A stretch of 64,000 nt of DNA from Acidimicrobiales bacterium (GTDB taxonomy: Bacteria > Actinomycetota > Acidimicrobiia > Acidimicrobiales > SZUA-35): NCBI GenBank assembly GCA_020629155.1, contig JAHDDW010000005.1, positions 1 through 64,000 on the forward strand, in the 5' to 3' direction. Each line of letters starts with the position of its first letter. Within the stretch, counting starts at the first letter, position 1. Position numbers and translations under genes: made by a program. This document shows positions 1-64,000 of the stretch, piece by piece. The notes under the pieces were generated by a model that worked only from the letters and a program-made list of their open reading frames with translations, was not told where the DNA came from and did not search any database.

Positions 1-2
1 TA

Positions 3-422
3 GCAGGTACCCAATGGGAAATGAGAAAACTCGAACCAGAGGCTAACGCAGAACTTGAACGCTACGCCAGCAATCTCTACGAAGTTCAGAACAAACACAA
101 AACACCGTACGACCACGTCGAGTGCGACGCAGGAGTGGAGCACCAATTCGCCAGACAGCTCGACGTCAACAACGACATCAAATTCTACATCAAACTCCCG
201 AACTGGTTTAAAGTAGATACACCTATCGGCCCATACAACCCAGACTGGGCGATTGTGCTGGAAAAGGAATCGAAACTCTATCTAGTTCGAGAAACCAAAG
301 GTAGCCTCGATCTTCAACAACTCAGAGAAACCGAAAAATTGAAGATCAACTGCGCCAAAAGACACTTCAAAGCTATCGACGTTGACTACAAAGTCTGCAT
401 GACCATCGAAGAGCTTGTATAG
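3..422 (+). CDS. Type III restriction enzyme Res subunit, C-terminal end (partial)
   Basis: The reading frame is open to the left edge, so the gene starts outside the window and only about 139 codons remain. The visible part matches the C-terminus of type III restriction (Res) subunits. It contains GVEHQFARQL, then KLPNWFKVDTPIG, then the nuclease motif PDWAI followed about 14 residues later by LVRETKG. That is the PD-(D/E)xK core that cuts DNA after ATP-driven translocation by the missing helicase part. The Mod methyltransferase subunit would normally lie upstream. An ATG at 21 is internal to the family alignment and is not the true start. The family call is secure. Whether the system is intact cannot be seen here. 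Confidence 0.85.
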   Translation, partial: AGTQWEMRKLEPEANAELERYASNLYEVQNKHKTPYDHVECDAGVEHQFARQLDVNNDIKFYIKLPNWFKVDTPIGPYNPDWAIVLEKESKLYLVRETKGSLDLQQLRETEKLKINCAKRHFKAIDVDYKVCMTIEELV

Positions 423-558
423 CTCACAAGTTGCGATGTGGGTGAGTCACCCGCATGTCACCCGCAAAACCAGACAAAGAGACCTGATTTGGGCCAGCTC
501 AACACAACTAAACGAAAACCCACCCTGAACGTTTCCCCTGTTCAGCGCCTGTTTCGGC

Positions 559-633
559 TGGTGCCCCCGGCAAGAATCGAACTTGCGCTCATGGTTTAGG
601 AAACCAATGCTCTATCCACTGAGCTACGGGGGC
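559..633 (-). tRNA. tRNA-Arg (anticodon CCT)
   Basis: On the minus strand a cloverleaf can be folded. The 7-bp acceptor stem is GCCCCCG/CGGGGGC, the D arm is AGCTC..GAGC, and the anticodon loop TTCCTAA reads CCT. The T arm carries GTTCGATTC and the 3' CCA is encoded (positions 561-559). The outermost anticodon-stem pair looks like a T-T mismatch. The gene lies 21 bases after the stop of the RNB ribonuclease gene on the same strand, so it may be on the same transcript. Confidence 0.93.
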
Positions 634-654
634 GTGCCTATTCAGGTTAGCGAA

Positions 655-2106
655 CTAGGCTGAAGCTTCAAAGGTTAGTTCGCGCTCTTTGACCGATACA
701 GATTGCAATTTTGCTTCTATTTTTTGGGCTAGCTCGAAATCGTTATCTTTAACTGACACTACGACCGCAGGCTCTTTGATTTGCAACACCGCATGAGATG
801 CCACGCCACGCTCTTTCCCAGAACGACTTTTGCGTTTGTTCACAACATGCGCTTCAAAAACCTCACCGACTCGATTTTCTAGAACTAACGCCTCGACTAG
901 GTCGACCGTAGCGCGCTCCAGCGCTGAGCTGGCTTGTTTGGCTTTGCCCATCAAACCAGGTAGTTCTGCAAGCGCATCGACCGCCCACTGCGGAGGTGTT
1001 TCATCCGCATGAATAGCCAACAAAATTTCGTTAGCAAAACGGTCAACTAGGCGACGCAGCGGCGCGGTCACATGTCCATAGATCGAAGCAATTGCCGCAT
1101 GTTCAAGATTTTCTTGCGGTTCAGCTTCGGGGGTAATCGCATAATACCCAGCACCACGAAATATTTTTGTTGCCTGATGCATCAACGCATTATGGCTCGC
1201 TCTGTCAGGTTGCAAACTGCGTATAAAATCTGGGTAGCTGACATCATGAGGATAGTCCACACCGAGCGCCCTAGCTTGGCGGCGAAGCTCATCTTGGTCT
1301 CGGACATCTGCTGGCGGCAATGTGCGGACGATACCTATACCAGACTGTTGCATCGTGCGGCCAGCAACCATGCCAGTCAGCAACGAAATTTGAGCATTCC
1401 AATTTTCGACAGGCACACTATGTTCATAACGCAGCACATACCCGTCGGCAGACGCCGTGACCTCTTGTGAAGGCAGATTCAAACTGACTCCACCACGAAT
1501 TTGCTCTTGTTTCTGGCGCAACTCCCCGATCGTTTTAAGAAGCCTCAACGAGCTATCGTTTTCGCTGTTCGCCTCGATTCTTTGCTGCGCCTGTGCATAC
1601 GAGATAGCCTCGCTGACGCGCACTGTTGCTCGTTTAAACTGCGACGATACAGGCAAGCCTTCTGCGTCTAGATCGATCGTCCACAATAACGCAGGTTTTG
1701 TTGTGCCAGCAAGCAAACTAGCTTTGTCCTCACTAATCGAAGGGGGATGTAGGGGCGTGCGCAAATCGGGACTATATAATGTCACGCCTCGCAACCGGGC
1801 CTCGGCATCTAGCAAACTGCCAGGTTCAACAAAAGCTGCAACATCTGCGATTGCGTAGTGTAGACGAAAACCTTGAGGGGTTTTACTAGCGTAATACGCC
1901 TGATCCAAATCAATCGCACCTGGAGGGTCTATTGCTATAAACGGCAGCGCTGTCGCGTCATAACGGTCGTCGCTATAGCGGTCTTGTGCTGCGTCAGCCT
2001 CTTGCAAAACTTCCACAGGAAACGACGGTGGCACATGCAACTCTTCACGTAGCGCAGCGAAATGTTTCTCGAACTCTTTTGGTGTTCTGATATGAGGACT
2101 AGGCAT
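655..2106 (-). CDS. RNB-domain exoribonuclease (RNase II/R family, short actinobacterial form)
   Basis: A 483-residue protein with an RNB catalytic domain, predicted to degrade RNA 3' to 5' in the cytoplasm. The metal-binding signature is at about residues 60-69 (DPPGAIDLDQ). Aspartates 60, 66 and 68 correspond to the first three catalytic aspartates of RNase II, while the fourth position is Gln rather than Asp. Further RNB blocks are HYAIADVAAFV (about 83-93) and the PLHPPSISEDKASLL stretch (about 118-132). No N-terminal cold-shock domains are present, and the C-terminal S1-like part is short, as in compact actinobacterial homologues. The ATG lies 10 bases after the yceH stop, so the two genes form an operon, and tRNA-Arg follows. 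The hexamer TAGGCT sits 7 bases before the ATG, so an internal leaderless promoter is possible. Confidence 0.85.
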   Translation of the reverse strand: MPSPHIRTPKEFEKHFAALREELHVPPSFPVEVLQEADAAQDRYSDDRYDATALPFIAIDPPGAIDLDQAYYASKTPQGFRLHYAIADVAAFVEPGSLLDAEARLRGVTLYSPDLRTPLHPPSISEDKASLLAGTTKPALLWTIDLDAEGLPVSSQFKRATVRVSEAISYAQAQQRIEANSENDSSLRLLKTIGELRQKQEQIRGGVSLNLPSQEVTASADGYVLRYEHSVPVENWNAQISLLTGMVAGRTMQQSGIGIVRTLPPADVRDQDELRRQARALGVDYPHDVSYPDFIRSLQPDRASHNALMHQATKIFRGAGYYAITPEAEPQENLEHAAIASIYGHVTAPLRRLVDRFANEILLAIHADETPPQWAVDALAELPGLMGKAKQASSALERATVDLVEALVLENRVGEVFEAHVVNKRKSRSGKERGVASHAVLQIKEPAVVVSVKDNDFELAQKIEAKLQSVSVKERELTFEASA

Positions 2107-2116
2107 GCGCTATAGC

Positions 2117-2752
2117 CTAGGCAAAAAGTTCTTCTAACACTGCAATTCTCGATTCGAGTTCTGTAATTCGTTCTGTCAAGGTGTGCAGCTCACTGTGTTT
2201 ATCGCTAGTTGCCGCTGAAACACCAGCATCAATATATTCGCTTTCTTGACTAGCTGGCTCGGTTTCTTCACCAAGCATATGTTGCCATCGGTCTTGCGAC
2301 TGTCCTGGCTGGCGTGGGCACAGTTGCACAAGTGGTTCTTCACCAACGCTAAGTTTTTCTAACGCTGCTTCTATTTCTGCAAGATTTTCAAAGTCGCAGT
2401 ATCGCTGGGTTCTTGTTCGCAGCTCACCTGGTGTCTGCGGGCCACGCAACAACAAAATCGCTAACAGTGCTCGCTCTTTACTTTGCAAAGACATTGCTTC
2501 ATCTACTACGTGTTTGTGTTTAAACGTACGATTGCTTGACGGTCGAATAGTGCGGGCTAAACCTTTTTGGCGCAAACCTAGAATTGCTTCGTCAACCTGT
2601 TTTGCATCGAAGGTAACAACTGGCTCTCTGTTGCTTTTTTGGTTGCACGCAAGCAGTAGTGCGTTAGTTGTCAAAGGGTAGTGTTCTGGCGTGGTTGCTG
2701 CTTTTTCAAGCAAAGCGCCTAGCACACGAAGTTCTATAGCAGTCAATTTCAT
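2117..2752 (-). CDS. yceH: YceH family protein (DUF480)
   Basis: The product is 211 residues, close to E. coli YceH (about 215). It begins MKLTAIELRVLGALLEKAAT and includes YPLTTNALLLACNQKSNREPV, the hallmark of DUF480. The fold is two winged-helix domains. The C-terminal end (HTLTERITELESRIAVLEELFA region) is a short coiled coil. The biochemical role is not established. An upstream in-frame extension to 2824 exists, but it crosses a terminator-like region and lacks family similarity, so the ATG at 2752 is preferred. It is followed directly by the RNB ribonuclease gene, which suggests a joint transcript. Confidence 0.85.
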   Translation of the reverse strand: MKLTAIELRVLGALLEKAATTPEHYPLTTNALLLACNQKSNREPVVTFDAKQVDEAILGLRQKGLARTIRPSSNRTFKHKHVVDEAMSLQSKERALLAILLLRGPQTPGELRTRTQRYCDFENLAEIEAALEKLSVGEEPLVQLCPRQPGQSQDRWQHMLGEETEPASQESEYIDAGVSAATSDKHSELHTLTERITELESRIAVLEELFA

Positions 2753-2795
2753 ATAGTAGGAACCTAGCACGCCTTCGCATGTGGCTTGCCCATCA

Positions 2796-2838
2796 AAAAA
2801 TCCTGCGCCCTGGCGTGAAGCCAAACCGCAGGATTTTT
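2796..2838 (-). terminator. Rho-independent terminator after the OmpA/BON gene
   Basis: A perfect 12-bp inverted repeat (AAAAATCCTGCG at 2796-2807, CGCAGGATTTTT at 2827-2838) has a loop that itself holds a small TGGC/GCCA hairpin. On the minus strand the stem ends in a T-run. It lies 28 bases past the OmpA-like stop and before yceH, so it probably separates the two transcripts. A-tracts on the other side would also let it act in the opposite direction. Confidence 0.8.
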
Positions 2839-2866
2839 GTTACCCGTAACTATGTTGTTTCAGGGC

Positions 2867-3862
2867 TTAGCCAAGTTCTTGAAAGCGCACAAGACGGTTA
2901 GATTCGAGATCGGTGCCGAATTGTTCTGTTTCTCCATAGCCTTTGACGCTAAGTTTCTGTTCGTCCACACCTTTAGTGTCGACAAGATAGTCATACACAG
3001 ACTGAGCGCGGTTCTGACTCAAAGTAAGGTTCGCTTCGTCAGGTCCTTGCGTGTCGGTGTAGCCTTGGATTTCTATTTTCACATTCTCATCAGCGGCGTT
3101 CAAAATTTCGGCTGCTTCGTCAAGGTCGGTGAAACTTGCGTTGACTATAACAGCAGAACCTGTTTGGTAGTTCACCTTCGGCAACTCGTTTAGCTCAGCG
3201 GTGACGCTTACAGTTAACTCGTCAATAACCTTTGTGACACCTTCGACGTTGCCAGCAGCTGCTAGGGTCGGCGCTCGGTCTTCTTCTTGACCTAAAGAAC
3301 CTCGCACGATAACTTCTGTGCCAGTTCCGTCTGCTAGTGGAGCAACTACTTGTGATTCTTCAAGTGCTGCTACAACTGCTGGTTCAAGTAGTTGTAGCTG
3401 GTTGTCAACGGTCTCGACGCCTTCAACGTTGCTTGCAGCCTTTTCAGCCTGATCTGATTCTGCTTGATCGGCGACCCAGCCTGTCAGCGTGACGGCAGAT
3501 CCGTTGCGAACGCCAGTGACGTCGCCAGCTTGGGCGGCTATAGCAGCATCAATTTCGCCAAATTGTTTTGCTGCTGCAGTCGTTTTTACTTCAACAGGGC
3601 CAGCGGGGGCAGCTTGTGTTGCTGCTGTTTCAACGGTCGTAACAATATCAGCTGATTCTTCTTGGGTTGTCTTTGCTGCTTCGCTGTCATCGTCGTCAGA
3701 GCTAAAGAGAAAGTTCCAGCTTAGAAAGCCTGCGAAGATCACAAAAACTGCGAGCCCTAAGAAAAGAGTTTGATCATCTGCGGACGCTTTCCATTCGGGA
3801 AGAAGCTTTTCTTTGTCGTCTGACGAGCTGATACTTGTGTGTTCATTATCGTTCATAACCAT
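2867..3862 (-). CDS. Membrane-anchored BON-BON-OmpA domain protein
   Basis: About 331 residues from the chosen ATG (MVMNDNEH...). A charged N-terminus is followed by one transmembrane segment at about residues 32-54, an acidic linker, two BON-type repeats (about 100-160 and 163-232, with VTLTGWVADQAE and VEGVTKVIDELTV) and an OmpA C-terminal domain (about 235-331). The OmpA domain has the IEIQGYTDTQGPDEANLTLSQNRAQSV core that binds peptidoglycan. It is likely an envelope protein tethering the membrane to the wall, similar in design to mycobacterial ArfA/OmpATb. The start is uncertain: ATGs at 3862 and 3856 and a TTG at 3892 all lack a clear ribosome site. Confidence 0.8.
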   Translation of the reverse strand: MVMNDNEHTSISSSDDKEKLLPEWKASADDQTLFLGLAVFVIFAGFLSWNFLFSSDDDDSEAAKTTQEESADIVTTVETAATQAAPAGPVEVKTTAAAKQFGEIDAAIAAQAGDVTGVRNGSAVTLTGWVADQAESDQAEKAASNVEGVETVDNQLQLLEPAVVAALEESQVVAPLADGTGTEVIVRGSLGQEEDRAPTLAAAGNVEGVTKVIDELTVSVTAELNELPKVNYQTGSAVIVNASFTDLDEAAEILNAADENVKIEIQGYTDTQGPDEANLTLSQNRAQSVYDYLVDTKGVDEQKLSVKGYGETEQFGTDLESNRLVRFQELG

Positions 3863-3950
3863 AGTGACGTCAACAGTAGCAGAAAGTTGCAATATAGAGG
3901 TAGATGTAATGTCTCGACGCTAGCGATACCGAAACAGACGAGAGGTCTTG

Positions 3951-4352
3951 CTAGTCAACTACTGGTTTGCGTCGGTTAGCTTTTTTCTCACTCCGCTGCT
4001 TTTTCGCTGTTAGTCGTCGCCTGACTGCGCCTCTGCTCGGTTTGGTTGGTTGACGCTTTTTGGGGGTTTCGAACGCTTGCCTGATTTTGTCAGCGAGGCG
4101 CTGCATAGCTAACTCTTTATTTCGATACTGTGATCTTGTTTCGTCAACGCTAACGTACATTTCTTCGCCATACTTGCTTAGTAAGGTTTGGCGTTGTTTG
4201 TCTGTTAAAGAGCTAGCTGTTTGTATTGAGAACACAACGTCTGCACGAGTGTACGCTTTATTTGCGTGTTGTCCGCCTGGCCCACCTGAAGGAGAAAATC
4301 GCCATGTTAGGTCTGATGCGGCGATCGTCAGTTGGTTGGAAACATACAACAT
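3951..4352 (-). CDS. arfB: Peptidyl-tRNA hydrolase ArfB (ribosome rescue)
   Basis: A 133-residue class I release-factor-like protein. The GGQ catalytic tripeptide is at residues 26-28 within SPSGGPGGQHANKA. The protein lacks codon-recognition domains and ends in a long Lys/Arg-rich tail (KKRQPTKPSRGAVRRR...) of the kind that fits into the empty mRNA channel of stalled ribosomes. It is expected to hydrolyse peptidyl-tRNA on non-stop complexes. The size matches the family. It stands alone between the OmpA-like gene and a gene-poor stretch. No Shine-Dalgarno is visible, and the upstream sequence is AT-rich with -10-like hexamers. Confidence 0.9.
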   Translation of the reverse strand: MLYVSNQLTIAASDLTWRFSPSGGPGGQHANKAYTRADVVFSIQTASSLTDKQRQTLLSKYGEEMYVSVDETRSQYRNKELAMQRLADKIRQAFETPKKRQPTKPSRGAVRRRLTAKKQRSEKKANRRKPVVD

Positions 4353-4910
4353 AGACTTTTAATATTAGCTGGTTCACCTGGCGACGTTTTTATTTATAGC
4401 GAGGTTTCAGTCTGCGTGGTGCAAGATGTTGGCAACTCTTGTCTTCATCCACACTGCAAGCAGTAAAGACAAGAGTCTCTACAAGTGCTAATCCGATCTG
4501 ACGCCGCTGTCCCTTTAACAATCTTCAAAGGTGATCGTGACATGTGCACTTGACCAACACAACGACACTATGTCTTCATGCAGGGTTTCTTCTAGGTCAA
4601 TCGCAGCGCTTTTGCAATGCATACTTGCGAGACAGCAGCGACATGTCGTGCGTGGTTGCGACGTGTTTAGTGGAATCTCGTTAGCGTTCACGGTCTCATG
4701 TGCGTCTATGTAAACCATTTGGTGTTCACTTTTGGTTCACTTGGGCTGTGGGTTTGAAGAGTTGTCCGAATTTTAACAGCTTTTAGCTGCAGGGTTGACT
4801 CTTTTGCGACCACACCTTGCAGGTTTTTGTGCTGTAAACACTACACAGGCAAATTGGTTCATAATGGAGATTCTTTTTATTGAGCGCATGAAGCCAAAAG
4901 ATGGTAGGTT
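4353..4910. other. Intergenic stretch with no convincing gene
   Basis: About 560 bases separate the divergent arfB and DUF3499 genes. I see an inverted repeat at 4435-4476 (listed separately) and a short direct repeat of TTCACTT near 4729-4740. A 67-codon Cys-containing minus-strand frame at 4515-4718 lacks a ribosome site and recognisable family, so it is not called. Promoters of the two flanking genes should lie here, but none is clear enough to mark. Confidence 0.5.
4435..4476. repeat. 11-bp inverted repeat (hairpin candidate)
   Basis: ACTCTTGTCTT (4435-4445) is exactly complementary to AAGACAAGAGT (4466-4476) across a 20-base loop. No T-run follows on either strand, so it is not a standard terminator. 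It could be part of a small RNA or of the 5' region of arfB. Its role is unknown. Confidence 0.5.
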
Positions 4911-5480
4911 ATGTTTGTGAAGTTTTTATGCGGACGACCAGGTTGCGGGGAAGAATCAACAGTTACGTTGCAGATCAATGCACCTGGTAGCACAATTTCG
5001 CTGCTTGACCCACGCGAAACTCGTGATGGCACCCCGTTGTGTGATCGCCATGCTGAGTTAACAACGCCGCCTATGGGCTGGTCAATGAACGACATGCGCA
5101 GCAGTCAAGGTCGTAAACTTCTGGCAGTTCCTACAGGCGACGAGGTTCCAACCAAAGTAGCCAAATCTCGTTCGGCTGGCTCTCGTGCAGCAAAAAAAGA
5201 GGCTTCTCAAGAGCCTAGAACAAACACAGACGCTGTTACGTTCTCAAAACGCAACGCTATACCAAAGTCGAAAAAAGCTAAGGTTCGCAATCCAAACAAA
5301 CGTAAAGCCAAAGCGCCACAAAGCAGGCCAGCTAAACGACGAGAACAGGCCGAACCAGCAGTTGCTACTAACGAAAATGAATTTCCTTGGCATCATCAGT
5401 TTGATGAAGAAGATCAGCCAGAGAATTTGCAGGCTAAAAGTCGGTTGCTTTCACGTGCGTTCCGCACTTCTGTCGGTTAA
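4911..5480 (+). CDS. DUF3499-like zinc-finger protein with basic tail
   Basis: A 189-residue protein. The first 65 residues resemble actinobacterial DUF3499: CGRPGCGEES near the start and CDRHAELTTPPMGW about 40 residues later give four Cys/His ligands typical of a small zinc finger. Past residue 70 the sequence becomes long, disordered and rich in Lys, Arg, Ser and Pro, ending in an acidic patch (FDEEDQPEN). That suggests nucleic-acid binding through the basic region. The family function is not known. It starts at ATG 4911 and converges on the DMT transporter gene. Confidence 0.7.
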   Translation: MFVKFLCGRPGCGEESTVTLQINAPGSTISLLDPRETRDGTPLCDRHAELTTPPMGWSMNDMRSSQGRKLLAVPTGDEVPTKVAKSRSAGSRAAKKEASQEPRTNTDAVTFSKRNAIPKSKKAKVRNPNKRKAKAPQSRPAKRREQAEPAVATNENEFPWHHQFDEEDQPENLQAKSRLLSRAFRTSVG

Positions 5481-5530
5481 AGCAGCAACTACTAGCAGAC
5501 AAGATTGTTTTTGTGCGCGGGTGCAGATGT

Positions 5531-6400
5531 TCACGCTGCTACATAGAGAATAATGCCTGCTAAAGCGATTGTGCTTGCCGCGTATTCTATCCGACTGTGT
5601 TTTTCGCGGTGAAAAGCAACACCAAATGCAAAGGCCAAAATAATTTCTAGTTGACCTAATGTGCGCACCTTTGCTGCGTTCTCTAATGTCATAGCTAGTG
5701 CCCACGCAGTTGATCCAGTAAGTGAAAGCACTGCAACGCCGAGTGCTTGACGCCACGCTTGTGCTACTTTGACCAGTGATGTTTTAGATGAGCAGCTAAT
5801 GTATATTCCTTGAATGCAAGTTTGTATGCCGAGTATCGCTGTTAATGTTACTGTGGCACGGTCAAATATTGTCCCAGTCAAGCTAGCTGAGGCGCCACGT
5901 AACGCAACTGAGGTCAGAGCAAATCCTGCGCCAGCAAACAAACCATAGAGCGCAGCACTGTCGAAACGCACTAACGGCGTGCTCTTGATAAGCAAAATGG
6001 TCACGCCTGTGAGGCAGATCATACCGCCTGCCCATGCAAGTAGTTTGACCGCTTCTCCAAGAAAAATTGTTGAAGCGAGGCCCACAAATAGTATTTCTGT
6101 TTTGGCGTACATGGTTCCAACGGCAAAGTTTCGTATGCGAAATGATTTGAGAAGAGCAATGGTTGCTGTTATTTGTGAGACGCTTGCGACGGCGGCAGAC
6201 AACCAAAATTGTGTGTCTGTCGCTGGCAGTTCTCCTGGGCCAGCCATCCAAGCAGATCCTAGAAGCAATGCGATAGGGAATGCATATACAAATCGAACGT
6301 ATCCTGCTTCGGTCGAGTTGAGAACGGTCTTTAGTCGGTGCTGCTCAGAAGTTCGGGCTATCTGTAGAATAGTTGCTATAACAGTTATGTATATCCACAT
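5531..6400 (-). CDS. EamA/DMT-superfamily permease
   Basis: A 289-residue, strongly hydrophobic protein with about ten predicted membrane helices arranged as two EamA-like halves. This is the usual layout of drug/metabolite exporters such as the RhaT/YdcZ group. The substrate is not evident. It starts at ATG 6400 with an AGGA 9 bases upstream. It is divergent from a LysR-type regulator at 6498, and exporter plus LysR regulator is a frequent pairing, so the regulator probably controls this gene from the 97-base shared intergenic region. Confidence 0.75.
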   Translation of the reverse strand: MWIYITVIATILQIARTSEQHRLKTVLNSTEAGYVRFVYAFPIALLLGSAWMAGPGELPATDTQFWLSAAVASVSQITATIALLKSFRIRNFAVGTMYAKTEILFVGLASTIFLGEAVKLLAWAGGMICLTGVTILLIKSTPLVRFDSAALYGLFAGAGFALTSVALRGASASLTGTIFDRATVTLTAILGIQTCIQGIYISCSSKTSLVKVAQAWRQALGVAVLSLTGSTAWALAMTLENAAKVRTLGQLEIILAFAFGVAFHREKHSRIEYAASTIALAGIILYVAA

Positions 6401-6497
6401 TTGTGCGGTCCTGCTTGACGATGCGTTTCCTGTAGTATGCGGTCGAAACTTGCCATTGAAAAAACAGAATTACTTCTGCCTGGCATAAGATATCCTT

Positions 6498-7385
6498 ATG
6501 TCAAAATTTGAATGGGTCCGCACTGCGTTAGCCATAGCACATGCAGGTTCGATCACTGCAGGGGCCGCAATTCGTAACATTTCACAACCTGCTGCTAGTC
6601 AGCAAGTAGGGAGCCTTGAACGCTCTTTAGGAATAAAAGTTTTTGAACGTAAACGTACGGGTGTCACTCTCACCGCCGACGGGGCTAGATTTCTTCACCA
6701 AATTGCTACTCCTATCGACCAAATAGAATGGCTGCTGGAAGGCCTCGACGTCGGTCAAGCAGAGCTTCCTGCATTGCCATTAGTCATAGGCTGCCATGCC
6801 GAATGGTTTGATCGATCGTTTATGCCTCGTCTTGACGATTCGTTACCCATTAGAACGTTTTTTGCTGACGACAAAACGATTCTTGATGCTTTACTTTCTG
6901 GCAATGTGGACATCGCAGTAACCTTGTTGGCACCGCCAGCTAGCTATATTCATAGCGCTTCATTAGGGCCGAGAAAATATGTGCTAGTTGCCTCGCCACA
7001 GTTGTGCCCATTGGAGCCGATAGTCAATGATGAAGCACTGTCGAAATGGATTAGAGCGACCCCTTGGGTTGGTTTCAGTGAAGAGTTGCCTGCGACACGA
7101 CAATTCTGGTTTGCCGTCACTGGTTCTTCTAACCCCACCATGTTGCAGCTGACCGCACCAGATATTCGCGTTGTTGCAACAGCAGTTGAACAAGGTGTGG
7201 GCGCTAGCTTGTTGCCGTATGACTTTTGTCAAGAAGCTTTAAACAATAACAGGCTTGTGGAGGTGGCCCCATGGTATGTATTGCCAACGCCACCATCTTG
7301 GATATTGTCAGCAAGCAAGACGACAAAACGTCATAAAGAAAAGGACCGTCTTATGGCGTCAATCATCGAAACTGTCGAAAAGTAA
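6498..7385 (+). CDS. LysR-family transcriptional regulator
   Basis: The product is 295 residues. The N-terminal winged helix-turn-helix includes the AGSITAGAAIRNISQPAASQQVGSLE region (about 17-42) and RSLGIKVFERKRTGVTLTADG. It is followed by an effector-binding domain of two alpha/beta lobes (ALPLVIGCH onward). It probably regulates the divergent DMT permease in response to a small ligand. The hexamer TAAGAT (6486-6491) lies 6 bases before the ATG and no Shine-Dalgarno is present, so the mRNA is likely leaderless. Confidence 0.87.
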   Translation: MSKFEWVRTALAIAHAGSITAGAAIRNISQPAASQQVGSLERSLGIKVFERKRTGVTLTADGARFLHQIATPIDQIEWLLEGLDVGQAELPALPLVIGCHAEWFDRSFMPRLDDSLPIRTFFADDKTILDALLSGNVDIAVTLLAPPASYIHSASLGPRKYVLVASPQLCPLEPIVNDEALSKWIRATPWVGFSEELPATRQFWFAVTGSSNPTMLQLTAPDIRVVATAVEQGVGASLLPYDFCQEALNNNRLVEVAPWYVLPTPPSWILSASKTTKRHKEKDRLMASIIETVEK

Positions 7386-7426
7386 AAACGAAGCAAATGA
7401 GAGAAACTCAGCTAAACACAATGCCG

Positions 7427-8143
7427 CTAGAGTCGGATGACAGTTGGTGCAGATGTCTCAGCGAGGGTTTTCCCATTCTGAGAAATCCTGTAGTTAATGC
7501 TATAGCGTGCACCTTCAACATAATCGATTGGGATGCTTTTAAAGTACGCAAGTGACGCTGCGCACGTTGTCGAACCGCTGCTGGTAAGAAGAGAACTGCC
7601 GTTCTGAAATACTGAAGCTTCAACAAAGTATTCTTCACCTCTAGGGCAGTTTGCTGTCACTTGAATTACCAACGCAGGACTATTTGTAGTCGACGAAAGC
7701 CAAATATAAGAACCAGCGGATTTGAAGGTCACAGGCAAAAGAGGTGTTTGCGTCGTCACCGGGTTAAGGGTTGTCGAAGTGGCTTTGGCCGTTGGTTTGG
7801 GGGCTGCGGGTGCTGGAGCAGGAGTCGTAGCATTCGGCTGTGCAGAATTTGTTGGCGTTTCGCTGCGAACTAGCGTTTCTCCAGGTGCAGCTGCCTGACG
7901 GTCATTATTGGGCGCTGGTATATTTTGCTGCGAATCAGGACTATTTTGTTCGGTAGCGAATCCTTCAAATAGGTTAGTTGACGGATCATTTTCATTAGAA
8001 GCATTTTGTAGCTCATTGCCAAAAGGGACAATACCATTTGGTTCCGTTGTTTTTTGATAGGAAGACACCTCGTTAGATTCACTACATGAAGCAGCAAGGA
8101 ACCCAAGAAGAAGGAACAAAAATATTTTATGAAATATAGACAT
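7427..8143 (-). CDS. Secreted lipoprotein, paralogue of the protein at 19698
   Basis: From ATG 8143, with GGTGG about 5 bases upstream, the product is 238 residues. A signal peptide MSIFHKIFLFLLLGFLAASC ends at a lipobox Cys (residue 20). A low-complexity Thr/Pro/Ala linker follows, then a C-terminal domain with paired cysteines (TANCPRGEEYFVEASVFQ, STTCAASLAYF) and a closing ETSAP motif. The mature N-terminus carries SSYQ and NLFEGFA. The same elements in the same order occur in the lipoprotein at 19698-20366. The function is unknown. It lies 79 bases downstream of thiP on the same strand, which may be coincidence. A longer upstream frame to 8296 overlaps thiP and is rejected. Confidence 0.8.
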   Translation of the reverse strand: MSIFHKIFLFLLLGFLAASCSESNEVSSYQKTTEPNGIVPFGNELQNASNENDPSTNLFEGFATEQNSPDSQQNIPAPNNDRQAAAPGETLVRSETPTNSAQPNATTPAPAPAAPKPTAKATSTTLNPVTTQTPLLPVTFKSAGSYIWLSSTTNSPALVIQVTANCPRGEEYFVEASVFQNGSSLLTSSGSTTCAASLAYFKSIPIDYVEGARYSINYRISQNGKTLAETSAPTVIRL

Positions 8144-8222
8144 TAGGCCACCGTTCAACAAGGTCCTCTTTACTAAGGATACCTCTATTGGCAGCCTTTC
8201 TTCAAATCCTTTGAGCAAACTG

Positions 8223-9869
8223 TTAGAAGATTGAAGCTGTTCTAGCTGAGCGCATTTTCTCGGCCACATAGGAAAGCAGTCCGACGATGGCCGCAAGCGT
8301 GACGCTTAACGCCATAGCTTGGCCTCGTAAAACGTCGCCAGGTTGCGAACTTAGCCGATAGATAGCCAGCGGCGCTGTAAGTGACGTGTCGCTTCGTGAA
8401 AGAAACGATGCCGCTCCAAACTCGCCAAGACTAACAGCCGCAGCAAAAAGAGCGCCAGCGAAAAAAGCTTGCCTTGTCAAAGGCCAAACAATACTGCTGA
8501 CAATGCGAGTTGGTGAAGCGCCAAGTGTTGTCGCTGACCATAACAGTGTCGGGTTGATAGACCGCAACGCTGGTAAGGCAGCGGCCGCAACAAGGGGCAA
8601 GCCAAGTAAGGCATGCGAAAGAGGCAGAACCCATGGCGAGCTGCGAAATTCAGCGAAGGTGAACGTTACCAAATAGCCGAACCCTAACGCCACAGAAGAA
8701 ACACCGAGAGGAAGGAAAACTAAAGTTTCGAGTATCCTCGCAGCTGACCCATGGTGTCTGATCGCTGCAACTGCAATGCCAGCGACTGCTGTCGCCAGTA
8801 GGGTTGCGGCAGCGGCAAACAATAGCGACTTCAGCAGTGTATCAAGCGGCGTAACGTTAAGCAGATCGTTAGGCTGGCTAAGTCGGCGATAATTAGCTAA
8901 CCCAAATTGTTCACCTACACGCAACGACTTTTCAACAAGCGCAGCCATAGGCACTATGACAGTCACCACGACGCTGACACAAACCGCCAGCACATAGATA
9001 CGTTGACGCCATGTCATAATTTTTTGTTTAGTATGTGTAACTGTTTGGTGACGTGGTGTCGAAATTCGTCGCTGTAGCCGAGCGGCCACATAGGCCAAAA
9101 CCGCCACGAGCACGACTTGCAGCAACGCCAAAATGCCTGCTGTCTCAAAATCTGTTCGAGCGATTGCGTAGCGATAAATTTCTGTTTCTAACGTGCGGCT
9201 GTTGCGTCCCAAAAGGCGAATCACACCAAAACTAGTCATAGAGAAAAGAAAAATGACCGTAGCTGCCGCTGCTATAGCTGGACGAAGCAGTCGTAACTGC
9301 AGGCGGACAAACCGACGCCAAGGTGTAGCTCCTAGCAGCTGCGCAGCCTCGTCTAGTGCTGGGTGGAGTGTCGCCCAGAAACCGCCGACAATTTTTGTGA
9401 CGATAGCGATGCTCATAAAAACGTGTGCCGCAACAATCGCAAACAACGGGTTAACGTCGTCGACTCCAAAAAAGTCGAATGTCGAACGGATAGCCACAGC
9501 AGCGACAAGTGTTGGTATCACAAAAGGCACAACGGTTATCGAACGCAGCGCAGTGCAGCCCCAAAACTTGTAGCGAGTCGTCACATGGGCAACAGGTAAA
9601 CCAATAGCCAGCGCCGCGATCGTCGAAAACGCTGCTTGGATAAAGGTAAGGCGTACTGCTTTTTGCAGCGAACTACGAGCGAACGTTTCTTTTAGGTCAG
9701 AAATAGAAACATCGGCAAGCGTTGTAGTAAAAAGGTTTGCTAGCGGCCACAAAAGCGTGACCGCTAGAAACAAAAAGGTGACGCTGGTAAACACCAGCTG
9801 ATTTCTTCGGTTTTTTATAGTCACGTTTTTAGCAAGCCGCCAACGCTTCCTACTGGAACACGATTTCAT
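8223..9869 (-). CDS. thiP: Thiamine ABC transporter permease ThiP
   Basis: A 548-residue fused permease with two binding-protein-dependent transport domains, about 12 membrane helices in total. Each half has an EAA-type cytoplasmic loop (AAQLLGATPWRRFVRLQL in the first, ATTLGASPTRIVSSIVWPL in the second). This is the ThiP/FbpB/AfuB layout. Thiamine, rather than iron, is indicated by the TPP riboswitch at the head of the operon and by the neighbouring ThiB. The gene overlaps the thiB stop by 20 bases, so translation is probably coupled. An alternative GTG start at 9824 would shorten it by 15 residues. The usual ATPase subunit ThiQ is not adjacent. Confidence 0.85.
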   Translation of the reverse strand: MKSCSSRKRWRLAKNVTIKNRRNQLVFTSVTFLFLAVTLLWPLANLFTTTLADVSISDLKETFARSSLQKAVRLTFIQAAFSTIAALAIGLPVAHVTTRYKFWGCTALRSITVVPFVIPTLVAAVAIRSTFDFFGVDDVNPLFAIVAAHVFMSIAIVTKIVGGFWATLHPALDEAAQLLGATPWRRFVRLQLRLLRPAIAAAATVIFLFSMTSFGVIRLLGRNSRTLETEIYRYAIARTDFETAGILALLQVVLVAVLAYVAARLQRRISTPRHQTVTHTKQKIMTWRQRIYVLAVCVSVVVTVIVPMAALVEKSLRVGEQFGLANYRRLSQPNDLLNVTPLDTLLKSLLFAAAATLLATAVAGIAVAAIRHHGSAARILETLVFLPLGVSSVALGFGYLVTFTFAEFRSSPWVLPLSHALLGLPLVAAAALPALRSINPTLLWSATTLGASPTRIVSSIVWPLTRQAFFAGALFAAAVSLGEFGAASFLSRSDTSLTAPLAIYRLSSQPGDVLRGQAMALSVTLAAIVGLLSYVAEKMRSARTASIF

Positions 9870-10929
9870 TCCACTGTTGTGTCCACTTGTCTCGATTCGC
9901 TTCGATTGTTTCTGGGTCTAGAACAAGCGGTTCGTCGATACTGACAGCGTGGTCAGAGAATTCGGCTGGAATTGTTGCTTTGCTATTGGCTGGAGAAACA
10001 AACATTTTCAGTGGAATTTCTTGCTGAAAGGGTTCACTCAACATGAAGTCCACCAACTGCTGTGCGGCTTCAGTTTTTTCGGTGCCTTGTAAAATGCCAG
10101 CAAATTCGATTTGTCTGAAACAAGTATCGTCTAGCACACCCGTTGGTGCTTGCGTTAGCGGTTCCTCGGCGAAAAGCACTTCGGCTGCCGGGCTAGAAGC
10201 ATACGAGGTGACAAGAGCTTTGTCGCCTTCGCCGCCTGCAAGAAACTCGCCATAATAAGCGTCTTCCCAACCAGTGCTAACCTCAACACCGTTCGTCTTA
10301 AGATTTTTCCAATAGTCTTGCCAGCCGTCTTCACCAAAGTGAGAAATTGTTGCTAGCAAAAAGGCAAAACCAGGTGATGACGTTTCAGGGTTTTGCGTCA
10401 CGAATGTAGAAGCGAACGCAGGTTTCGCTAAATCTTCTAGGCTTTGAGGCGCTTTCCCTTCTGGTAAGGCGTCTTTCCAATAGTTGACACACACATCGCC
10501 AAAGTCGATAGGAGTGACACGATTTTGTTCAGCGTCAAGCTGCAACGTTTGTGGAACGTCGGCAAGCGTCGGGCTTTCGTAAGAGACAAAAAGTTCGTTA
10601 TCTAAACCTCGTTGAAGAAAGCTGTTATCAATTCCAAAGAGCACGTCGGCTTCTGGGTTGTCTTTCGTCAAAATAGATTTTGATACTAGCTCGCCAGCAT
10701 CTCCACCTTTGATAACTTCAACGGTGATGCCGCTTTCATCAGTGAAGGTTTCCCACACTTGTGGATCCATATCGAATGAGTCGTGGGTGATAAGACGAAC
10801 CGTTTGGTCCTCATTTGCAGTGGATTTTCCGCTGGTTGAGGTCTTGTCGCCGTCTGCACCCGTTTCGGAGGTTGAAGATCCACACGCTGCGAGCAGCACT
10901 AAAAATCCAAGCCATAGAGACTTCTTCAT
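9850..10929 (-). CDS. thiB: Thiamine-binding lipoprotein ThiB
   Basis: The product is 359 residues. The signal peptide MKKSLWLGFLVLLAAC ends in a lipobox Cys at 16, followed by a Ser/Thr-rich tether. The mature part is a periplasmic-binding-protein fold with the ThiB-like segments VRLITHDSF, VEVIKGGDAGELVSK, ADVLFGIDN, PIDFGDVCVNYWK and VTSYASSPAAE. It would capture thiamine or its phosphates and deliver them to ThiP. The SD AGGAAGG is 9 bases before ATG 10929 and forms the 3' edge of the TPP riboswitch, so ligand binding is expected to block translation. Confidence 0.88.
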   Translation of the reverse strand: MKKSLWLGFLVLLAACGSSTSETGADGDKTSTSGKSTANEDQTVRLITHDSFDMDPQVWETFTDESGITVEVIKGGDAGELVSKSILTKDNPEADVLFGIDNSFLQRGLDNELFVSYESPTLADVPQTLQLDAEQNRVTPIDFGDVCVNYWKDALPEGKAPQSLEDLAKPAFASTFVTQNPETSSPGFAFLLATISHFGEDGWQDYWKNLKTNGVEVSTGWEDAYYGEFLAGGEGDKALVTSYASSPAAEVLFAEEPLTQAPTGVLDDTCFRQIEFAGILQGTEKTEAAQQLVDFMLSEPFQQEIPLKMFVSPANSKATIPAEFSDHAVSIDEPLVLDPETIEANRDKWTQQWNEIVFQ

Positions 10930-10940
10930 TGCTATTTCCT

Positions 10941-11020
10941 TCCTATCGCTGGCATTACCCAGATCAGGTTCAGTGGGTCGGCACTATGCCCTCTCAGCTT
11001 TTTACAGCTCCCCAAGTTGT
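10941..11020 (-). promoter_or_regulatory. TPP riboswitch (THI element)
   Basis: On the minus strand the leader of thiB contains the conserved THI-box segments in order: GGGGAGC, GCTGAGAGGG, ACCC, GAACCTGATCTGGGTAAT and GCCAGCGATAGGAAGG. These match the pyrophosphate- and pyrimidine-sensing arms of TPP riboswitches. The final segment runs into the thiB Shine-Dalgarno. Binding of thiamine pyrophosphate would therefore most simply hide the ribosome site. The outer edges are approximate. Confidence 0.93.
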
Positions 11021-11134
11021 CCCTTTCAGCATAGCGGCGATGCATTTAGTTTTCCTGCAGAAGTTCGTAGACCTTCCCTGCGAGATAGAAGGAGATTATC
11101 GTAGCGTTTTCTAAACAGGTCCCTATAGGGATAT

Positions 11135-11190
11135 AAAAGTACGAGATTCTGTACTTTTAAGTCCCAAAAAGTGCAGAATCTCGTACTTTT
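11135..11190 (-). terminator. Strong hairpin terminator after the SDR gene
   Basis: A perfect 17-bp inverted repeat (AAAAGTACGAGATTCTG at 11135-11151, CAGAATCTCGTACTTTT at 11174-11190) has a T-run on both sides. The left arm also pairs locally (AAAAGTAC with GTACTTTT, 11135-11142 and 11151-11158), giving an alternative smaller hairpin. It lies 18 bases past the SDR stop and just upstream of the thiB leader, so it probably ends the long Tad/PAC2/PAP2/SDR transcript. Confidence 0.75.
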
Positions 11191-11208
11191 TTCTGCTTGA
11201 TCGATCAG

Positions 11209-11988
11209 CTATGCGAATCGGCCACCATCTACGATCAATGTTTGCCCAGTCATAGCGACGGTTGTGTTAGCTAACAGCATTTCAATAATAGGGTTAAAAT
11301 CGTCCACCTCTAGATAGGTGTTGCTGGTGTGTTTCTCATCAAGTTGCTTGAACTTTTGTGGGAATAAGGCTTTCCGTTCTCGTACTCGTTCCGTGAGCAC
11401 AAAACCTGGCGCTAGACAGTTAACAGCAACCGAACCCTGAAGCTGTTTCGCAAACATCCTTGTTATCTGCGACACGCTAGCTTTCGAGCTCAAAACAGGC
11501 AGATTCTCTGTTTGCTCCGATACGGCTGATGCGGCAGAAATGTTTAGAATCTGGGCTGGAGCTGAGTTTTTCATCAGTCCGCCCAACGTATCGCAGAGAA
11601 CCGCCGTGCCCCAACTTGTAACAGTAAGAGATTTCTGCCACTCTTTTAGATAGGCAACAGAAAGTATTTCTTTTGGGAAAGCGGTGTCTCTAGGGCCATC
11701 ATGCGACGCGTTATTAATAAGAAATTTTAAAGGCATCTCAGAGGACGCTTGTGTAAGATCTGCGACGAAATTTTGTACAGACTCTATAGCGTCGAAATCG
11801 AGATGGACTGTTTGTGATGTCTGCAACGGAAAACTCAACCGATTGTTCTCAGACACTGAAGAAGAGCCAGCAATGACGATAAATCCTAGTTGTTTGAAGA
11901 GAGAAACGAAATGAGAACCCAGCCCACTTGACGCACCAGTAACCACTGCAAGTTCTTTCGCTGAACTGACTGTGCGTGACATCGGCAA
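11209..11988 (-). CDS. Short-chain dehydrogenase/reductase-like protein lacking the catalytic Tyr
   Basis: About 259 residues with a Rossmann fold. The nucleotide loop TGASSGLG is at about residues 18-25, and NNAS and NISAASAV mark the third and active-site strands. In the active-site helix the usual YxxxK reads VLSSK, so the catalytic tyrosine is Val. The protein may bind nucleotide without normal dehydrogenase activity. It is the last gene of the PAC2-PAP2-SDR group and is followed by a strong hairpin. AGGAAG precedes a TTG at 11988 by 7 bases and an ATG at 11982 by 13 bases, so the start is open. Confidence 0.7.
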   Translation of the reverse strand: MPMSRTVSSAKELAVVTGASSGLGSHFVSLFKQLGFIVIAGSSSVSENNRLSFPLQTSQTVHLDFDAIESVQNFVADLTQASSEMPLKFLINNASHDGPRDTAFPKEILSVAYLKEWQKSLTVTSWGTAVLCDTLGGLMKNSAPAQILNISAASAVSEQTENLPVLSSKASVSQITRMFAKQLQGSVAVNCLAPGFVLTERVRERKALFPQKFKQLDEKHTSNTYLEVDDFNPIIEMLLANTTVAMTGQTLIVDGGRFA

Positions 11989-12006
11989 AACGGTTCTTCC
12001 TGTGTG

Positions 12007-12843
12007 CTAACTAAACTCTGGTTTTTTGAAAATTGAGGCGTTGATGCGGCTGTGCAGTATGGTAGCAAAAACAACGCCTAAGCCAACAACAAAGGCGCCT
12101 CCGATTGCGTCGAGCCACCAATGGTTTGCGGTCACCACAATAGCAAAAAGCGTCAAAATCGGATAAGCAATAGCGACCATTTTAGCCCACAAAGCAGATG
12201 ACTCTTTAAACAAGATGAGCCCGCACCAAAGCGCCCACCCTATGTGAAGACTCGGCATCGCCGCGAACTGGTTCGAAACAGCAGCCATACCTTCGGACTC
12301 GAACGACCAAAGACCGCCCATCTCAACGACGGTGTCGACAAAGGTAAAGCGTTCGTCACACATGCTGCCATACACATCATCTTTGCATTTAGAAACAAGA
12401 CGAGGCGGCATTAGAGGAAACGTCGCGTACCCGATAAGAGCGAGCCCTGTAGCCGAAATGCCGACAGTGCGCCAGTAGCCATACGTTTTCGGTCGATAAA
12501 GGTAGATGGCTATGAGAGCGCCGATTGTGGCCGCGAAATGGAAAAACCCGTAATAGAGGTTCCAGAACTGAATAAAAACAGTATGGTCTATAAAAAAATT
12601 TTGTACAGCGTTCTCGACCAAAAGACCGAGCTTTTCTTCGATAGAGATTATACGTTCTGCGTTTTCGTACGCTTTTTCAACAGCCTGTTGCGAAGAGTCG
12701 TTTGCGTTGCGAATCTGTCCATATATAACATAGAGCCCCAGCAAGATAAGAAGCTCTCGCCACCAAAGAAGGTTCCATTCTTTACGTAAAGGCGCAAGCT
12801 CTTTAGCTCGACGAACCAGATTTTTTAAAGGTCCTCTAAAAAT
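12007..12843 (-). CDS. PAP2-superfamily membrane phosphatase/transferase, probable ATT start
   Basis: A multi-pass membrane protein with the PAP2_3 signature: FPLMPPRL, AAMPSLHIGWALW and TANHWWLDAIGG carry the phosphatase-type Arg, Ser-His and His-Asp residues. Relatives are inositol-phosphorylceramide synthase-like enzymes acting on lipid phosphates at the membrane. The first ATG/GTG/TTG codon (TTG 12744) has no ribosome site. A perfect AAGGAGGT lies 7 bases before an in-frame ATT at 12843, which adds 33 residues (LVRRAKELAPLRKEWNLLWW... region) that look like a genuine amphipathic N-terminus. That gives 278 residues. It sits 30 bases after the PAC2 stop. Confidence 0.75.
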   Translation of the reverse strand: MFRGPLKNLVRRAKELAPLRKEWNLLWWRELLILLGLYVIYGQIRNANDSSQQAVEKAYENAERIISIEEKLGLLVENAVQNFFIDHTVFIQFWNLYYGFFHFAATIGALIAIYLYRPKTYGYWRTVGISATGLALIGYATFPLMPPRLVSKCKDDVYGSMCDERFTFVDTVVEMGGLWSFESEGMAAVSNQFAAMPSLHIGWALWCGLILFKESSALWAKMVAIAYPILTLFAIVVTANHWWLDAIGGAFVVGLGVVFATILHSRINASIFKKPEFS

Positions 12844-12873
12844 GGTAGAACCTCCTTGTTTCTGTCAAAATAG

Positions 12874-13743
12874 TTACCTGTCATTGCTGTCACCAGTTTC
12901 ATCGGTGTATGTTCGTAGATAGTTTTCTACATCAAGGACAAAGTCGTGTTGTGCGTTTGCTGTGACTGTTTCGTCGTCAAACTGCTCTTCTAGTTCTTTG
13001 ACATAAGAAATGCTTTCCATGTCTTGATCGATTGCGTTGGCTACGTTTTGTTCCCAGGCAGCTATATTTGTGTTTAACAAACCACTTGAAAGGTCAAGTT
13101 CTAGTTGATCTTCGATTGCTTGTAGTAGCGCTTGTGTGGCCTTCGGATTGGGAGGTTCGGGCAAATAATGAGGCACTTCAACTTCGAATGAAAAAAGTTC
13201 GTTAACTGACGGGCGCAGAGCTTCTGTCAAATATTTAAGGAACCCCGATGGCTGTTCTATTGGCAGCAACCCCATGCCGTAGCGTTCGGCGAAGGCGTTT
13301 TCGGCGGTTAGCTCTGTGACAGGAAAGGGTCGAGAGTGAGGAATAGCGCCAGCAAACGACGACAGAGCGACGATAGTTTGACAGCCAATAGTTTCGGCGA
13401 TGGTCGTAAAAGCGTGCGCCGCGCGGTTCCATTTATAGTTAGGTTCAACACCTGTGGCAAGGATAAGGTCTCGTTCATTGGATGTTTTGGTGATGAGAAA
13501 AGTTATTTCTGGCCATCTAATTTGTAGCTGCCCGTCGGCGTCAAAATTTGTTAGCGGCCGATAGCGAGCAAAATTATAGAAAGACTCAGGGTCGATTGCC
13601 GCTATCTCTTTTGTTTCAAATGTGTCTTGAAGAAATTTAAACATTCCGATGGTGACGCCTGAAGCATCGGTGACGCCTCCTAAAGCAATAGCAAGCACAG
13701 GGTCATGCAATTCAGGCAGTTCATAAACGATAAGCTCAGACAC
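12874..13743 (-). CDS. PAC2-family protein (proteasome-assembly-chaperone-like)
   Basis: From GTG 13743 the product is 289 residues. It begins VSELIVYELPELHDPVLAIALGGVTDASG, the characteristic start of actinobacterial PAC2 proteins, and later has CQTIVALSSFAGAIPHSRP. The C-terminal part is helical and acidic. The archaeal/eukaryal relatives are proteasome assembly chaperones, but the bacterial role is not settled. The frame runs on to an ATG at 13845, adding 34 residues with a CYVCEKC cluster. I prefer the GTG because it has TAGTCT 7 bases upstream and matches family starts. It lies between tadC and the PAP2 gene, all on one strand. Confidence 0.7.
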   Translation of the reverse strand: MSELIVYELPELHDPVLAIALGGVTDASGVTIGMFKFLQDTFETKEIAAIDPESFYNFARYRPLTNFDADGQLQIRWPEITFLITKTSNERDLILATGVEPNYKWNRAAHAFTTIAETIGCQTIVALSSFAGAIPHSRPFPVTELTAENAFAERYGMGLLPIEQPSGFLKYLTEALRPSVNELFSFEVEVPHYLPEPPNPKATQALLQAIEDQLELDLSSGLLNTNIAAWEQNVANAIDQDMESISYVKELEEQFDDETVTANAQHDFVLDVENYLRTYTDETGDSNDR

Positions 13744-13909
13744 GTGTAACAGACTAGAGGCAGTAGCTGCACATTTCTCGCAAACATAGCAATCTTCATG
13801 ATGTCGCCAAACGAAACTTGCAGGCAGCCGATGGCTGTGCGCCATATACGCTCAAGACATCTTGAAGAGTATACCAAACCCGTAACACGCCAGGCAGTGC
13901 CTAAATAGT

Positions 13910-14749
13910 TTAGATGTTGATTTGGTTTAGTCCGTCGAAGACAACAAAAAGCATGAACAAGGCGAACGACCCGAAGAGAAGTCCGATAGGGATAACGAGG
14001 CGAGAAGAGTTCTTTTCGGCTACATCTAGTGCTTCTTGAGCAGCGGTTTTCGACTGGTTAGTCGACATATCTTCAAGCGATTGCTGGGCAACACCGCCTT
14101 GTTCGCTCACTGCCAGCAACGTTGCTAAATTTTCTAGTTCAGCTAGTTCATACAAGTTAGCTAGCGATTGGATTTCTTCGCTCAAAGTTTTATCTGACGT
14201 TAGCGAAGTTCGGACAGAACTACGCAGGCGAACCCACTGCGGGCCAGAACCGAAATCGACCGCTTTCGTTAACGCCGCATGCGTATTCGCTCCACCAGCA
14301 ACAGCTGCGGCAGCCAACTCTTGATACACGGTGACGGCTTGGCGCATAGCGTGCCGTTGGTTTTCTGCTTCGGTTTTGACTTTCTGTTCAGGGAGCCGCC
14401 AACCTAAAAACCCAGCTGCCACAGCCATTGCGAGTGGCCCCCAAAGGTTCGCAAAAAGTAACGCGCCGAGTACAAGCCATAAAGCGCTAAATGCTATGGT
14501 GTAGAGAAATTTTTCATAGACCAATAACTCGTGCGACTTAGAAACGATCGCAAGCGGCCGTTGTAGCGCTTCTCGATTTCGGCTAGCTAGAGGAAGCAAA
14601 CTTGCCCCAAGTTGCGTCCGTCTGTCACCCACAGTTATCGAACCGATTCGTAACGGTTCGCTTTGACGAGGAAGAACAACCAGACCGCATAGTCCAGCTG
14701 CGAACAATGCCGCAAGCAGCGCAACAATAGAAGTAGAGCCAAAAGCCAT
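13910..14749 (-). CDS. tadC: Tad secretion membrane protein TadC (GspF-like)
   Basis: A 279-residue type II secretion F-domain protein. Hydrophobic segments lie at the N-terminus (about 5-25), in the middle (about 75-120, two helices) and at the C-terminus (about 250-275). The soluble helical part includes AVTVYQELAAAAVAGGANTH and LLAVSEQGGVAQQSL, typical of TadB/TadC. It would form, with TadB, the inner-membrane platform driven by the TadA ATPase. It starts 2 bases after the tadB stop, so the two are co-translated. It is the last tad gene; a PAC2 gene follows about 165 bases later, counting from the PAC2 GTG start. Confidence 0.85.
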   Translation of the reverse strand: MAFGSTSIVALLAALFAAGLCGLVVLPRQSEPLRIGSITVGDRRTQLGASLLPLASRNREALQRPLAIVSKSHELLVYEKFLYTIAFSALWLVLGALLFANLWGPLAMAVAAGFLGWRLPEQKVKTEAENQRHAMRQAVTVYQELAAAAVAGGANTHAALTKAVDFGSGPQWVRLRSSVRTSLTSDKTLSEEIQSLANLYELAELENLATLLAVSEQGGVAQQSLEDMSTNQSKTAAQEALDVAEKNSSRLVIPIGLLFGSFALFMLFVVFDGLNQINI

Positions 14750-14751
14750 AG

Positions 14752-15582
14752 CTATCGTCTTTCTTTCAACATGAATTGACCTTGGTCAGTGCGTTGAGTT
14801 AATCGGTTAGCAACAAGCCAACCGCCCGCAGCAAGCATAAACACTGACATGAGTTTTAGTTCGCCTAATACATCACGGCTATAGACATCTAGCATCGATG
14901 GCGAAAGAATGAAAAGAAAAACAATCATTGCAAGCAGAATAAGCGTCAAGCCTTTGATCTCGAACTCTTGTTTTCGTCGTGACGTAACAATTTTTTTGTT
15001 CGTTAAAATGTAATCATGAAGTGTTGCAGACACACGGCGGATAGCCCTCGTTAAGTTGCCGACAGAAAAACTATTTGCCTGCAATAAGTGCGCCCCTAAA
15101 ATGTCGCCTGCTGGTGAATCTAAGTCTTCGACAAGCGCGCGAACTGACGTCTCAAACCCTTCGCTGCGTAGCCTTGAACGAAACGTTCGTAGCGGCCCAG
15201 CTATCGCCGCTGGAGGATTTTGCGCTGCTATAGCAATCGCTGCACTTATAGAATTTCCACCGCCGACGCTATCGGCCAACGCTTGAGCAAACGCAGCTAT
15301 AGCTTCCATTTTTTCGGTGACACGCTCTTGAGACTTTTTTTCTTGATACAAAAGCGGAATCAAATAGCTGACTGCAGCGGCGGCCAACGAAAGCGAAACA
15401 AGTTTGCTAAGAAAAAAGACTAGACAGAACGCGACAAGGGCGAACGCAACTGCTTGTTTGCCGACAAACTGGTCTGAACCCACCTGAAAAGTTGGTAGTG
15501 CGAACCCCCGTAGTGTGTAGACGGCCAACAAAACGCCACTAGCTGCAAGAGCAGCAAGGAAAGCAACGAGTAGGGTTGTCAT
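14752..15582 (-). CDS. tadB: Tad secretion membrane protein TadB (GspF-like)
   Basis: About 276 residues with N-terminal and C-terminal membrane helices around a GspF domain (AAFAQALADSVGGGNSISAA; FSVGNLTRAIRRVSATLHD). It is paired with TadC as the platform of a Tad/type IVc pilus machine. I choose ATG 15582 over ATG 15591: it has AAGGA 8 bases upstream and forms an ATGA overlap with the tadA stop, matching the tight coupling of the operon. Confidence 0.85.
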   Translation of the reverse strand: MTTLLVAFLAALAASGVLLAVYTLRGFALPTFQVGSDQFVGKQAVAFALVAFCLVFFLSKLVSLSLAAAAVSYLIPLLYQEKKSQERVTEKMEAIAAFAQALADSVGGGNSISAAIAIAAQNPPAAIAGPLRTFRSRLRSEGFETSVRALVEDLDSPAGDILGAHLLQANSFSVGNLTRAIRRVSATLHDYILTNKKIVTSRRKQEFEIKGLTLILLAMIVFLFILSPSMLDVYSRDVLGELKLMSVFMLAAGGWLVANRLTQRTDQGQFMLKERR

Positions 15583-16901
15583 AACGTCCATCCTTGTAAC
15601 TGTAATTTTTGGCCGACGTCTTCACCTGGTTTGTTTGTGAGCACTGCGTGTGATGTCTGGCCGCCCTCGATAGCGCCGCCGCCTGTGAAAATGGGTGTGA
15701 GACGCACCATGCCGTCGGCTTCGCGTTGGCGTGAAACTTGCGACACTTCAGTAATACGTCGTTCGCCAGTTCGGAAACGGTCAATATGTATAAAAAGATC
15801 AACCGCGAGACGGACCGAATCAGCAACTCGGTCAGGCGCCATTGCCGAGCAGTCAATAAGCCGCTCGACAATAGTGCCAGGTGAACGGGCGTGAATTGTC
15901 GACATCGACCCTTCATTGCCTGTCACCATTGCCTGCAATAGTTCACGGGCGATTTCGTCTCGTGCTTCGCCGACAACAACACGGTCTGGATGCATGCGTA
16001 GCGACGATTTCATCAACGCCCGTGTTGTCACTTCGCCGATACCTTCAGCGTTAGCTTCTACCGCTTCGAGCTCAACAACATCGAGGTGCGGATGCACCTT
16101 TGCTAAGTCAAGCTCGACACGATCTTCGATAGTGACGACTCGTTCATCGGCGGCGCAATCGCCAAGCATGCAAAGCATCAACGCTGTTTTGCCAGCACCT
16201 GTGCCGCCTGCGATAATAATGTTTAGCTTCGCCGCTACTGCTGCTTGAAGAAACGACCGCATCGAAACGTCAATCGTGTTGTTATTCACAAGGTCGTCGA
16301 GCGTGGTGATTTCTCTATTTGGGATACGAAACGACACCGTATAGGTCGTGTTAGCGGTATGCGAAGCGTTGACACGAATGCCATCTGGCAGACGCGCATC
16401 AAACGACGGATGATGCGGATCAAAAGGTGAATCATGCAAACCAAGCGACATGCGTAAGTTGCGTAGCCACGAACCCATTTCTTTCAAGTCGGTAAAGAAA
16501 GGCGGCCGTTTCTCGCGCTGTCCGTTACGATAGTGAATCATCGTATTTTGCGTGCCGTTCAGCATAACATCGCTAATGCCACGAAATTTTCGGATCCAGT
16601 TCACCACTTTCTGGCCAGTGGCATAGTCAACCACGTCACGTAACGTTTGTGACATTTGTTGCGCAGTCAACTGCCCTTGCGCTGTTTCTATCCGATGGCT
16701 GTTGAATGACGCTAACGCTTCTTGCGCAACCGCGATGAAGATTTGTCGGCTAGAGGGTGAACCTGGTTTTTCGTCGTTTAACTCTAAAAGCTCCCACGCT
16801 TTGCGGCGTACTTGCTCTGCTAGCTGCTCGATTTCCTCTAAAGACAGAATGCCAGTGTCGTTGACCACAACATGTTGGTTGGACTCACTTGTGAGGGTCA
16901 T
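15579..16901 (-). CDS. tadA: Tad pilus assembly ATPase TadA/CpaF
   Basis: A 440-residue secretion ATPase of the VirB11/PulE class. It has the Walker A box GGTGAGKT at residues 232-239, an Asp-box-like VVTIEDRVELDL, the HPDRVVVGEARDEIARELLQAM block (Walker B region) and the His-box STIHARSPG. N-terminal helices are followed by a domain with GISDVMLNGT. It is expected to power pilus assembly or secretion at the inner membrane. It overlaps tadZ by 4 bases (ATGA) upstream and tadB by 4 bases downstream. Confidence 0.92.
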   Translation of the reverse strand: MTLTSESNQHVVVNDTGILSLEEIEQLAEQVRRKAWELLELNDEKPGSPSSRQIFIAVAQEALASFNSHRIETAQGQLTAQQMSQTLRDVVDYATGQKVVNWIRKFRGISDVMLNGTQNTMIHYRNGQREKRPPFFTDLKEMGSWLRNLRMSLGLHDSPFDPHHPSFDARLPDGIRVNASHTANTTYTVSFRIPNREITTLDDLVNNNTIDVSMRSFLQAAVAAKLNIIIAGGTGAGKTALMLCMLGDCAADERVVTIEDRVELDLAKVHPHLDVVELEAVEANAEGIGEVTTRALMKSSLRMHPDRVVVGEARDEIARELLQAMVTGNEGSMSTIHARSPGTIVERLIDCSAMAPDRVADSVRLAVDLFIHIDRFRTGERRITEVSQVSRQREADGMVRLTPIFTGGGAIEGGQTSHAVLTNKPGEDVGQKLQLQGWTL

Positions 16902-17626
16902 TTTTTAGCTGCTATCAGTTTTTGTTTTTCGATAATGTCAATAGCGAATGTTTTAGCTGCGCGCGCAAGGGGAGACCGCCGTAGTTTCTTCGGATTAGGG
17001 TCGACAAAAAGAGCGTCAGCGCCGACTTCATCATCTGGTATTTCTTCTATAATTGCCATTTCAGAAAACGCAGCGATCGCGTCGCTTGGCTGGCCTTTCT
17101 TGCCGACGATAGCCCAACCACACGGAACGTCGCTGAGTGCTTCTTGAATAAATGTGTGGGTTGCTAACAAGTCTGCGTTGTTGCGTCGAGAAAATAGTAG
17201 CAAAATGTCGACATGGCGCAACGCAGCAAGAATCGGGCTACCCAAGTGAAGTCGTCCGAAATCTACAACTGCGATAGTGCTGATATCAGCTGAAAGTTGT
17301 TTGGTCAGTGGCTCGGCGAAACTGCGAAGAATATTTACATTCGCTTGCGGCGAAGCACCTAAGGAAAGCAGTTGCGTGCCGCCTGGCAACGTTTGGCTAT
17401 GATCTTGCCAGCGGGGTTGTTCTGTTGAGACGGCCAGTGATTTTATGCCTTTGTCTGCATCAATTTGGTAATGCAACGAGACGAATCCAGCTGTGGGGCT
17501 AGCTTCAACTAAGACAGCAGTAGTGTCTTTATTGTGCAGCTCGGCTGTTAATCCTGCGGCCGTTACGGTGGCCCAGGTAGTAACACCAGGTGCGCCCACC
17601 ACAGAAGCCATTGCTATAACAGTCAT
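16898..17626 (-). CDS. TadZ/CpaE-like protein with degenerate P-loop
   Basis: A 242-residue MinD/ParA-like protein in the position of tadZ/cpaE, a localisation factor for the Tad machine. The N-terminal phosphate loop reads GAPGVTTWA and lacks both lysines of the deviant Walker A motif (KGGxGKT). The strand/Asp elements VLVEASP and AVVDFGRLHLGS are kept. It therefore probably binds nucleotide weakly or not at all and may work as a scaffold. It lies 3 bases after cpaB and overlaps tadA by 4 bases. The C-terminus is basic. Confidence 0.75.
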   Translation of the reverse strand: MTVIAMASVVGAPGVTTWATVTAAGLTAELHNKDTTAVLVEASPTAGFVSLHYQIDADKGIKSLAVSTEQPRWQDHSQTLPGGTQLLSLGASPQANVNILRSFAEPLTKQLSADISTIAVVDFGRLHLGSPILAALRHVDILLLFSRRNNADLLATHTFIQEALSDVPCGWAIVGKKGQPSDAIAAFSEMAIIEEIPDDEVGADALFVDPNPKKLRRSPLARAAKTFAIDIIEKQKLIAAKK

Positions 17627-17629
17627 GTG

Positions 17630-18280
17630 TTAGTTCCCTCGCAATGCTAATCTGACGTTTTCTTGCGACTTGGTAGCGGCAGCAACCGATTTGGCTTGTG
17701 CCTCGTTTGTCATAAGCGTCACTACGATCTTTCCGCCCGTTGAAACCTCGTCCGAAGTGGCTGTTATGTTATGCACCGTAACGTTGTTAGCCGCGAGTGT
17801 TGTATCAGCTTGTTCTGTGCCAAGTGCGTAGACATCAACACGATTGCCCGAACGTAGCTGCGGTGGATATTGTCCAGGGTTGACAAGCACTGCAACCAGC
17901 GACGAATCTGCTGGCAACGCAAGCGATTGGCCAACGCTTTGCGGCGAAATAATATCGCCTTGTGCAATATCGACAACAGCGATCTGTCCAGCGACCGAAT
18001 CAACCGAACTGCTTTGGTTGATCTGGCCTTCAATCTTTGTTTCAACTACACGTAAATCGCTTACCTGTATGACAGTGCCTTGCTCAATATTGCTAGCAGC
18101 AACAACAGCTGGTTGGCTGCTGTCATATGATTGCCAAAATAACGCTGCACCTAACGCAGAGGCAAGGATAAGCATAAAACTAATCAGCAGCGGATTTCTT
18201 TTGGTTTTTCTTGTCGGAGGGAGAATAGAAAGACCAGCATCAGCCCTTTTGGACATGCTGGGTGTGCGTTTAGCGAGCAT
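17630..18280 (-). CDS. CpaB/RcpC-like SAF-domain protein
   Basis: A 216-residue protein with one N-terminal membrane helix (about 30-50, following KTKRNPLLI) and an extracytoplasmic SAF domain: AASNIEQGTVIQVSDLRVVE, then AVVDIAQGDIISPQSVGQSL. This is the layout of CpaB/RcpC, which supports Tad pilus assembly in the envelope. It is the first gene of the tad operon, with GGAG 5 bases before ATG 18280. No flp pilin, prepilin peptidase or TadE/F gene is found nearby, so those parts must be elsewhere if the system works. Confidence 0.8.
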   Translation of the reverse strand: MLAKRTPSMSKRADAGLSILPPTRKTKRNPLLISFMLILASALGAALFWQSYDSSQPAVVAASNIEQGTVIQVSDLRVVETKIEGQINQSSSVDSVAGQIAVVDIAQGDIISPQSVGQSLALPADSSLVAVLVNPGQYPPQLRSGNRVDVYALGTEQADTTLAANNVTVHNITATSDEVSTGGKIVVTLMTNEAQAKSVAAATKSQENVRLALRGN

Positions 18281-18509
18281 GACAACTCCACACGAAATAT
18301 AAAAAATGATACACTGAAGCTCCGATTTCTAAGGAAAGGGAATGAAAGCCTCGTTGATTTCATCTCTATATTCGTTTACTGTGCCTAAAATACTTTAGAA
18401 CGATGAATAATCTAACTGCTTGTTGAAGTATATCCAACAGGAAAATAAATTTTCTTCGATCAAAGTTAGCAATACCCTAAAAACTAGTGTCCTGAGATAA
18501 AGTAATGAG

Positions 18510-19619
18510 GTGAATCAAACGCAAGGTTTTGTCCCACCCCCATACCCGCATGATCGTCTCAAAGATCTACTCGTCGAAGCGCGCCAGTCGCATGCAAAAC
18601 TGCTTGATCTTTCTATCGGCGTGCCATGTGATCGACCAACAATAACTGGCGATTTGCATAACGATGAAGCCATTCGTCGGTACCCAAATTCGTTTGGGAC
18701 AGAACCTTTCCGCCAGGCTGCCGCTAACTGGCTTAACAGGTATACAGGCACCACAATAGAAGCCGATCAGGTGCGAGCCACCGTGGGATCAAAAGAGTTT
18801 GTTGCAGGTTTGCCGCAGTATCTTAAGCTTCGCAGCCCCCAGAAAGATACGGTGCTTTATCCAGCAGTTAGCTACCCAAGTTATGCGATGGGCGCCACAC
18901 TTGCAGGTTGTCGCGCTGTTGCGGTGCGAACCGACGCTAACTGGCGTATAGATGTTTCTTCTATCGACCCGAAAGATGCGAAGCGAGCACTTTGTTTGTG
19001 GGTGAACACGCCAGGAAATCCAGCAGGTGGCGTCGATAATTTGGCCGAGATAGCCGATTGGGGTCGCGCTAACAATGTGCCTGTGATCTCAGACGAATGC
19101 TACATAGCATTCACGTGGGACAAGTCGCCGCAAACCATTTTGTCCAATGGTACAGAAGGCGTTCTTGCTGTCCATTCATTATCGAAGCGGTCAAACTTTC
19201 CTGGTTTGCGGATTGGGTTTTATGCAGGCGATGCTGAGTTGCTTGACTATTTGGGTGAGGTCCGTAAACACGCTGGGTTTATGCCACCAGGCGTTTCGCA
19301 ACTGGCAGCTATTGAAGCATTCGCTGACGAAAGCCATGTTGATGAGCAGCGACAAAAATATCAGCAGCGTTTAACCCTATTGGCGGAGTATATGGGGGCG
19401 TTAGGGGCCGAAGCCACAATGCCAGAAGGTGGGTTTTATCTTTGGGTCAAATCGCCAGAAGGCGACGGTTGGGACTTTACCAGAAAGCTAGCGTTAGAAC
19501 ACGGTGTTGTTGTTAGCCCAGGCGATTTCTATGGCGATGCAGGCAAAAACTATGTGCGCCTCGCAGCGGTGCAACCTTTAGAAGCTGTCGACGCTTTCAA
19601 AAAAGCAAGCGGTTGTTAG
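18510..19619 (+). CDS. dapC: Succinyldiaminopimelate transaminase DapC
   Basis: A 369-residue fold-type I PLP aminotransferase. The Schiff-base lysine is Lys226 in SLSKRSNFPGLRIGF. Other landmarks are WVNTPGNPAGG, ISDECYIAF and the C-terminal substrate Arg in NYVRLAA. The short N-terminus (PPPYPHDRLKDL) and overall pattern match actinobacterial DapC, which makes N-succinyl-LL-diaminopimelate precursors for lysine and peptidoglycan. The start is GTG 18510. TAAAGT at 18498-18503 lies 6 bases before it and no ribosome site is present, so a leaderless transcript is likely. It is divergent from the tad operon. Confidence 0.88.
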   Translation: MNQTQGFVPPPYPHDRLKDLLVEARQSHAKLLDLSIGVPCDRPTITGDLHNDEAIRRYPNSFGTEPFRQAAANWLNRYTGTTIEADQVRATVGSKEFVAGLPQYLKLRSPQKDTVLYPAVSYPSYAMGATLAGCRAVAVRTDANWRIDVSSIDPKDAKRALCLWVNTPGNPAGGVDNLAEIADWGRANNVPVISDECYIAFTWDKSPQTILSNGTEGVLAVHSLSKRSNFPGLRIGFYAGDAELLDYLGEVRKHAGFMPPGVSQLAAIEAFADESHVDEQRQKYQQRLTLLAEYMGALGAEATMPEGGFYLWVKSPEGDGWDFTRKLALEHGVVVSPGDFYGDAGKNYVRLAAVQPLEAVDAFKKASGC

Positions 19620-19697
19620 CGGCTCGTCGTCGCTCGCTGGCGTCTAAGTAAAATGCTCTACTATACTAGGTTATACGACCCTCAACGAGGTAGGCGC

Positions 19698-20366
19698 ATG
19701 ATTTCTAAAAAACTGCAAGCCTTTTCGGCATCCATAGTTTGTGTGTTGCTAAGTGCTGCTTGTGGCGGAGATCAAAGCGCATCTTCGTATCAAACAAGCA
19801 CAACGTCTCCAAACGTTAGCCAAGCAGTTCTCGTTTTTGACGTTGAAGAAGGCCCAGATAATAATTTGTTTGAAGGGTTCGCTGTCGAAGAAACCGCTCC
19901 TGACCCGAATGCTCCTCAGGCAGAACAAGCCGAGCAAGAAGTGCGGCCTCAAACGGTTGTGCCGCAGGAACCTGCCGAACCTGCTCCTAGAGTCACTTCA
20001 AAACCTGTCACGACCACGACGAAGAAAGCGTCAACTGCAACTGCGAAACCATCAAACCCCGTTGTGTTTAGTAACGCATCTTCGTTCTTCAGAACAAATC
20101 AAACTAGCGGCAATTCATTCATGAATGTAACAATGAATGCTAGTTGTGAAAAAGGTAAAGAGTACTTTCTTGAAGCAAGCGTCTACCAAGATGGACAGCT
20201 GCTATTTGTAGACAATTCGAGAAGTAAATGCATCAGCAGCATAGCGCATTATAGAAACACAATTATTGAGTATTCAAGCAGTTCAACGTATAACGTTATT
20301 TACAAAATACTTCAAGACGGCATAGTGGTTCAAGAAACGTCTGCCGCTCCAAAAATTGACCTGTAA
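19698..20366 (+). CDS. Secreted lipoprotein, paralogue of the protein at 7427
   Basis: From ATG 19698, with GAGGTAGG about 4 bases upstream, the product is 222 residues. The signal peptide MISKKLQAFSASIVCVLLSAAC ends at a lipobox Cys (residue 22). An acidic region follows with SSYQT and NLFEGFAVEE, then a Pro/Thr/Lys linker and a C-terminal domain with NASCEKGKEYFLEASVYQ, SKCISSIAHY and QETSAAP. These elements line up in order with the lipoprotein at 7427-8143, so the two are paralogues. Function is unknown; an envelope-bound domain with one disulfide is a fair guess. It is 79 bases downstream of dapC and converges on the exonuclease gene. Confidence 0.8.
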   Translation: MISKKLQAFSASIVCVLLSAACGGDQSASSYQTSTTSPNVSQAVLVFDVEEGPDNNLFEGFAVEETAPDPNAPQAEQAEQEVRPQTVVPQEPAEPAPRVTSKPVTTTTKKASTATAKPSNPVVFSNASSFFRTNQTSGNSFMNVTMNASCEKGKEYFLEASVYQDGQLLFVDNSRSKCISSIAHYRNTIIEYSSSSTYNVIYKILQDGIVVQETSAAPKIDL

Positions 20367-20394
20367 GCCATCTTGTTCTTGGTAGTGTAGATAG

Positions 20395-21270
20395 CTAGCG
20401 TGAACCGATGAGTTTTTCTGCTCGTTTCACAAGGTCGGGCGCGTCGATGTGATCAGCAAAGGCGGCTAGCTGCTCGGTTGGTCCTTGCCAACGTAACTCT
20501 TCGGTCGTTTGTGCGACGGGTGCGTCAGTAACCAGCGTCGCCAGTTTTTTAAAAAGCAAAGCGTCATCCATATTGTCAACAAGGGTTTGCGCCAACTTGG
20601 TGCTGCCACGAACCGTGATATCCCACTGCCCAGGAGCAGGCGGGATCTGCTCAATGTGTGTATAGCGAGCCAGCACAGCGGCGGAGGATTTGGCACCCCA
20701 GCCTTTCAACCCAGGAAACCCATCGGCGCTGTCGCCTGTTAGCGCAAGCCAATCAGCAATCGACGCTGGCGGCACACCATATTTCGCAACAACATCGTCA
20801 ACATCAAGGATCTTGTTGTTGCGCCTGTCAAACTGCAAGACGCGACCTTTTTGCACGCATTGAGCTAGGTCTTTATCTGGAGTGCAAAGCAGAACTTTTT
20901 CGACGTTCGTGTCAGCTGTGGCAACAGCCGCTAGTGAAGCCATAGCGTCGTCGGCTTCATGATCAATCATCGGATAAACAGCGACGCCTAATGCCTGCAA
21001 ACCCTCTTCTAACGGAAGGAACTGGCTTTTGATTGTTGGGTCAATACCTTCGCCAGATTTGTACGACTCATAGAGTTTGTTGCGGAATGATTCAACAACA
21101 TGGTCAGTAGCCACGCCTATGTGGGTGGCTCCTTCTTCTAACATGATGAGTGTGCCACGCAAAACGGCACGCACAGCCGACACTTCTTCACCAGCATTGT
21201 TTAGGTGGGAAGGTCGCGCAAAGAATTGGCGAAAAAGCTCGTAGGTGCCATCAACAATATGAACAATCAC
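20395..21270 (-). CDS. Stand-alone 5'-3' exonuclease (FEN/PIN-like)
   Basis: A 291-residue protein homologous to the 5' nuclease domain of DNA polymerase I. Metal-binding residues are visible in VHIVDGTYELFR, DHEADDAMASLA, LLCTPDKDLAQCV, and the helix-hairpin-helix region ADWLALTGDSADGFPGLKGWGAKS. It should cut 5' flaps and RNA primers during replication or repair. The polymerase domain is absent, as in several bacteria that carry an extra free copy. The start is GTG 21270; TATGAT lies 6 bases before it, so the mRNA is probably leaderless. Confidence 0.87.
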   Translation of the reverse strand: MIVHIVDGTYELFRQFFARPSHLNNAGEEVSAVRAVLRGTLIMLEEGATHIGVATDHVVESFRNKLYESYKSGEGIDPTIKSQFLPLEEGLQALGVAVYPMIDHEADDAMASLAAVATADTNVEKVLLCTPDKDLAQCVQKGRVLQFDRRNNKILDVDDVVAKYGVPPASIADWLALTGDSADGFPGLKGWGAKSSAAVLARYTHIEQIPPAPGQWDITVRGSTKLAQTLVDNMDDALLFKKLATLVTDAPVAQTTEELRWQGPTEQLAAFADHIDAPDLVKRAEKLIGSR

Positions 21271-21363
21271 AGCTTCATCATAGCTTGCCGATGCCCTATG
21301 CGAAGAAACGGCCCCAGCGAAGAACTATCAGCGAACAGGATTTACTAAATATAGAATCGTTCT

Positions 21364-21939
21364 ATGGCATTCGATGAAAAAAAGTGGCGACTGGCACCTG
21401 AATACGATGCTGCCTACTGGGGCGTAGTCTCTGTTCCCCACCGTTCTAGTGGCGTTCTTGGAAGATTCTACGGACTGTTCCTGAAACCGTTGCGCTTTAT
21501 GCAAGCTGTTGTTAAACATGTGAGGCCTCCTAAGAAGCCGTACTCTAACAGCAATGAAATTACCAGTCAGATACTAGAGATTCTAGAACCTCAGTTTTTG
21601 AAATACGGAATACATCCAGCATCTAGAAATACAAAAGGCACATCAGTTATTTGGTGCACAGCAACCAGCGATCTCACGTTTAAAGATGTTGAAGGCTATG
21701 ACAAAGAGTTCTATGATAGCCCAGAAGAGTGCGCTGATATTTGGGTGAAAACGATACCAAACAAAAAAATCATCAGCCTTACATACACTACAGATCTATT
21801 TGATTTCATCGCAGAAACTGATAAGTGGTCAGAACAGAAACCTGAGCCGATAGAGCTGGCAGCATCCTTAGCCGACTCTTTGGAGATGCTACTGCCAGAC
21901 GTAGAAAAATTCATGTCGAAATATAATCATCGAGTATAA
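21364..21939 (+). CDS. Hypothetical protein
   Basis: A 191-residue soluble protein that I do not recognise. It is rich in aromatic and charged residues and has no signal peptide or clear membrane helix, although LGRFYGLFLKPLRF near residues 32-46 is amphipathic. TAGAAT lies 6 bases before ATG 21364, again a leaderless arrangement. The stop is 9 bases before the following SDR gene, so they probably share a transcript. Codon usage looks ordinary. It opens the accessory region that runs to about 26 kb. Confidence 0.6.
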   Translation: MAFDEKKWRLAPEYDAAYWGVVSVPHRSSGVLGRFYGLFLKPLRFMQAVVKHVRPPKKPYSNSNEITSQILEILEPQFLKYGIHPASRNTKGTSVIWCTATSDLTFKDVEGYDKEFYDSPEECADIWVKTIPNKKIISLTYTTDLFDFIAETDKWSEQKPEPIELAASLADSLEMLLPDVEKFMSKYNHRV

Positions 21940-21948
21940 AGGATTTAT

Positions 21949-22749
21949 ATGAAAAGTTTAACTGGTATGACAGCGGTAGTTATCGGTGGCGGCAGCGGGG
22001 TAGGTCGAGGAGTGTGTCTAGGTTTGGCTCAGAAAGGTCTCAACGTTGTGGTTGCTGACATAGACACTGAAGCTATGCATTCTGTAAGTGATGAAATACG
22101 AACAGACGGCGGCAAATCTCTCGCAGTCGAGACAGACTCCACTGACGTGGGCTCTTTAACGCGCTTAGCTGAATATGTTATCTCAATGTATGGGCAGATA
22201 GATATTCTTATAAATACTGTGGGGGTTATTCTAGAAAAAAGGCTAGAAGACGTAACTGAAAGCGATTGGAGTTGGGTGTGGAAGCTAAATGTGATGGCTC
22301 AAATTAACGCTGTGAACGTTTTTATGCCTTTGCTCAAAAGGTCAGGTTCGGCACATATTGTTTTAACTGGCTCAGGAGCTGGTTTGCAAACTCCTTCTGC
22401 CTCTATGGCGTTAGGAGCTTACACGGTAACAAAACATGCTCTAACCGGGTATGCAAAAAGTTTAAGGAATGAAGTGAAAGAATTTGATATCAAAGTGAGT
22501 TTGTTGTGTCCAGCTGGTGTTGAAGGTAATTTGGCTAGCACCTCCGCAAAAAGTTACAAGAACTATAGTGGAGATGGTAATGAATATTCTGGAGGGGAAT
22601 AGCCAGACAGCAGACGCCTCGACACTAGCTCAGTTTTAGTAGAGCCTTTAACGAATGCGATAGTAAACGATATATTCTTAATTTCGAATAAAAAGGCTGC
22701 TTTAATCGATGCTGTTAAAGATGAGACCCGACTCATATTGGAGGAGTAG
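21949..22749 (+). pseudogene. SDR oxidoreductase gene interrupted by an in-frame TAG
   Basis: The first 217 codons encode an SDR: VVIGGGSGVGRG nucleotide loop, an NTVG motif, and catalytic Ser-Tyr-Lys in TGSGAGL and AYTVTK. A TAG stop occurs at 22600-22602. Directly after it the same frame continues for 48 more codons (PDSRRLDTSSVLVEPLTNAI ... LILEE) to a TAG at 22747-22749. This gives 266 codons, the usual SDR length and a sensible C-terminal helix. The simplest reading is a nonsense mutation in a once full-length gene. Read-through or a sequencing error are alternatives. AAAGGA precedes ATG 21949 by 5 bases. Confidence 0.7.
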
Positions 22750-22903
22750 GCGTCACGAATTTCGCCTGACATGGCTGCATTCTTTGAGAATTTCTTATAG
22801 GCGTTGTTGCATTTGTTGAGTAGTGTGGTCGTCGTGCGTTCTGAGAGTGCTGTTTCTAGTAACCTGGCAACTAAAGTTTTAGAAGTTCTGTTAGGAGAGT
22901 ATT

Positions 22904-23570
22904 TTGATAGTTGTTACAGGTGCGAGCAAAGGTTTAGGGCGAGCGTTAACTGAGCAATTCATTGCTCAGGGGCCAAAAAGTTGTAGGTTGTGCAAGGTCA
23001 GAGCAAGCCATTTCAGAACTTGCTAACAAGCATGAAGGAAGCTTCTTTGCGGCTCTTGATATAACTAACTCAGCTGAGGTTGATGCTTGGGTTAGTCACG
23101 CAATTAAAGAGTATGGGGCACCTGAGTTTGTTATCAATAATGCTGGGGTGTGTAATCAGCTCGGAAATTTGTGGGAAGTCAACAAGGAAGATTTCCAAAG
23201 AGTTCTTGATGTTAATGTGTCTGGCACTTTCAACGTGATCAAAGCCTTTGTCCCTCACATGATCGAGGCTGGTCGCGGAATTATTGTCAATATGAGTAGC
23301 GGATGGGGAAGATCTGTAGACGCTGGTGTTGCTCCTTACTGTTCTTCTAAATGGGCTATTGAAGGTTTGACAAAAGCTATGGCTTTAGAACTGCCAGATG
23401 GTGTCGCCGCTGTTGCTTTAAACCCTGGCATTATTGACACTGAAATGCTTCAGTCAGTATTCGGCAAAGATAACGGATACCCCTCGGCAACGCAGTGGGC
23501 TCAGACAGCAGCCGACTACATCACGAACATCAATACCAGTCAGAATGGACAATCTCTCACAGTACCCTAG
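22904..23570 (+). pseudogene. Second SDR gene, frameshifted near the N-terminus
   Basis: A TTG at 22904 preceded by AGGAGAG starts a frame encoding IVVTGASKGLGRALTEQF, the typical SDR nucleotide-binding start, up to about 22970. The sequence then continues one base further on in the frame, from about 22971 (QKVVGCARSEQAISELA), through NNAGVCNQ, NMSSGWGRS and the catalytic PYCSSK, to the stop at 23570. Removing one base in the GGGGCCAAAAA tract at 22969-22979 would restore one continuous protein of about 220 residues. It is either a real frameshift mutation or a homopolymer sequencing error. It follows the interrupted SDR gene, so both members of the pair are broken. Confidence 0.7.
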
Positions 23571-23597
23571 TGACTGTCTCCTGGACACTTCTTGACA

Positions 23598-23611
23598 ATG
23601 TTAGCTAACAT
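23598..23611. promoter_or_regulatory. Palindromic operator before the Phd-like antitoxin gene
   Basis: ATGTTAGCTAACAT is a perfect 14-bp palindrome directly after a TTGACA hexamer (23592-23597). It overlaps a possible -10 (TAACAT, 6 bases before the ATG at 23618). Antitoxins of the Phd/YefM type bind such palindromes to repress their own promoters, so this is a likely autoregulatory site. Confidence 0.55.
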
Positions 23612-23617
23612 GTTTGT

Positions 23618-23929
23618 ATGAAGGTTCTGTCTGTGCGCGACGCCAAAACAAATTTGAGTAAATATATAGCCGCAGCGAAACAGGGTGAACGGATATATAT
23701 CGGCAGAAACGCTACGCCTGAAGTGATGTTAACTGTCGCAAGTTTTCCAACAAAAGATGGGAGACGGAGCTTCTCGAAAGGTAAAGGCAAAGTGCAGCCA
23801 GCAGATGATGCGTTCAGCGCTGACATGGGCAAAAACAATCCAGCTGCGACGATTCCTTCGGAATGGCGAGGCGCTAATTTGCTTGGATTTGCGCTAATGG
23901 AAGCGCGAGCAATTTTATCTGCAGATTGA
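23618..23929 (+). CDS. Phd/YefM-family antitoxin (orphan)
   Basis: A 103-residue protein whose first 40 residues (MKVLSVRDAKTNLSKYIAAAKQGERIYIGRNATPEV region) match the Phd/YefM DNA-binding domain. The remainder is Lys/Ser-rich and includes SEWRGANLLGFAL, a possible toxin-contact tail. No toxin gene follows in the same direction; the next genes are convergent and belong to a different DUF433/DUF5615 pair. It may be an orphan, or may cross-talk with a toxin elsewhere. A 14-bp palindrome overlaps its promoter. Confidence 0.75.
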   Translation: MKVLSVRDAKTNLSKYIAAAKQGERIYIGRNATPEVMLTVASFPTKDGRRSFSKGKGKVQPADDAFSADMGKNNPAATIPSEWRGANLLGFALMEARAILSAD

Positions 23930-23933
23930 GCCG

Positions 23934-24269
23934 TTAGTACTCTAAAACAAGCAGCGAAGAAGTTTTGTTTCCTTCTAAAGCCTTAATTCTGTCTTTATTT
24001 GACGTGAGCAGTTTTTCTATTGTTGCTGTATTGGCGTTCCCAACCGATAGCCAGATAATGTTTGGTGATGTTGACGCAACAAAGAATCGTTGTCGAAAGT
24101 CATTGTCCTTGGAAATGATAGTGAAGTCATTTTCAAGTGCATATGTCCAAATCTCGGAATCCGTTGCTGGCGCACTCAGCACTTTCAACACATGCTGCGA
24201 ACCTGGGAATTCGAATCTGAGTTTCGTTATGAGCTTTGAGCTAAGATTCTCATCAAAAAGGAGTTTCAT
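23934..24269 (-). CDS. DUF5615 PIN-like toxin
   Basis: A 111-residue PIN-like protein of the Mut7-C/DUF5615 type, starting MKLLFDENLS. The FDENLS motif and the later IISKDNDFRQR contain the conserved acidic residues expected to bind metal for RNA cleavage. It overlaps the upstream DUF433 gene by 4 bases (ATGA), the normal order for these antitoxin-toxin pairs (VapB45/VapC45-like). It converges on the orphan Phd gene with a 4-base gap. Ribonuclease activity is inferred from the family. Confidence 0.82.
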   Translation of the reverse strand: MKLLFDENLSSKLITKLRFEFPGSQHVLKVLSAPATDSEIWTYALENDFTIISKDNDFRQRFFVASTSPNIIWLSVGNANTATIEKLLTSNKDRIKALEGNKTSSLLVLEY

Positions 24270-24493
24270 GCTGCTGGATAGACTGCTAGTTTCCGTTCAC
24301 GAGAAGCAGCAAAAGCTAAGGTGGATAAGATGTCTTTTGAGGTAAGGCTCGGAAAATCTGAGAGGATCTCTTCTTGCGACATTCCTCCTGCTAAATATTC
24401 TAAGATGTCGTACACCGTTATCCTAGTTCCAGCTATGCAAGGCTTACCGCTTCGTATCGCAGGATCAACAATAATATGAGATTCAAAATCCAT
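24266..24493 (-). CDS. DUF433 antitoxin
   Basis: A 75-residue DUF433 protein with IIVDPAIRSGKPCIAGTRITVYDILEYLAGGMS, the core of this helix-turn-helix family. It is paired with, and translationally coupled to, the DUF5615 toxin. AAGGAG lies 6 bases before ATG 24493. It should neutralise the toxin and probably represses the shared promoter. Confidence 0.87.
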   Translation of the reverse strand: MDFESHIIVDPAIRSGKPCIAGTRITVYDILEYLAGGMSQEEILSDFPSLTSKDILSTLAFAASRERKLAVYPAA

Positions 24494-24567
24494 TTCGGCT
24501 CCTTAGAAGTAACGTAGCTATATGGACTATACCATAGAAAGTCTTTTTGAATTTATCTCCCAAAATT

Positions 24568-24813
24568 TCATTCTTCTTTAAACAATAAATGCCCTGCTGC
24601 AAGCAGAATCAAAGACAGTAAACCGATAACGACTCCAGCTCTCAAAACGTTTTCGATATCGTCGAGTGTGCTTATTATCAGAAGTATCAGACCGTAGGCG
24701 CCGCGGCCTGCGAAGCTGCCAAGCGAGAGAAAGGTGGCCCGATGCTCCTTGTTAACGTGTGGAGTAACAGCTGCTGCAACTAAAACAGGTCCCGCCGCCA
24801 CGGCTGGATTAAA
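24568..24813 (-). pseudogene. C-terminal fragment of an MFS-type transporter
   Basis: About 80 codons (from NPAVAAGPVLVAAAV to LLFKEE) resemble the last three membrane helices of a major facilitator protein, including the cytoplasmic-loop stretch TPHVNKEHRATFLSLGSFAGR seen in drug-efflux relatives. There is no room for the other helices: upstream the frame hits a stop at 24814-24816 and unrelated plus-strand sequence begins. A GTG at 24801 could start a short peptide, but a functional transporter is not possible. It is a remnant. Confidence 0.65.
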
Positions 24814-24953
24814 TCAGAAGCGAGGCTTTCAAGTGGCTGTTGGACAGTCAAGAAGAGAAAGATTCAATAACTTTGTCGCATATCAGGCCTGAGTTGCAAG
24901 GCATGTGGAGAGATGCATTTATTGTTGGCGAAAGGTATAGTTCGGTCATATGA
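24813..24953 (+). pseudogene. C-terminal fragment of an unknown gene coupled to parA
   Basis: An open frame of 46 codons with protein-like composition (EAFKWLLDSQEEKDSITLSH, then IRPELQGMWRDAFIVGERY) has no start codon or ribosome site at its beginning. Its stop overlaps the parA ATG as ATGA, the signature of an operon partner. It therefore looks like the tail of a gene that once preceded parA and lost its front part, exactly where the MFS fragment on the other strand also ends. I do not recognise the family. Confidence 0.45.
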
Positions 24954-25966
24954 AGCTGGCTCGTTCTAAAAAACTTACCTTTTTTAACAATAAAGGTGGG
25001 GTTGGCAAAACAACGATTGCCCATAACTGTGCAGTGCAGTTTGCTTTGGCGGGTTTTAAAACTGTTTTGCTAGATTTCGACCCTCAGTGCAATCTGACTC
25101 GTTTGGCGTTAGGTGAGCGTTTTTATGAAAATACTCTTTGGAGTTCACGCACCGTAAAGAATGTTTTGGATGGCGTCGTTAAAGGTGGTGGCGATATAGA
25201 CTTGTCGTTTCAGTTTGAAACCGTCAAACAAGGCAACGGGAACTTGCAGCTTTTGCGAGGCAGTATTGAACTTTCTGACTATGAAAATCTCTTGACTGTT
25301 GCCTACAACCAAGCGGCAGCTGGTGAACAAATTGGTTACTTTGCTACGAGCGCACTGAGCCGATTTATCGAAGCGAAGGGGCGAGAAGAGCAAATAGATA
25401 TCTTTGTTGTTGACACATCGCCTACGATGGGTCTGTTAAATCGGGTGATTCTTCTAGATGCAGACTATTTCGTTGTGCCTGTGAACCCTGACGCATTTAG
25501 TTTGCAAGGAATCGCTCATTTGGGTGTCAATCTTGAAAAATGGCGGAACAACTGGCGAGACACGGGGCGTGCCTTGGCTAAATCGAATTCGATTGGCAGC
25601 CAGTTTGTGTTAGAAGGTGAACCGACATTTATTGGCTATGTGATAAATGCCTACAACGTGTATGCAGAGCAGCCAATCAAAGATCATCGTAAATGGATCG
25701 ACCAGATGCCTGATTCGGTGAAAAAGTTTTTGTCAGAAAAGCATTCTAAAAATGGGTTAGTGGCACGGTCGTGTGAACGGCCGCTTCAAGTTATTCAAGA
25801 CTACGGCAGAATCCCAGCGTTGTGTCACGAAAATGGTGATGCGATTTTTGCTATCGACCCAGAGAAAGTCGCATCTCGTCATGTTGGCACAAAAGAAAAT
25901 GTCGAGAAAGCAAAGGAAGAGTTCAACGCTCTTGCCTCTACTCTCCTTGCGACGGTCACTGCTTGA
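24950..25966 (+). CDS. ParA/MinD-family ATPase (orphan)
   Basis: A 338-residue ATPase with the deviant Walker A motif KGGVGKTT (residues 15-22), the DFDPQCNLTRL switch I/A' region and VVDTSPTMG (Walker B). The protein is longer than chromosomal ParA because of a central insert (KVDHRKWIDQMP-like segment and C-terminal helices). No parB gene or parS-like repeats are seen nearby. It may position a cargo other than chromosomal DNA, or be a relic of a plasmid or mobile island. The start overlaps the stop of an upstream gene fragment. TATAGT lies 8 bases before the ATG, so a separate leaderless start is also possible. Confidence 0.8.
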   Translation: MKLARSKKLTFFNNKGGVGKTTIAHNCAVQFALAGFKTVLLDFDPQCNLTRLALGERFYENTLWSSRTVKNVLDGVVKGGGDIDLSFQFETVKQGNGNLQLLRGSIELSDYENLLTVAYNQAAAGEQIGYFATSALSRFIEAKGREEQIDIFVVDTSPTMGLLNRVILLDADYFVVPVNPDAFSLQGIAHLGVNLEKWRNNWRDTGRALAKSNSIGSQFVLEGEPTFIGYVINAYNVYAEQPIKDHRKWIDQMPDSVKKFLSEKHSKNGLVARSCERPLQVIQDYGRIPALCHENGDAIFAIDPEKVASRHVGTKENVEKAKEEFNALASTLLATVTA

Positions 25967-26019
25967 AACCGCTGGAGTGCAAGGTGCGAAGATGCGCTGG
26001 AGAATATGACACAGTGAGT

Positions 26020-26769
26020 CTAGCTTTGAGTTGTGACAGCGATCATCGCCGCGAAATCTGTGTGTTTCGCTAGTGGCTTTCCAGGTTCAGGTTTTGCTAG
26101 TTGCGAGACGAAACCATCAAGATATAAAGCATCTTGTGCTCCTAGTTCAACGAACTGATTAGCGAACTCATGCAAGGTAATCTTCTCTCTTGAATAGAGA
26201 AAAATGACTTGCCCATCAGCTAAAACGCCGACGCCATTACGTGTGAATGTTGATTTCTTTGATTGAGCAGCCGTCTCAGTTATGGTGCCTTGTTGGACAA
26301 GTAATGGCCCCGACTGCGTTGCGAGTTCAACGTCGGGTTGAGTAGCGGCAAAGGTCTCGGTAGTTAAGATCTGCGCCGAACCATCAGATGATAGAAAGAA
26401 AACACCGTTGGGCTGTGCATAGAAATTACCTTCACCTTGACGAGTGTTAAGCGATATTAATTGTTGGCTATTTTCGACGTGTAACCCCGTCGGGGTTTCG
26501 CCTGGTTCATAAATGCCAGCGTTCATAAGCATCAAAACCTCTTTGCCTTGTGCTTCTAGATCGATGCGCAAATTTTCGAGCTGACGATAAGGTTCGCCGT
26601 TGCTATCTTGCCAATGAAGCGAAACTTGAGCTGGCGACGCTATGACCTTTTCTAGCGACAGCTCAGCCTCGCTGGAACCTCCGCAGCCGACTAACAAAAG
26701 AAAACCAAGCGAAACGAGGACATGAAGTAAAGATCTTCTATTCTGCGGTGTAGTCGTTGTGAGAGTCAT
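26020..26769 (-). CDS. Phosphodiester glycosidase (NAGPA/DUF2233) lipoprotein
   Basis: From ATG 26769 the product is about 249 residues. A signal peptide ends at the lipobox LLVGC (Cys29). The mature domain has MLMNAGIYEPGETPTGLHV, ANGVFFLS-like QPNGVFFLS, ATQSGPLLV, TRNGVGVL and ALYLDGFVSQL, all typical of the NAGPA phosphodiester glycosidase family. These hydrolyse sugar-1-phosphate diesters outside the membrane, so a role in envelope glycopolymer turnover is plausible. It follows rlmI; a TTG at 26790 would overlap the rlmI stop, while the ATG has AGGTGG 10 bases upstream. Confidence 0.82.
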   Translation of the reverse strand: MTLTTTTPQNRRSLLHVLVSLGFLLLVGCGGSSEAELSLEKVIASPAQVSLHWQDSNGEPYRQLENLRIDLEAQGKEVLMLMNAGIYEPGETPTGLHVENSQQLISLNTRQGEGNFYAQPNGVFFLSSDGSAQILTTETFAATQPDVELATQSGPLLVQQGTITETAAQSKKSTFTRNGVGVLADGQVIFLYSREKITLHEFANQFVELGAQDALYLDGFVSQLAKPEPGKPLAKHTDFAAMIAVTTQS

Positions 26770-26786
26770 AGCGGCGCAACCACCTG

Positions 26787-28016
26787 TCAAGCCACTGTCG
26801 CAAAGATGGCTTTAAGATAGTTGCTTTCTTTAAACGTGCTTGGATGGTCGATGCCGTGGCCGCTGTAGGTTATGGCCGATAGTTTGCGTCCTGTTTCGCC
26901 AGCGGCTGCCAGCACTGTTTCGTTAAACTGGTAGCTGTCTATAAAGCTTGAGCACGAAGCCTGCACGAGTGTGCCGCCTGGGGCAAGCAGTGCTATGGCT
27001 GCTTTGGTCAGCTTAGCATAAGCTCCTAGGCCTGCTTCTATTTGTGATTTTCGCTGCGCAAAAGAAGGTGGGTCAACGATCACCATGTTGAAGGGCTGCT
27101 TCTTGTGGCGCAGTTGTTGCATGATCTGGAATGCGTCACCACACATGACGCTGTGTTTGCATTTGCTGACAAGCGGGTGATCTTTATTGAGGGCGAAGTT
27201 AGCTGTAGCGTTAGCGAGCGCTTTCTCGTTAAGGTCAACGCTGATAACTTCTTTCGCGCCGCCTGCTGCTGCGTGGAGTGAAAAGCCGCCGTTGCATGAG
27301 AACACGTCCAGCACACGGGCTTTTTCTGCTCGCATTGACACTTTGATTCGGTTGTCTCGTTGATCGAGAAAGTGGCCTGTTTTTTGTCCTTCGATAACGT
27401 CGGCTTCGAAATGCAAGCCGTGCTCCAAAAACTTGACGGGTTCGGTGGGCGCGCTACCAAAAAGTGCGTCGCCTTCACGCAGCCCGAACCTGTTTTGATT
27501 ACTTGTGTTTCTACTGAAACGCAGAATAAGCGTCTGCGCATCAGTTAGCTCACGTATCGCTTCGGTTACCTCCGCAAGATGTGGTAGCCAAGCGGTGGTG
27601 TAGAGTTTCAAAACGTAGGTACTGCCATATTTGTCGAGGATAAGTCCAGGCATTGCGTCGTTTTCGCCGTTGATCACTCGATAGGCATTTGTTCGTTCGT
27701 CTTGGGTAAGTTGATGGCGTAACGCTAACGCAGCGGTGATCTGACCTCGCCAAAAAGAGCCGTCAATTTGCGTTGGTTTGCCTTGGTGCAGAACTCGAAC
27801 ACGTATAGGAGACGCTGGGTCATACAAGCCGATAGCAAAAAACTGTCGCTTATCGTCGAAAATAACAGCCAGATCACCTGGTTTGCCTTGATGGCTGAGT
27901 TGGTTGATCGACTGATCATACACCCAGCGGTGTCCACCTCGAAGTTGTCGAAGGCAATCTTTGGTGACTCGCACAGCGATCCGTTTTTCGCTGACAGGGG
28001 CAATAGTATCTAGCAT
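26787..28016 (-). CDS. rlmI: 23S rRNA (cytosine-C5) methyltransferase RlmI-like
   Basis: A 409-residue class I SAM-dependent methyltransferase with an N-terminal PUA domain (VRVTKDCLRQLRGGHRWVYDQSI) and a Rossmann domain. The SAM motif VLDVFSCNGGFSLHAA is near residue 245, the VIVDPPSFA motif IV near 312 and a QASCSS block holds the expected catalytic cysteine. It should methylate C1962-equivalent of 23S rRNA. The length matches E. coli RlmI (about 396). CACACT lies 6 bases before ATG 28016. The phosphodiester glycosidase gene follows. Confidence 0.87.
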   Translation of the reverse strand: MLDTIAPVSEKRIAVRVTKDCLRQLRGGHRWVYDQSINQLSHQGKPGDLAVIFDDKRQFFAIGLYDPASPIRVRVLHQGKPTQIDGSFWRGQITAALALRHQLTQDERTNAYRVINGENDAMPGLILDKYGSTYVLKLYTTAWLPHLAEVTEAIRELTDAQTLILRFSRNTSNQNRFGLREGDALFGSAPTEPVKFLEHGLHFEADVIEGQKTGHFLDQRDNRIKVSMRAEKARVLDVFSCNGGFSLHAAAGGAKEVISVDLNEKALANATANFALNKDHPLVSKCKHSVMCGDAFQIMQQLRHKKQPFNMVIVDPPSFAQRKSQIEAGLGAYAKLTKAAIALLAPGGTLVQASCSSFIDSYQFNETVLAAAGETGRKLSAITYSGHGIDHPSTFKESNYLKAIFATVA

Positions 28017-28173
28017 TACTTAAGTGTGCCAGCAAGAAGCCTAACTGAGACAACCTTGACGGGTTTGGTGTTCAGGCTCGGTCCATTCCATGGAGTTTTT
28101 CACGTGTGCTTGTGCAAGCAAGCAACAAACAAAAGTTATTTTTAGAGGCAGCCTTAAGATTCTTTGGAGGTTC

Positions 28174-28237
28174 AATCCGCAGCATTTCTCTTTATATTCT
28201 GCGGATTAGATGTATAATATGGTCTAATCCGCAGAAT
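28174..28237. promoter_or_regulatory. Large palindrome embracing the -10 of the ATPase gene
   Basis: ATTCTGCGGATTAGA (28196-28210) is exactly inverted as TCTAATCCGCAGAAT (28223-28237), with a 12-base centre containing TATAAT (28213-28218). A further half copy, AATCCGCAG, sits at 28174-28182. The start codon at 28248 and its GGAGG are immediately downstream, so the predicted transcription start falls within the right arm. This looks like an operator for a dimeric repressor, perhaps the ATPase itself, or a cruciform-forming site. Confidence 0.7.
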
Positions 28238-28247
28238 TGGAGGAAAC

Positions 28248-29654
28248 ATGTCGGTTTGGGTAGAGCGTGAACAAGAACAAGCGTTGCTTGCAAAGTTTGC
28301 AGTCCCTTCTGCTTCTGTAATGACAGCTATCTACGGTCGTCGGCGAATTGGCAAAACGTCGCTTGTAACCGAGACCTACAAAGACCATCCGAGGTTTTTC
28401 TCGTTCGAAGGTATTGAAAACCAGAATGAAACTTTTCAGCGAGACTTTCTTGCTTCTCGGTTGCAGGCGCTTTCCCCAGACGCAACAATTAAAAAAGAAA
28501 CATGGACAGATCTGCTTATATGTTTATCTGAAATAGTAGGAGCAGAGCCAGCTGTAATCTTCTTTGACGAATTTCAGTGGCTTGCAGCAAATAAAACAAC
28601 GTTGGTCGCTGAATTCAAATATGTTTGGGATAACTATTTCAAAAAAAATAACCGTGTTCACATTGTGTTGTGCGGATCTTCGTCGTCTTTCATCTTGAAA
28701 AAGGTTATTAACTCAAAAGCACTCTATGGCAGGATAGAAAACTTCATTCGCCTTCATGAAATAGATATGCAGCAAGTTTTTAATGGCTACTTTGCAACTA
28801 CCTCCGAAAACCAAGTTCTTGATTACTATCTAGCTACAGGCGGCGTGCCTAAGTATTTAGAACTTTTTGATAGAAATAAGTCGTCTCGACAAAACATCGA
28901 ATCGTTATTTTTTAGTCCTCACGGTTATTTCGTAGACGAATACAACAGAATTTTTATTAGTCATTTTGGGCATCGAGACTATCAAAAAATCGTTGAATGC
29001 TTAGCATCGCACGGGCTATCATCGAAGCCAAGAATTCAGAAAGCTACGAAGATAGCTTCTGGCGGTGGATTTTCTGAAAAGCTTGATGACTTGCTTGTTT
29101 CTGGTTTCGTCAGTGAACATCACAGTGTTCATAATCCAACGTCGAAGTATCTGCAACAGTTCTATATCTCAGATCCTTACTTAAGATTCTATTTCAGACA
29201 TGTGCAACCTTATCTTGCACAAATCAGAGAAAAACCGTGGCAGCGTTCACAACTAATTGCCGATAGCGCGTATTTCGCATGGCGAGGTTTGGCATTCGAG
29301 CAGACCTGTATACGCAACCATAAGTTACTAGCAAAGAGGCTAGGGTTTTCAGCGGTGTTCTATGACTATGGAAGCTTTTTTAAAAGAGGGGACGCTACGT
29401 CAAAAGGAAGTCAGATAGATCTACTTTTTAAACGCAAAGACCAGATGTTACTAGCGTGTGAAATCAAATATAGCGCTAGTAAGTTGACGAATATGGATGT
29501 AGTGATGGATCAACGAGTCGAACCGTTAGCTCATCAATTTCCTGGCTATGGTATCCAGCGGATTCTAATTTCAGCAACTAAACCAGCAATGGATGCGGCA
29601 TCTATGGGTGCATTCGATCAAATAGTGACGCTTGATGATTTATTGCATGGATGA
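28248..29654 (+). CDS. Prokaryotic AAA ATPase with DUF234/nuclease-like C-terminus
   Basis: A 468-residue protein of the archaeal/bacterial STAND-like ATPase group (PF01637 plus DUF234 PF03008). Walker A is GRRRIGKT (residues 30-37) and Walker B is AVIFFDEFQW (about 102-111). A winged-helix part (DYQKIVECLASHGLSSKPRIQ) follows, and the C-terminus has GSQIDLLF...LLACEIKYS, a PD-(D/E)xK-like core. Members are abundant in prokaryotes but functionally unclear; mobile or defence-related roles are suspected. GGAGG lies 5 bases before the ATG. The palindrome over its promoter suggests tight autoregulation. No partner gene is adjacent. Confidence 0.82.
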   Translation: MSVWVEREQEQALLAKFAVPSASVMTAIYGRRRIGKTSLVTETYKDHPRFFSFEGIENQNETFQRDFLASRLQALSPDATIKKETWTDLLICLSEIVGAEPAVIFFDEFQWLAANKTTLVAEFKYVWDNYFKKNNRVHIVLCGSSSSFILKKVINSKALYGRIENFIRLHEIDMQQVFNGYFATTSENQVLDYYLATGGVPKYLELFDRNKSSRQNIESLFFSPHGYFVDEYNRIFISHFGHRDYQKIVECLASHGLSSKPRIQKATKIASGGGFSEKLDDLLVSGFVSEHHSVHNPTSKYLQQFYISDPYLRFYFRHVQPYLAQIREKPWQRSQLIADSAYFAWRGLAFEQTCIRNHKLLAKRLGFSAVFYDYGSFFKRGDATSKGSQIDLLFKRKDQMLLACEIKYSASKLTNMDVVMDQRVEPLAHQFPGYGIQRILISATKPAMDAASMGAFDQIVTLDDLLHG

Positions 29655-29932
29655 GCTGCAAAAATGGAATAACTGGCGGCAAAGTGAAAAGCGTAGATCA
29701 TTCGGGAGTGCTATTGCCTTGTTATTTGCTGTACTTTGGTAGTTGAAGCGATCTGCTTTGACGACACCAACGACAACTGCGGCCGAAGCTGCAAGCGTCC
29801 ATGAACAAGAGAGTGGCAAGCCAGACCATTACTGCAACCCAAGAGACACGACTTGCGTTATTCCATAGGCAGCGCAGCAAACTAGTGGCTAGAAACTGGG
29901 TTGCTTCAGCACTTTAGAGGTAGGCTGGCGAA

Positions 29933-30721
29933 GTGAGAACATTTTCTGCTTCGATATGTCTATTTGGCTGCGCCATGGTTGGGTTTGTGGGCTGCGGAGG
30001 GTCACAAGACCCAAATGCAGGAGAAGCTGTAACGTCTTCGTCTAGCAGTGTGCTGACGCAAAAAACGGTGTCTGAAACAACTGAACAGAAGCCGACGATG
30101 GCAGCTCAAACGGTGTCATCAGTGGCTAAAGAGACACAAGCCTCTGTTGCACTAAACATCGACGCAGCCACACCTGAGCAGCTTGTGCAGCTTCATTTCG
30201 AGTCTCGTATTGATGATGTGGCAAGTGAAGCACTGCAAAAAGAAGCGCTGCAAACACTAAACGATCCGCGAGGTTGGACACAAGCAGGCTTCACTTTTGA
30301 GGCGAAACAAGACGCCGATTTCAAAGTGATTTTGGCTGAAGGCAGCGAAGTGGACAAGCTGTGTTTGCCGTTGCGAACGGGAGGCACTGTTAGCTGTCAA
30401 AACGGTTCAACTGTTGCTCTTAACGCTGATCGGTGGCGTCAAGGCGTTGACCATTGGGACAGCGATGTTGCACGTTATCGACAATATTTAGTGAATCACG
30501 AAGTCGGGCACTTGTTAGGTCAGCGTCATCCGCGACCTCGCTGTCCTGTGCCAGGTAGGCCAGCTGGGGTGATGGAACAGCAAACAGGAAGTCTTGAAGG
30601 TTGCACTGGCAATGGTTGGCCGAGGGATTGGGAAATAGAACTAGCTAGTCAGCGACCCGTTGTGTATGCGCCGCTTCCTGCTTGGGGTCCAGACCCTGTG
30701 CCAACAAACAATGAAAAGTAG
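29933..30721 (+). CDS. DUF3152 metalloprotease-like lipoprotein
   Basis: A 262-residue exported protein. The signal peptide ends at the lipobox VGFVGC (Cys21). A Thr/Ser/Gln stalk is followed by a DUF3152 domain. Its zinc-protease signature is NHEVGHLLGQRH (HExGHxxGxxH, gluzincin/metzincin-like), with conserved CPVPGRPAGVMEQQTGSLEGC and NGWP downstream. The family is restricted largely to actinobacteria, and its substrates are unknown. The start is GTG 29933 with GGTAGG 8 bases upstream. The preceding 278 bases hold no convincing gene. The next gene, an SDR, starts 9 bases later. Confidence 0.83.
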   Translation: MRTFSASICLFGCAMVGFVGCGGSQDPNAGEAVTSSSSSVLTQKTVSETTEQKPTMAAQTVSSVAKETQASVALNIDAATPEQLVQLHFESRIDDVASEALQKEALQTLNDPRGWTQAGFTFEAKQDADFKVILAEGSEVDKLCLPLRTGGTVSCQNGSTVALNADRWRQGVDHWDSDVARYRQYLVNHEVGHLLGQRHPRPRCPVPGRPAGVMEQQTGSLEGCTGNGWPRDWEIELASQRPVVYAPLPAWGPDPVPTNNEK

Positions 30722-30730
30722 CGTGTTGAT

Positions 30731-31678
30731 ATGAAACAGTTTTTAGCGTCGACAGTTGACAAGATAGTAGAAGCCTCGATTGTTGGAAGTTTCACGAAAA
30801 TCGGTGTTAAAGTTCGTTCTCGTCTTTATGATATGGAACCTGTTTCAGGTGACCTTACCGGACAGCGTGCACTTGTTACTGGTGCAACTAGTGGCATCGG
30901 GAAAGAGGTAGCGCGTCAACTTGTCGCGCTTGGCGGTGATGTTGCGATTACTTCGCGCAGCTTGGATCGAGCTGCACAGGTAGCGGACGAACTTGCTAGT
31001 GAAAGTCAGAAAGGTTCAGCGACAGCTTTCGCTCTTGACACTTCTGATTTTGATTCGGTTGGCCAGCTTGCACAGTTGCTGCAAAAAGGTGGAAAGCTGG
31101 ATATGGTTTTGCATAACGCAGGAGCCTTAAGTAGCGACTATCAGACAAATAGCGAAGGTATAGAGGTGACGCTAGCGTCGCATCTTATAGGGCCGTACCT
31201 TCTTACCAAAAAACTTACCCCTTCGTTGACTGCTGGTGCCCGAGTTATCTGGATGTCTTCTGGCGGCATGTACACCCAAGGTCTCAATCTTGATTCGCTG
31301 GAAATGAGCGAGGAAAACTATAAGGGTGCGGTGGCCTATGCAAAGGCTAAAAGAGCTCAGGTTGAACTTGTGTCACACCTTGGTCCGCAGTGGGCGCCAG
31401 ATGTTCAAATGCATGCTATGCACCCTGGCTGGGTTAACACGCCAGGCATTGAGGCCAGTTTGCCTGGGTTCGGTCGCCTGATGAAACCTTTGTTGCGCAG
31501 CGCCAAAGAAGGTGCCGATACGATGATTTGGCTAGCGGCAGGTCGAGCAGCTGGCCAGCGTGTTGGACAGTTCTGGCATGATAGAAAACCAAGACGCACA
31601 GTATATTTGCCAGGTACGTCAACAGACAATGCTGAGAGAGAGCGCCTTATTGAGTATCTCAATTCGGTTACTGCGTAG
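30731..31678 (+). CDS. Short-chain dehydrogenase (DHRS12/retinol dehydrogenase-like)
   Basis: A 315-residue SDR. An N-terminal extension of about 40 residues precedes the nucleotide loop TGATSGIG. NNAG reads HNAGALSS, the active-site Ser lies in WMSSGGMY, and the Tyr/Lys pair is in AYAKAKRAQVEL. The MHPGWVNTPGIEASLPGF stretch is typical of DHRS12-type reductases acting on lipophilic substrates. It lies 9 bases after the DUF3152 gene and converges on the polysaccharide deacetylase with a 3-base gap. Confidence 0.83.
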   Translation: MKQFLASTVDKIVEASIVGSFTKIGVKVRSRLYDMEPVSGDLTGQRALVTGATSGIGKEVARQLVALGGDVAITSRSLDRAAQVADELASESQKGSATAFALDTSDFDSVGQLAQLLQKGGKLDMVLHNAGALSSDYQTNSEGIEVTLASHLIGPYLLTKKLTPSLTAGARVIWMSSGGMYTQGLNLDSLEMSEENYKGAVAYAKAKRAQVELVSHLGPQWAPDVQMHAMHPGWVNTPGIEASLPGFGRLMKPLLRSAKEGADTMIWLAAGRAAGQRVGQFWHDRKPRRTVYLPGTSTDNAERERLIEYLNSVTA

Positions 31679-31681
31679 AGT

Positions 31682-32668
31682 TTACTGATAGTTCAGGCAG
31701 CCTGGAATTGCAGTGAATTGATAGTTGTCTTTGTTAGCTGCGATCCAAGCGTCAAGCGTGTCTATCGCTGATTGAAGCGAAGGGTGAGAGTCATGAAGCA
31801 GCAGAATGTAGCCGTCTGTGTTTGTTAACTTAGGCACGCTTGAAGGGTTATCTAAAAGGTTTTTAAGACGACCATCTCGTCCAGATTCCCACTCTTTAGG
31901 GTCTAGGTCCCATTCCCAGTGGTCCATCCCTAACTCGGCGAGTGCTGCGACAACTTCTGGACTGTCATCACCAAAAGGAGCACGTGCGCATGAAGGGGTG
32001 ATGCCAAGAGTGTTTTGTATCACTCCTTGCGTTTTTATCATGTCTGCTTTGGCTGCGCTGATGCCGATTGTTTTCCATCCGTCGTGTTTATAGCTGTGGT
32101 TGCCAATCGCATGTCCAGCGTTTAACGCTTGCCTGGCGATCTCAGGTTTTTGCTCTAACGTTTGGCCTTGTATAAAAAAGGTTGCTTGAACGTTATGTTT
32201 GGCCAGCATGTTTAACACGTAGATGGTAAGTTCATGGGGGCCATCGTCGAACGTAATATGCATGTATGGCTTGCCGTTGTCAGGCTGAGGGGTAACAGGT
32301 CTAGTATTTGTCGGTTGAGACGTCGAAGCAGTTCCTTTTGGTGTCTCTGGTGAGTTCGCAGGTTTGGTTATGTTGGTAGAGGTTTCACTTCCTGCGATAG
32401 GCAAGGTGGTAGCTGTTAGTTCTGTCGCGTTTGTAGCAGTGTTGGTTTCGCTGTCGAGGCTAGCGGCAGCAAAGGTGCCTGTGGGTAGCGTTGTCGCTGA
32501 GTTTGCAACGTTGCGTGTTTCCTGATCGCTAGCGAGGCCGTCGTTTTCCCCAAAAATTTTGGACCCGACGAAAAAAATAATCACAGCCAAAACGGCTGCA
32601 ACTAGTACTGTGGTAGTAAGAAGCAGCGCGCGTGAGGAGAAAAACTTGTTTGCTGCTGGTGTCGTCAT
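31682..32668 (-). CDS. Membrane-anchored polysaccharide deacetylase (NodB domain)
   Basis: A 328-residue protein. One membrane helix lies at about residues 13-36, followed by a Thr/Ser/Pro-rich stalk (to about 150) and a NodB domain. Metal and catalytic motifs are TFDDGPHE, HSYKHD (His-x-x-x-His), RAPFGDDSPEV, and LLLHDSHPS at the end. It should remove acyl groups from cell-wall or capsule sugars outside the membrane. TATACT lies 10 bases before ATG 32668, with no ribosome site. It lies downstream of an ECF sigma gene on the same strand (113-base gap). Confidence 0.87.
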   Translation of the reverse strand: MTTPAANKFFSSRALLLTTTVLVAAVLAVIIFFVGSKIFGENDGLASDQETRNVANSATTLPTGTFAAASLDSETNTATNATELTATTLPIAGSETSTNITKPANSPETPKGTASTSQPTNTRPVTPQPDNGKPYMHITFDDGPHELTIYVLNMLAKHNVQATFFIQGQTLEQKPEIARQALNAGHAIGNHSYKHDGWKTIGISAAKADMIKTQGVIQNTLGITPSCARAPFGDDSPEVVAALAELGMDHWEWDLDPKEWESGRDGRLKNLLDNPSSVPKLTNTDGYILLLHDSHPSLQSAIDTLDAWIAANKDNYQFTAIPGCLNYQ

Positions 32669-32781
32669 GGTCTATATAAGTATAGCAGAAAGAGGTTTTA
32701 TGTCGCAATCAGCTAGCTGATGCGAAAAACTCGTTCGAGCTGGGAGACGTACTCTGCCACGCCACTATTGAAACGACCCCG

Positions 32782-33243
32782 CTAGCTTACTGATACTCGC
32801 AGGTCTAAGATTCCTCGATGGAGCAAGCTTTTTGCTGTGCCGGTCGGGATGTCCATAGCTGTGGCAATCTCGTTGATCGTTCGGTCGCCGTAGAAACGCA
32901 GGTAAAGGGCTTTGCGCCTGCGCGGCGCGACCTTTGCTAATGCATCTAACATGTATTGGCGTTCGGGTGCAACGCTTTGCGTTACATATCGCATATAGTT
33001 TCGTCGGGTTTTGCGTTTGCGTAAAATGTCATGGCATCGGTTGGTCACAACTGTGCGCATGTAACTGGCTGGCGACTGTAACGTCTCCCTATTTTGCCAC
33101 ACCATATTAAACGCTTCTTGCACAACTTCTTCAGCTACTGAGTGGCTGTCCACATGGCGTCTGGCAAGCGACACCATTGACTTGTATTTAGCATTATAAA
33201 ATTCGTTGAATCCTTCGACTGTTGTAATAGAAAATACTTTCAT
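32782..33243 (-). CDS. ECF-type RNA polymerase sigma factor
   Basis: A 153-residue sigma-70 family protein with only regions 2 and 4. Region 2 includes AEEVVQEAFNMVWQNRETLQ, and region 4 includes VAPRRRKALYLRFYGDRTINEIATAMDIPTGTAKSLLHRG, the helix-turn-helix that reads the -35. An anti-sigma gene is not adjacent, so its control is unknown. ATG 33243 with AGAGGGTGGG about 5 bases upstream is preferred to a longer frame beginning at 33279. It is divergent from a lipid kinase gene. Confidence 0.87.
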   Translation of the reverse strand: MKVFSITTVEGFNEFYNAKYKSMVSLARRHVDSHSVAEEVVQEAFNMVWQNRETLQSPASYMRTVVTNRCHDILRKRKTRRNYMRYVTQSVAPERQYMLDALAKVAPRRRKALYLRFYGDRTINEIATAMDIPTGTAKSLLHRGILDLRVSVS

Positions 33244-33409
33244 AGCCCACCCTCTATCTTCTCCACATACCCTGTACACAATGATCCTTCAAATATGGAC
33301 TTTTATCCATAGGGGAGAGCCCCTAAAGATCTCTGGGCATTTTGGATTATGGGCTTAGTAGGGTAAGTTGCTTAGTTGTTTTGCGTTAATGTTGAGCCCT
33401 AAGGCGTGT

Positions 33410-33439
33410 TTGGGCAATTGCAGTTCAGCGCTCTACACT
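33410..33439 (+). promoter_or_regulatory. Promoter of the lipid kinase gene (leaderless)
   Basis: TTGGGC (33410-33415), an 18-base spacer and TACACT (33434-33439) form a good housekeeping promoter. The GTG start codon is 6 bases past the -10, so transcription would begin at or next to the start codon. Confidence 0.6.
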
Positions 33440-33445
33440 TTAATC

Positions 33446-34336
33446 GTGGCTACTGTAACTGTTTTAGGCAACCCAATGGCTGGGGATGGTAAGGGTGAGC
33501 AGGCGTTAGAAAAAATTAGCCGCTTGCTTGACGATCGTAACGTCAAAGCAGAAATTCCGCAGTTAGGTTCTCCGCAAGAAGTGCAAGCTGCTGCCTACCA
33601 GGCGGTTGCCGATAAGGCCGAAAGAGTGCTGCTTGCTGGTGGCGATGGTCTTATTCATTGGGCTATAGGCGCGTTTGTGGACACAAACGTTAAGGTTGGT
33701 ATTGTCCCTGTCGGAACAGGAAATGACTTTGCTAGAGCACTGTCGATTCCTCGTCGGAACATCTCAAAAGCAGTAAACATAGCATTAGGAAAACCTACCG
33801 CCACCGATATGATGCGTATCTGTGCCGATGGTATAGAGCTTTGGGCAGCGACTGTTCTAACCGCAGGTTTTTCTTCTGCGGTGAATCGTCGAGCGCGGCG
33901 GTCTCGTTGGAGTGGATCAAAAAAATATACGCTGGCGACGCTGGCCGAATTGCGAAATATCGAAACGAGTAGTCTAAAAATGACACTTGATGGAGGCGAG
34001 GTTGTTGAGCTAAAGTCAAGTTTAATGGCGATCGCTAACACAAAATTCTTTGGCGGCGGCATGGCTGTTTGTCCCGATGCAACACCAACGAACGGTTTGC
34101 TTGACGTGCTAGTTGCTAAAGAAGCAAGCGCATTTGATTTAGCAAGAATTTTGCCAGCAGTATTCTGGGGCGGTCACCGCAACCACAAAAAGGTCTCGAT
34201 GTATCGCGCAAAAAGTGTCGACCTTGTATCTTGTGAAGAGTTCTGGGTTGATGGTGAACAGGTTGGTAAAGCTGCATCGTGGAACGTGTCTGTTCGTCCA
34301 AACGCACTGCAACTATGTTGCGGTGGCCGTACATGA
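33446..34336 (+). CDS. Diacylglycerol kinase-family lipid kinase
   Basis: From GTG 33446 the product is 297 residues of the YegS/DagK fold. It has GNPMAGDGKG near the start, the nucleotide-binding GGDGLIHWAIGAF and GTGNDFARAL. Later come NTKFFGGGMAVCPDA and a C-terminal WVDGEQVG-like block (FWVDGEQV). It would phosphorylate a lipid such as diacylglycerol or an isoprenoid at the membrane. The frame extends back to 33368, but those 26 residues are unlike the family. A clear promoter 6 bases before the GTG and absence of a ribosome site support the shorter, leaderless form. Confidence 0.83.
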   Translation: MATVTVLGNPMAGDGKGEQALEKISRLLDDRNVKAEIPQLGSPQEVQAAAYQAVADKAERVLLAGGDGLIHWAIGAFVDTNVKVGIVPVGTGNDFARALSIPRRNISKAVNIALGKPTATDMMRICADGIELWAATVLTAGFSSAVNRRARRSRWSGSKKYTLATLAELRNIETSSLKMTLDGGEVVELKSSLMAIANTKFFGGGMAVCPDATPTNGLLDVLVAKEASAFDLARILPAVFWGGHRNHKKVSMYRAKSVDLVSCEEFWVDGEQVGKAASWNVSVRPNALQLCCGGRT

Positions 34337-34522
34337 AGAAGACGGCACTACATGAAACTCCGCCAAGAAATCACGCGTGCCGTCTACTACATAATTATTT
34401 CCGCCAACGATTCCCGCCACTTTAGGGCTTTCCAAATCGTTGCAGCTAATTATGCGCACACATTGAGAGATATGTCAACAAGTATGTGACAGATACCACA
34501 AAATTGTATTCTGAGTTTATTC

Positions 34523-34553
34523 TTGGAGCGACGTACGCCTAGCAGTGTAAGCT
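34523..34553 (+). promoter_or_regulatory. Promoter of the HD-domain gene (leaderless)
   Basis: TTGGAG (34523-34528) and TAAGCT (34548-34553) are 19 bases apart. The GTG start codon at 34560 is 6 bases past the -10, and no ribosome site is present. Confidence 0.5.
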
Positions 34554-34559
34554 AGATGA

Positions 34560-35327
34560 GTGGACCAGAATTATTTGAGAGAATCGCTAACCGAAGCGTT
34601 GGTGAGTGATGACCCATCTAGCCAGCTATGGGAATTATGTAAGAGCGGCATGATGGCTGAAATAGCACCAGAAGTGCTTGCGATGGATATGGAACAAGAC
34701 CGTGTGCATAAACACAAAGACGTATTAGCTCATTCGATACAGGTAACAGCGAGAGCTGAAGCTGATTTGACGCTTCGTCTCACAACACTATTTCACGATA
34801 TTGGCAAACCAGCTACAAGACGGTTTAACAGCGACGGCGTCACGTTTCGTCATCATGAAGCTGTGGGCGCAAAAATAACCCAAAAACGCCTGAAAGCTCT
34901 TGGCTATAGTCCTCAAATGGTTTCAGATGTTACCGAACTGGTGCGTCTTTCAGGCCGTTTCAAAGGCTACACCGATGGTTGGAGCGATTCAGCTGTTCGT
35001 CGTTACGTGAAAGAAGCAGGTGGCCGTCTAGAGTTACTTAACAAGCTGGTTCGCGCTGATTGCACAACAAAAAACCCTCGAAAAGAAGCGGATTTGCAGC
35101 TGGCAGTCGACGATTTGGAAAAGCGGATTGACGAAATAGCGGCAGCCGACGCAAAAGCAGCCGAGCGGCCGCAGCTAAACGGTCATCAAATCATGACACA
35201 TCTTGACGTAAAAGGTCCCGTAGTCGGCGAGGCAGTAGCGTACCTGCTAGAAGTCAAAAGAGAAGAAGGCGAGTTGCCTGAAACCGAAGTGTATAAACGT
35301 TTAGACGCCTGGTACGAGCAACGTTAG
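34560..35327 (+). CDS. HD-domain protein resembling the C-terminal half of CCA-adding enzyme
   Basis: A 255-residue protein with KHKDVLAHSIQV and LFHDIGKPATRRF (HD metal site), FRHHEAVGAKITQKRLK and a C-terminal helical part. This matches the domain order downstream of the nucleotidyltransferase in actinobacterial PcnA (CCA-adding) proteins, but the catalytic nucleotidyltransferase head is missing. No remnants of it lie upstream: the preceding 223 bases are non-coding. It probably acts as a free phosphohydrolase on a nucleotide or RNA end. The start is GTG 34560 behind a leaderless promoter. It overlaps the next, convergent gene by 4 bases. Confidence 0.75.
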   Translation: MDQNYLRESLTEALVSDDPSSQLWELCKSGMMAEIAPEVLAMDMEQDRVHKHKDVLAHSIQVTARAEADLTLRLTTLFHDIGKPATRRFNSDGVTFRHHEAVGAKITQKRLKALGYSPQMVSDVTELVRLSGRFKGYTDGWSDSAVRRYVKEAGGRLELLNKLVRADCTTKNPRKEADLQLAVDDLEKRIDEIAAADAKAAERPQLNGHQIMTHLDVKGPVVGEAVAYLLEVKREEGELPETEVYKRLDAWYEQR

Positions 35328-36214
35328 CTAACAATAAAATAATACCCCAAAGCAAGTACTAGTGCAGCGAAAATAAATGCACTGAAAGTAACAAGAAATG
35401 CTTTTGTATTAGAGTTCTGTGTTGGCGGCTGCTCCCCCCACATATTCGCATATGTTGCAGCATCAGGTAAAGGTGGTGTTGCTTCGCTAATTATTTCAAC
35501 ATCTGCTATGTTGTCTTCAGGTTCGGCAGAAAGGGCAGCTGCTGCGACTACAGCAAGATCGTTAATTTCAAGGTCATACGTTTCAAGCAGCGCAGGGTTG
35601 ACTGTTATTGGGCCTAGAGAATCTAACGGCTGTGACTGTTTGCCTGTTTCGATCGTCATCTTATGCTCTCGATAGTCAGGTTTGCTTTCGGTTGCCTCTT
35701 GCAGTGTGCCGTTAGTGACAGTCGCTGTCCATGTCGAGCCAGATCGTAAGGTGAATGAACCTGTGAAATCTTTAGGTAAAACATTAAGGGCAACGAGCGG
35801 TGAGAGTTCTAAAACTTCGATAGTGCCGCCAGCTGTTTGTGCGGCTTTATTGATATTGCGAATAAGGCGTTTCGGTGCGAACATTGTTGCCCCGTTGTAT
35901 TCCAGGCGAGAAATGGGTGACGATAGACGGATTTCTAATGCCCCGAACCAAGGGTCATTCGCCGAGATCTGTTTCACGCCTGAGTGTTTAGAGCCGAATG
36001 CTACGGCTATACGAGCGTTTTGTACGTATTTTTCTGGCAGTGTTTCAAACAGGTAGCGAAAAGCTTGTTCGAGCTCTTCAAATTGTGGTTCTTGGCCAAA
36101 TGTATGTGATTCTCGTGTGAACTCAGCATATGCCTGAATTTTTTTAGAGTCGGTAGTTATTGCTGCGGATCGAATAACTTTACCGCCTATTTCAATCCCC
36201 AGAAGGTATTCCAC
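35324..36214 (-). CDS. Actin-fold (ASKHA/PilM-like) protein with C-terminal membrane anchor
   Basis: A 296-residue protein. It starts with LLGIEIGGKVIRSAAI, a phosphate-loop-like beta hairpin of the actin/Hsp70/sugar-kinase superfamily. IAVAFGSKHSG and the segment VLELSPLVALNVL are compatible with a degenerate PilM-like fold. The last 25 residues (AFLVTFSAFIFAALVLALGYYFIV) form one membrane helix, giving an N-in, tail-anchored topology. I do not recognise a defined family. PilM-like work with a pilus is possible, but the tad genes are 17 kb away. The start is GTG 36214 with GAGTGGG 3-4 bases upstream. Confidence 0.5.
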   Translation of the reverse strand: MEYLLGIEIGGKVIRSAAITTDSKKIQAYAEFTRESHTFGQEPQFEELEQAFRYLFETLPEKYVQNARIAVAFGSKHSGVKQISANDPWFGALEIRLSSPISRLEYNGATMFAPKRLIRNINKAAQTAGGTIEVLELSPLVALNVLPKDFTGSFTLRSGSTWTATVTNGTLQEATESKPDYREHKMTIETGKQSQPLDSLGPITVNPALLETYDLEINDLAVVAAAALSAEPEDNIADVEIISEATPPLPDAATYANMWGEQPPTQNSNTKAFLVTFSAFIFAALVLALGYYFIVS

Positions 36215-36369
36215 AGCCCACTCATTCTTCTCGCCTTGTTATCTATAGGATAGCTCTAAAATAGATTTTTCTGGCAACTATTTGAAACAAGCAGTCACTT
36301 GGGCGCAGGTTGTATTGCCGTTCGATGTGTTCTGTTTGGCGCCTCTGTTTCTGTTGCTTCTGGTGAGTT

Positions 36370-37311
36370 TTAGCAGAACATTGCATAACCGTATTTCCGT
36401 AGCAGGGGAGCGCAAATCGTTGAAACTTCTATTTTATGTCGCATCGCTAGTTGCTTTTCCCAGGCACTGTCGTGACGCAACGTTATGTCGTCACTAGAAA
36501 ATCGCATAGGGTTGCCAGCAACAGAGTGCATCACATGATTCGACCTAATCGTCGAGCCGTTAATAAACGACAAGTCAGGTTGTTTGATCTGCATAAATTC
36601 ACTGATGGATGCAACAGTTTGTTTTGGTTGCTGTAAAAAATCTTCGTATCGTATTCGCAATAGTTTTGTGTGACGACCCAACATAGAGAAGCCGCTGTTG
36701 TCGCTTAACCAGCGGAAAGCCGATCTTCTCGGAGAGTACACTGGCATAAAATCGTCGTCGGTTTCTGGCCGTTTGACTTGTTTCGTCCAAGAATAAGCAA
36801 CACCTCGTGGGTCTCTTACGACATGTAAAATGTGTAAATCAATTTGTGGGTCGAGCGCTAAGATTGCGGCAGTCGATAAATGTTTTGACGATTCAAGTAG
36901 CACTTGTGGATGTCGTGCCGCTTCGCTAGAAGCTAGAAGGACAGGCACAAGATAGTCAAGATATTCTTGTTGTTCTTGTGTTGGCTTATTTGTGCGTAAC
37001 GCCTTGACGATTTGAGGCAAGCGTCGGCTTCTGTCGACGCGCCAGCGTAGATCGATGGCTTTGGCTGTGTCGGCTTTGTGCCACCCGCCAAATGCGATGT
37101 CGCCGACGGCCTGCCAATGAGGGCACTGATCGAAAGGTTCGCCGCAGCCGCATAGCTCATTGTTTGTGACACCTCGCTCCCAAAGGTGGAGAGTTTCGCC
37201 TACAGCAAATGTTTCGTCGAGTCCGTGGAGTACTTTTTCGATCAAAGTGGATCCAGAACGTCCGACCCCGCCGATAAAGAGTACTTTTTGTGGCTTGCCT
37301 GTCATTGCCAA
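36370..37311 (-). CDS. Sulfotransferase family protein
   Basis: A 313-residue PAPS-dependent sulfotransferase. The 5'-phosphosulfate loop is GRSGSTLIEKVL (about residues 17-28), and the 3'-phosphate site is in HVVRDPRGVAYSW. The GCGEPFDQCPHWQAVG segment with three cysteines is common in bacterial members. The acceptor is unknown; cell-surface glycan or glycolipid sulfation is likely. It overlaps the upstream sulfotransferase gene by 10 bases, so the two are probably co-translated and act in one pathway. Confidence 0.82.
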   Translation of the reverse strand: MAMTGKPQKVLFIGGVGRSGSTLIEKVLHGLDETFAVGETLHLWERGVTNNELCGCGEPFDQCPHWQAVGDIAFGGWHKADTAKAIDLRWRVDRSRRLPQIVKALRTNKPTQEQQEYLDYLVPVLLASSEAARHPQVLLESSKHLSTAAILALDPQIDLHILHVVRDPRGVAYSWTKQVKRPETDDDFMPVYSPRRSAFRWLSDNSGFSMLGRHTKLLRIRYEDFLQQPKQTVASISEFMQIKQPDLSFINGSTIRSNHVMHSVAGNPMRFSSDDITLRHDSAWEKQLAMRHKIEVSTICAPLLRKYGYAMFC

Positions 37312-38237
37312 CTCATCTTCGTTCCAAGCATCTTTTCCAGACGGGTAATTTCAGGTGCTAGTTGTTCTGCAAGGTGTGCTTTGGTGGCTTCAGGCATTTC
37401 GGGTTTCTTCTTTTTATTCCAAGCCGAAAATTCTTCCAATGTGTGTGGTGAAAGATCTAAGAATTTCAGCACCTTGTGATAGGTGGCTTCTGAATGTTTG
37501 TAAAGGTCTTCACTGCGCAAAATAAGAAGCTGCTTTTTTGGGTAATGCTGAAGCCAACGTTCAAGGCCTCGTGAGTATCGCCCCTGATCTACATATGAGT
37601 AGTGTTGATGGCTGAAACTCACATAGCTTGGATCTGCGAGCATTTTAGCTTCTTCATCGGCTATACGCTCGGTTTCGGCTGCGATTGCTTCTTCAAAGCT
37701 GAGTGTTTCTATTTTTTGGCGTGTGCGTTCGATCCAATGGCTAAAAGCTCGTTCAACGGGGTTGCGTACTAACACAATAATTTTAGCATTTGGCACCAGC
37801 CGTGAAGCTCGTTGGGCTGCATGTGGGTGATGCAAATAATATGGAGTTGCGTCGCCGAGAAGTAAACGTTTTCCTGCTTTTTTCGAGCGCAGCGAATGTG
37901 CTAACCTTGTAGGAAAGTGTGACTGATACCAAGTGCGCCCTTTGGCGTAGTTTACGTCGAAATAGTAGGCGCCTTTACGGGTTTCTCGTGCAGGGAAAAG
38001 CGGTCGAACTTCTGGATGTTTCACTAGCCAACGAGCAAGTGATGTGGTGCCTCCGCGTTTAGTCCCGATGATAAGGTAGTCAGGCAACTCTCTAAAGCTG
38101 GCTGTTGCTTGCCCAAAATCGCGTAGGCGTTCTCTTGCAAAGCGCATAGCGATTTTTTTTGGGCCCACAGGCTTTTTATACTTAGCGCCATAGGGGGTTA
38201 CTTGTGGGTATTTCGTAGCTTTAGTCACAATTTCCAA
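37302..38237 (-). CDS. Sulfotransferase, heparan-sulfate-type
   Basis: A 311-residue sulfotransferase of the NDST/HSST class. The 5'-phosphosulfate loop is GTKRGGTTSLARWL (about 57-70), VLVRNPVERAFSHW carries the 3'-phosphate Arg/Ser, and KKGAYYFDVNY-like sequence (RKGAYYFDVNY) is typical. A strongly basic N-terminus precedes the domain. The substrate is likely a surface polysaccharide. It is the first gene of a two-gene sulfotransferase operon on the minus strand. Confidence 0.83.
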   Translation of the reverse strand: MEIVTKATKYPQVTPYGAKYKKPVGPKKIAMRFARERLRDFGQATASFRELPDYLIIGTKRGGTTSLARWLVKHPEVRPLFPARETRKGAYYFDVNYAKGRTWYQSHFPTRLAHSLRSKKAGKRLLLGDATPYYLHHPHAAQRASRLVPNAKIIVLVRNPVERAFSHWIERTRQKIETLSFEEAIAAETERIADEEAKMLADPSYVSFSHQHYSYVDQGRYSRGLERWLQHYPKKQLLILRSEDLYKHSEATYHKVLKFLDLSPHTLEEFSAWNKKKKPEMPEATKAHLAEQLAPEITRLEKMLGTKMSWQ

Positions 38238-38538
38238 TCGGCTTAGTAACCGCGAGGGTTAAGTCTTAGGTCGCAGTTACTCTAACACAAAGCCTTGAAA
38301 GGTGATTTTATGCGTCGTTATGTAGGCTATCTGCCCTTTATTTTTTGTTGCTCGTGTAGCTGGCTCTTAGTCGGGGTTCTAAGCGAGTTCATTTTACCTT
38401 ACTCTTAAATAGGTGCAAACGAGTGATATAGCTTGCATGTTCGTAGAATAGTAGCGTCATACAGTCGATATTTAGGGTAATCTACCCATTAGTTGTGAAC
38501 GTGTGGAAAGATGGACTGTGATCTAGGGAGGGCTTGGT
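38238..38538. other. Intergenic region with a possible small membrane ORF
   Basis: About 300 bases lie between divergent genes. Apart from the putative 32-codon membrane peptide at 38310-38408 (listed separately) I see no gene. The region should hold the promoters of the sulfotransferase operon and of the lipoprotein at 38539; neither is obvious. Confidence 0.4.
38310..38408 (+). CDS. Possible 32-residue membrane peptide
   Basis: ATG 38310 is preceded by AAAGGTGA about 4 bases upstream, a good ribosome site. The 32-codon frame (MRRYVGYLPFIFCCSCSWLL then VGVLSEFILPYS) has two N-terminal arginines and one hydrophobic helix, the usual build of bacterial small membrane proteins. There is no family match that I know, and such a short frame can arise by chance. 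The ribosome site is the main support. Confidence 0.3.
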   Translation: MRRYVGYLPFIFCCSCSWLLVGVLSEFILPYS

Positions 38539-39147
38539 ATGTCTATCAAAATAAGGAAAGTATGTATAGCTGGAGCTTGTTTTTTGGCGGCTTGTAGTGG
38601 GTCGTCGCCTGAAACTCAAACAGAAACATCTCCCGAAACTGAAACAACAAAAACGACCGCGCAAGCTAGCGAAGCGCCAGTGTCGCTAACACAAACAACT
38701 AGCCAAGCAAGTTCAACAGCTGCATCTGCAACAGCTACAACAAATGCGGTGGCAGATGAAAGCACAACAGTGCCAGCACAACCTGCAGGCCAAACGATTT
38801 CGTTTGGTGATAAAGACGATGTGTGTCAAAGTGTTAAACTTACAAATGATGCGGCAGACACAGCCGCGCTTGCAACAGCATCAAAATGTTTCTTCGAAGC
38901 GTTCGAAGCGGGCAAGACAGTAACCGTTGACATCGCGCGCCCTACCGTTGAAGGTGACCCTATTTTTTATCGCTATTTCTATAACGGCGACAAAGTGCTT
39001 ACGGTTGCAGATACGAGGGCTGACCCTTTTGGCGACAACAGTGTCGTCGCGAAGCTTTGTGACAGCGTTACGTTAGACGGCGGTGAGCTTCTAGCAGAAA
39101 AATGCGAACCAGCCGATTCGCTTGGGTTCGCCGAGGCTTTACAATAG
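38539..39147 (+). CDS. Secreted lipoprotein of unknown function
   Basis: A 202-residue protein with a signal peptide ending at the lipobox FLAAC (Cys19). A long Thr/Glu/Ala/Ser-rich stalk runs to about residue 88. The compact C-terminal domain has paired cysteines (DDVCQSVKL, SKCFFEAFE, AKLCDSVTL, EKCEPAD) and the phrase PIFYRYFYNGDKVLTV. It is exported to the outer face of the membrane. The domain is not one I recognise. GGGAGG lies about 7 bases before the ATG. A palindromic repeat element follows the stop by about 20 bases and may end transcription. Confidence 0.7.
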   Translation: MSIKIRKVCIAGACFLAACSGSSPETQTETSPETETTKTTAQASEAPVSLTQTTSQASSTAASATATTNAVADESTTVPAQPAGQTISFGDKDDVCQSVKLTNDAADTAALATASKCFFEAFEAGKTVTVDIARPTVEGDPIFYRYFYNGDKVLTVADTRADPFGDNSVVAKLCDSVTLDGGELLAEKCEPADSLGFAEALQ

Positions 39148-39167
39148 CGCAGTCAGCTAGCCTATCC

Positions 39168-39233
39168 AGGTCGTCATCCCCAAGAAATCGGGGATCTCGT
39201 CCAGAGATTTCCGCTTTCGTGGGAATGGCGACC
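39168..39233. repeat. REP-like palindromic repeat, copy 1
   Basis: A 66-base element made of two hairpins, CATCCCC..GGGGAT and a TTCCGCTTTCGTGGGAA arm, whose outer ends also pair (AGGTCGTCATCCC with GGGAATGGCGACC). It is closely similar to the element at 57087-57152. It lies between convergent genes and could act as a bidirectional terminator. Confidence 0.8.
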
Positions 39234-39308
39234 CCAGAATCGAGATAGAGCAAAAACGATAGCGCTACTTGTGTGAAAAATATTTTAAAGTTCGACGTGT
39301 CCTTGGAA

Positions 39309-40850
39309 TCAACCATCTAGCGTAATGGAAACGTCGAGGGTGTCGGCTAACAACGATGCCCGTTCTTGAGCGGCGTATAACTCTAGGTCAAGCTGCTCGT
39401 TAAGATCGTCAGATTCAACGGTTATAGCAACCTTTCTATTGCGCTGATCAAAAGAAGCAGTAACGGATGAAACTGTTTGACTATGGCGGCGGTCAAGACC
39501 TATCGCAATACGCAAAATGCCTGCCAAACAGGCAACTAAGAAGCGGTCTTCTCCATTTAACATAACATATTCGTTATGTCGTTTAGAAGGTTTAGCTTTG
39601 CGGTGATAGCGTGAAATTAACGCCATGAGTTCTATCTCGCGTTCGTTGAAGCCAGTCAACATGTCGCTGTGACGAATAATATAGTACGAGTGTTTATGGT
39701 GGCTTGAATGAGAAACGGACAACCCTATATTGTGCAAACGGCCGGCATAAGAAAGTAGTTCTTTTGCATCTTTGCCTAAACCGTGCAGGTCTTGCAGTTG
39801 ATCAAAAAGTTGCAGCGCAAGTTTTGTTGCATGAGCGCCATGTGGCGGATCAGGGTCAAGTGCTTCGGCTAAACGTTGGGTATTGCGATCTTTTAAACCT
39901 GTTTCAGTAAAGGTTGCTTCGCCTAGAAGTTGGTCATATAGAATCCCTTCGCGTAGCGCGAAACTTGAAACAGTCACAGCATGTAGAGAGAACGACCGCA
40001 TAATTTCTCGCAAAATAACGATACCTCCAGTGATAATGTCGGCTCGTTGGCGGTCTAAACCTGGCATATGTGTGCGCTGGTTAACTGTTGCCTGCAACGT
40101 TCTGTCTGCTGTTTGTGTTAACTCTTCATATGTGAACGTTGCGCCGTTAAGTTGGCGTAACGGCTGGCCGCGTTCAAAGGCAATCATCGACGCAACCGCG
40201 CTGATTGTGCCAGAGCAGCCAACTGCCAGTTCATGGTTAAAACCAGAAAAGTCTTTCCGCATGCTAGCTAGATAGCTGCGTACGTAGTTGCTGCACGCTG
40301 TTATAGCTTCTGGTGTTGTTGCACCTTCAGGAAAGAAACGATCCGTTAGGCGAATGCAGCCAAGTTTAGTGCTGCGAGAATGTATAATTTCGCCTTGTTC
40401 GGCTAAAACTATTTCGGTGCTGCCGCCTCCAATATCGAAAACGAACAATTTTTTGTTATACACATCGAGTGCTTGAGACACCCCAACATGTATTAGCCGT
40501 GCTTCTTCAACACCGCTGATTGTTTCAACACGCACACCGAATTGCTTGTAGGCCTCGTTGATAAAGTCGGCTTTATTGTGTGCTTCTCGAATAGCGCTGG
40601 TAGCGAACACTGAAATGTTGCTCGTGTGGCTTGAAGCAAGCTGATAGAGTCTGCCGAGAGCGCTAAGGCCACGTTCTTTGGCTTCGGTTGTGAGTATGCT
40701 TTTTGAGCCCATGCCTTCGCCTAAGCGAGTGCGTTCGCGCTCGGCGGTAAGTACTTCCAAGCCCTTTGAGGCATCAACCCTAGCAACAAGTAGATGCATA
40801 GAATTAGTGCCGATATCTATTGCCGCATGAATATTTTCTACTGAGTTCAC
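39309..40850 (-). CDS. ppx: Exopolyphosphatase / pppGpp phosphohydrolase (Ppx/GppA) with HD domain
   Basis: A 513-residue protein, the same length as E. coli Ppx. The N-terminal actin-like fold has AAIDIGTNSMHLLVARV and VFDIGGGSTEIVLA (phosphate loops) and AVGCSGTISAVASM. A C-terminal HD-type helical domain follows (YAGRLHNIGLSVSHSSHHKHSYYIIRH). It should hydrolyse inorganic polyphosphate and perhaps (p)ppGpp. The start is GTG 40850 with GAAGGAT about 8 bases upstream. It is divergent from the secreted nuclease gene across about 290 bases. Confidence 0.88.
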   Translation of the reverse strand: MNSVENIHAAIDIGTNSMHLLVARVDASKGLEVLTAERERTRLGEGMGSKSILTTEAKERGLSALGRLYQLASSHTSNISVFATSAIREAHNKADFINEAYKQFGVRVETISGVEEARLIHVGVSQALDVYNKKLFVFDIGGGSTEIVLAEQGEIIHSRSTKLGCIRLTDRFFPEGATTPEAITACSNYVRSYLASMRKDFSGFNHELAVGCSGTISAVASMIAFERGQPLRQLNGATFTYEELTQTADRTLQATVNQRTHMPGLDRQRADIITGGIVILREIMRSFSLHAVTVSSFALREGILYDQLLGEATFTETGLKDRNTQRLAEALDPDPPHGAHATKLALQLFDQLQDLHGLGKDAKELLSYAGRLHNIGLSVSHSSHHKHSYYIIRHSDMLTGFNEREIELMALISRYHRKAKPSKRHNEYVMLNGEDRFLVACLAGILRIAIGLDRRHSQTVSSVTASFDQRNRKVAITVESDDLNEQLDLELYAAQERASLLADTLDVSITLDG

Positions 40851-40950
40851 TAGAACATCCTTCCATAAGAAAACGATTTCGGTATGCTCTGCAATAAAAT
40901 AAAAGACTATCTCTCATTTATTCGATTTGTATCGAATCGTTTTACTAGAG

Positions 40951-41026
40951 AACCGCTAAATCTGCGTGGAAACGCCCCGATCGGAGCGGAAATACCGAGG
41001 GCATTTACAATTTTTAGTGATGCCCT
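40951..41026 (+). ncRNA. Candidate structured RNA upstream of the secreted nuclease
   Basis: CCGCT (40953-40957) pairs with AGCGG (40985-40989) around an inner hairpin GCGT-ggaa-ACGC (40964-40975) and a CCGATCGG palindrome. A second stem, AGGGCAT/ATGCCCT (40998-41004 and 41020-41026), follows. Another short hairpin, TTCGAT/ATCGAA, lies at 40921-40936. This density of local pairing is unusual for the window. I cannot assign it to a known riboswitch class. The direction is assumed from the downstream gene. Confidence 0.35.
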
Positions 41027-41090
41027 TAACGCTACCAGCCTGCTTTAGCAGTTGTAATGTAGCTGCGAAAACGTAACGAGAATAAACGCT

Positions 41091-41141
41091 ATGAATCTGC
41101 TATTGTTGCTTCCAGGCGAACACATAAAGGCAGACTCATGA
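41091..41141 (+). CDS. Possible 16-residue leader peptide of the nuclease gene
   Basis: ATG 41091 begins a 16-codon frame, MNLLLLLPGEHIKADS, whose TGA overlaps the nuclease ATG as ATGA. Such an overlap often signals translational coupling. The peptide start also resembles RsmE rRNA methyltransferase N-termini, so it could be a chance or decayed remnant. There is no strong ribosome site before it. Weak evidence, kept because of the exact overlap. Confidence 0.3.
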   Translation: MNLLLLLPGEHIKADS

Positions 41142-41725
41142 AAAAACTATTCAAGCTTTTCTCGTACTCTTTTTTAGCTACGATGGTGATGTTTTCAGCA
41201 GTAGCTACAACAGCTCAAGCACAAACTTTGTCTGAAGTGTTGCTTGACGAAGATTCTCTGGAGGTGCGCAGAAATAGTGGGCCTCGAACAAAAGCATACG
41301 AAATTCAGGCAAATACAACCTATGTAAAATCTGGCTACACCTACAAGACAGACGAACTCGCTCGCCCCATTTCTGCCGAAGGTGTGCTTGTTCTCCAAAA
41401 AAGTAAACGCACGGCCGAGCAAACTAAAACTGGCAAACTCGGCAATCCTGGCGACGAAGGCGGGCACCTTATCGGCTCTCGATTCAACGGACCTTCTGAT
41501 GCGTTTAACTTGTTGCCGCAGACTCGTGCGTTGAACCGTGGCGCAGGTAGCGCCTGGACACAAATGGAAAGAGATTGGGGTAAAGCGCTAGAAGCAGGTA
41601 AAACCGTTGAAGTGCATGTGCAGCCAGTTTTTGACGAAGATAACGAGACGGTGCGACCCGACTCGTTTATTGTTGAATACACAATCGATGAGATACCGTT
41701 TGAAGAAACCTTTCCGAATGTATAG
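41138..41725 (+). CDS. Secreted DNA/RNA non-specific endonuclease (Endonuclease_NS_2-like)
   Basis: A 195-residue exported protein. The signal peptide (1-28) ends ATTAQAQ-type, with likely cleavage after AQA. The mature part has the His-Me finger nuclease core: DEGGHLIGSRFNGP with catalytic His110, followed by NLLPQTRALNRG, containing the metal-site Asn, and WTQMERDWGKAL. This matches the nuclease domain found at the C-terminus of LXG-type toxins such as YeeF. The length leaves no room for delivery domains. A small partner gene follows 11 bases later. It could serve nutrient scavenging or killing of neighbours. Confidence 0.78.
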   Translation: MKKLFKLFSYSFLATMVMFSAVATTAQAQTLSEVLLDEDSLEVRRNSGPRTKAYEIQANTTYVKSGYTYKTDELARPISAEGVLVLQKSKRTAEQTKTGKLGNPGDEGGHLIGSRFNGPSDAFNLLPQTRALNRGAGSAWTQMERDWGKALEAGKTVEVHVQPVFDEDNETVRPDSFIVEYTIDEIPFEETFPNV

Positions 41726-41736
41726 GAGTCGCAACG

Positions 41737-42120
41737 GTGGCCAGTAAGACAGATAGACAACTTGAACAGCTTGGTGAATTGCAAAATCAGATTGGTTCAT
41801 TAATGGTTGAGCTACTTGATGAGAACAGTGCACAGTGGGGGCAAGCCCGATTGCATATAGAACATCGCGGCCCTGATCATTATCGTTGGAGTTTGCTCTA
41901 TAAAAGCCAGGACGATACTATCGCAGGGGTTAAAACCAAGCAACGCTTCTCTGAAACTACAAAAAAATATATGCAAATAACAAGTGACATGGCAGGCGAG
42001 CAAGTGAAGCGTTTACGTTTCCACCTTGACACTTCTTTAAAGTTCAACGTCGAAATGTGGTATACCCCAACCGAAGGTTTACCAGGGTGGGATTGGGAAG
42101 AAGAAAGTACCTGTTCGTAA
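41737..42120 (+). CDS. Probable nuclease immunity protein (DUF600/YezG-like)
   Basis: A 127-residue cytoplasmic protein without signal peptide. It has a small alpha/beta character (GQARLHIEHRGPDHYRWSLLYK, MAGEQVKRLRFHL, LKFNVEMWYTPTEGLPGW) reminiscent of DUF600/YezG immunity proteins, which pair with nucleases of the type encoded just upstream. The identity is tentative: position and size carry most of the weight. The start is GTG 41737 with TAGGAG about 6 bases upstream, 11 bases after the nuclease stop. Confidence 0.5.
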   Translation: MASKTDRQLEQLGELQNQIGSLMVELLDENSAQWGQARLHIEHRGPDHYRWSLLYKSQDDTIAGVKTKQRFSETTKKYMQITSDMAGEQVKRLRFHLDTSLKFNVEMWYTPTEGLPGWDWEEESTCS

Positions 42121-42205
42121 GCTGCTTGATGAAAAATAGTTGAAATGCATTACTAGCGATATGGGTTCTGTTACTGTGGCTGATGGCGGTAGAAAAGGCG
42201 ACAAC

Positions 42206-43075
42206 GTGCCCACATCAGTTAAACAACTATCGATTCTTTCTCTCATAGTCACACTTATTGGATTGGCTTTTAGTTCCCCTGCGCAAGCACAAAGCCAGCC
42301 AGCGTCAAGTGCTCTGGCGTGTGCTGAAATGTCGGACTCAATCCACAGGTTGTATCTAGGTTTTTTCTTACGGGACCCCGAACCTGAAGCCCTTTTGTAT
42401 TGGAATGAAATGTACAGTAGCGGTGAAGCGAACCTTGCAGCGATAGCCGACTATATGAGCCAGTCCGAAGAGTTCTCTCTCCGCTACGGCCAGCTCGACG
42501 ATGAAGAATTTGTCACAAGAATGTACATAAACGTCCTGAAAAGAAAACCCGATGCAGAAGGGTTTAATCATTGGGTGCAGTCCTTGGCCAATGGCTATCC
42601 TCGCGGTTCTGTCATGGCAGCTTTTAGTGAGTCGCAAGAGTTTGTTTCGCGCACAAATACAGTAACACCATTAGCAGGTTATTTGCGTTGGTATCCCGAA
42701 GGGACACGCTGGTATTGCGGTCAAGGCAAACAGACTATAGACATTATGTTCGATAGCGAAGATGTGTATACAGACTATATTTTCACAAATAGAAGCGGGC
42801 AAGACACTGATCTGGCTGCCTACATTAGCGACGAGAGGCAGAACCAGCGAATCAATGTGGCGCAAGCAAAACTAGGGTCTAACTTCGCGCTTTATCGTTG
42901 GGATGGCACTTTCACAGGCAACCGTGACTACACAAACACATTGCAAGTTGAAGCTTCTCCAGAAACGGAATGGATCTTTGTTTTCTATAACGAATCGCTT
43001 GGCAAAACAAGAAGTGGTTGGCAAGTGGAAGAAACTGCTACCGTACCGTCTTTGAGTACTGCTGCTGATTCATAG
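42206..43075 (+). CDS. Secreted DUF4214-domain protein
   Basis: From GTG 42206 (AAAGG about 7 bases upstream) the product is about 289 residues. The signal peptide ends SSPAQAQS. Two DUF4214-like repeats follow: DSIHRLYLGFFLRDPEPEALLYWNEMYSSG and FVTRMYINVLKRKPDAEGFNHWVQSL, each ending with SEEF/SQEF. The C-terminal half is a beta-rich domain of unknown type. DUF4214 occurs in secreted and S-layer-like proteins. The frame is open back to TTG 42140, so the start is uncertain. The 3' end overlaps the convergent GGDEF/EAL gene by 38 bases. A second DUF4214 protein is at 50120. Confidence 0.7.
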   Translation: MPTSVKQLSILSLIVTLIGLAFSSPAQAQSQPASSALACAEMSDSIHRLYLGFFLRDPEPEALLYWNEMYSSGEANLAAIADYMSQSEEFSLRYGQLDDEEFVTRMYINVLKRKPDAEGFNHWVQSLANGYPRGSVMAAFSESQEFVSRTNTVTPLAGYLRWYPEGTRWYCGQGKQTIDIMFDSEDVYTDYIFTNRSGQDTDLAAYISDERQNQRINVAQAKLGSNFALYRWDGTFTGNRDYTNTLQVEASPETEWIFVFYNESLGKTRSGWQVEETATVPSLSTAADS

Positions 43076-45743
43076 GAGAGTTCGCTATCTGCGCGTTAAG
43101 GAAACCAATCGGCGAAGGGTCGCCAAGATAGAAGCCTTGTAAGAGCTGAGCACCCATCTGTTGCACATAATCAAGCTGGTTTTGTGTTTCGATACCTTCC
43201 CAGCCGACGCATAGGTCATATTTTTTAGCGAGTTCAATTACTGTCTCTAGAAATGGGCTCATTTCACTTATGCCGTTTTCGTCGAGGTCAGAAAATAGTG
43301 ATCGGTCGATCTTTAAAATGTCGGCTGGAAGTTTCACAAGATGTGTCAACGATGAGTATCGAGCACCAAAGTTGTCGATTGAGACACTGGCGCCTAGCTG
43401 GCGGATAAGGTCAAGGTTTTTGCATATCATCTCATAGTTATTAACAAGTGAAACTTCAGCAAGTTCAACAATGACACGGTCGGCGCTGAAGTTTGAGGCG
43501 CTGATAATGTTGTAGAGCCGCTCGGGGAAAAGGTCATCCAAAATAGATTGTTCTGAGAAGTTGACAGAAACCTTTACTCCTTCAGGCATAAATGCAAGAT
43601 CGTGTAGCGCGCGCCTGCACGCTATCTCGTCGATGTCTTTAATGAGGCTAATGTTTTCGGCGACTGAAAGAAATTCGTCGGGTGCTATTATTTCGCCGTT
43701 GCGGTCAAGGCGTGCTAGGGCTTCCACCGCATAAAGGTTTGGGCCGTCCCAAATAGGCTGGTAATAAATTTTTATTGACTCTTCTCCAACGGCTTGTTCG
43801 AGTTCTTTAATCGCATCGTTGTTTCGTTGCGCTTTTTCACCCATCGCTTGGGTAAAGGTAACAACGTTTCCATAGCCTTCACCCTGTTTTGCTTCGCTAA
43901 GCGCTATATCTGCGCAAATGATAAGGTCTTCGACGCTTTCTTCCTCGCCTGAGCAGATAGCTAAACCGACGCTACTAAAAACTCGAAGTTGGTGATCGTC
44001 TACTTGTATGAGTCCGCCTATTTCTTGGCTGAAGAGCGAACCAAGTGTTTCAGGGTCTGCATGTAACCCTTTTGCTAACACCACAAATTCGTCACCGCCA
44101 ACTCGTGCGACTAATGGTTGGTCAATATTTTTTTGCGCTACACGGGTCAGCCTTTTCGCCACTTCTACAAGCAGCTGGTCTCCAATTGCGTGTCCTAAAC
44201 TGTCATTGATCGGTTTAAATTTGTCGAGGTCAAGATAAAAAGCGACCAGGTTATGATCTTCAAACATTTTGGTGCCTTTATGCACCAGTTCGTTACGGTT
44301 CGCCAAATTGGTAAGTGGATCATGCGACGCTTGATAATAGAGCATCTTCATCGCTTTATGTTTTTCGACTGCAAGGTCGATGAGTGACTGGCCAACTTGG
44401 CTGACCTGGCGTATCTCAAATTCTTTTTCTTCGGCGGGAGAAATAGGCGTTAGCCAGTATTGTTCTGAGGTGCTAATAGGCACAAAGATGCCTTTTGTGG
44501 GGCCAGGGTTGTCTTCTTTGAGGCGCCAAGGTGTTCCTGTCAAGTGTGACCCTAAATCTTCTAAGACAGGAACAAGCGATGCTGGGGATCCGCCTTCAGC
44601 GACCAGTTTCAATCCTTGAAACTGTGAGTTTGACAGTTTCATAGTTTTGCGTAAACGATGGGTCATTGTGTCGCAAGCGAGTCCCATTTCGCCGATTACG
44701 TCAGAGCCTAAATCGCCGAGCGGCGCTAATTCTAAATCGCCTTCGCCTATTCGGATCATACGTTTAATAACTTTGCGTAGCGGTGCTAATCTGCGTTTAA
44801 AAAGGAAAAGACCGCCAATGATTGATGCGAAAATAATAATGCCAAGAATAAATAGCGATAGTTGTGCTTCGCGGCGACTTTCAGCAAGCTGGTTTGAAAC
44901 AGCTTCTTGTAACTGGTCTTGATGTTGGGTAGCGACCAGGTCGACCTTTTCTTGGTATTTTTTTGCTTCGGTTCGCCAAAGAAACGATGTTGTCGCTGAG
45001 ATTTTTCGTTCGATCGCGTCTTTGCGTATGGTGTCTTGTGTTTCAGGGACCACCAGTTCAGTAGGCGAAAGGTCAGTTAGTCGATAGACCAAGCCGAGTG
45101 AAGCAAATTGAGATTCAAGGTTTTGTGCCGCACTTACCCGCAAATTCGCTGGCCAAACACTTGAACGTAAAAAAATATCTATGAAAGCATATTCTTTAGC
45201 CTGTGCGATTTGGTAATCGCGTAGTGTGCCATGTCCGATGAGTTCTTGGCCGAGTTGTCCTCCTGCATTGCTTGCAGCTAGGCCAGAAGAGCTTTGTTGC
45301 AGTTCAGTTGTGAAAGATTCGTAAAGTCGCAGCAAATCAGCCGAGAATAGCTCTTTGCTCTGTATGTTTTTGCGGGTTGCCACTAAAGAATCCGCTCCTG
45401 TCAACATAGCCTCTATGTCTTGAGCTACTTCTTGGTCAACGAGTGAGCGTGTATCTGAGAATTTGTCTCTAGTTTCAGTAAGAACCGTGTCGAAGTTGGC
45501 ATTTGAATCCTTCATCGCAGCAAGCGATGTCTCAGAACTAGAATCTACAAGGTAGTCGAGTGATGTTGTTAACTCGATGTTGGTAGCTGAAATAAGGCTG
45601 TTGAGTGTGAAGGATAAGTCGGCTATTTGCTGTGTTTTGTCGGCGGCTTCTATCTCGTCTAGCTGTGTTGCGATGCCCCAAATAGCGAAACCAGTGAAGC
45701 CCACAAGGGGAATAAGCAATATCTCCAACACACGCCGAATCAC
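43038..45743 (-). CDS. Membrane sensor diguanylate cyclase with degenerate EAL domain
   Basis: A 901-residue protein. Membrane helices lie at about 5-25 and 293-315, enclosing an extracytoplasmic helical sensor of NIT-like type. HAMP (about 316-370), a linker, GGDEF (about 470-640) and EAL (about 650-890) follow. The GGDEF motif is intact (RVGGDEFVVLA), with DLDKFKPINDSLGH, so cyclase activity is likely. The EAL domain keeps EALARL, NFSEQ and LKIDRSL, but the metal-binding DDFG reads IDNFG, so phosphodiesterase activity is doubtful. The start is GTG 45743, with GATACT 6 bases before it. It turns an external signal into c-di-GMP. Confidence 0.85.
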   Translation of the reverse strand: MIRRVLEILLIPLVGFTGFAIWGIATQLDEIEAADKTQQIADLSFTLNSLISATNIELTTSLDYLVDSSSETSLAAMKDSNANFDTVLTETRDKFSDTRSLVDQEVAQDIEAMLTGADSLVATRKNIQSKELFSADLLRLYESFTTELQQSSSGLAASNAGGQLGQELIGHGTLRDYQIAQAKEYAFIDIFLRSSVWPANLRVSAAQNLESQFASLGLVYRLTDLSPTELVVPETQDTIRKDAIERKISATTSFLWRTEAKKYQEKVDLVATQHQDQLQEAVSNQLAESRREAQLSLFILGIIIFASIIGGLFLFKRRLAPLRKVIKRMIRIGEGDLELAPLGDLGSDVIGEMGLACDTMTHRLRKTMKLSNSQFQGLKLVAEGGSPASLVPVLEDLGSHLTGTPWRLKEDNPGPTKGIFVPISTSEQYWLTPISPAEEKEFEIRQVSQVGQSLIDLAVEKHKAMKMLYYQASHDPLTNLANRNELVHKGTKMFEDHNLVAFYLDLDKFKPINDSLGHAIGDQLLVEVAKRLTRVAQKNIDQPLVARVGGDEFVVLAKGLHADPETLGSLFSQEIGGLIQVDDHQLRVFSSVGLAICSGEEESVEDLIICADIALSEAKQGEGYGNVVTFTQAMGEKAQRNNDAIKELEQAVGEESIKIYYQPIWDGPNLYAVEALARLDRNGEIIAPDEFLSVAENISLIKDIDEIACRRALHDLAFMPEGVKVSVNFSEQSILDDLFPERLYNIISASNFSADRVIVELAEVSLVNNYEMICKNLDLIRQLGASVSIDNFGARYSSLTHLVKLPADILKIDRSLFSDLDENGISEMSPFLETVIELAKKYDLCVGWEGIETQNQLDYVQQMGAQLLQGFYLGDPSPIGFLNAQIANSPMNQQQYSKTVR

Positions 45744-45868
45744 CTTTGTAGTATCGGCAAGAATAACTATTGATTTAGAGTAAACAACTTAAAGCACATA
45801 GGTCTTTAGGCCGAGAAGATGCAGCAAAACACGCATCTAAGAGAGGCTTTTTGCGATACTATTGTTTT

Positions 45869-46957
45869 ATGTCGGTTCTTCTGCAAACACCTTTATTTGA
45901 TGTTCATACTAAAAATAATGCAAAAATAGTACCTTTTGCTGGTTGGCAGATGCCTATAGATTTTGGTTCAGTTCTGCAAGAACACGCGTGGACTCGTTCA
46001 AAGGCAGGTCTTTTTGATGTGAGTCATATGGCTATCATCGACTTGCTAGCTGACGATGCTGCTGAAGTGGTCGAAAAGATAACTCCTGCAAGTCTTTCAA
46101 CGCTAGCGGTCGGCCAGATGCGCTATGGTTTGTTCACCAACGACGAGGGTGGCACGGTCGACGATTTCATGGCTACGCAACTACATGATGGCTTGCGTAT
46201 TATTTCAAATGCGTCTCGCAGAGATGAAGTGCTCGCCTATTTGTCTGAACACGTTACTCAAACCGATATTGCTGAGCGTAAAGACCTTGCATTGGTCGCA
46301 TTGCAAGGCCCTTCGTCTGCCGAAGTTCTAATTTCTTTAGGGCTTGACGTTGCAGATATGCGTTTCATGACGTCAAAATCGCTGGAAGTCGACGGCACTG
46401 CGATAGAGGTTTCTCGTTCTGGCTATACAGGCGAAGACGGTTTTGAACTGGCGGTTCCAGCTGGCCAGGCCGAACAGCTAGCATTGCGCCTGCTAGATCA
46501 TGAGGCAGTGAAACCTGTTGGGCTAGGAGCGAGAGATACGTTGCGACTAGAAGCTGGCTTGTGTTTGTATGGCAATGATCTTGACGAGACGGTCTCCCCT
46601 GTTGAAGCTGGTTTGCGTTGGACTATAGGGAAAGACCGTCGTGGTGAGGGTTCGTTTGCAGGGTCGCAGCGAATCATCAGCGAATTGCTCGATGGTCCTT
46701 CACGGAAACGGTTCGGTCTTGCTCCGCAGGGTAAACGGCCTGTGCGTCATGGCGACACGTTGCATGACAGTGAAGGCCAACAGATCGGTGTTGTGTCAAG
46801 TGGAACATTCGGACCAACGGTGAAAGCCCCGATAGCTATGGGTTTTCTACCCACTTCCTATGCGTTGGGCGACGAAGTGATAGCGCATGTGCGAGGCACA
46901 AAAATACCTTGCCTGCTGACAACGTTGCCTTTCGTGTCGCATAACTATTGCAAATAA
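45869..46957 (+). CDS. gcvT: Aminomethyltransferase, glycine cleavage T protein
   Basis: About 362 residues from ATG 45869 (MSVLLQTPLFDVHTKNNAKIVPFAGWQMP). It has the GLFDVSHM, GYTGEDGFEL and LGARDTLRLEAGLCLYGNDLDETVSPVEAGL signatures of GcvT. It transfers the methylene unit from the H-protein lipoyl arm to tetrahydrofolate. TACTAT lies 6 bases before the ATG and no ribosome site is present, so it is probably leaderless. A frame extension to 45851 is not supported. gcvP follows on the same strand, but gcvH is absent. Confidence 0.93.
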   Translation: MSVLLQTPLFDVHTKNNAKIVPFAGWQMPIDFGSVLQEHAWTRSKAGLFDVSHMAIIDLLADDAAEVVEKITPASLSTLAVGQMRYGLFTNDEGGTVDDFMATQLHDGLRIISNASRRDEVLAYLSEHVTQTDIAERKDLALVALQGPSSAEVLISLGLDVADMRFMTSKSLEVDGTAIEVSRSGYTGEDGFELAVPAGQAEQLALRLLDHEAVKPVGLGARDTLRLEAGLCLYGNDLDETVSPVEAGLRWTIGKDRRGEGSFAGSQRIISELLDGPSRKRFGLAPQGKRPVRHGDTLHDSEGQQIGVVSSGTFGPTVKAPIAMGFLPTSYALGDEVIAHVRGTKIPCLLTTLPFVSHNYCK

Positions 46958-47030
46958 CCCTAGTGGAGCCTATGAGTTTAGGGGTTTCCCCAGGCTTGAT
47001 TCTACAAGCAGTCTTTATCATAGGTGTATC

Positions 47031-47104
47031 AACGTTGCTGGTGTGCGCCTGCTCGTAGGCAGGAGCTGCCAGCAACGTTTCCTTGTTTTGCGTGCGAGCA
47101 AAAC
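47031..47104 (+). promoter_or_regulatory. Two stem-loops in the gcvT-gcvP intergenic region
   Basis: AACGTTGCTGG (47031-47041) pairs with CCAGCAACGTT (47069-47079), with an inner CCTGC/GCAGG stem. A second hairpin, GTTTTGC/GCAAAAC (47085-47091 and 47098-47104), follows at once. No T-run follows, so this is not a plain terminator. It does not match the glycine riboswitch consensus. It may be a processing or attenuation structure in the gcvP leader. Confidence 0.45.
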
Positions 47105-47215
47105 GTAGAAGGGTTCAAGATTTCCTGTTTTGTCTGCTTCGCGATGGCGTCTGTCTCGGTTCGTGAAGAGTTGGCTAGAATGCTACGCAGGGCTTCTTAC
47201 ATAGGGTGGAATTTT

Positions 47216-50059
47216 ATGAAATCAAGCATGTTCGTTGATCGGCACATCGCAACGTCTGGTGAAGAGCAAGCAAAAATGTTGGCTGGACTTGGCTATGACT
47301 CCTTGGATGATTTAACGACAGCCGCGCTTCCTGAGAGCATCAGCATTTCTGAACGTTTACAGGTCTTCGGGCCGTTGAGCGAAACAGACGCTTTGGCGCA
47401 ACTGCAAGCTATAAGTCAAAAAAATAAGGTATACACCTCATTGTTGGGTGAAGGTTGGAATGACTGCATCACACCTGCGGTGATTCGCCGTAATATGATC
47501 GAAAACCCAGCGTGGTATACCGCCTATACACCGTATCAGCCTGAGATAAGCCAAGGTCGTCTTGAGATGTTGCTGACCTTTCAAACGATGATTTCTGACT
47601 TGACAGGGTGCGAGCTAGCGAACGCATCTATGCTTGACGAAGCGACAGCAGCAGCCGAAGCAATGACTATGCTTGCGAGAGTCAACAAGTCATCGTCGTC
47701 AAAAAAGTTTTTTGTTGACGCAGACAGCCATCGTCAAACACTGGCTGTGCTACAAACCAGAGCACAACCACTCGGGATCGACATTACTGTTGGAGATCCA
47801 CAAACAGAACTAGCGGCAGAAGAATATTTTGGGGTGTTTCTTACCCATCCAGGTTCGAGTGGCGCTTTACGTGAAATCGCTCCAGTAATCGCTACTTGCC
47901 ATGAAGGCGGTGCGCTTGTTGCTGTATCTACTGACCTGTTGGCGTGTTGCATAGTGAAAGCGCCAGGCGAGCTGGGTGCCGATGTGGTTGTCGGATCGGC
48001 GCAACGTTTTGGTGTGCCTTTAGGTTTCGGCGGCCCTAATGCTGGGTTTATTGCGACGCAACAAAAATATGCTCGTTCATTGCCAGGGCGGATCGTCGGT
48101 GTCAGCAAAGATAGCAATGGTGATGTTGCGTATCGTCTTGCGTTGCAAACTCGCGAGCAACATATTCGCCGTGAGAAAGCAACATCTAACATTTGCACCG
48201 CGCAAGCGTTGCTGGCAAATGTTGCCACTGCCTATGCATGTTGGCATGGCCCTGATGGTTTGCGTCAAATTGCTTCACGCACACACCAATTGGCGGCTTC
48301 ATTTGCCGCAGCGTTGCGTTCAGGGGGATTTGCAGTAACTGACAACTTTTTCGACACGGTAACAATCACAACAGATGAAGCTGCCACGTTTGTTGCTAAA
48401 GCTGCCGAAAAAGAGATCAACCTTCGACTTGGCGACAATAATCACGTTACGATCAGTTTTGACGAAACGTCAACAGTTGAACTTGTAGCAGTCCTGGCTA
48501 GCATTTTTACATGCAGCGAACATCTTGTAATCGCTGACGTAATAGCCGGTTCGGCTAGTGCTAGCTTGCCAGAAGCGCAGCGTCGCACGTCAACTTATTT
48601 GCAGCACCCAAACTTTTTAAGTTATCACAGCGAACATGAGATGCTGCGATGGTTGCGTAAACTTAGCGATAAAGACTTGGCGTTAGACCGCACTATGATT
48701 CCGCTAGGAAGCTGCACAATGAAACTCAACGCAGCAGCCGAAATGGAACCTATTTCGTGGCCTGAATTTGCGAACATCCACCCGTATGCTCCGAGTGAAC
48801 AAACCATTGGTTATCGCGAACTTATCGACGATTTAGAAAAGGCGTTAGCAGACGCAACTGGCTATCACAGCGTGTCGTTGCAGCCAAACGCTGGCAGTCA
48901 AGGTGAATATGCTGGGTTGTTGGCGATAGCTGCATGGCATAAAAGCCAAGGCGAGTCGCAACGTAACGTTTGTCTAATCCCGTCTTCTGCTCATGGCACA
49001 AACGCTGCGTCTGCGGTCATGGCTGGTATGAAGGTTGTTGTTGTTGTTGCGTGTGACGACAAAGGCAATATTGACTTGGCCGACTTGCAAGCAAAAATCG
49101 AGCAGACAGGCGACAAATTTTCTGCGCTGATGATCACTTACCCGTCAACACATGGGGTGTATGAAGAAACGGTTTCACAAGTGTGCGCGATGGTGCACGA
49201 TGCTGGTGGGCAAGTCTACACCGATGGTGCTAACTTGAACGCACTTGTTGGTATTGCGAAACCAGGAAAATTTGGGTCAGATGTTAGCCACCTTAACTTG
49301 CACAAAACGTTCTGTATTCCACACGGCGGTGGCGGTCCAGGGGTTGGCCCCGTCGCAGTAGCCGAGCATTTAGCGCCATTTTTGCCTGGACACTCTGTTG
49401 TCGAGGTAGCAGGCGCTGACGATATCGTCGTGTCTTCAGCGCCGTGGGGGTCTGCTTCTATTTTGCCTATTTCATGGATGTATATTGCGATGATGGGCCC
49501 TGATGGTTTAAAGAAAGCAACGCAAGCTGCCGTACTTGCTGCTAACTATCTTGCTACGAAACTCAGCGACAACTACACCGTGTTATACCGTGGGCAAAAC
49601 GGTTTAGTAGCGCACGAATGTATCATCGATATCCGCCCGATAACCGCCGATTGTGGTGTAACCAACGACGACATTGCTAAGCGTTTAGCCGACTATGGTT
49701 TTCATGCGCCCACAATGTCATTTCCGATTCCTGGCACGTTAATGATTGAGCCGACTGAATCTGAAAGCCTTGTTGAGCTTGATCGATTCTGCGAAGCAAT
49801 GGCCGCTATCGCTGCTGAGATTGGCGAAGTGTCTGATGGCAAGGTAGCAGTTGAAGATAGCGTGCTGCGCCATGCGCCGCATACCGCACAGAGCCTCTTA
49901 GCAGACGATTGGGATCGTGCGTATTCTCGTTCACAAGCGGCGTATCCTGTGGCGTCATTGCGTCAACGAAGTTACTTCGCTCCTGTTGGGCGGATCGATA
50001 ATGCCCACGGTGACCGCAATCTGATTTGTTCATGCCCACCGCTTGACTCATACGAGTAA
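47216..50059 (+). CDS. gcvP: Glycine dehydrogenase (decarboxylating), glycine cleavage P protein
   Basis: A 947-residue single-chain P protein. The N-terminal half starts [22 protein letters not shown] and has [17 protein letters not shown] and GGPNAGF. The C-terminal half has [36 protein letters not shown] and the PLP lysine K697 in [17 protein letters not shown]. It decarboxylates glycine and loads the aminomethyl group on lipoylated GcvH. The ATG at 47216 has GGGTGGA about 6 bases upstream; an in-frame extension to 47024 runs through a hairpin region and is rejected. The H protein must be encoded elsewhere. Confidence 0.95.
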
Positions 50060-50119
50060 GCATCAGGCAACTACTTATCGAATAATTTTAAGGTTTCTGC
50101 AAAGATGATAAAGATGTAG

Positions 50120-52129
50120 TTACTTCGTGCCAGTTAGGTTTCTGAACTCTTTTGAGTTGCTGAAGTTTATCATCAGCTCGCTTCGTGGCATGCCGTTGTC
50201 TAACGCTGCGACCCACTTTTGATAGCCGATAGAAGTAGTGTCTTCTCTCATAAGAACATTTTCATACAGTGAGGCAACAAAGTCTGCATTGCTTACATTG
50301 ACGTGGTTAGGTTTATTCTCGTTGCTGTCTTCGAAATGTGCAGAAATGCGTTTCATGCTGTAGCCGTTTTTGTGGCGATTCTGCCAGTCAGCAAAACCTT
50401 GAGCGTCTGGATGGCGGTCAAAGTAGGCGCAGTAAAGCCTATAGATTTGAGCTGCGGTGTCATCGTCTAGCCCGTATTGTTTCGGAGCAGGAGCGGCGCA
50501 AGCATGCGTAGATCTCTCTTGTCGAGTTGTTGTGTCAGGTGTTTCAGGTGTCGCTGGTGTTGTTGCCGGGGTAGCTGTGGTCTGAGGTGGATCAGCAGGT
50601 ACGGTTGTGTTCACAGGCGGTGTTGGGTTGGTCGGCGGCAGCGCTGCTGCATCTTCTTTGCCTGTCGTCGTTTCGGTAACTGTGGTTTCGGTAACTGTGG
50701 TTTCGGTTTCTGGCATGGTGGTTGGTGTAGGTGTTTCAGGTGTGGCTGATGGCTGTGAGCCGAAACGCACAAGGCCTACATTTTCAGGATGGTTAGCTTT
50801 GGTCGGCCTAAACTGTCCGCCGCCCCACAGCTGGCCATACGAATCTTCATAAAGTGCCCAGGGGCCAGCATCGCCAGAGATGTTAAATTGGTTTGGTAGA
50901 AGTTCGTTTGTCGCTTTGTCGATTCCGTAGATGCCACGCACTTTTTGTTGCTCCACGGTCCCGAAATCGGCTATGTGTCGACGATATTCTTCGATTGGCT
51001 GTGAACCATCTTCTTTGTCTTGCTGATTGTATTGACCGCCTATTTCGTATGGGCCTACTGAATCCCAGCAGTGACAACCAGACCAAATGGTGTTTTGGCC
51101 GACGAAGATAACTTGTGTGTCGCCTCCACCGTTGTTTGTGTCGCCCAGTCCTCTATGGGTGGTGTATGCAGTTTCGGCTGTGAGCGTGGCAGCGTCCATC
51201 ACGACAGTCTGGTGGCCTTGGCCGCCGAGATAGACTTTTTCGCCAAAAAACTGTACGTCATGTTGCCACATTGACCAGCCTTGGCGGTGGTTCACAATGC
51301 CTAACGGCAACCCTTGTCTAACGTCTTGGCGAAGGTTTCCTTTTGTGTCTAGTGTTGCGAAATATGCTGCGTTGGTATCGCCGTTGATGCCGCCGAATTT
51401 GCCTGTGACATACACACGGTCTCTGGCAGAGTCAACAGCAATGCTGTAGACCAGTTCGCCAGCCGCTGAAGGTGTAACCTCATCAAACATTGTTTTGGGA
51501 GTCCATGTTGGGTCGACGGCACCTGTTTGAGCATCAAGACGTGCAAGTCGTCGCAGGCGTAGGTTGGCTGATTTGGTGAATGCGCCTCCTACATAAATTT
51601 GATTTCCAACAACTTCGACATCAAAAACGCCAGGGCGTTTGTTTTCTCGTGTGAGTGCAGGTTTAAAGGTGGCTTCTGTGGCGCCTGTAACAGGATCTAA
51701 CGCAGCAACACCGCCGTCAAATTCGCCGCCAGCTATAATTTTGCCATCTGATCGTACGTCAAGCGCATAGACTGGGCCATCAAGTTTAGGGAAAAATGTT
51801 TTATCCCACGCACCAGTTGTAAGATCGAAAGCTGCGAGGAACGCTGGGGCATCACCGTTTGCAGAAGCTAGCTCATTTCCGTCTGGATCGACGATGTTGA
51901 GGAATTTGCCGCCGACATACATTTTTCCGTTGTGTTCTTGAAGGTCATAGACGATTGCTTTAGATCTAACTTCATACACGCTCTCGGCTTTGCCAGAGAC
52001 ATTCCACGCTAAAGTGCTTGATTCAGGGGTTGCGTTTTTCGCGAATAATGGCGAGGTGAACAATCCAAACCCAGCGAGTAGGGTTAGAGAAACAGTAAGA
52101 GCCGCTAGATACTTCTTCGCCTTTGTCAT
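50120..52129 (-). CDS. Secreted beta-propeller protein with C-terminal DUF4214 domain
   Basis: About 669 residues from ATG 52129. The signal peptide ends near SPLFAKNA. Residues about 35-470 form propeller-like repeats of the delta-60/PQQ-like type (MYVGGKFLNI, IIAGGEFDGG, IYVGGAFTKS, VYVTGKFGG), often annotated as galactose-oxidase-like or hypothetical in Actinomycetota. A Thr/Pro linker with repeated TVTETTV units follows (about 475-565), then a DUF4214 domain (YRLYCAYFDRHPDAQGFADW). TACACT lies 7 bases before the ATG with TTGTTG 18 bases further up, so the mRNA is leaderless. It shares DUF4214 with the protein at 42206, which suggests a common surface-attachment role. Confidence 0.75.
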   Translation of the reverse strand: MTKAKKYLAALTVSLTLLAGFGLFTSPLFAKNATPESSTLAWNVSGKAESVYEVRSKAIVYDLQEHNGKMYVGGKFLNIVDPDGNELASANGDAPAFLAAFDLTTGAWDKTFFPKLDGPVYALDVRSDGKIIAGGEFDGGVAALDPVTGATEATFKPALTRENKRPGVFDVEVVGNQIYVGGAFTKSANLRLRRLARLDAQTGAVDPTWTPKTMFDEVTPSAAGELVYSIAVDSARDRVYVTGKFGGINGDTNAAYFATLDTKGNLRQDVRQGLPLGIVNHRQGWSMWQHDVQFFGEKVYLGGQGHQTVVMDAATLTAETAYTTHRGLGDTNNGGGDTQVIFVGQNTIWSGCHCWDSVGPYEIGGQYNQQDKEDGSQPIEEYRRHIADFGTVEQQKVRGIYGIDKATNELLPNQFNISGDAGPWALYEDSYGQLWGGGQFRPTKANHPENVGLVRFGSQPSATPETPTPTTMPETETTVTETTVTETTTGKEDAAALPPTNPTPPVNTTVPADPPQTTATPATTPATPETPDTTTRQERSTHACAAPAPKQYGLDDDTAAQIYRLYCAYFDRHPDAQGFADWQNRHKNGYSMKRISAHFEDSNENKPNHVNVSNADFVASLYENVLMREDTTSIGYQKWVAALDNGMPRSELMINFSNSKEFRNLTGTK

Positions 52130-52136
52130 CTTATCC

Positions 52137-52166
52137 AGTGTAAACCATAGCAACTAACTTCAACAA
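52137..52166 (-). promoter_or_regulatory. Promoter of the propeller/DUF4214 gene (leaderless)
   Basis: On the minus strand TTGTTG (52166-52161), an 18-base spacer and TACACT (52142-52137) lie 7 bases before ATG 52129. No ribosome site is present. Confidence 0.55.
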
Positions 52167-52197
52167 CTTTCACCAAAGTGAAACATCATTAGGTTTT

Positions 52198-53181
52198 CTA
52201 CTTTTGATTAGGGACAACAACTGCGTGGAGTTCTTTAACTCGAACCTCTTGTGCGTTTGAAATCGCTATTGAAGGAAACGGCCCCAGCGGCCCAATGGTT
52301 GACGTGGCTGAAACTTCAAACACGACAGTGCTAGTCAAAGTGTAGGGTTCGCCACCAGCGGTCGACCATTCATAGAATGTTGAGCATGGGTAGTTTGCTT
52401 TTGTGGCTTCGACCCCTCTGCTGTAGAGTTTGCCCGGACCGTTGCATAAAACAACATCTTGATTTGGTTCGCCTGAATTCCAACGAGATTGAACAGGGGT
52501 CAACGTCGCCGTTACGCTAACGTTGCCAGCTGAAGCAGTGGCGCTATAGGTCTGCCAATATGTTTCATCGATTGCATGCATGTTAACTGTCTGGACAAAA
52601 AGTGAATCTATGCCAGGGTTTATGGTAAAGACGGGCGACCCTGGTTTTGCTTCATCGATAGCTTGTAGCACAAGAGCATTGATGTCGACAACGCCATCTT
52701 CTGGGTAAAGAACGCTGCTGTTGAATCCGCAACGCCACCACCGTCCAGTTTTTGAATAAGTGCGTTTATGGACCATAGCTTGCCCCTCGGGCATAAAGTC
52801 AACAAAACTGTCAGTCATGGAATCTTGGTACGGTAGAACAGCTTCTTTGTCTCCCGTGCCAGCAAAATGTTTCGAGAAGCGGTCGCTGTCTCGCACTAGT
52901 TGATTGCTTTCCACCTTGCTAACAACAGATTTTTTATCGTCTTTGATGGTAAGGATCCACTGAGCGCCGTTTTCATTGCAACTAGAATCTCCTGAACCCT
53001 TTTTAGGCGTAGGGCGATAAAGGCTGCTAGCTCCAACCTCGACACCATCAGGGTGAATCTCAATCTCAGTTTGGTCAGAGTTCTGTTTGATTATTCTTTG
53101 TGTTTGTTCTTGTGCCATTGCGTGCGATCCCACAAACAATAAAAATACGCAGCAGAGTATTCCGCCTGTTATTGTACGCAT
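52198..53181 (-). CDS. Secreted protein of unknown function
   Basis: From ATG 53181 the product is about 327 residues. The signal peptide MRTITGGILCCVFLLFVGSH ends near AMAQ. The mature part is beta-rich with a few cysteines (SSCNENGAQW, WWRCGFNS, VVLCNGPG, NYPCSTFYEW). I do not recognise the family. AAAGG lies 3-4 bases before the ATG, inside the end of the upstream lipoprotein gene, and the two genes overlap by 13 bases. They are therefore likely co-translated and may form one exported complex. Confidence 0.7.
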   Translation of the reverse strand: MRTITGGILCCVFLLFVGSHAMAQEQTQRIIKQNSDQTEIEIHPDGVEVGASSLYRPTPKKGSGDSSCNENGAQWILTIKDDKKSVVSKVESNQLVRDSDRFSKHFAGTGDKEAVLPYQDSMTDSFVDFMPEGQAMVHKRTYSKTGRWWRCGFNSSVLYPEDGVVDINALVLQAIDEAKPGSPVFTINPGIDSLFVQTVNMHAIDETYWQTYSATASAGNVSVTATLTPVQSRWNSGEPNQDVVLCNGPGKLYSRGVEATKANYPCSTFYEWSTAGGEPYTLTSTVVFEVSATSTIGPLGPFPSIAISNAQEVRVKELHAVVVPNQK

Positions 53182-53768
53182 TCGCCTTTGCCTTCCCAGT
53201 ATGCTTTTTCTGCAAGTCCATTTAGTCGCCATTCCCCATCAACAAATTTCATTTCAACGAGGTACAAAATCGTTTCAGTTGGCGTGTTCGTTTGAGTGGG
53301 GGAATCTTTTTTGGCTATATAGCTATCGCTGAAATAGCAATCTTGGAATTGTACAAAGTTGGGGTCTGTGATGACCGCATCACCGCCTATCTCACTTAGG
53401 ATGTGTTCATTCACTGAATTCTCAGGGAGTCGCAAAACTTCACCTCGTTCTTTCAACCCCTCCAGAAAGTTCTTATCGACTTTCAGTCGTCGTTCTGTTG
53501 AAAGTTCTTGGAGTGGTTCAAAGTCTGGGTCTGCATAAGGATCACCTGCGGCAACAAGATATGCATGGTGGTATGACTCGTATCTTTGTTGGAAGGAGCC
53601 GCCTGGGTAAAGCTCGATAGGGGTTCGTTCTACTTCTTCTTGCTCGGCTGAAGTAGAAGGCGCTGCTGTTTGTTCGCTCGATGGCGTTACCTCAGCTTCG
53701 GTGCTTGTAGAGCCCGAACATGAGGAAAGAACAAAGGCCGAGCACAAAAAATAAACAAAACGTTTCAC
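53169..53768 (-). CDS. Secreted lipoprotein of unknown function
   Basis: A 199-residue protein with a signal peptide and lipobox VLSSC (Cys17), a Ser/Thr/Glu-rich tether, and a domain rich in Tyr, Asp and Glu (YHHAYLVAAGDPYADPDFEP). It ends with a hydrophobic strand pair (ETILYLVEMKFVDGEWRLNGL) reminiscent of NTF2-like or nuclear-transport-type accessory domains in actinobacterial lipoproteins. That assignment is weak. The start is GTG 53768. The stop overlaps the start of the secreted protein gene downstream. Confidence 0.7.
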   Translation of the reverse strand: MKRFVYFLCSAFVLSSCSGSTSTEAEVTPSSEQTAAPSTSAEQEEVERTPIELYPGGSFQQRYESYHHAYLVAAGDPYADPDFEPLQELSTERRLKVDKNFLEGLKERGEVLRLPENSVNEHILSEIGGDAVITDPNFVQFQDCYFSDSYIAKKDSPTQTNTPTETILYLVEMKFVDGEWRLNGLAEKAYWEGKGECVQ

Positions 53769-54141
53769 TAATAACTACTTTCTCTTAAACCTCAAAATAA
53801 AGGTCACAGTATGGGTCGTAAACTGCACAGAAGTAAAGAAGCGAAAGCGTCATTGGTTTCGTTTCAAATCACACAAGCTAACTAAAGCAACAACAACCTA
53901 CCTCAATCGCAAGCCTAATGCAACCCCTATTGGTGGCCGCTTCTGACCCACGAAATGGATGCGCTTAGTTTTTTATAAACCCTTCAGACCTGAGACAAGC
54001 AGATAGATCGCAGCGCAGTTGCCAGTTGAGCCGTTGGATTAGTGGCGAGTTCAGCAGTAATCGCAGATTGTTGCGATGATGAGATAGGCTATAAGCGTAT
54101 GTGGTGTCAATGACGACGCTGCTTTTTAGTCAGGAATTATT
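53769..54141. other. Intergenic stretch with no gene seen
   Basis: About 370 bases lie between the divergent lipoprotein and helicase genes. Only very short frames (18-24 codons) occur, none with a good ribosome site. No repeat or strong hairpin was noticed. The helicase promoter presumably lies in the last 60 bases (GGCTATAAGCG region near 54090). Confidence 0.45.
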
Positions 54142-55290
54142 TTGGGTACAGGATTTAAAGAGCTAGGAGTCAGCCCCGAATTAGTTGACGCCTTAGCATC
54201 GCAAGGCATAGAAGAAGCCTTCGAGATTCAAGAATTGACCGTCAAAGACGGTTTAGCAGGCAAAGATATCTGCGGAAAAGCAAAAACTGGTTCAGGTAAA
54301 ACACTCGCATTTAGCATTCCAACGGTGCAGCACCTTGCTTCAGCGCCCAAAGGAGCTGTTTCGGGTCTTATTATGGTGCCGACTCGCGAGCTTGCCACAC
54401 AGGTGCTTGAAGTTATTGAACCGCTCGCAAAAGCAGTTGGCGTTAAAACCCTGGCGGTCTACGGTGGTGCGAACATCAACAAGCAGATTGATAAACTGAA
54501 AAAAGGTACGGATCTGATTGTTGCCACACCTGGTCGTCTTATTGACTTGCTTGAACGCAAAGAGGTGTCTGTCGCAAGCCTTAAACATGTCGTGCTTGAC
54601 GAAGCTGATCGTATGGCCGACATGGGTTTCTTGCCGCAGGTTGAGTGGATCCTGCGGCGCATCGAAACCGAGTATCAAATGCTGCTTTTCTCTGCCACGT
54701 TAGACAAAGGCGTTGGCTCTCTTGTCACTCGTTATCAAAACGACCCGATTCACCATGAAGTGGTCGCAGAAGAAGTCACTGTTGAACATATGCAACACCG
54801 TTTTGTGACCGTTCATGAGATGGATCAGAACAAAGTTGTGGCTGCTATTGTCAATGGTGCACAAAAAACTATGGTGTTTTGTAACACTAAACGGGCCTGC
54901 GATCGGTTGACGCAAAACTTAGCCAAGTTGGCTGTTTCAGTCGAAGCAATCCACGGCGACCTGCGTCAACGTCACCGCGAAAAAGCTCTCAAAAAGTTCG
55001 CAGATGGAGAAGTGCAAGCACTCGTCGCAACCGACGTCGCAGCTAGAGGTATTCACGTTGACGATGTTGACGTTGTTGTGCATTTCGATCCGCCTGATGA
55101 CCACAAAACTTATTTGCATCGATCGGGTCGCACTGCTCGCGCAGGTGGCTCAGGTGTTGCGATTACATTAGCGTTATGGAATCAAGAGCTAGAGATCAAA
55201 CGACTGCAAAAACGTATGGGTCTCGATGTGCCTTTGGTTGAAGTGTTCTCTAATGACGAACGGCTAACAAAGTTGGCGAGCTGGGACTAA
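54142..55290 (+). CDS. DEAD-box ATP-dependent RNA helicase (RhlE-like)
   Basis: A compact 382-residue helicase with all core motifs: a Q motif (FEIQELTVK), motif I AKTGSGKT (47-54), PTRELA, GG, TPGRL, DEAD in VVLDEADRMADMGF, SAT in FSATL, and the second-domain blocks ATDVAARGIHVDDVDVV and HRSGRTARAG. It lacks C-terminal extensions. It would unwind short RNA duplexes in ribosome assembly or mRNA decay. It starts at TTG 54142 with AGGA 6 bases upstream; no ATG is available in frame. The methylase gene starts 6 bases after the stop. Confidence 0.9.
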   Translation: MGTGFKELGVSPELVDALASQGIEEAFEIQELTVKDGLAGKDICGKAKTGSGKTLAFSIPTVQHLASAPKGAVSGLIMVPTRELATQVLEVIEPLAKAVGVKTLAVYGGANINKQIDKLKKGTDLIVATPGRLIDLLERKEVSVASLKHVVLDEADRMADMGFLPQVEWILRRIETEYQMLLFSATLDKGVGSLVTRYQNDPIHHEVVAEEVTVEHMQHRFVTVHEMDQNKVVAAIVNGAQKTMVFCNTKRACDRLTQNLAKLAVSVEAIHGDLRQRHREKALKKFADGEVQALVATDVAARGIHVDDVDVVVHFDPPDDHKTYLHRSGRTARAGGSGVAITLALWNQELEIKRLQKRMGLDVPLVEVFSNDERLTKLASWD

Positions 55291-55296
55291 AGCACA

Positions 55297-57036
55297 TTGG
55301 GCAAAGCGATCGATCCTGCACTACGCCGACTACGCACAAAACGTAGGTGGATTAAAAAACTTGTACGCACCTATGCTGATGTGCCAGCGCTTGAACTTGC
55401 CGAAATGGTGGCGGCGCAAGTTGTTGCTAGCTATACAAGCGTTCGCAATAAACAAAATCAATTTGTGATAGGGAAGGTCGAAGACCCACCGTTTGGTTGG
55501 CAAGACCCTTGGCTTGTTGGCATGACGCATGAACATAGCGTGTCGCAACAAAACCGTGCAAGCAGGGGTGCGTGGTATACGCCAGAGCCTGTCGTGCGAG
55601 GGTTAGTCTCGCTAGCTTTTGATGCGCATCGCCATCGCAACGATGACCTTGTGGTTGATCCAACATGTGGCGGCGGCGCGTTTCTTCTCGCAGCGCTCGA
55701 CGAGCTGGTTGTTAAGGGCGTGTCGCCAGAGCAAGCGATCGTCAGCGTTTCTGGCATGGATATAGACCATGGCGCGGCAGCAGTAAGTCGACTGTCGTTG
55801 CACTGTTGGGCAGCAAGTCATCAACTTGCATGTGATAGCAAGCAGTTGCATATCTTTGTCGGCGATGCGCTCCAAACAATGCCCGAGGTGTGGCAGCAGC
55901 GTCGGATTATCGTAGGTAACCCACCGTTCGCGTCGCCACTTCACGCAGGCGCTTTGAACGAAACCGCCGCAGCGTTTCATCAAGCTAACTCTAGCGACCT
56001 TGGCATGTATGCCGATCTAGCTTCGATGCATCTGTTGCGTGCGGTGCAAACGTCGCCAGCTGGTTCGACGGTGGCGATGGTTCAGCCACAATCGGTGCTG
56101 TCGAGCCGAGATTTGGCACAGTTTCGCACTAATGTAGAGAAAACGGCTCCGCTGCAATCATTATGGGTGGCGAAAGAACCTGTTTTTGATGCAGGTGTGC
56201 GAGCATGCGCCCCCGTTTTGGGTGTCGGGTCGCAGAGTCCTGCAGGCATTCAGCTTGCCAGTAAACCAACTGTCGAACGTGGCAGTTTTTCTAGTTCTGA
56301 CGGTTGGAGCTCGTTGGCAGCTGACGCGTTAGGGGCGCCGCCATTGCCGAAAGCGTTGCATGCAGCAAAAACAAGGCTCGGAGAGATGGCGTCTGCAACT
56401 GCTGGTTTCCGTGACGAATATTATGGCCTTGTCGAAGGGTGTTATGAATCAGATGGTGAGGTCGAACCGCCAAATCGTTTAATGACAGTCGGTTCTGTTG
56501 ACCCGCTATGGTCGCATTGGGGTCAGACGCAGCTTCGCTTTGGCGGCGACAAATGGCTAAAACCAGCAGTGCGCTACGATCAGCTAGCCGACAAGTTGCA
56601 ACGCTGGGTTACCCGGCAGAGCCAACCGAAAATTTTGTTAGCGACGCAAGCTAAAGTTTTAGAGCCATATGTTGACCGTGAAGGCTCAGCAATCCCTGTG
56701 ACGCCGCTTTTGTCTGTCCACTGCGATAAAGATGATCTTTACAAAGTGGCAGCTGTTTTGCTTGCCCCGCCTGTGGCGTTGTGGGCATGGCGCACATGGT
56801 TTGGCTCCGCTATGGCTGTCGACGCGATTAAGCTAAGCGCAAAACAAGTGTTGCAGATCCCGCTGCCAGTTAACGGCGATAAATGGCAAGAAGCCGCAGC
56901 AGTTGTTGAATCCAACCAGTCTGGATCCTCTCAAGGAGCGTGGGCTGTTGCTAAAGAAGTAGCCGCCATTATGAACCAAGCATACGATGGCGACTCGCAA
57001 GTGCTTGACTGGTGGCTCAGTCGTTGTAAAGCATAG
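55297..57036 (+). CDS. N6-adenine-specific DNA methyltransferase-like protein
   Basis: A 579-residue protein with a type I/IIG-style methylase core. There is GAWYTPEPVVRGLVSLAF, the SAM-binding DPTCGGGAFLLAAL (from D121) and the catalytic NPPF (208-211) in IIVGNPPFAS. A long C-terminal part resembles a target-recognition region. No restriction domain is visible in the protein, and the left-edge type III system is 55 kb away, so it may be a solitary modification enzyme. It starts at TTG 55297, 6 bases after the helicase stop, implying an operon. Confidence 0.8.
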   Translation: MGKAIDPALRRLRTKRRWIKKLVRTYADVPALELAEMVAAQVVASYTSVRNKQNQFVIGKVEDPPFGWQDPWLVGMTHEHSVSQQNRASRGAWYTPEPVVRGLVSLAFDAHRHRNDDLVVDPTCGGGAFLLAALDELVVKGVSPEQAIVSVSGMDIDHGAAAVSRLSLHCWAASHQLACDSKQLHIFVGDALQTMPEVWQQRRIIVGNPPFASPLHAGALNETAAAFHQANSSDLGMYADLASMHLLRAVQTSPAGSTVAMVQPQSVLSSRDLAQFRTNVEKTAPLQSLWVAKEPVFDAGVRACAPVLGVGSQSPAGIQLASKPTVERGSFSSSDGWSSLAADALGAPPLPKALHAAKTRLGEMASATAGFRDEYYGLVEGCYESDGEVEPPNRLMTVGSVDPLWSHWGQTQLRFGGDKWLKPAVRYDQLADKLQRWVTRQSQPKILLATQAKVLEPYVDREGSAIPVTPLLSVHCDKDDLYKVAAVLLAPPVALWAWRTWFGSAMAVDAIKLSAKQVLQIPLPVNGDKWQEAAAVVESNQSGSSQGAWAVAKEVAAIMNQAYDGDSQVLDWWLSRCKA

Positions 57037-57086
57037 AATCAATAGCTAGTTGCTTGATCCCAGGGTTCATCGTCTTAACTCCATGA

Positions 57087-57152
57087 TGGTCATCCCCGAG
57101 AAATCGGGGATCTTGCCCAGCAGAGATTCCCACTTTCGTGGGAATGACGACC
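57087..57152. repeat. REP-like palindromic repeat, copy 2
   Basis: A 66-base element with hairpins CATCCCCGAGAAATCGGGGAT and TTCCCACTTTCGTGGGAA. It is closely similar to the element at 39168-39233. It begins 50 bases past the methylase stop and may act as a terminator for the helicase-methylase operon. Confidence 0.8.
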
Positions 57153-57175
57153 TGAATAAGCTTGAAATTAACCAA

Positions 57176-57280
57176 CTAGTACATAGTCCGAACATCTGCA
57201 GAACGCTTTAAAGCCCAAAGTACTTCTGGAGCTTCTTGCCACTCGTCAATTAGAAGCGGAGCCCAGAGGTCGCTGCGGCA
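57176..57280 (-). pseudogene. Fragment of a DUF4143-type AAA ATPase gene
   Basis: On the minus strand a 34-codon stretch reads DLWAPLLIDEWQEAPEVLWA then LKRSADVRTMY before a TAG. The LIDEWQ..P..LW..KR..D pattern is the Walker B region of the widespread ATPases with a C-terminal DUF4143 domain. A TGA stops the frame just upstream and no Walker A part is found. It is a decayed piece only, adjoining the palindromic repeat. Confidence 0.55.
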
Positions 57281-57465
57281 TCACCACGTTTTATGAATTT
57301 GGACGGGTGTTTTTTATGAAAAAAGTCGAAATGGGGACGGCCGGGACTTTTGCTGTTCAGCAATCGCAGTCAGTTTTGGTTGCTATCTCTGTTAAAATCA
57401 ATTGCTTTAATTTTGAACATGTTGTACTTTGCGGTGAAGCTCGAACAATACGTCACAGGGTTTCC

Positions 57466-58674
57466 ATGTTTAAACTAAAAACATATGACACAGAAAATAT
57501 AAAATGGTTTTACGTTGCAAACACTGTGTTGGATTCATGGGTTCTAACAGCTGTTTTTCTCAATTTTGTGTTGCTGACAGTCACAAAAAGTCAGGTCGGC
57601 ATATATATCGCCATAGCCAGTGCTATCGCGATACTAGTTGAGGTTCCGTCCGGAACGTTAGCCGACAACCTAGGCAGAAGAACCATATCTTTGCTCGGCT
57701 TTATTCTTATGATGCTCTTTCTTGTTGCTTGGCTTTTCGCAACAATTTTAGGTAATGGTTTGTTGATTCTGTTGGGCTTTATTCTGGCTGAAATTTCGAT
57801 TGCGTTACTCAGTGGATCTCTTGAAGCGTTAGCGTACGATTCTTTAAAAGCTACTCAAAAAGAAGATGCATTTGATGAGCTGCAGTCGCAGGCAAAGTCC
57901 ATACAAATCATAGGGCTGATGGCAGCTACGTTCGTTGGTGGGCTGCTCTGGCAGATCAATAACTATCTGCCTCTTCTGGCAAACATGGTCGTGGTTGCGT
58001 TAGGAATTTTCGCAACATACAAGATGGAAGAGATTGACAGCCAAGATTGCGATGTGAGTACACAAGATAGCGCTGCTACGCTGCTGAGTGGCTTTACACA
58101 TATCCATCATGCAAAGATGAAACTGACAATAGCTGTTATGGCAGCGCCAGCAACTCTATTTATCCTATGGGGCGGAGGTTTTGTTCAGCTTGAAGTAGGA
58201 GAAAGGGCTGGACTGTCAGAAACGTCTTTGGCTACGCTGTTGACCTTTATCTTGATGGCAAATTACGTCACGTCACGTCTGTATGAGAGAATAAGAAGAA
58301 AGTTAGGAGATGGGCTTGGGTTTCTTGTTATCAATAGCGGAATGGCCATTGGATGCATTGTTTTGTCAGCAGTTTCAGAATCGATAGCAGTCGGTGTTGT
58401 GGGAATAATTTTGATTCGCCTTTTCGGGAAATTTACGCAAGCGTGGCCTTCGTCAGTGCTTAATGAAACATCAGAATCTAACGTGCGAGCTACAACAATA
58501 TCAACGTTTGCTTTTATTACAAGAGTGCCATACCTGTTTGTCTTGCCAATCTACATGTCGCTAAGCGACGCTGGGAAATCGATAACGTTCCTCTGCATTT
58601 CATTGCTTTTGATTATCGCAGGGATCTGCAGCTTACGCGCCTTCAACCAAGGTGGTAGTAAGATCGCTAGCTAG
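57466..58674 (+). CDS. MFS transporter
   Basis: About 402 residues from ATG 57466 (MFKLKTYDTENIKWFYVANT). It has twelve predicted helices, with the loop 2-3 motif GTLADNLGRRTISLLGF of the major facilitator superfamily. LSGSLEALAYDSLK resembles the 12-helix drug/solute efflux type. The substrate is unknown. The longer frame back to 57307 runs through non-conserved sequence and is rejected. The 429 bases before the ATG hold the repeat copy and the ATPase fragment described separately. Confidence 0.8.
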   Translation: MFKLKTYDTENIKWFYVANTVLDSWVLTAVFLNFVLLTVTKSQVGIYIAIASAIAILVEVPSGTLADNLGRRTISLLGFILMMLFLVAWLFATILGNGLLILLGFILAEISIALLSGSLEALAYDSLKATQKEDAFDELQSQAKSIQIIGLMAATFVGGLLWQINNYLPLLANMVVVALGIFATYKMEEIDSQDCDVSTQDSAATLLSGFTHIHHAKMKLTIAVMAAPATLFILWGGGFVQLEVGERAGLSETSLATLLTFILMANYVTSRLYERIRRKLGDGLGFLVINSGMAIGCIVLSAVSESIAVGVVGIILIRLFGKFTQAWPSSVLNETSESNVRATTISTFAFITRVPYLFVLPIYMSLSDAGKSITFLCISLLLIIAGICSLRAFNQGGSKIAS

Positions 58675-58815
58675 GTGGGTGGTCCCAAGGACGTCTACCC
58701 ACACGGCTCACCTAAGTGGTGCTTGCACTACTTTTGGTGGCATTTTGGGCCCGATAGCAACAAATTGGCGTAGTTTTTTAGGAAGATGTACGCAGTGGTT
58801 GGGTCGGCATAGTTC

Positions 58816-61152
58816 ATGGGTATATATTTCTTAGAGACCTCAAACGAGGTCGGCGGACTGAACACAAACCGAGACACAACGTTGAGAAATTCTACAGTCG
58901 CCGACACGGACCAACTATTTATTGAACCTGATGTTGATCTTGTCAGCCAATTCGAAACGATCGAATCTCACAACGAAACAGACGCAGCAATTGATGGCGT
59001 TGCGGTTTTCTCCTTCGACCGTGCAGAGGGCACTGCCCGAGTTGTTTTCTTTAGCCCAGGTTTCGCTGCCATGGTGGGAGAAAAAAACCTGGTTTTAGGG
59101 CAAGAAAGTCAAGACATCTTCGGTCCGACAAAAGTGCAAAACCGGCTTGCGCCTATCTTTTTTCAACTTATAGATAATCCTGAAAACAGATCGCTAGCAC
59201 TGGCACAAACCCTGAAACGTGACCCACATAGCGCATTGCCTGTTCATGTCACGTACAGTCTTTTGCAGCAAAGCGCGGCAAATGGCCAACATCTTTGCGT
59301 CGGGCTTTTTAGGGATTTGACTAAAGAATCAGCCGAGTCGTTGCTTGATGAACATATCGAGGTTGTCGCATCACTAGGGCGAGGTAAAACCCTTGGAGCG
59401 AGTTGCTTTCAGCTTTGCAAGCAACTCGAAGCGCACCTGGCAAATTCTTCGCAATGTTGGTTAGGTATACGCGGAGAAAACGGCTCGGTAGAGCCTGTAG
59501 TGTTTGGTAATTGTGAGATTGGTCACCTGCAAGGCATTTTTGACCTAGTTTTGAAGCGTGCGACCACAAACAAACCGTGGGCTGCACATGTGAGCGAAAT
59601 GCCTGCAGATATCGCCGACAAATTAGTAGGCGACGGCGTCGCCATGCTGTGGATTGTGCCGCTTCTAGCCGAGCATCAGCAAACATCTTTTTGGGAACCA
59701 GATCAAAGTGACATACAAGGTTTCCTTATTGTGGCTACAGATTCAATGGTTGAACCGCAAGAGCCGCAAATCACCTTGTTGACACAAGCTGCGAGTTATA
59801 TAGCAACCGAGATAAGCGAAGCAACGCAAGTAGCTGTCGACAACTATAGAGATTCTCATGACGAGTTGACACATCTTCCGAACAGATCACTTGTGCTCGA
59901 TCGTTTGAGCGATTCGCTCGCGTCGTTGACGCAAGACGCTGCCATTTCTGTGTTTCTGGTCGATCTCAACAGGTTTAAATCGATCAACCATGTGCATGGC
60001 TCACATATCGGCGACATTGTGCTGAAAGAAATAGCTGACCGTCTTCTAGCGGCTGTGCGTTTGGGTGACACGATCGGTCGTATAAGCAGCGATCAATATT
60101 TGATGGTGTGCTCATCGTCATCTGGCGAGCTAGATGCAGCCGCGATTGCGCAGCGCATCACCAACTGCGTGAGCGAACCTATCTATCTGCCAGACACCTC
60201 GAAGTTAACGGTTACAGCGTCAGTCGGCATTGTTCTCATAGAAGACCGAACAGCAGCGCCTGCTAGTATTTTAAGCCAAGCCGAATCAGCGTTAAGCAAA
60301 GCAGCAGCCAAAGGGCGCGGCTGTTACGCCTATTATGACGAAACGTTGCGCCAGCAGACCGACGCCAAACTTGAAATTGAAGAAGCGCTAAAAGCAGCCA
60401 TCAAAAATGACGAGCTGGTTGTGCATTATCAGCCGCTTGTTGATTTGCGTACCAGCAAAATGGTTGGCGCTGAAGCATTAGTGCGTTGGCAGCGTCCCGG
60501 CTATGGTCTTGTGTCGCCGATTGATTTTATTCCAGTAGCCGAAGAAACAGGTTTGATCAGCCAAATGGGTGTGATCATTATTGACGAAGTCTGCAAAGAT
60601 TTAGCGTCGTGGCCTAAAGTCTCTGGACGTCTACCTGTTGTGACGGTTAATCTTTCTGCTAAACAGCTTGTCGATGACACACTTGTGATTAGCGTGGTGA
60701 GCGCCCTGCGTCGTCATGATTTACACCCTCGTTGTCTCGGGTTCGAAATCACCGAATCAATGGAAATCGTAAACCCAACCCGTGCGCTTGAAACATTAAA
60801 CAAACTACGAGAACTGGGCTGTCGCGTGGCGATTGACGATTTTGGCATCGGCTATGCAACACTGGATTATTTACGTCGATTCTCGATGGCAAATGCGCTT
60901 AAAGTCGACCGATCATTCGTCACAGGCCTTGGTGTTTCTCGTGAAGATAACGCCATTGTTTCAGCTTCTGTTGCATTAGCATCTTCACTCGACATGCATA
61001 TCGTGGCTGAAGGCGTTGAAACGCAGCAGCAGTTAGAGATCCTCCGCAACATGGGGTGTAGCTATGCACAAGGCTACGGATTCTCTAAACCTGTCGCGGT
61101 CGAAAAAGCCATGCAACTGTGGGAAGAGCAAACCTTATTGCTCGAAATCTGA
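58816..61152 (+). CDS. PAS-GAF c-di-GMP phosphodiesterase with degenerate GGDEF
   Basis: A 778-residue soluble protein. A PAS-like domain lies at about 55-170 (VAVFSFDRAEGTARVVFFSP), a GAF-like domain at about 175-330, GGDEF at about 345-505 and EAL at about 520-770. The GGDEF signature reads ISSDQYLMV, so cyclase activity should be lost. The EAL domain keeps GAEALVRW, NLSAKQL, EITESM, IDDFGIGYATL, LKVDRSFV and AEGVETQQQ, so phosphodiesterase activity is likely. It would lower c-di-GMP, perhaps with the degenerate GGDEF as a GTP-sensing part. The start ATG 58816 lacks a clear ribosome site, and a TTG at 58882 is an alternative. Confidence 0.85.
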   Translation: MGIYFLETSNEVGGLNTNRDTTLRNSTVADTDQLFIEPDVDLVSQFETIESHNETDAAIDGVAVFSFDRAEGTARVVFFSPGFAAMVGEKNLVLGQESQDIFGPTKVQNRLAPIFFQLIDNPENRSLALAQTLKRDPHSALPVHVTYSLLQQSAANGQHLCVGLFRDLTKESAESLLDEHIEVVASLGRGKTLGASCFQLCKQLEAHLANSSQCWLGIRGENGSVEPVVFGNCEIGHLQGIFDLVLKRATTNKPWAAHVSEMPADIADKLVGDGVAMLWIVPLLAEHQQTSFWEPDQSDIQGFLIVATDSMVEPQEPQITLLTQAASYIATEISEATQVAVDNYRDSHDELTHLPNRSLVLDRLSDSLASLTQDAAISVFLVDLNRFKSINHVHGSHIGDIVLKEIADRLLAAVRLGDTIGRISSDQYLMVCSSSSGELDAAAIAQRITNCVSEPIYLPDTSKLTVTASVGIVLIEDRTAAPASILSQAESALSKAAAKGRGCYAYYDETLRQQTDAKLEIEEALKAAIKNDELVVHYQPLVDLRTSKMVGAEALVRWQRPGYGLVSPIDFIPVAEETGLISQMGVIIIDEVCKDLASWPKVSGRLPVVTVNLSAKQLVDDTLVISVVSALRRHDLHPRCLGFEITESMEIVNPTRALETLNKLRELGCRVAIDDFGIGYATLDYLRRFSMANALKVDRSFVTGLGVSREDNAIVSASVALASSLDMHIVAEGVETQQQLEILRNMGCSYAQGYGFSKPVAVEKAMQLWEEQTLLLEI

Positions 61153-61365
61153 GTTGGTTGCTGTCGAACTAGCGGGTCGACGGGCAGGTAAAGCGGTCAT
61201 GTTTAGCATGGATTACGATTGCTTCTCGTCTAGTTTTTCGTGAGATTGCGAGATACCATAGCCAGGTTTAATATTTTTCGCTACCATGTAGATGCAAGCG
61301 ACTTCTTCGGAGTCGGTTGACAAACTGCTTGGGCAGTACGGCGTATAGTAAAAGTAGGAGCTTCG

Positions 61366-62727
61366 GTGGACAAGGTTCAGGACGAAATTGAGTTTTCGCC
61401 AGAAAAAATAGAGTCGCAAGAGTTTACCCGCAAAGGGCGAAAAGGTCTTTACGACCCTGATGAGGTTCGATCGTATCTCAGACGAGTAAGCGGTGTCGTT
61501 AAACAGTTAGCATACGACGCACAAGACGCAGCTGCTGAGGCTTCTGAAGCTAGAGATGCGTTGGTTGAAGCAAAAAATAAACGTTCGGATGAGCCAAGCT
61601 ATACCGACTTAACAGAACACGCTGCAGGTTTCATTCAAAATGCTCAGCAAATGGCTGACGAAATTAAAGCATCGGCTGAAGCTGAAGCAGAAGCAATGCG
61701 TCAGCAAAGTTTAGAAGAACGCAAAGCTCAACAAGAAGCTGTTGAAGCGAACCTTTCTTTGATGCGTCAAGAAATTGAGCTTGAAGCAGCCGACCTTCGT
61801 AGAAAAACCGAAGAAGACTGCATCCAAATGCGTACTGAAGGCTCAAACGAGTTAGAAAATGCGCGTCAGGAAGCTGTACGGATTGTCGAAGACCAACAGC
61901 GACAAGCTGCTGGCATCGTGTCAGCCGCACAGGTTGAAGCTGAAGAACTGCTTAGCCAGACGCATCGCGAATCGGAAAATATGCGTATACAGGCAGAAAG
62001 TGGATTCTCTGCCCAGAAAGAAGAAGCGGAACAATATGCTGCTTCGAAGATACAAGAAGGTGATGACTACCTTAATCAGATGCAGCAAGAAGCTGATTCC
62101 TATGTGGCGCTTAAACGTCAAGAGGGCGACGAGTATGTCGCAGCTCGCCAAGGCGAAGTGTATAAAGACGCTGAAGAAGCTGAACGTGAACGCGACAAAG
62201 CGTTGCAACGTATCGCTGACGCTAGATTGCAGGTTGATCAACTGCTAGAGCAGGCCCGTGCGCAAAGTGAATTTCTACGCCAAGAGGCTGAAGAAGTTAT
62301 TCGAGCGAAAATCCGGGCGAATATTGACTCAGCAGAACGCCGAATTGCTCGTTTGCGTATAACAGAGCAGGCGTATCGTGAGCGCATCGTAGCCGCACAA
62401 ACAGAACTTTCTAATGCAATCGTCAAAATAGACGGTCAGAGTTCTGAAGAACTGACTGAAGGTATGAGTGATCAAGTTATCGCTGAAGCGCAGCAACGAC
62501 TAGTCGAGTCTGGCCGTGGTGGCGAAGATCTTCCAGCTTTTGAAGATGTGATCGACCTTGATCTTGCAAGCGATGAAGATACCGTAATTATTGATGGCGC
62601 GCCGCCAGAGATGATTGATGTAAGTGAAGCTAGCGTGGTCGAAGATGACGATAACAAATTAGCTGGCCTGCTTAAATCTGCAATAGCTGAAGTAAACACT
62701 TCAGAAGAGGAAGCTGCGGAAGGCTAA
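61366..62727 (+). CDS. DivIVA/Wag31-like polar coiled-coil protein
   Basis: A 453-residue protein. The N-terminus (EIEFSPEKIESQEFTRKGRKG then LYDPDEVRSYLRRVSGVVKQL) is the DivIVA lipid-binding and coiled-coil start. A very long Glu/Ala/Gln/Arg-rich coiled coil (about 60-390) follows and an acidic tail ends it. Such proteins gather at curved membranes and guide polar growth and division in actinobacteria. It is longer than mycobacterial Wag31 (about 260). The start is GTG 61366 with AGGAG about 5 bases upstream. A possible promoter is TTGACA at 61318 and TATAGT, but with too long a spacer. An MFS gene follows 24 bases later. Confidence 0.85.
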   Translation: MDKVQDEIEFSPEKIESQEFTRKGRKGLYDPDEVRSYLRRVSGVVKQLAYDAQDAAAEASEARDALVEAKNKRSDEPSYTDLTEHAAGFIQNAQQMADEIKASAEAEAEAMRQQSLEERKAQQEAVEANLSLMRQEIELEAADLRRKTEEDCIQMRTEGSNELENARQEAVRIVEDQQRQAAGIVSAAQVEAEELLSQTHRESENMRIQAESGFSAQKEEAEQYAASKIQEGDDYLNQMQQEADSYVALKRQEGDEYVAARQGEVYKDAEEAERERDKALQRIADARLQVDQLLEQARAQSEFLRQEAEEVIRAKIRANIDSAERRIARLRITEQAYRERIVAAQTELSNAIVKIDGQSSEELTEGMSDQVIAEAQQRLVESGRGGEDLPAFEDVIDLDLASDEDTVIIDGAPPEMIDVSEASVVEDDDNKLAGLLKSAIAEVNTSEEEAAEG

Positions 62728-62751
62728 AGCTCTTTAGCCGATAAAGCTTCT

Positions 62752-64000
62752 ATGCTGGAAATTGTGGCTAACGGTTCTGAAATCGACAAAACATGGCGTT
62801 CGAACTTTCGAGGTGAGATTTTTGGCTGGAAAGTCGCTGATCTTGCTTGGTCTACCTTTGACACCACTGTTTTGTCGGCTGTGCTTGGGCCGTACTTTCT
62901 TTCGCTGATCGAAGATAACGGCGGGTCAGTAGATTTTCTAGGGTTCTCGGTTGACCAGGCTTCATACTTCCCTTATGCCGTAGGGCTATCATCGCTGCTA
63001 CAGGTTATTCTTCTTCCGCTTCTAGGAACGATTGCTGATCATAGTAATCTAAAAAAGCAGATGATAATGATTCCTGCCTATGTGGCGAGTCTCGCAACGT
63101 TGGGCTTCTTTTTTCTGACAAACAATACAGTTATCTTAGGTGGTTTGCTTTTTCTCATAGGTTCTGTTGGGTTTGGCGTCGCAAAGGTTTCGTATAACTC
63201 GTATTTGCCGTTAATCGCAGCACCTGAAGACCGCGATCGTGTGTCGTCTGTTGGCTATGCGTGGGGATATTTTGGTGGGTTCACGTATCTGCTCTGCAAC
63301 CTTGTTCTTTTCCAAGTTCTCAAAGATGACCTTGCCCTCGCTGCTCGCCTAAGTTTAGGCGGCGTGGGTCTTTGGTGTCTTTTCTTCCTTACGGTTGGAC
63401 CGCAACGACATTTGCGTTCAAGGCCAGCAGGGGCAGCAAAACCAGTGGGGGTTTCTTGGGCAAAGTTGAGTTTCGTTTCGCTTTTGCAGCTGTTCAAAGA
63501 CTTGCGGTCTAAATACCCTCAAGCGCTACGCTATTTGATTGCGTACCTGATATTTATTGATGCAGTATCAGCCATTATTGCGTTAGCGACAACATTTGCA
63601 GATAAAGAGCTAGACATCGATGGCAGCACACTGCTTTTAATTATCTTGATGATTCAGTTTGTTGCCATGCCAGGGGCGATTCTTTTTGGGCGGCTCGCAA
63701 CACGTATCGGAGCGAAAAAAGCGCTACTTATTAACCTAAGTATTTGGGCGGCGTTGATCATTTTTGCCTATGTGCTGTTAGAAACAGTAACACACTTCTG
63801 GATTCTTGGGTTTGGTATAGCGATTGTTCTCGGTGGGTCACGTGCGCTTAGCAGGTCGCTTTTCTCGCAGATGATTCCAGATGCTGAAGAGGGCCGATAT
63901 TTTGGCTTGTATGAAATGTCTGCAAGCGGCAGTTCGTGGGCGGCACCAATTATTTTTGGTGTTATCGCCCAAGCTACGGGCAGCGTTCGTTTAGCGATCC
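62752..64000 (+). CDS. Atg22/UMF1-like MFS transporter (partial)
   Basis: The frame from ATG 62752 is open to the right edge (416 codons visible). It shows FGWKVADLAWSTFDTTVLSAVLGPYF, GTIADHSNLKKQ, a central helix set and SRALSRSLFSQMIPDAEEGRYFGLYEMSA, the signature of the vacuole-effluxer-like Atg22/UMF1 group. Bacterial members are presumed exporters or amino-acid permeases; the substrate is not known. A short hairpin (GGCTAAA/TTTAGCC, 62722-62739) covers the divIVA stop. The C-terminal helices lie outside the window. Confidence 0.8.
   Translation, partial: MLEIVANGSEIDKTWRSNFRGEIFGWKVADLAWSTFDTTVLSAVLGPYFLSLIEDNGGSVDFLGFSVDQASYFPYAVGLSSLLQVILLPLLGTIADHSNLKKQMIMIPAYVASLATLGFFFLTNNTVILGGLLFLIGSVGFGVAKVSYNSYLPLIAAPEDRDRVSSVGYAWGYFGGFTYLLCNLVLFQVLKDDLALAARLSLGGVGLWCLFFLTVGPQRHLRSRPAGAAKPVGVSWAKLSFVSLLQLFKDLRSKYPQALRYLIAYLIFIDAVSAIIALATTFADKELDIDGSTLLLIILMIQFVAMPGAILFGRLATRIGAKKALLINLSIWAALIIFAYVLLETVTHFWILGFGIAIVLGGSRALSRSLFSQMIPDAEEGRYFGLYEMSASGSSWAAPIIFGVIAQATGSVRLAI

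What the first reader, a model, noticed from the sequence alone, without database searches (positions are those of the whole stretch)
41091..42120. Minimal secreted nuclease plus immunity pair with leader frame
A Sec-exported His-Me nuclease of the kind usually found as the toxin tip of LXG proteins is followed 11 bases later by a small cytoplasmic protein resembling DUF600/YezG immunity factors. The toxin has no delivery module, so it would be a free diffusible nuclease. A 16-codon frame overlaps the toxin ATG (ATGA), and compact RNA folds lie further upstream. The next gene encodes a secreted DUF4214 protein. The immunity assignment is by position and weak similarity.
Basis: partly seen in the sequence, partly recalled or inferred. 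Interest (0 to 1): 0.6.

Follow-up and report, generated by a model that had tools for sequence, protein, structure and literature searches.

The report
Secreted nuclease with its inhibitor gene
A bacterium carries a small two-gene unit: an enzyme that is exported and cuts DNA or RNA, and a protein that very probably keeps that enzyme from harming its own cell; both parts belong to known toxin and antidote families, but here the toxin has no delivery machinery attached.

Summary
Gene A (41138-41725) is a 195-residue protein: a Sec-type signal peptide plus one Endonuclea_NS_2 domain (E=1.6e-30) with its catalytic residues intact. Gene B (41737-42120) begins 11 bases later. It has no Pfam, NCBIfam or PADLOC match, but three lines tie it to the YezG/EsaG/DUF600 (Imm36) immunity superfamily. 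(1) Of 85 related nuclease genes, 81 have a small gene in that slot. (2) Profiles built from those neighbours, without gene B, rank it first of 496 window ORFs (E=1.9e-4; 8e-7 for the nearest subset), and 0 of 5000 shuffles reach its score. (3) Its predicted fold matches only EsaG and BH3703 well (Z 12.6 and 11.6; next 6.0). The rest of the reading is trimmed. The DUF4214 gene is a neighbour of ppx, found without the nuclease in relatives. The 'compact folds' are one copy of a repeat with about 40 genomic copies. The 16-codon frame is not above chance. The closest relatives are tips of CDI, LXG and WXG toxins; this one has only a signal peptide, in a genome without WXG100 proteins. It is an unusually minimal member of a known kind. 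Activity, binding and delivery are untested.

The parts
41138..41725 (+). Gene A: Sec-type signal peptide (about residues 1-29, AQA|QT) plus a PF13930 Endonuclea_NS_2 nuclease domain (residues 59-184); GH109-110, N124, N133 and E144 conserved
41737..42120 (+). Gene B: 127-residue protein, predicted cytoplasmic, divergent YezG/EsaG/DUF600-like (Imm36) inhibitor of gene A
41726..41736 (+). 11-base gap between genes A and B; AGGAG (41724-41728) just before the GTG start
40902..41030 (+). One copy of a ~125-nt dispersed intergenic repeat with terminal inverted repeats (MITE-like, about 40 copies); source of the 'compact RNA folds'; probably not part of the system
41091..41141 (+). 16-codon frame overlapping the nuclease ATG; not above chance; not considered a part
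42206..43075 (+). Secreted DUF4214 protein; neighbour of ppx in relatives that lack the pair; not part of the module

Best explanation
Genes A and B are a toxin-type nuclease and its cytoplasmic inhibitor. Gene A is a metal-dependent DNA/RNA endonuclease of the Tox-NucA/EsaD type that is exported through Sec as a mature domain of about 165 residues, with no delivery domain. Gene B stays in the cytoplasm and binds nuclease that is not yet exported, or that comes back from kin. [quoted passage not shown] The producer can thus make a free extracellular nuclease safely, as with barnase-barstar or Anabaena NucA-NuiA. Shown by sequence or prediction: nuclease family and catalytic residues, signal-peptide pattern, gene order, homology and fold of B, and presence of the pair in this genome alone among sampled kin. 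Inferred: binding, inhibition, export, and the target outside the cell (the rivals below that differ only in that target are sub-readings of this one).
For: PF13930 E=1.6e-30; nearest solved relative is the S. aureus EssD/EsaD toxin domain; catalytic-site columns conserved. 81 of 85 relatives have a 95-180 aa gene in the next slot. An HMM of these neighbours, made without gene B, ranks B first of 496 window ORFs (1.9e-4 against 0.43 for the next); nearest-subset HMM 8.3e-7 and 0 of 5000 shuffles as good. L114's partner, the best match of B (phmmer 5e-6 in 81 sequences), is itself a Pfam YezG-like protein at 2.7e-9. Model pLDDT 87.6; Foldseek's only significant matches are BH3703 (DUF600) and EsaG; VIA Z 12.6 for EsaG against 6.0 for the first unrelated row. 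In the tree the nuclease falls with Chloroflexota toxin tips that carry the same kind of partner (99/98). No WXG100 protein in the genome. EsaG mechanism: PMC9616950; YeeF/YezG DNase and immunity: PMC7033585.
Against: Gene B misses every curated Pfam, NCBIfam and PADLOC cut-off and is only 10-23% identical to relatives. It lacks the second of the two conserved tryptophans of the family (V90). The good model used an alignment of the suspected family; alone the protein gives a poor model (pLDDT 48), in which only the first helix and strands agree. No close relative of the pair exists in the 397 sampled genomes of the order, so the gene-order link of these very two genes cannot be replicated. No complex could be modelled and nothing has been assayed.
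Confidence: 0.78

Rival explanations
1. Free antibacterial weapon: the exported nuclease enters competing cells, for example by binding a surface receptor, and gene B is true kin immunity, as for a nuclease bacteriocin.
For: The nuclease groups with toxin tips, not with the other secreted nucleases of the phylum; a dedicated inhibitor is kept; the pair is rare and looks inserted, like toxin cassettes. Sec export of Tox-NucA toxins is listed by Zhang et al. 2012 (PMC3482391).
Against: No receptor-binding, translocation or pre-toxin domain in 195 residues, and no WXG100/T7SS marker; how the protein would cross a membrane is unknown.
Confidence: 0.3
2. Scavenging or biofilm DNase: the enzyme degrades extracellular DNA for nutrients or matrix turnover, and gene B only guards the producer's cytoplasm before export (NucA-NuiA-like).
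For: Signal peptide only; needs no entry into cells; NucA-NuiA is a precedent in which an exported nuclease has a small inhibitor (PMC4890671).
Against: Other secreted NS_2 nucleases of the phylum seem to do without an inhibitor (L017, L018, L024); the closest relatives are toxin tips.
Confidence: 0.45
3. Remnant cassette: a toxin tip and its immunity gene captured from a large polymorphic toxin, joined by chance to a signal peptide, with no present function.
For: No other copy of the nuclease family in the genome; present in this genome alone in the sampled order; another short immunity-like frame occurs elsewhere in the genome (C33).
Against: Both frames are intact, with conserved catalytic residues and good ribosome-binding sites; the signal peptide is complete.
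Confidence: 0.15
4. Gene B is not an inhibitor of A but an unrelated small protein.
For: No family hit at curated thresholds; low identity.
Against: Profile, shuffle and fold evidence all point to the same family that normally occupies this slot.
Confidence: 0.08

Closest known systems
EsaD/EsaG of Staphylococcus aureus (EssD; PDB 8gun, 8guo, 8gup)
   Same: Same nuclease family (phmmer 1e-12) and a partner with the EsaG fold (Z 12.6)
   Different: EsaD is a long T7SS substrate with helper proteins; here only a Sec-type signal peptide, and B is shorter (127 against about 160 residues)
YeeF/YezG of Bacillus subtilis
   Same: Metal-dependent DNase tip plus a downstream DUF600 inhibitor (PMC7033585)
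   Different: YeeF has an LXG export domain; ours is free-standing
Tox-NucA / Imm36 pairs of Zhang et al. 2012 (PMC3482391)
   Same: Toxin and immunity classes match; Sec/T2SS export and Actinobacteria are listed there
   Different: The minimal signal-peptide-plus-domain form is not found among the 80 nearest relatives where the N-terminus could be read
Signal-peptide or membrane-anchor NS_2 nuclease plus SUKH-like partner in two other genomes of the phylum (L032, L033)
   Same: Exported nuclease directly followed by a small immunity-type gene
   Different: Distant nuclease group and another immunity family; for L032 the partner has no Pfam match, SUKH by resemblance only; for L033 the matches are just under the curated cut-offs
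NucA-NuiA of Anabaena PCC 7120; barnase-barstar
   Same: Exported free nuclease with a small cytoplasmic inhibitor
   Different: Different nuclease branch or fold, and unrelated inhibitors (no NuiA match in Pfam)

Membership tests
Endonuclea_NS_2 (PF13930) / Tox-NucA nucleases | Domain match above the curated cut-off | tested here: met
   106.5 bits against 27
Endonuclea_NS_2 (PF13930) / Tox-NucA nucleases | Conserved GH, N, N, E (Zhang et al. 2012) | tested here: met
   G109-H110, N124, N133, E144 invariant in the six-sequence alignment
Endonuclea_NS_2 (PF13930) / Tox-NucA nucleases | Metal-dependent nuclease activity | not testable with these tools
   No assay
YezG-like / DUF600 (PF04634, Imm36) immunity proteins | Match to PF04634 at the curated cut-off | tested here: not met
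   No PF04634 match at E up to 1
YezG-like / DUF600 (PF04634, Imm36) immunity proteins | Sequence homology to the small genes that follow related nucleases | tested here: met
   HMM without gene B: E=1.9e-4 to 8.3e-7, first of 496 ORFs, 0 of 5000 shuffles
YezG-like / DUF600 (PF04634, Imm36) immunity proteins | BH3703/EsaG fold | tested here: met
   Foldseek 2.5e-6 and 1.1e-4, VIA Z 11.6 and 12.6; caveat: model made with the family alignment, single-sequence model poor
YezG-like / DUF600 (PF04634, Imm36) immunity proteins | Two conserved tryptophans (Zhang et al. 2012) | tested here: not met
   W34 kept, the second position is V90
YezG-like / DUF600 (PF04634, Imm36) immunity proteins | Directly downstream of an NS_2/NucA nuclease | tested here: met
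   11-base gap; 81 of 85 relatives alike
YezG-like / DUF600 (PF04634, Imm36) immunity proteins | Binds and inhibits the cognate nuclease | not testable with these tools
   Needs a binding or rescue assay
LXG/WXG (type VII) polymorphic toxins | LXG or WXG export domain, and a WXG100 protein in the genome | tested here: not met
   No such domain in gene A; no PF06013 match in the genome
Sec-exported proteins | Signal peptide with n, h and c regions and an AXA cleavage site | tested here: met
   KKLFK, hydrophobic core (mean 2.12), AQA|Q; by rule, no dedicated predictor on hand

The most novel reading that the evidence does not exclude
A stand-alone, diffusible nuclease bacteriocin in a bacterium without a type VII marker: the tip of a polymorphic toxin, stripped of all delivery parts and re-addressed through Sec, enters competitors by a route not yet known, with an EsaG-type immunity protein.
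Probability: 0.2. Interest if true: 0.6.

Novelty: new member of a known kind. Interest (0 to 1): 0.36.

Why it matters
It extends the EsaD/EsaG (Tox-NucA/Imm36) kind to a minimal Sec-only form in an order where the nuclease family is otherwise rare (5 of 397 genomes), with an inhibitor that standard annotation misses. It offers a small, self-contained pair for testing whether a toxin tip needs a delivery module, and whether EsaG-like inhibition works in a 127-residue protein that lacks the second family tryptophan.

Tried and rejected
Curated libraries for gene B (Pfam, NCBIfam, PADLOC): nothing. Direct searches for relatives of B in 61 kin and 396 phylum genomes, viral contigs and plasmids: only itself and chance hits (L011 is a stop-containing chance match). 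Nuclease in viral contigs: none. PDB by sequence for B: chance matches only. Rfam over the locus: none. Leader peptide: rejected as not above chance. Palindrome TTCGAT-N4-ATCGAA as an operator: rejected, 22 genomic matches against 20 for the control pattern, and the site lies inside the dispersed repeat. DUF4214 as third component: rejected, since orthologues lie beside or near ppx in relatives without the nuclease and the genome has 31 DUF4214 matches. Promoter and terminator scans were no better than shuffles.

Full report
What is there. Gene A (41138-41725, 195 aa) and gene B (41737-42120, 127 aa, GTG start) lie head to tail with 11 bases between them, each with a good ribosome-binding stretch. 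Gene A begins with a textbook signal peptide (KKLFK, hydrophobic core, AQA|QT) and is otherwise one Endonuclea_NS_2 domain (PF13930, E=1.6e-30). It is the only copy of that family in the 3.17-Mb genome. Its DEGGHLI motif and the residues N124, N133 and E144 are conserved. Its nearest solved relative is the toxin domain of S. aureus EssD/EsaD.

Where gene A comes from. Plasmid and genome searches bring up toxin tips: FHA/CdiA-type and VENN proteins of Proteobacteria, LXG proteins of Bacilli, and a WXG100 protein of Chloroflexota. In a maximum-likelihood tree gene A falls in a supported group (99/98) with three Chloroflexota toxin tips and three loci from its own order, far from the other secreted nucleases of its phylum. 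Its branch is long, so the exact place is unsure. In its order only 5 of 397 sampled genomes have the family, and only this one has a recognisable partner gene among the loci inspected (L208 and L209 were not inspected).

Gene B. It has no curated match, and no relative could be found by direct search. I therefore tested it through gene order. Of 85 relatives of gene A outside this genome, 81 have a 95-180 aa gene in the slot right after the nuclease. A profile built from these 81 proteins, without gene B, ranks gene B first among all 496 window ORFs of 50 or more residues (E=1.9e-4, next 0.43). The profile of the 13 nearest gives 8.3e-7, and none of 5000 shuffled copies of gene B reaches its score against the full profile (17.3 bits against a best of 11.2). 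HH-align agrees (3.4e-5). The best single match, the partner of L114, is itself a Pfam YezG-like protein (2.7e-9), which ties the chain to PF04634. The subset of 13 was chosen by eye as the non-enterobacterial short forms after a first look at the alignments, so the full-profile value is the fairer one.

Fold. AlphaFold2 with the 41-sequence alignment gives pLDDT 87.6. Foldseek finds six matches at E up to 0.001, all of them BH3703 (DUF600) or EsaG. VIA-align gives Z 12.6 for EsaG and 11.6 for BH3703 over 118 residues, with the first unrelated chain at 6.0. Two limits apply: the alignment consists of the suspected family, and gene B alone gives a poor model (pLDDT 48), in which only the N-terminal helix and first strands agree.

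What does not belong. (a) The stretch 40902-41030, which folds well as RNA (z -2.58 for the 286-base upstream region), is one copy of a repeat with about 40 copies in this genome. The consensus of 23 copies has terminal inverted repeats that agree at 17 of 19 positions, so it looks like a MITE-type element. (b) The 16-codon frame turns up in 10% of shuffles and its like in 7 of 52 window genes. (c) The DUF4214 gene has orthologues near ppx in three genomes of the family; in G007 the two genes are direct neighbours (about 250 bases apart) without any nuclease pair. The pair thus looks like an insertion between ppx and the DUF4214 gene, although in other relatives different genes lie there, so the ancestral order is not settled.

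How it most likely works. EsaG slips between the two halves of the EsaD nuclease sheet and disorders the metal finger (PMC9616950), and YezG neutralises the YeeF DNase, binding it with a nanomolar dissociation constant (PMC7033585). By homology gene B should do the same to gene A in the cytoplasm. Gene A then acts outside. The genome has no WXG100 protein and gene A has no delivery domain, so export by Sec is the only visible route. Whether the enzyme scavenges extracellular DNA, reshapes matrix or attacks neighbours cannot be told from sequence. The origin from toxin tips and the retained inhibitor lean towards conflict; the lack of any entry device leans towards a plain extracellular nuclease.

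Compared with what is known. Zhang et al. 2012 already list Tox-NucA with Imm36 (DUF600), with Sec/T2SS export and with Actinobacteria (PMC3482391). Free secreted nucleases with a small inhibitor are known from NucA-NuiA and barnase-barstar (general knowledge). Two other genomes of the phylum have an exported NS_2 nuclease followed by a SUKH-like gene (L032, L033). What is unusual here is the bare form: among the 80 nearest relatives whose N-termini could be read, none is signal peptide plus domain alone (many N-termini run off the fetched DNA and several starts are unclear). I rate it a new member of a known kind, with an inhibitor too diverged for present databases. By strict membership gene B fails two tests for PF04634/Imm36 (curated cut-off, second tryptophan), so I call it a divergent relative that very probably works like that family.

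Noticed in passing
window 40902-41030; copies at L177-L205 and others: A ~125-nt dispersed intergenic repeat with imperfect terminal inverted repeats (AAGGCTATCTCTATTTATT / its near-complement), about 40 copies in this 3.2-Mb genome at 72-91% identity; looks like a MITE family..
   Followed up: partly
L175:2203-2454 (own genome contig C33, about 32.2-32.5 kb): A second, short YezG-like frame (PF04634, 22.5 bits, just over the cut-off) overlapping the end of a 449-codon ORF with no Pfam match; may be an orphan or broken immunity gene..
   Followed up: partly
own genome, 31 places; window 42206-43075 and about 50135-50482: DUF4214 domains are strongly multiplied in this genome (31 matches). The protein in the window also has a conserved C-terminal part (RWYPxGxxWYC ... 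GWQ) shared with orthologues near ppx in related genera..
   Followed up: partly
L032, L033 (two other genomes of the phylum): Exported (signal peptide or membrane anchor) NS_2 nucleases directly followed by SUKH-like genes: a parallel Sec-nuclease plus immunity arrangement with another antidote family..
   Followed up: partly
window 38539-39147: Serine/threonine-rich putative lipoprotein (202 aa) with a DUF4362 match (E=7e-9) downstream of ppx..
   Followed up: no
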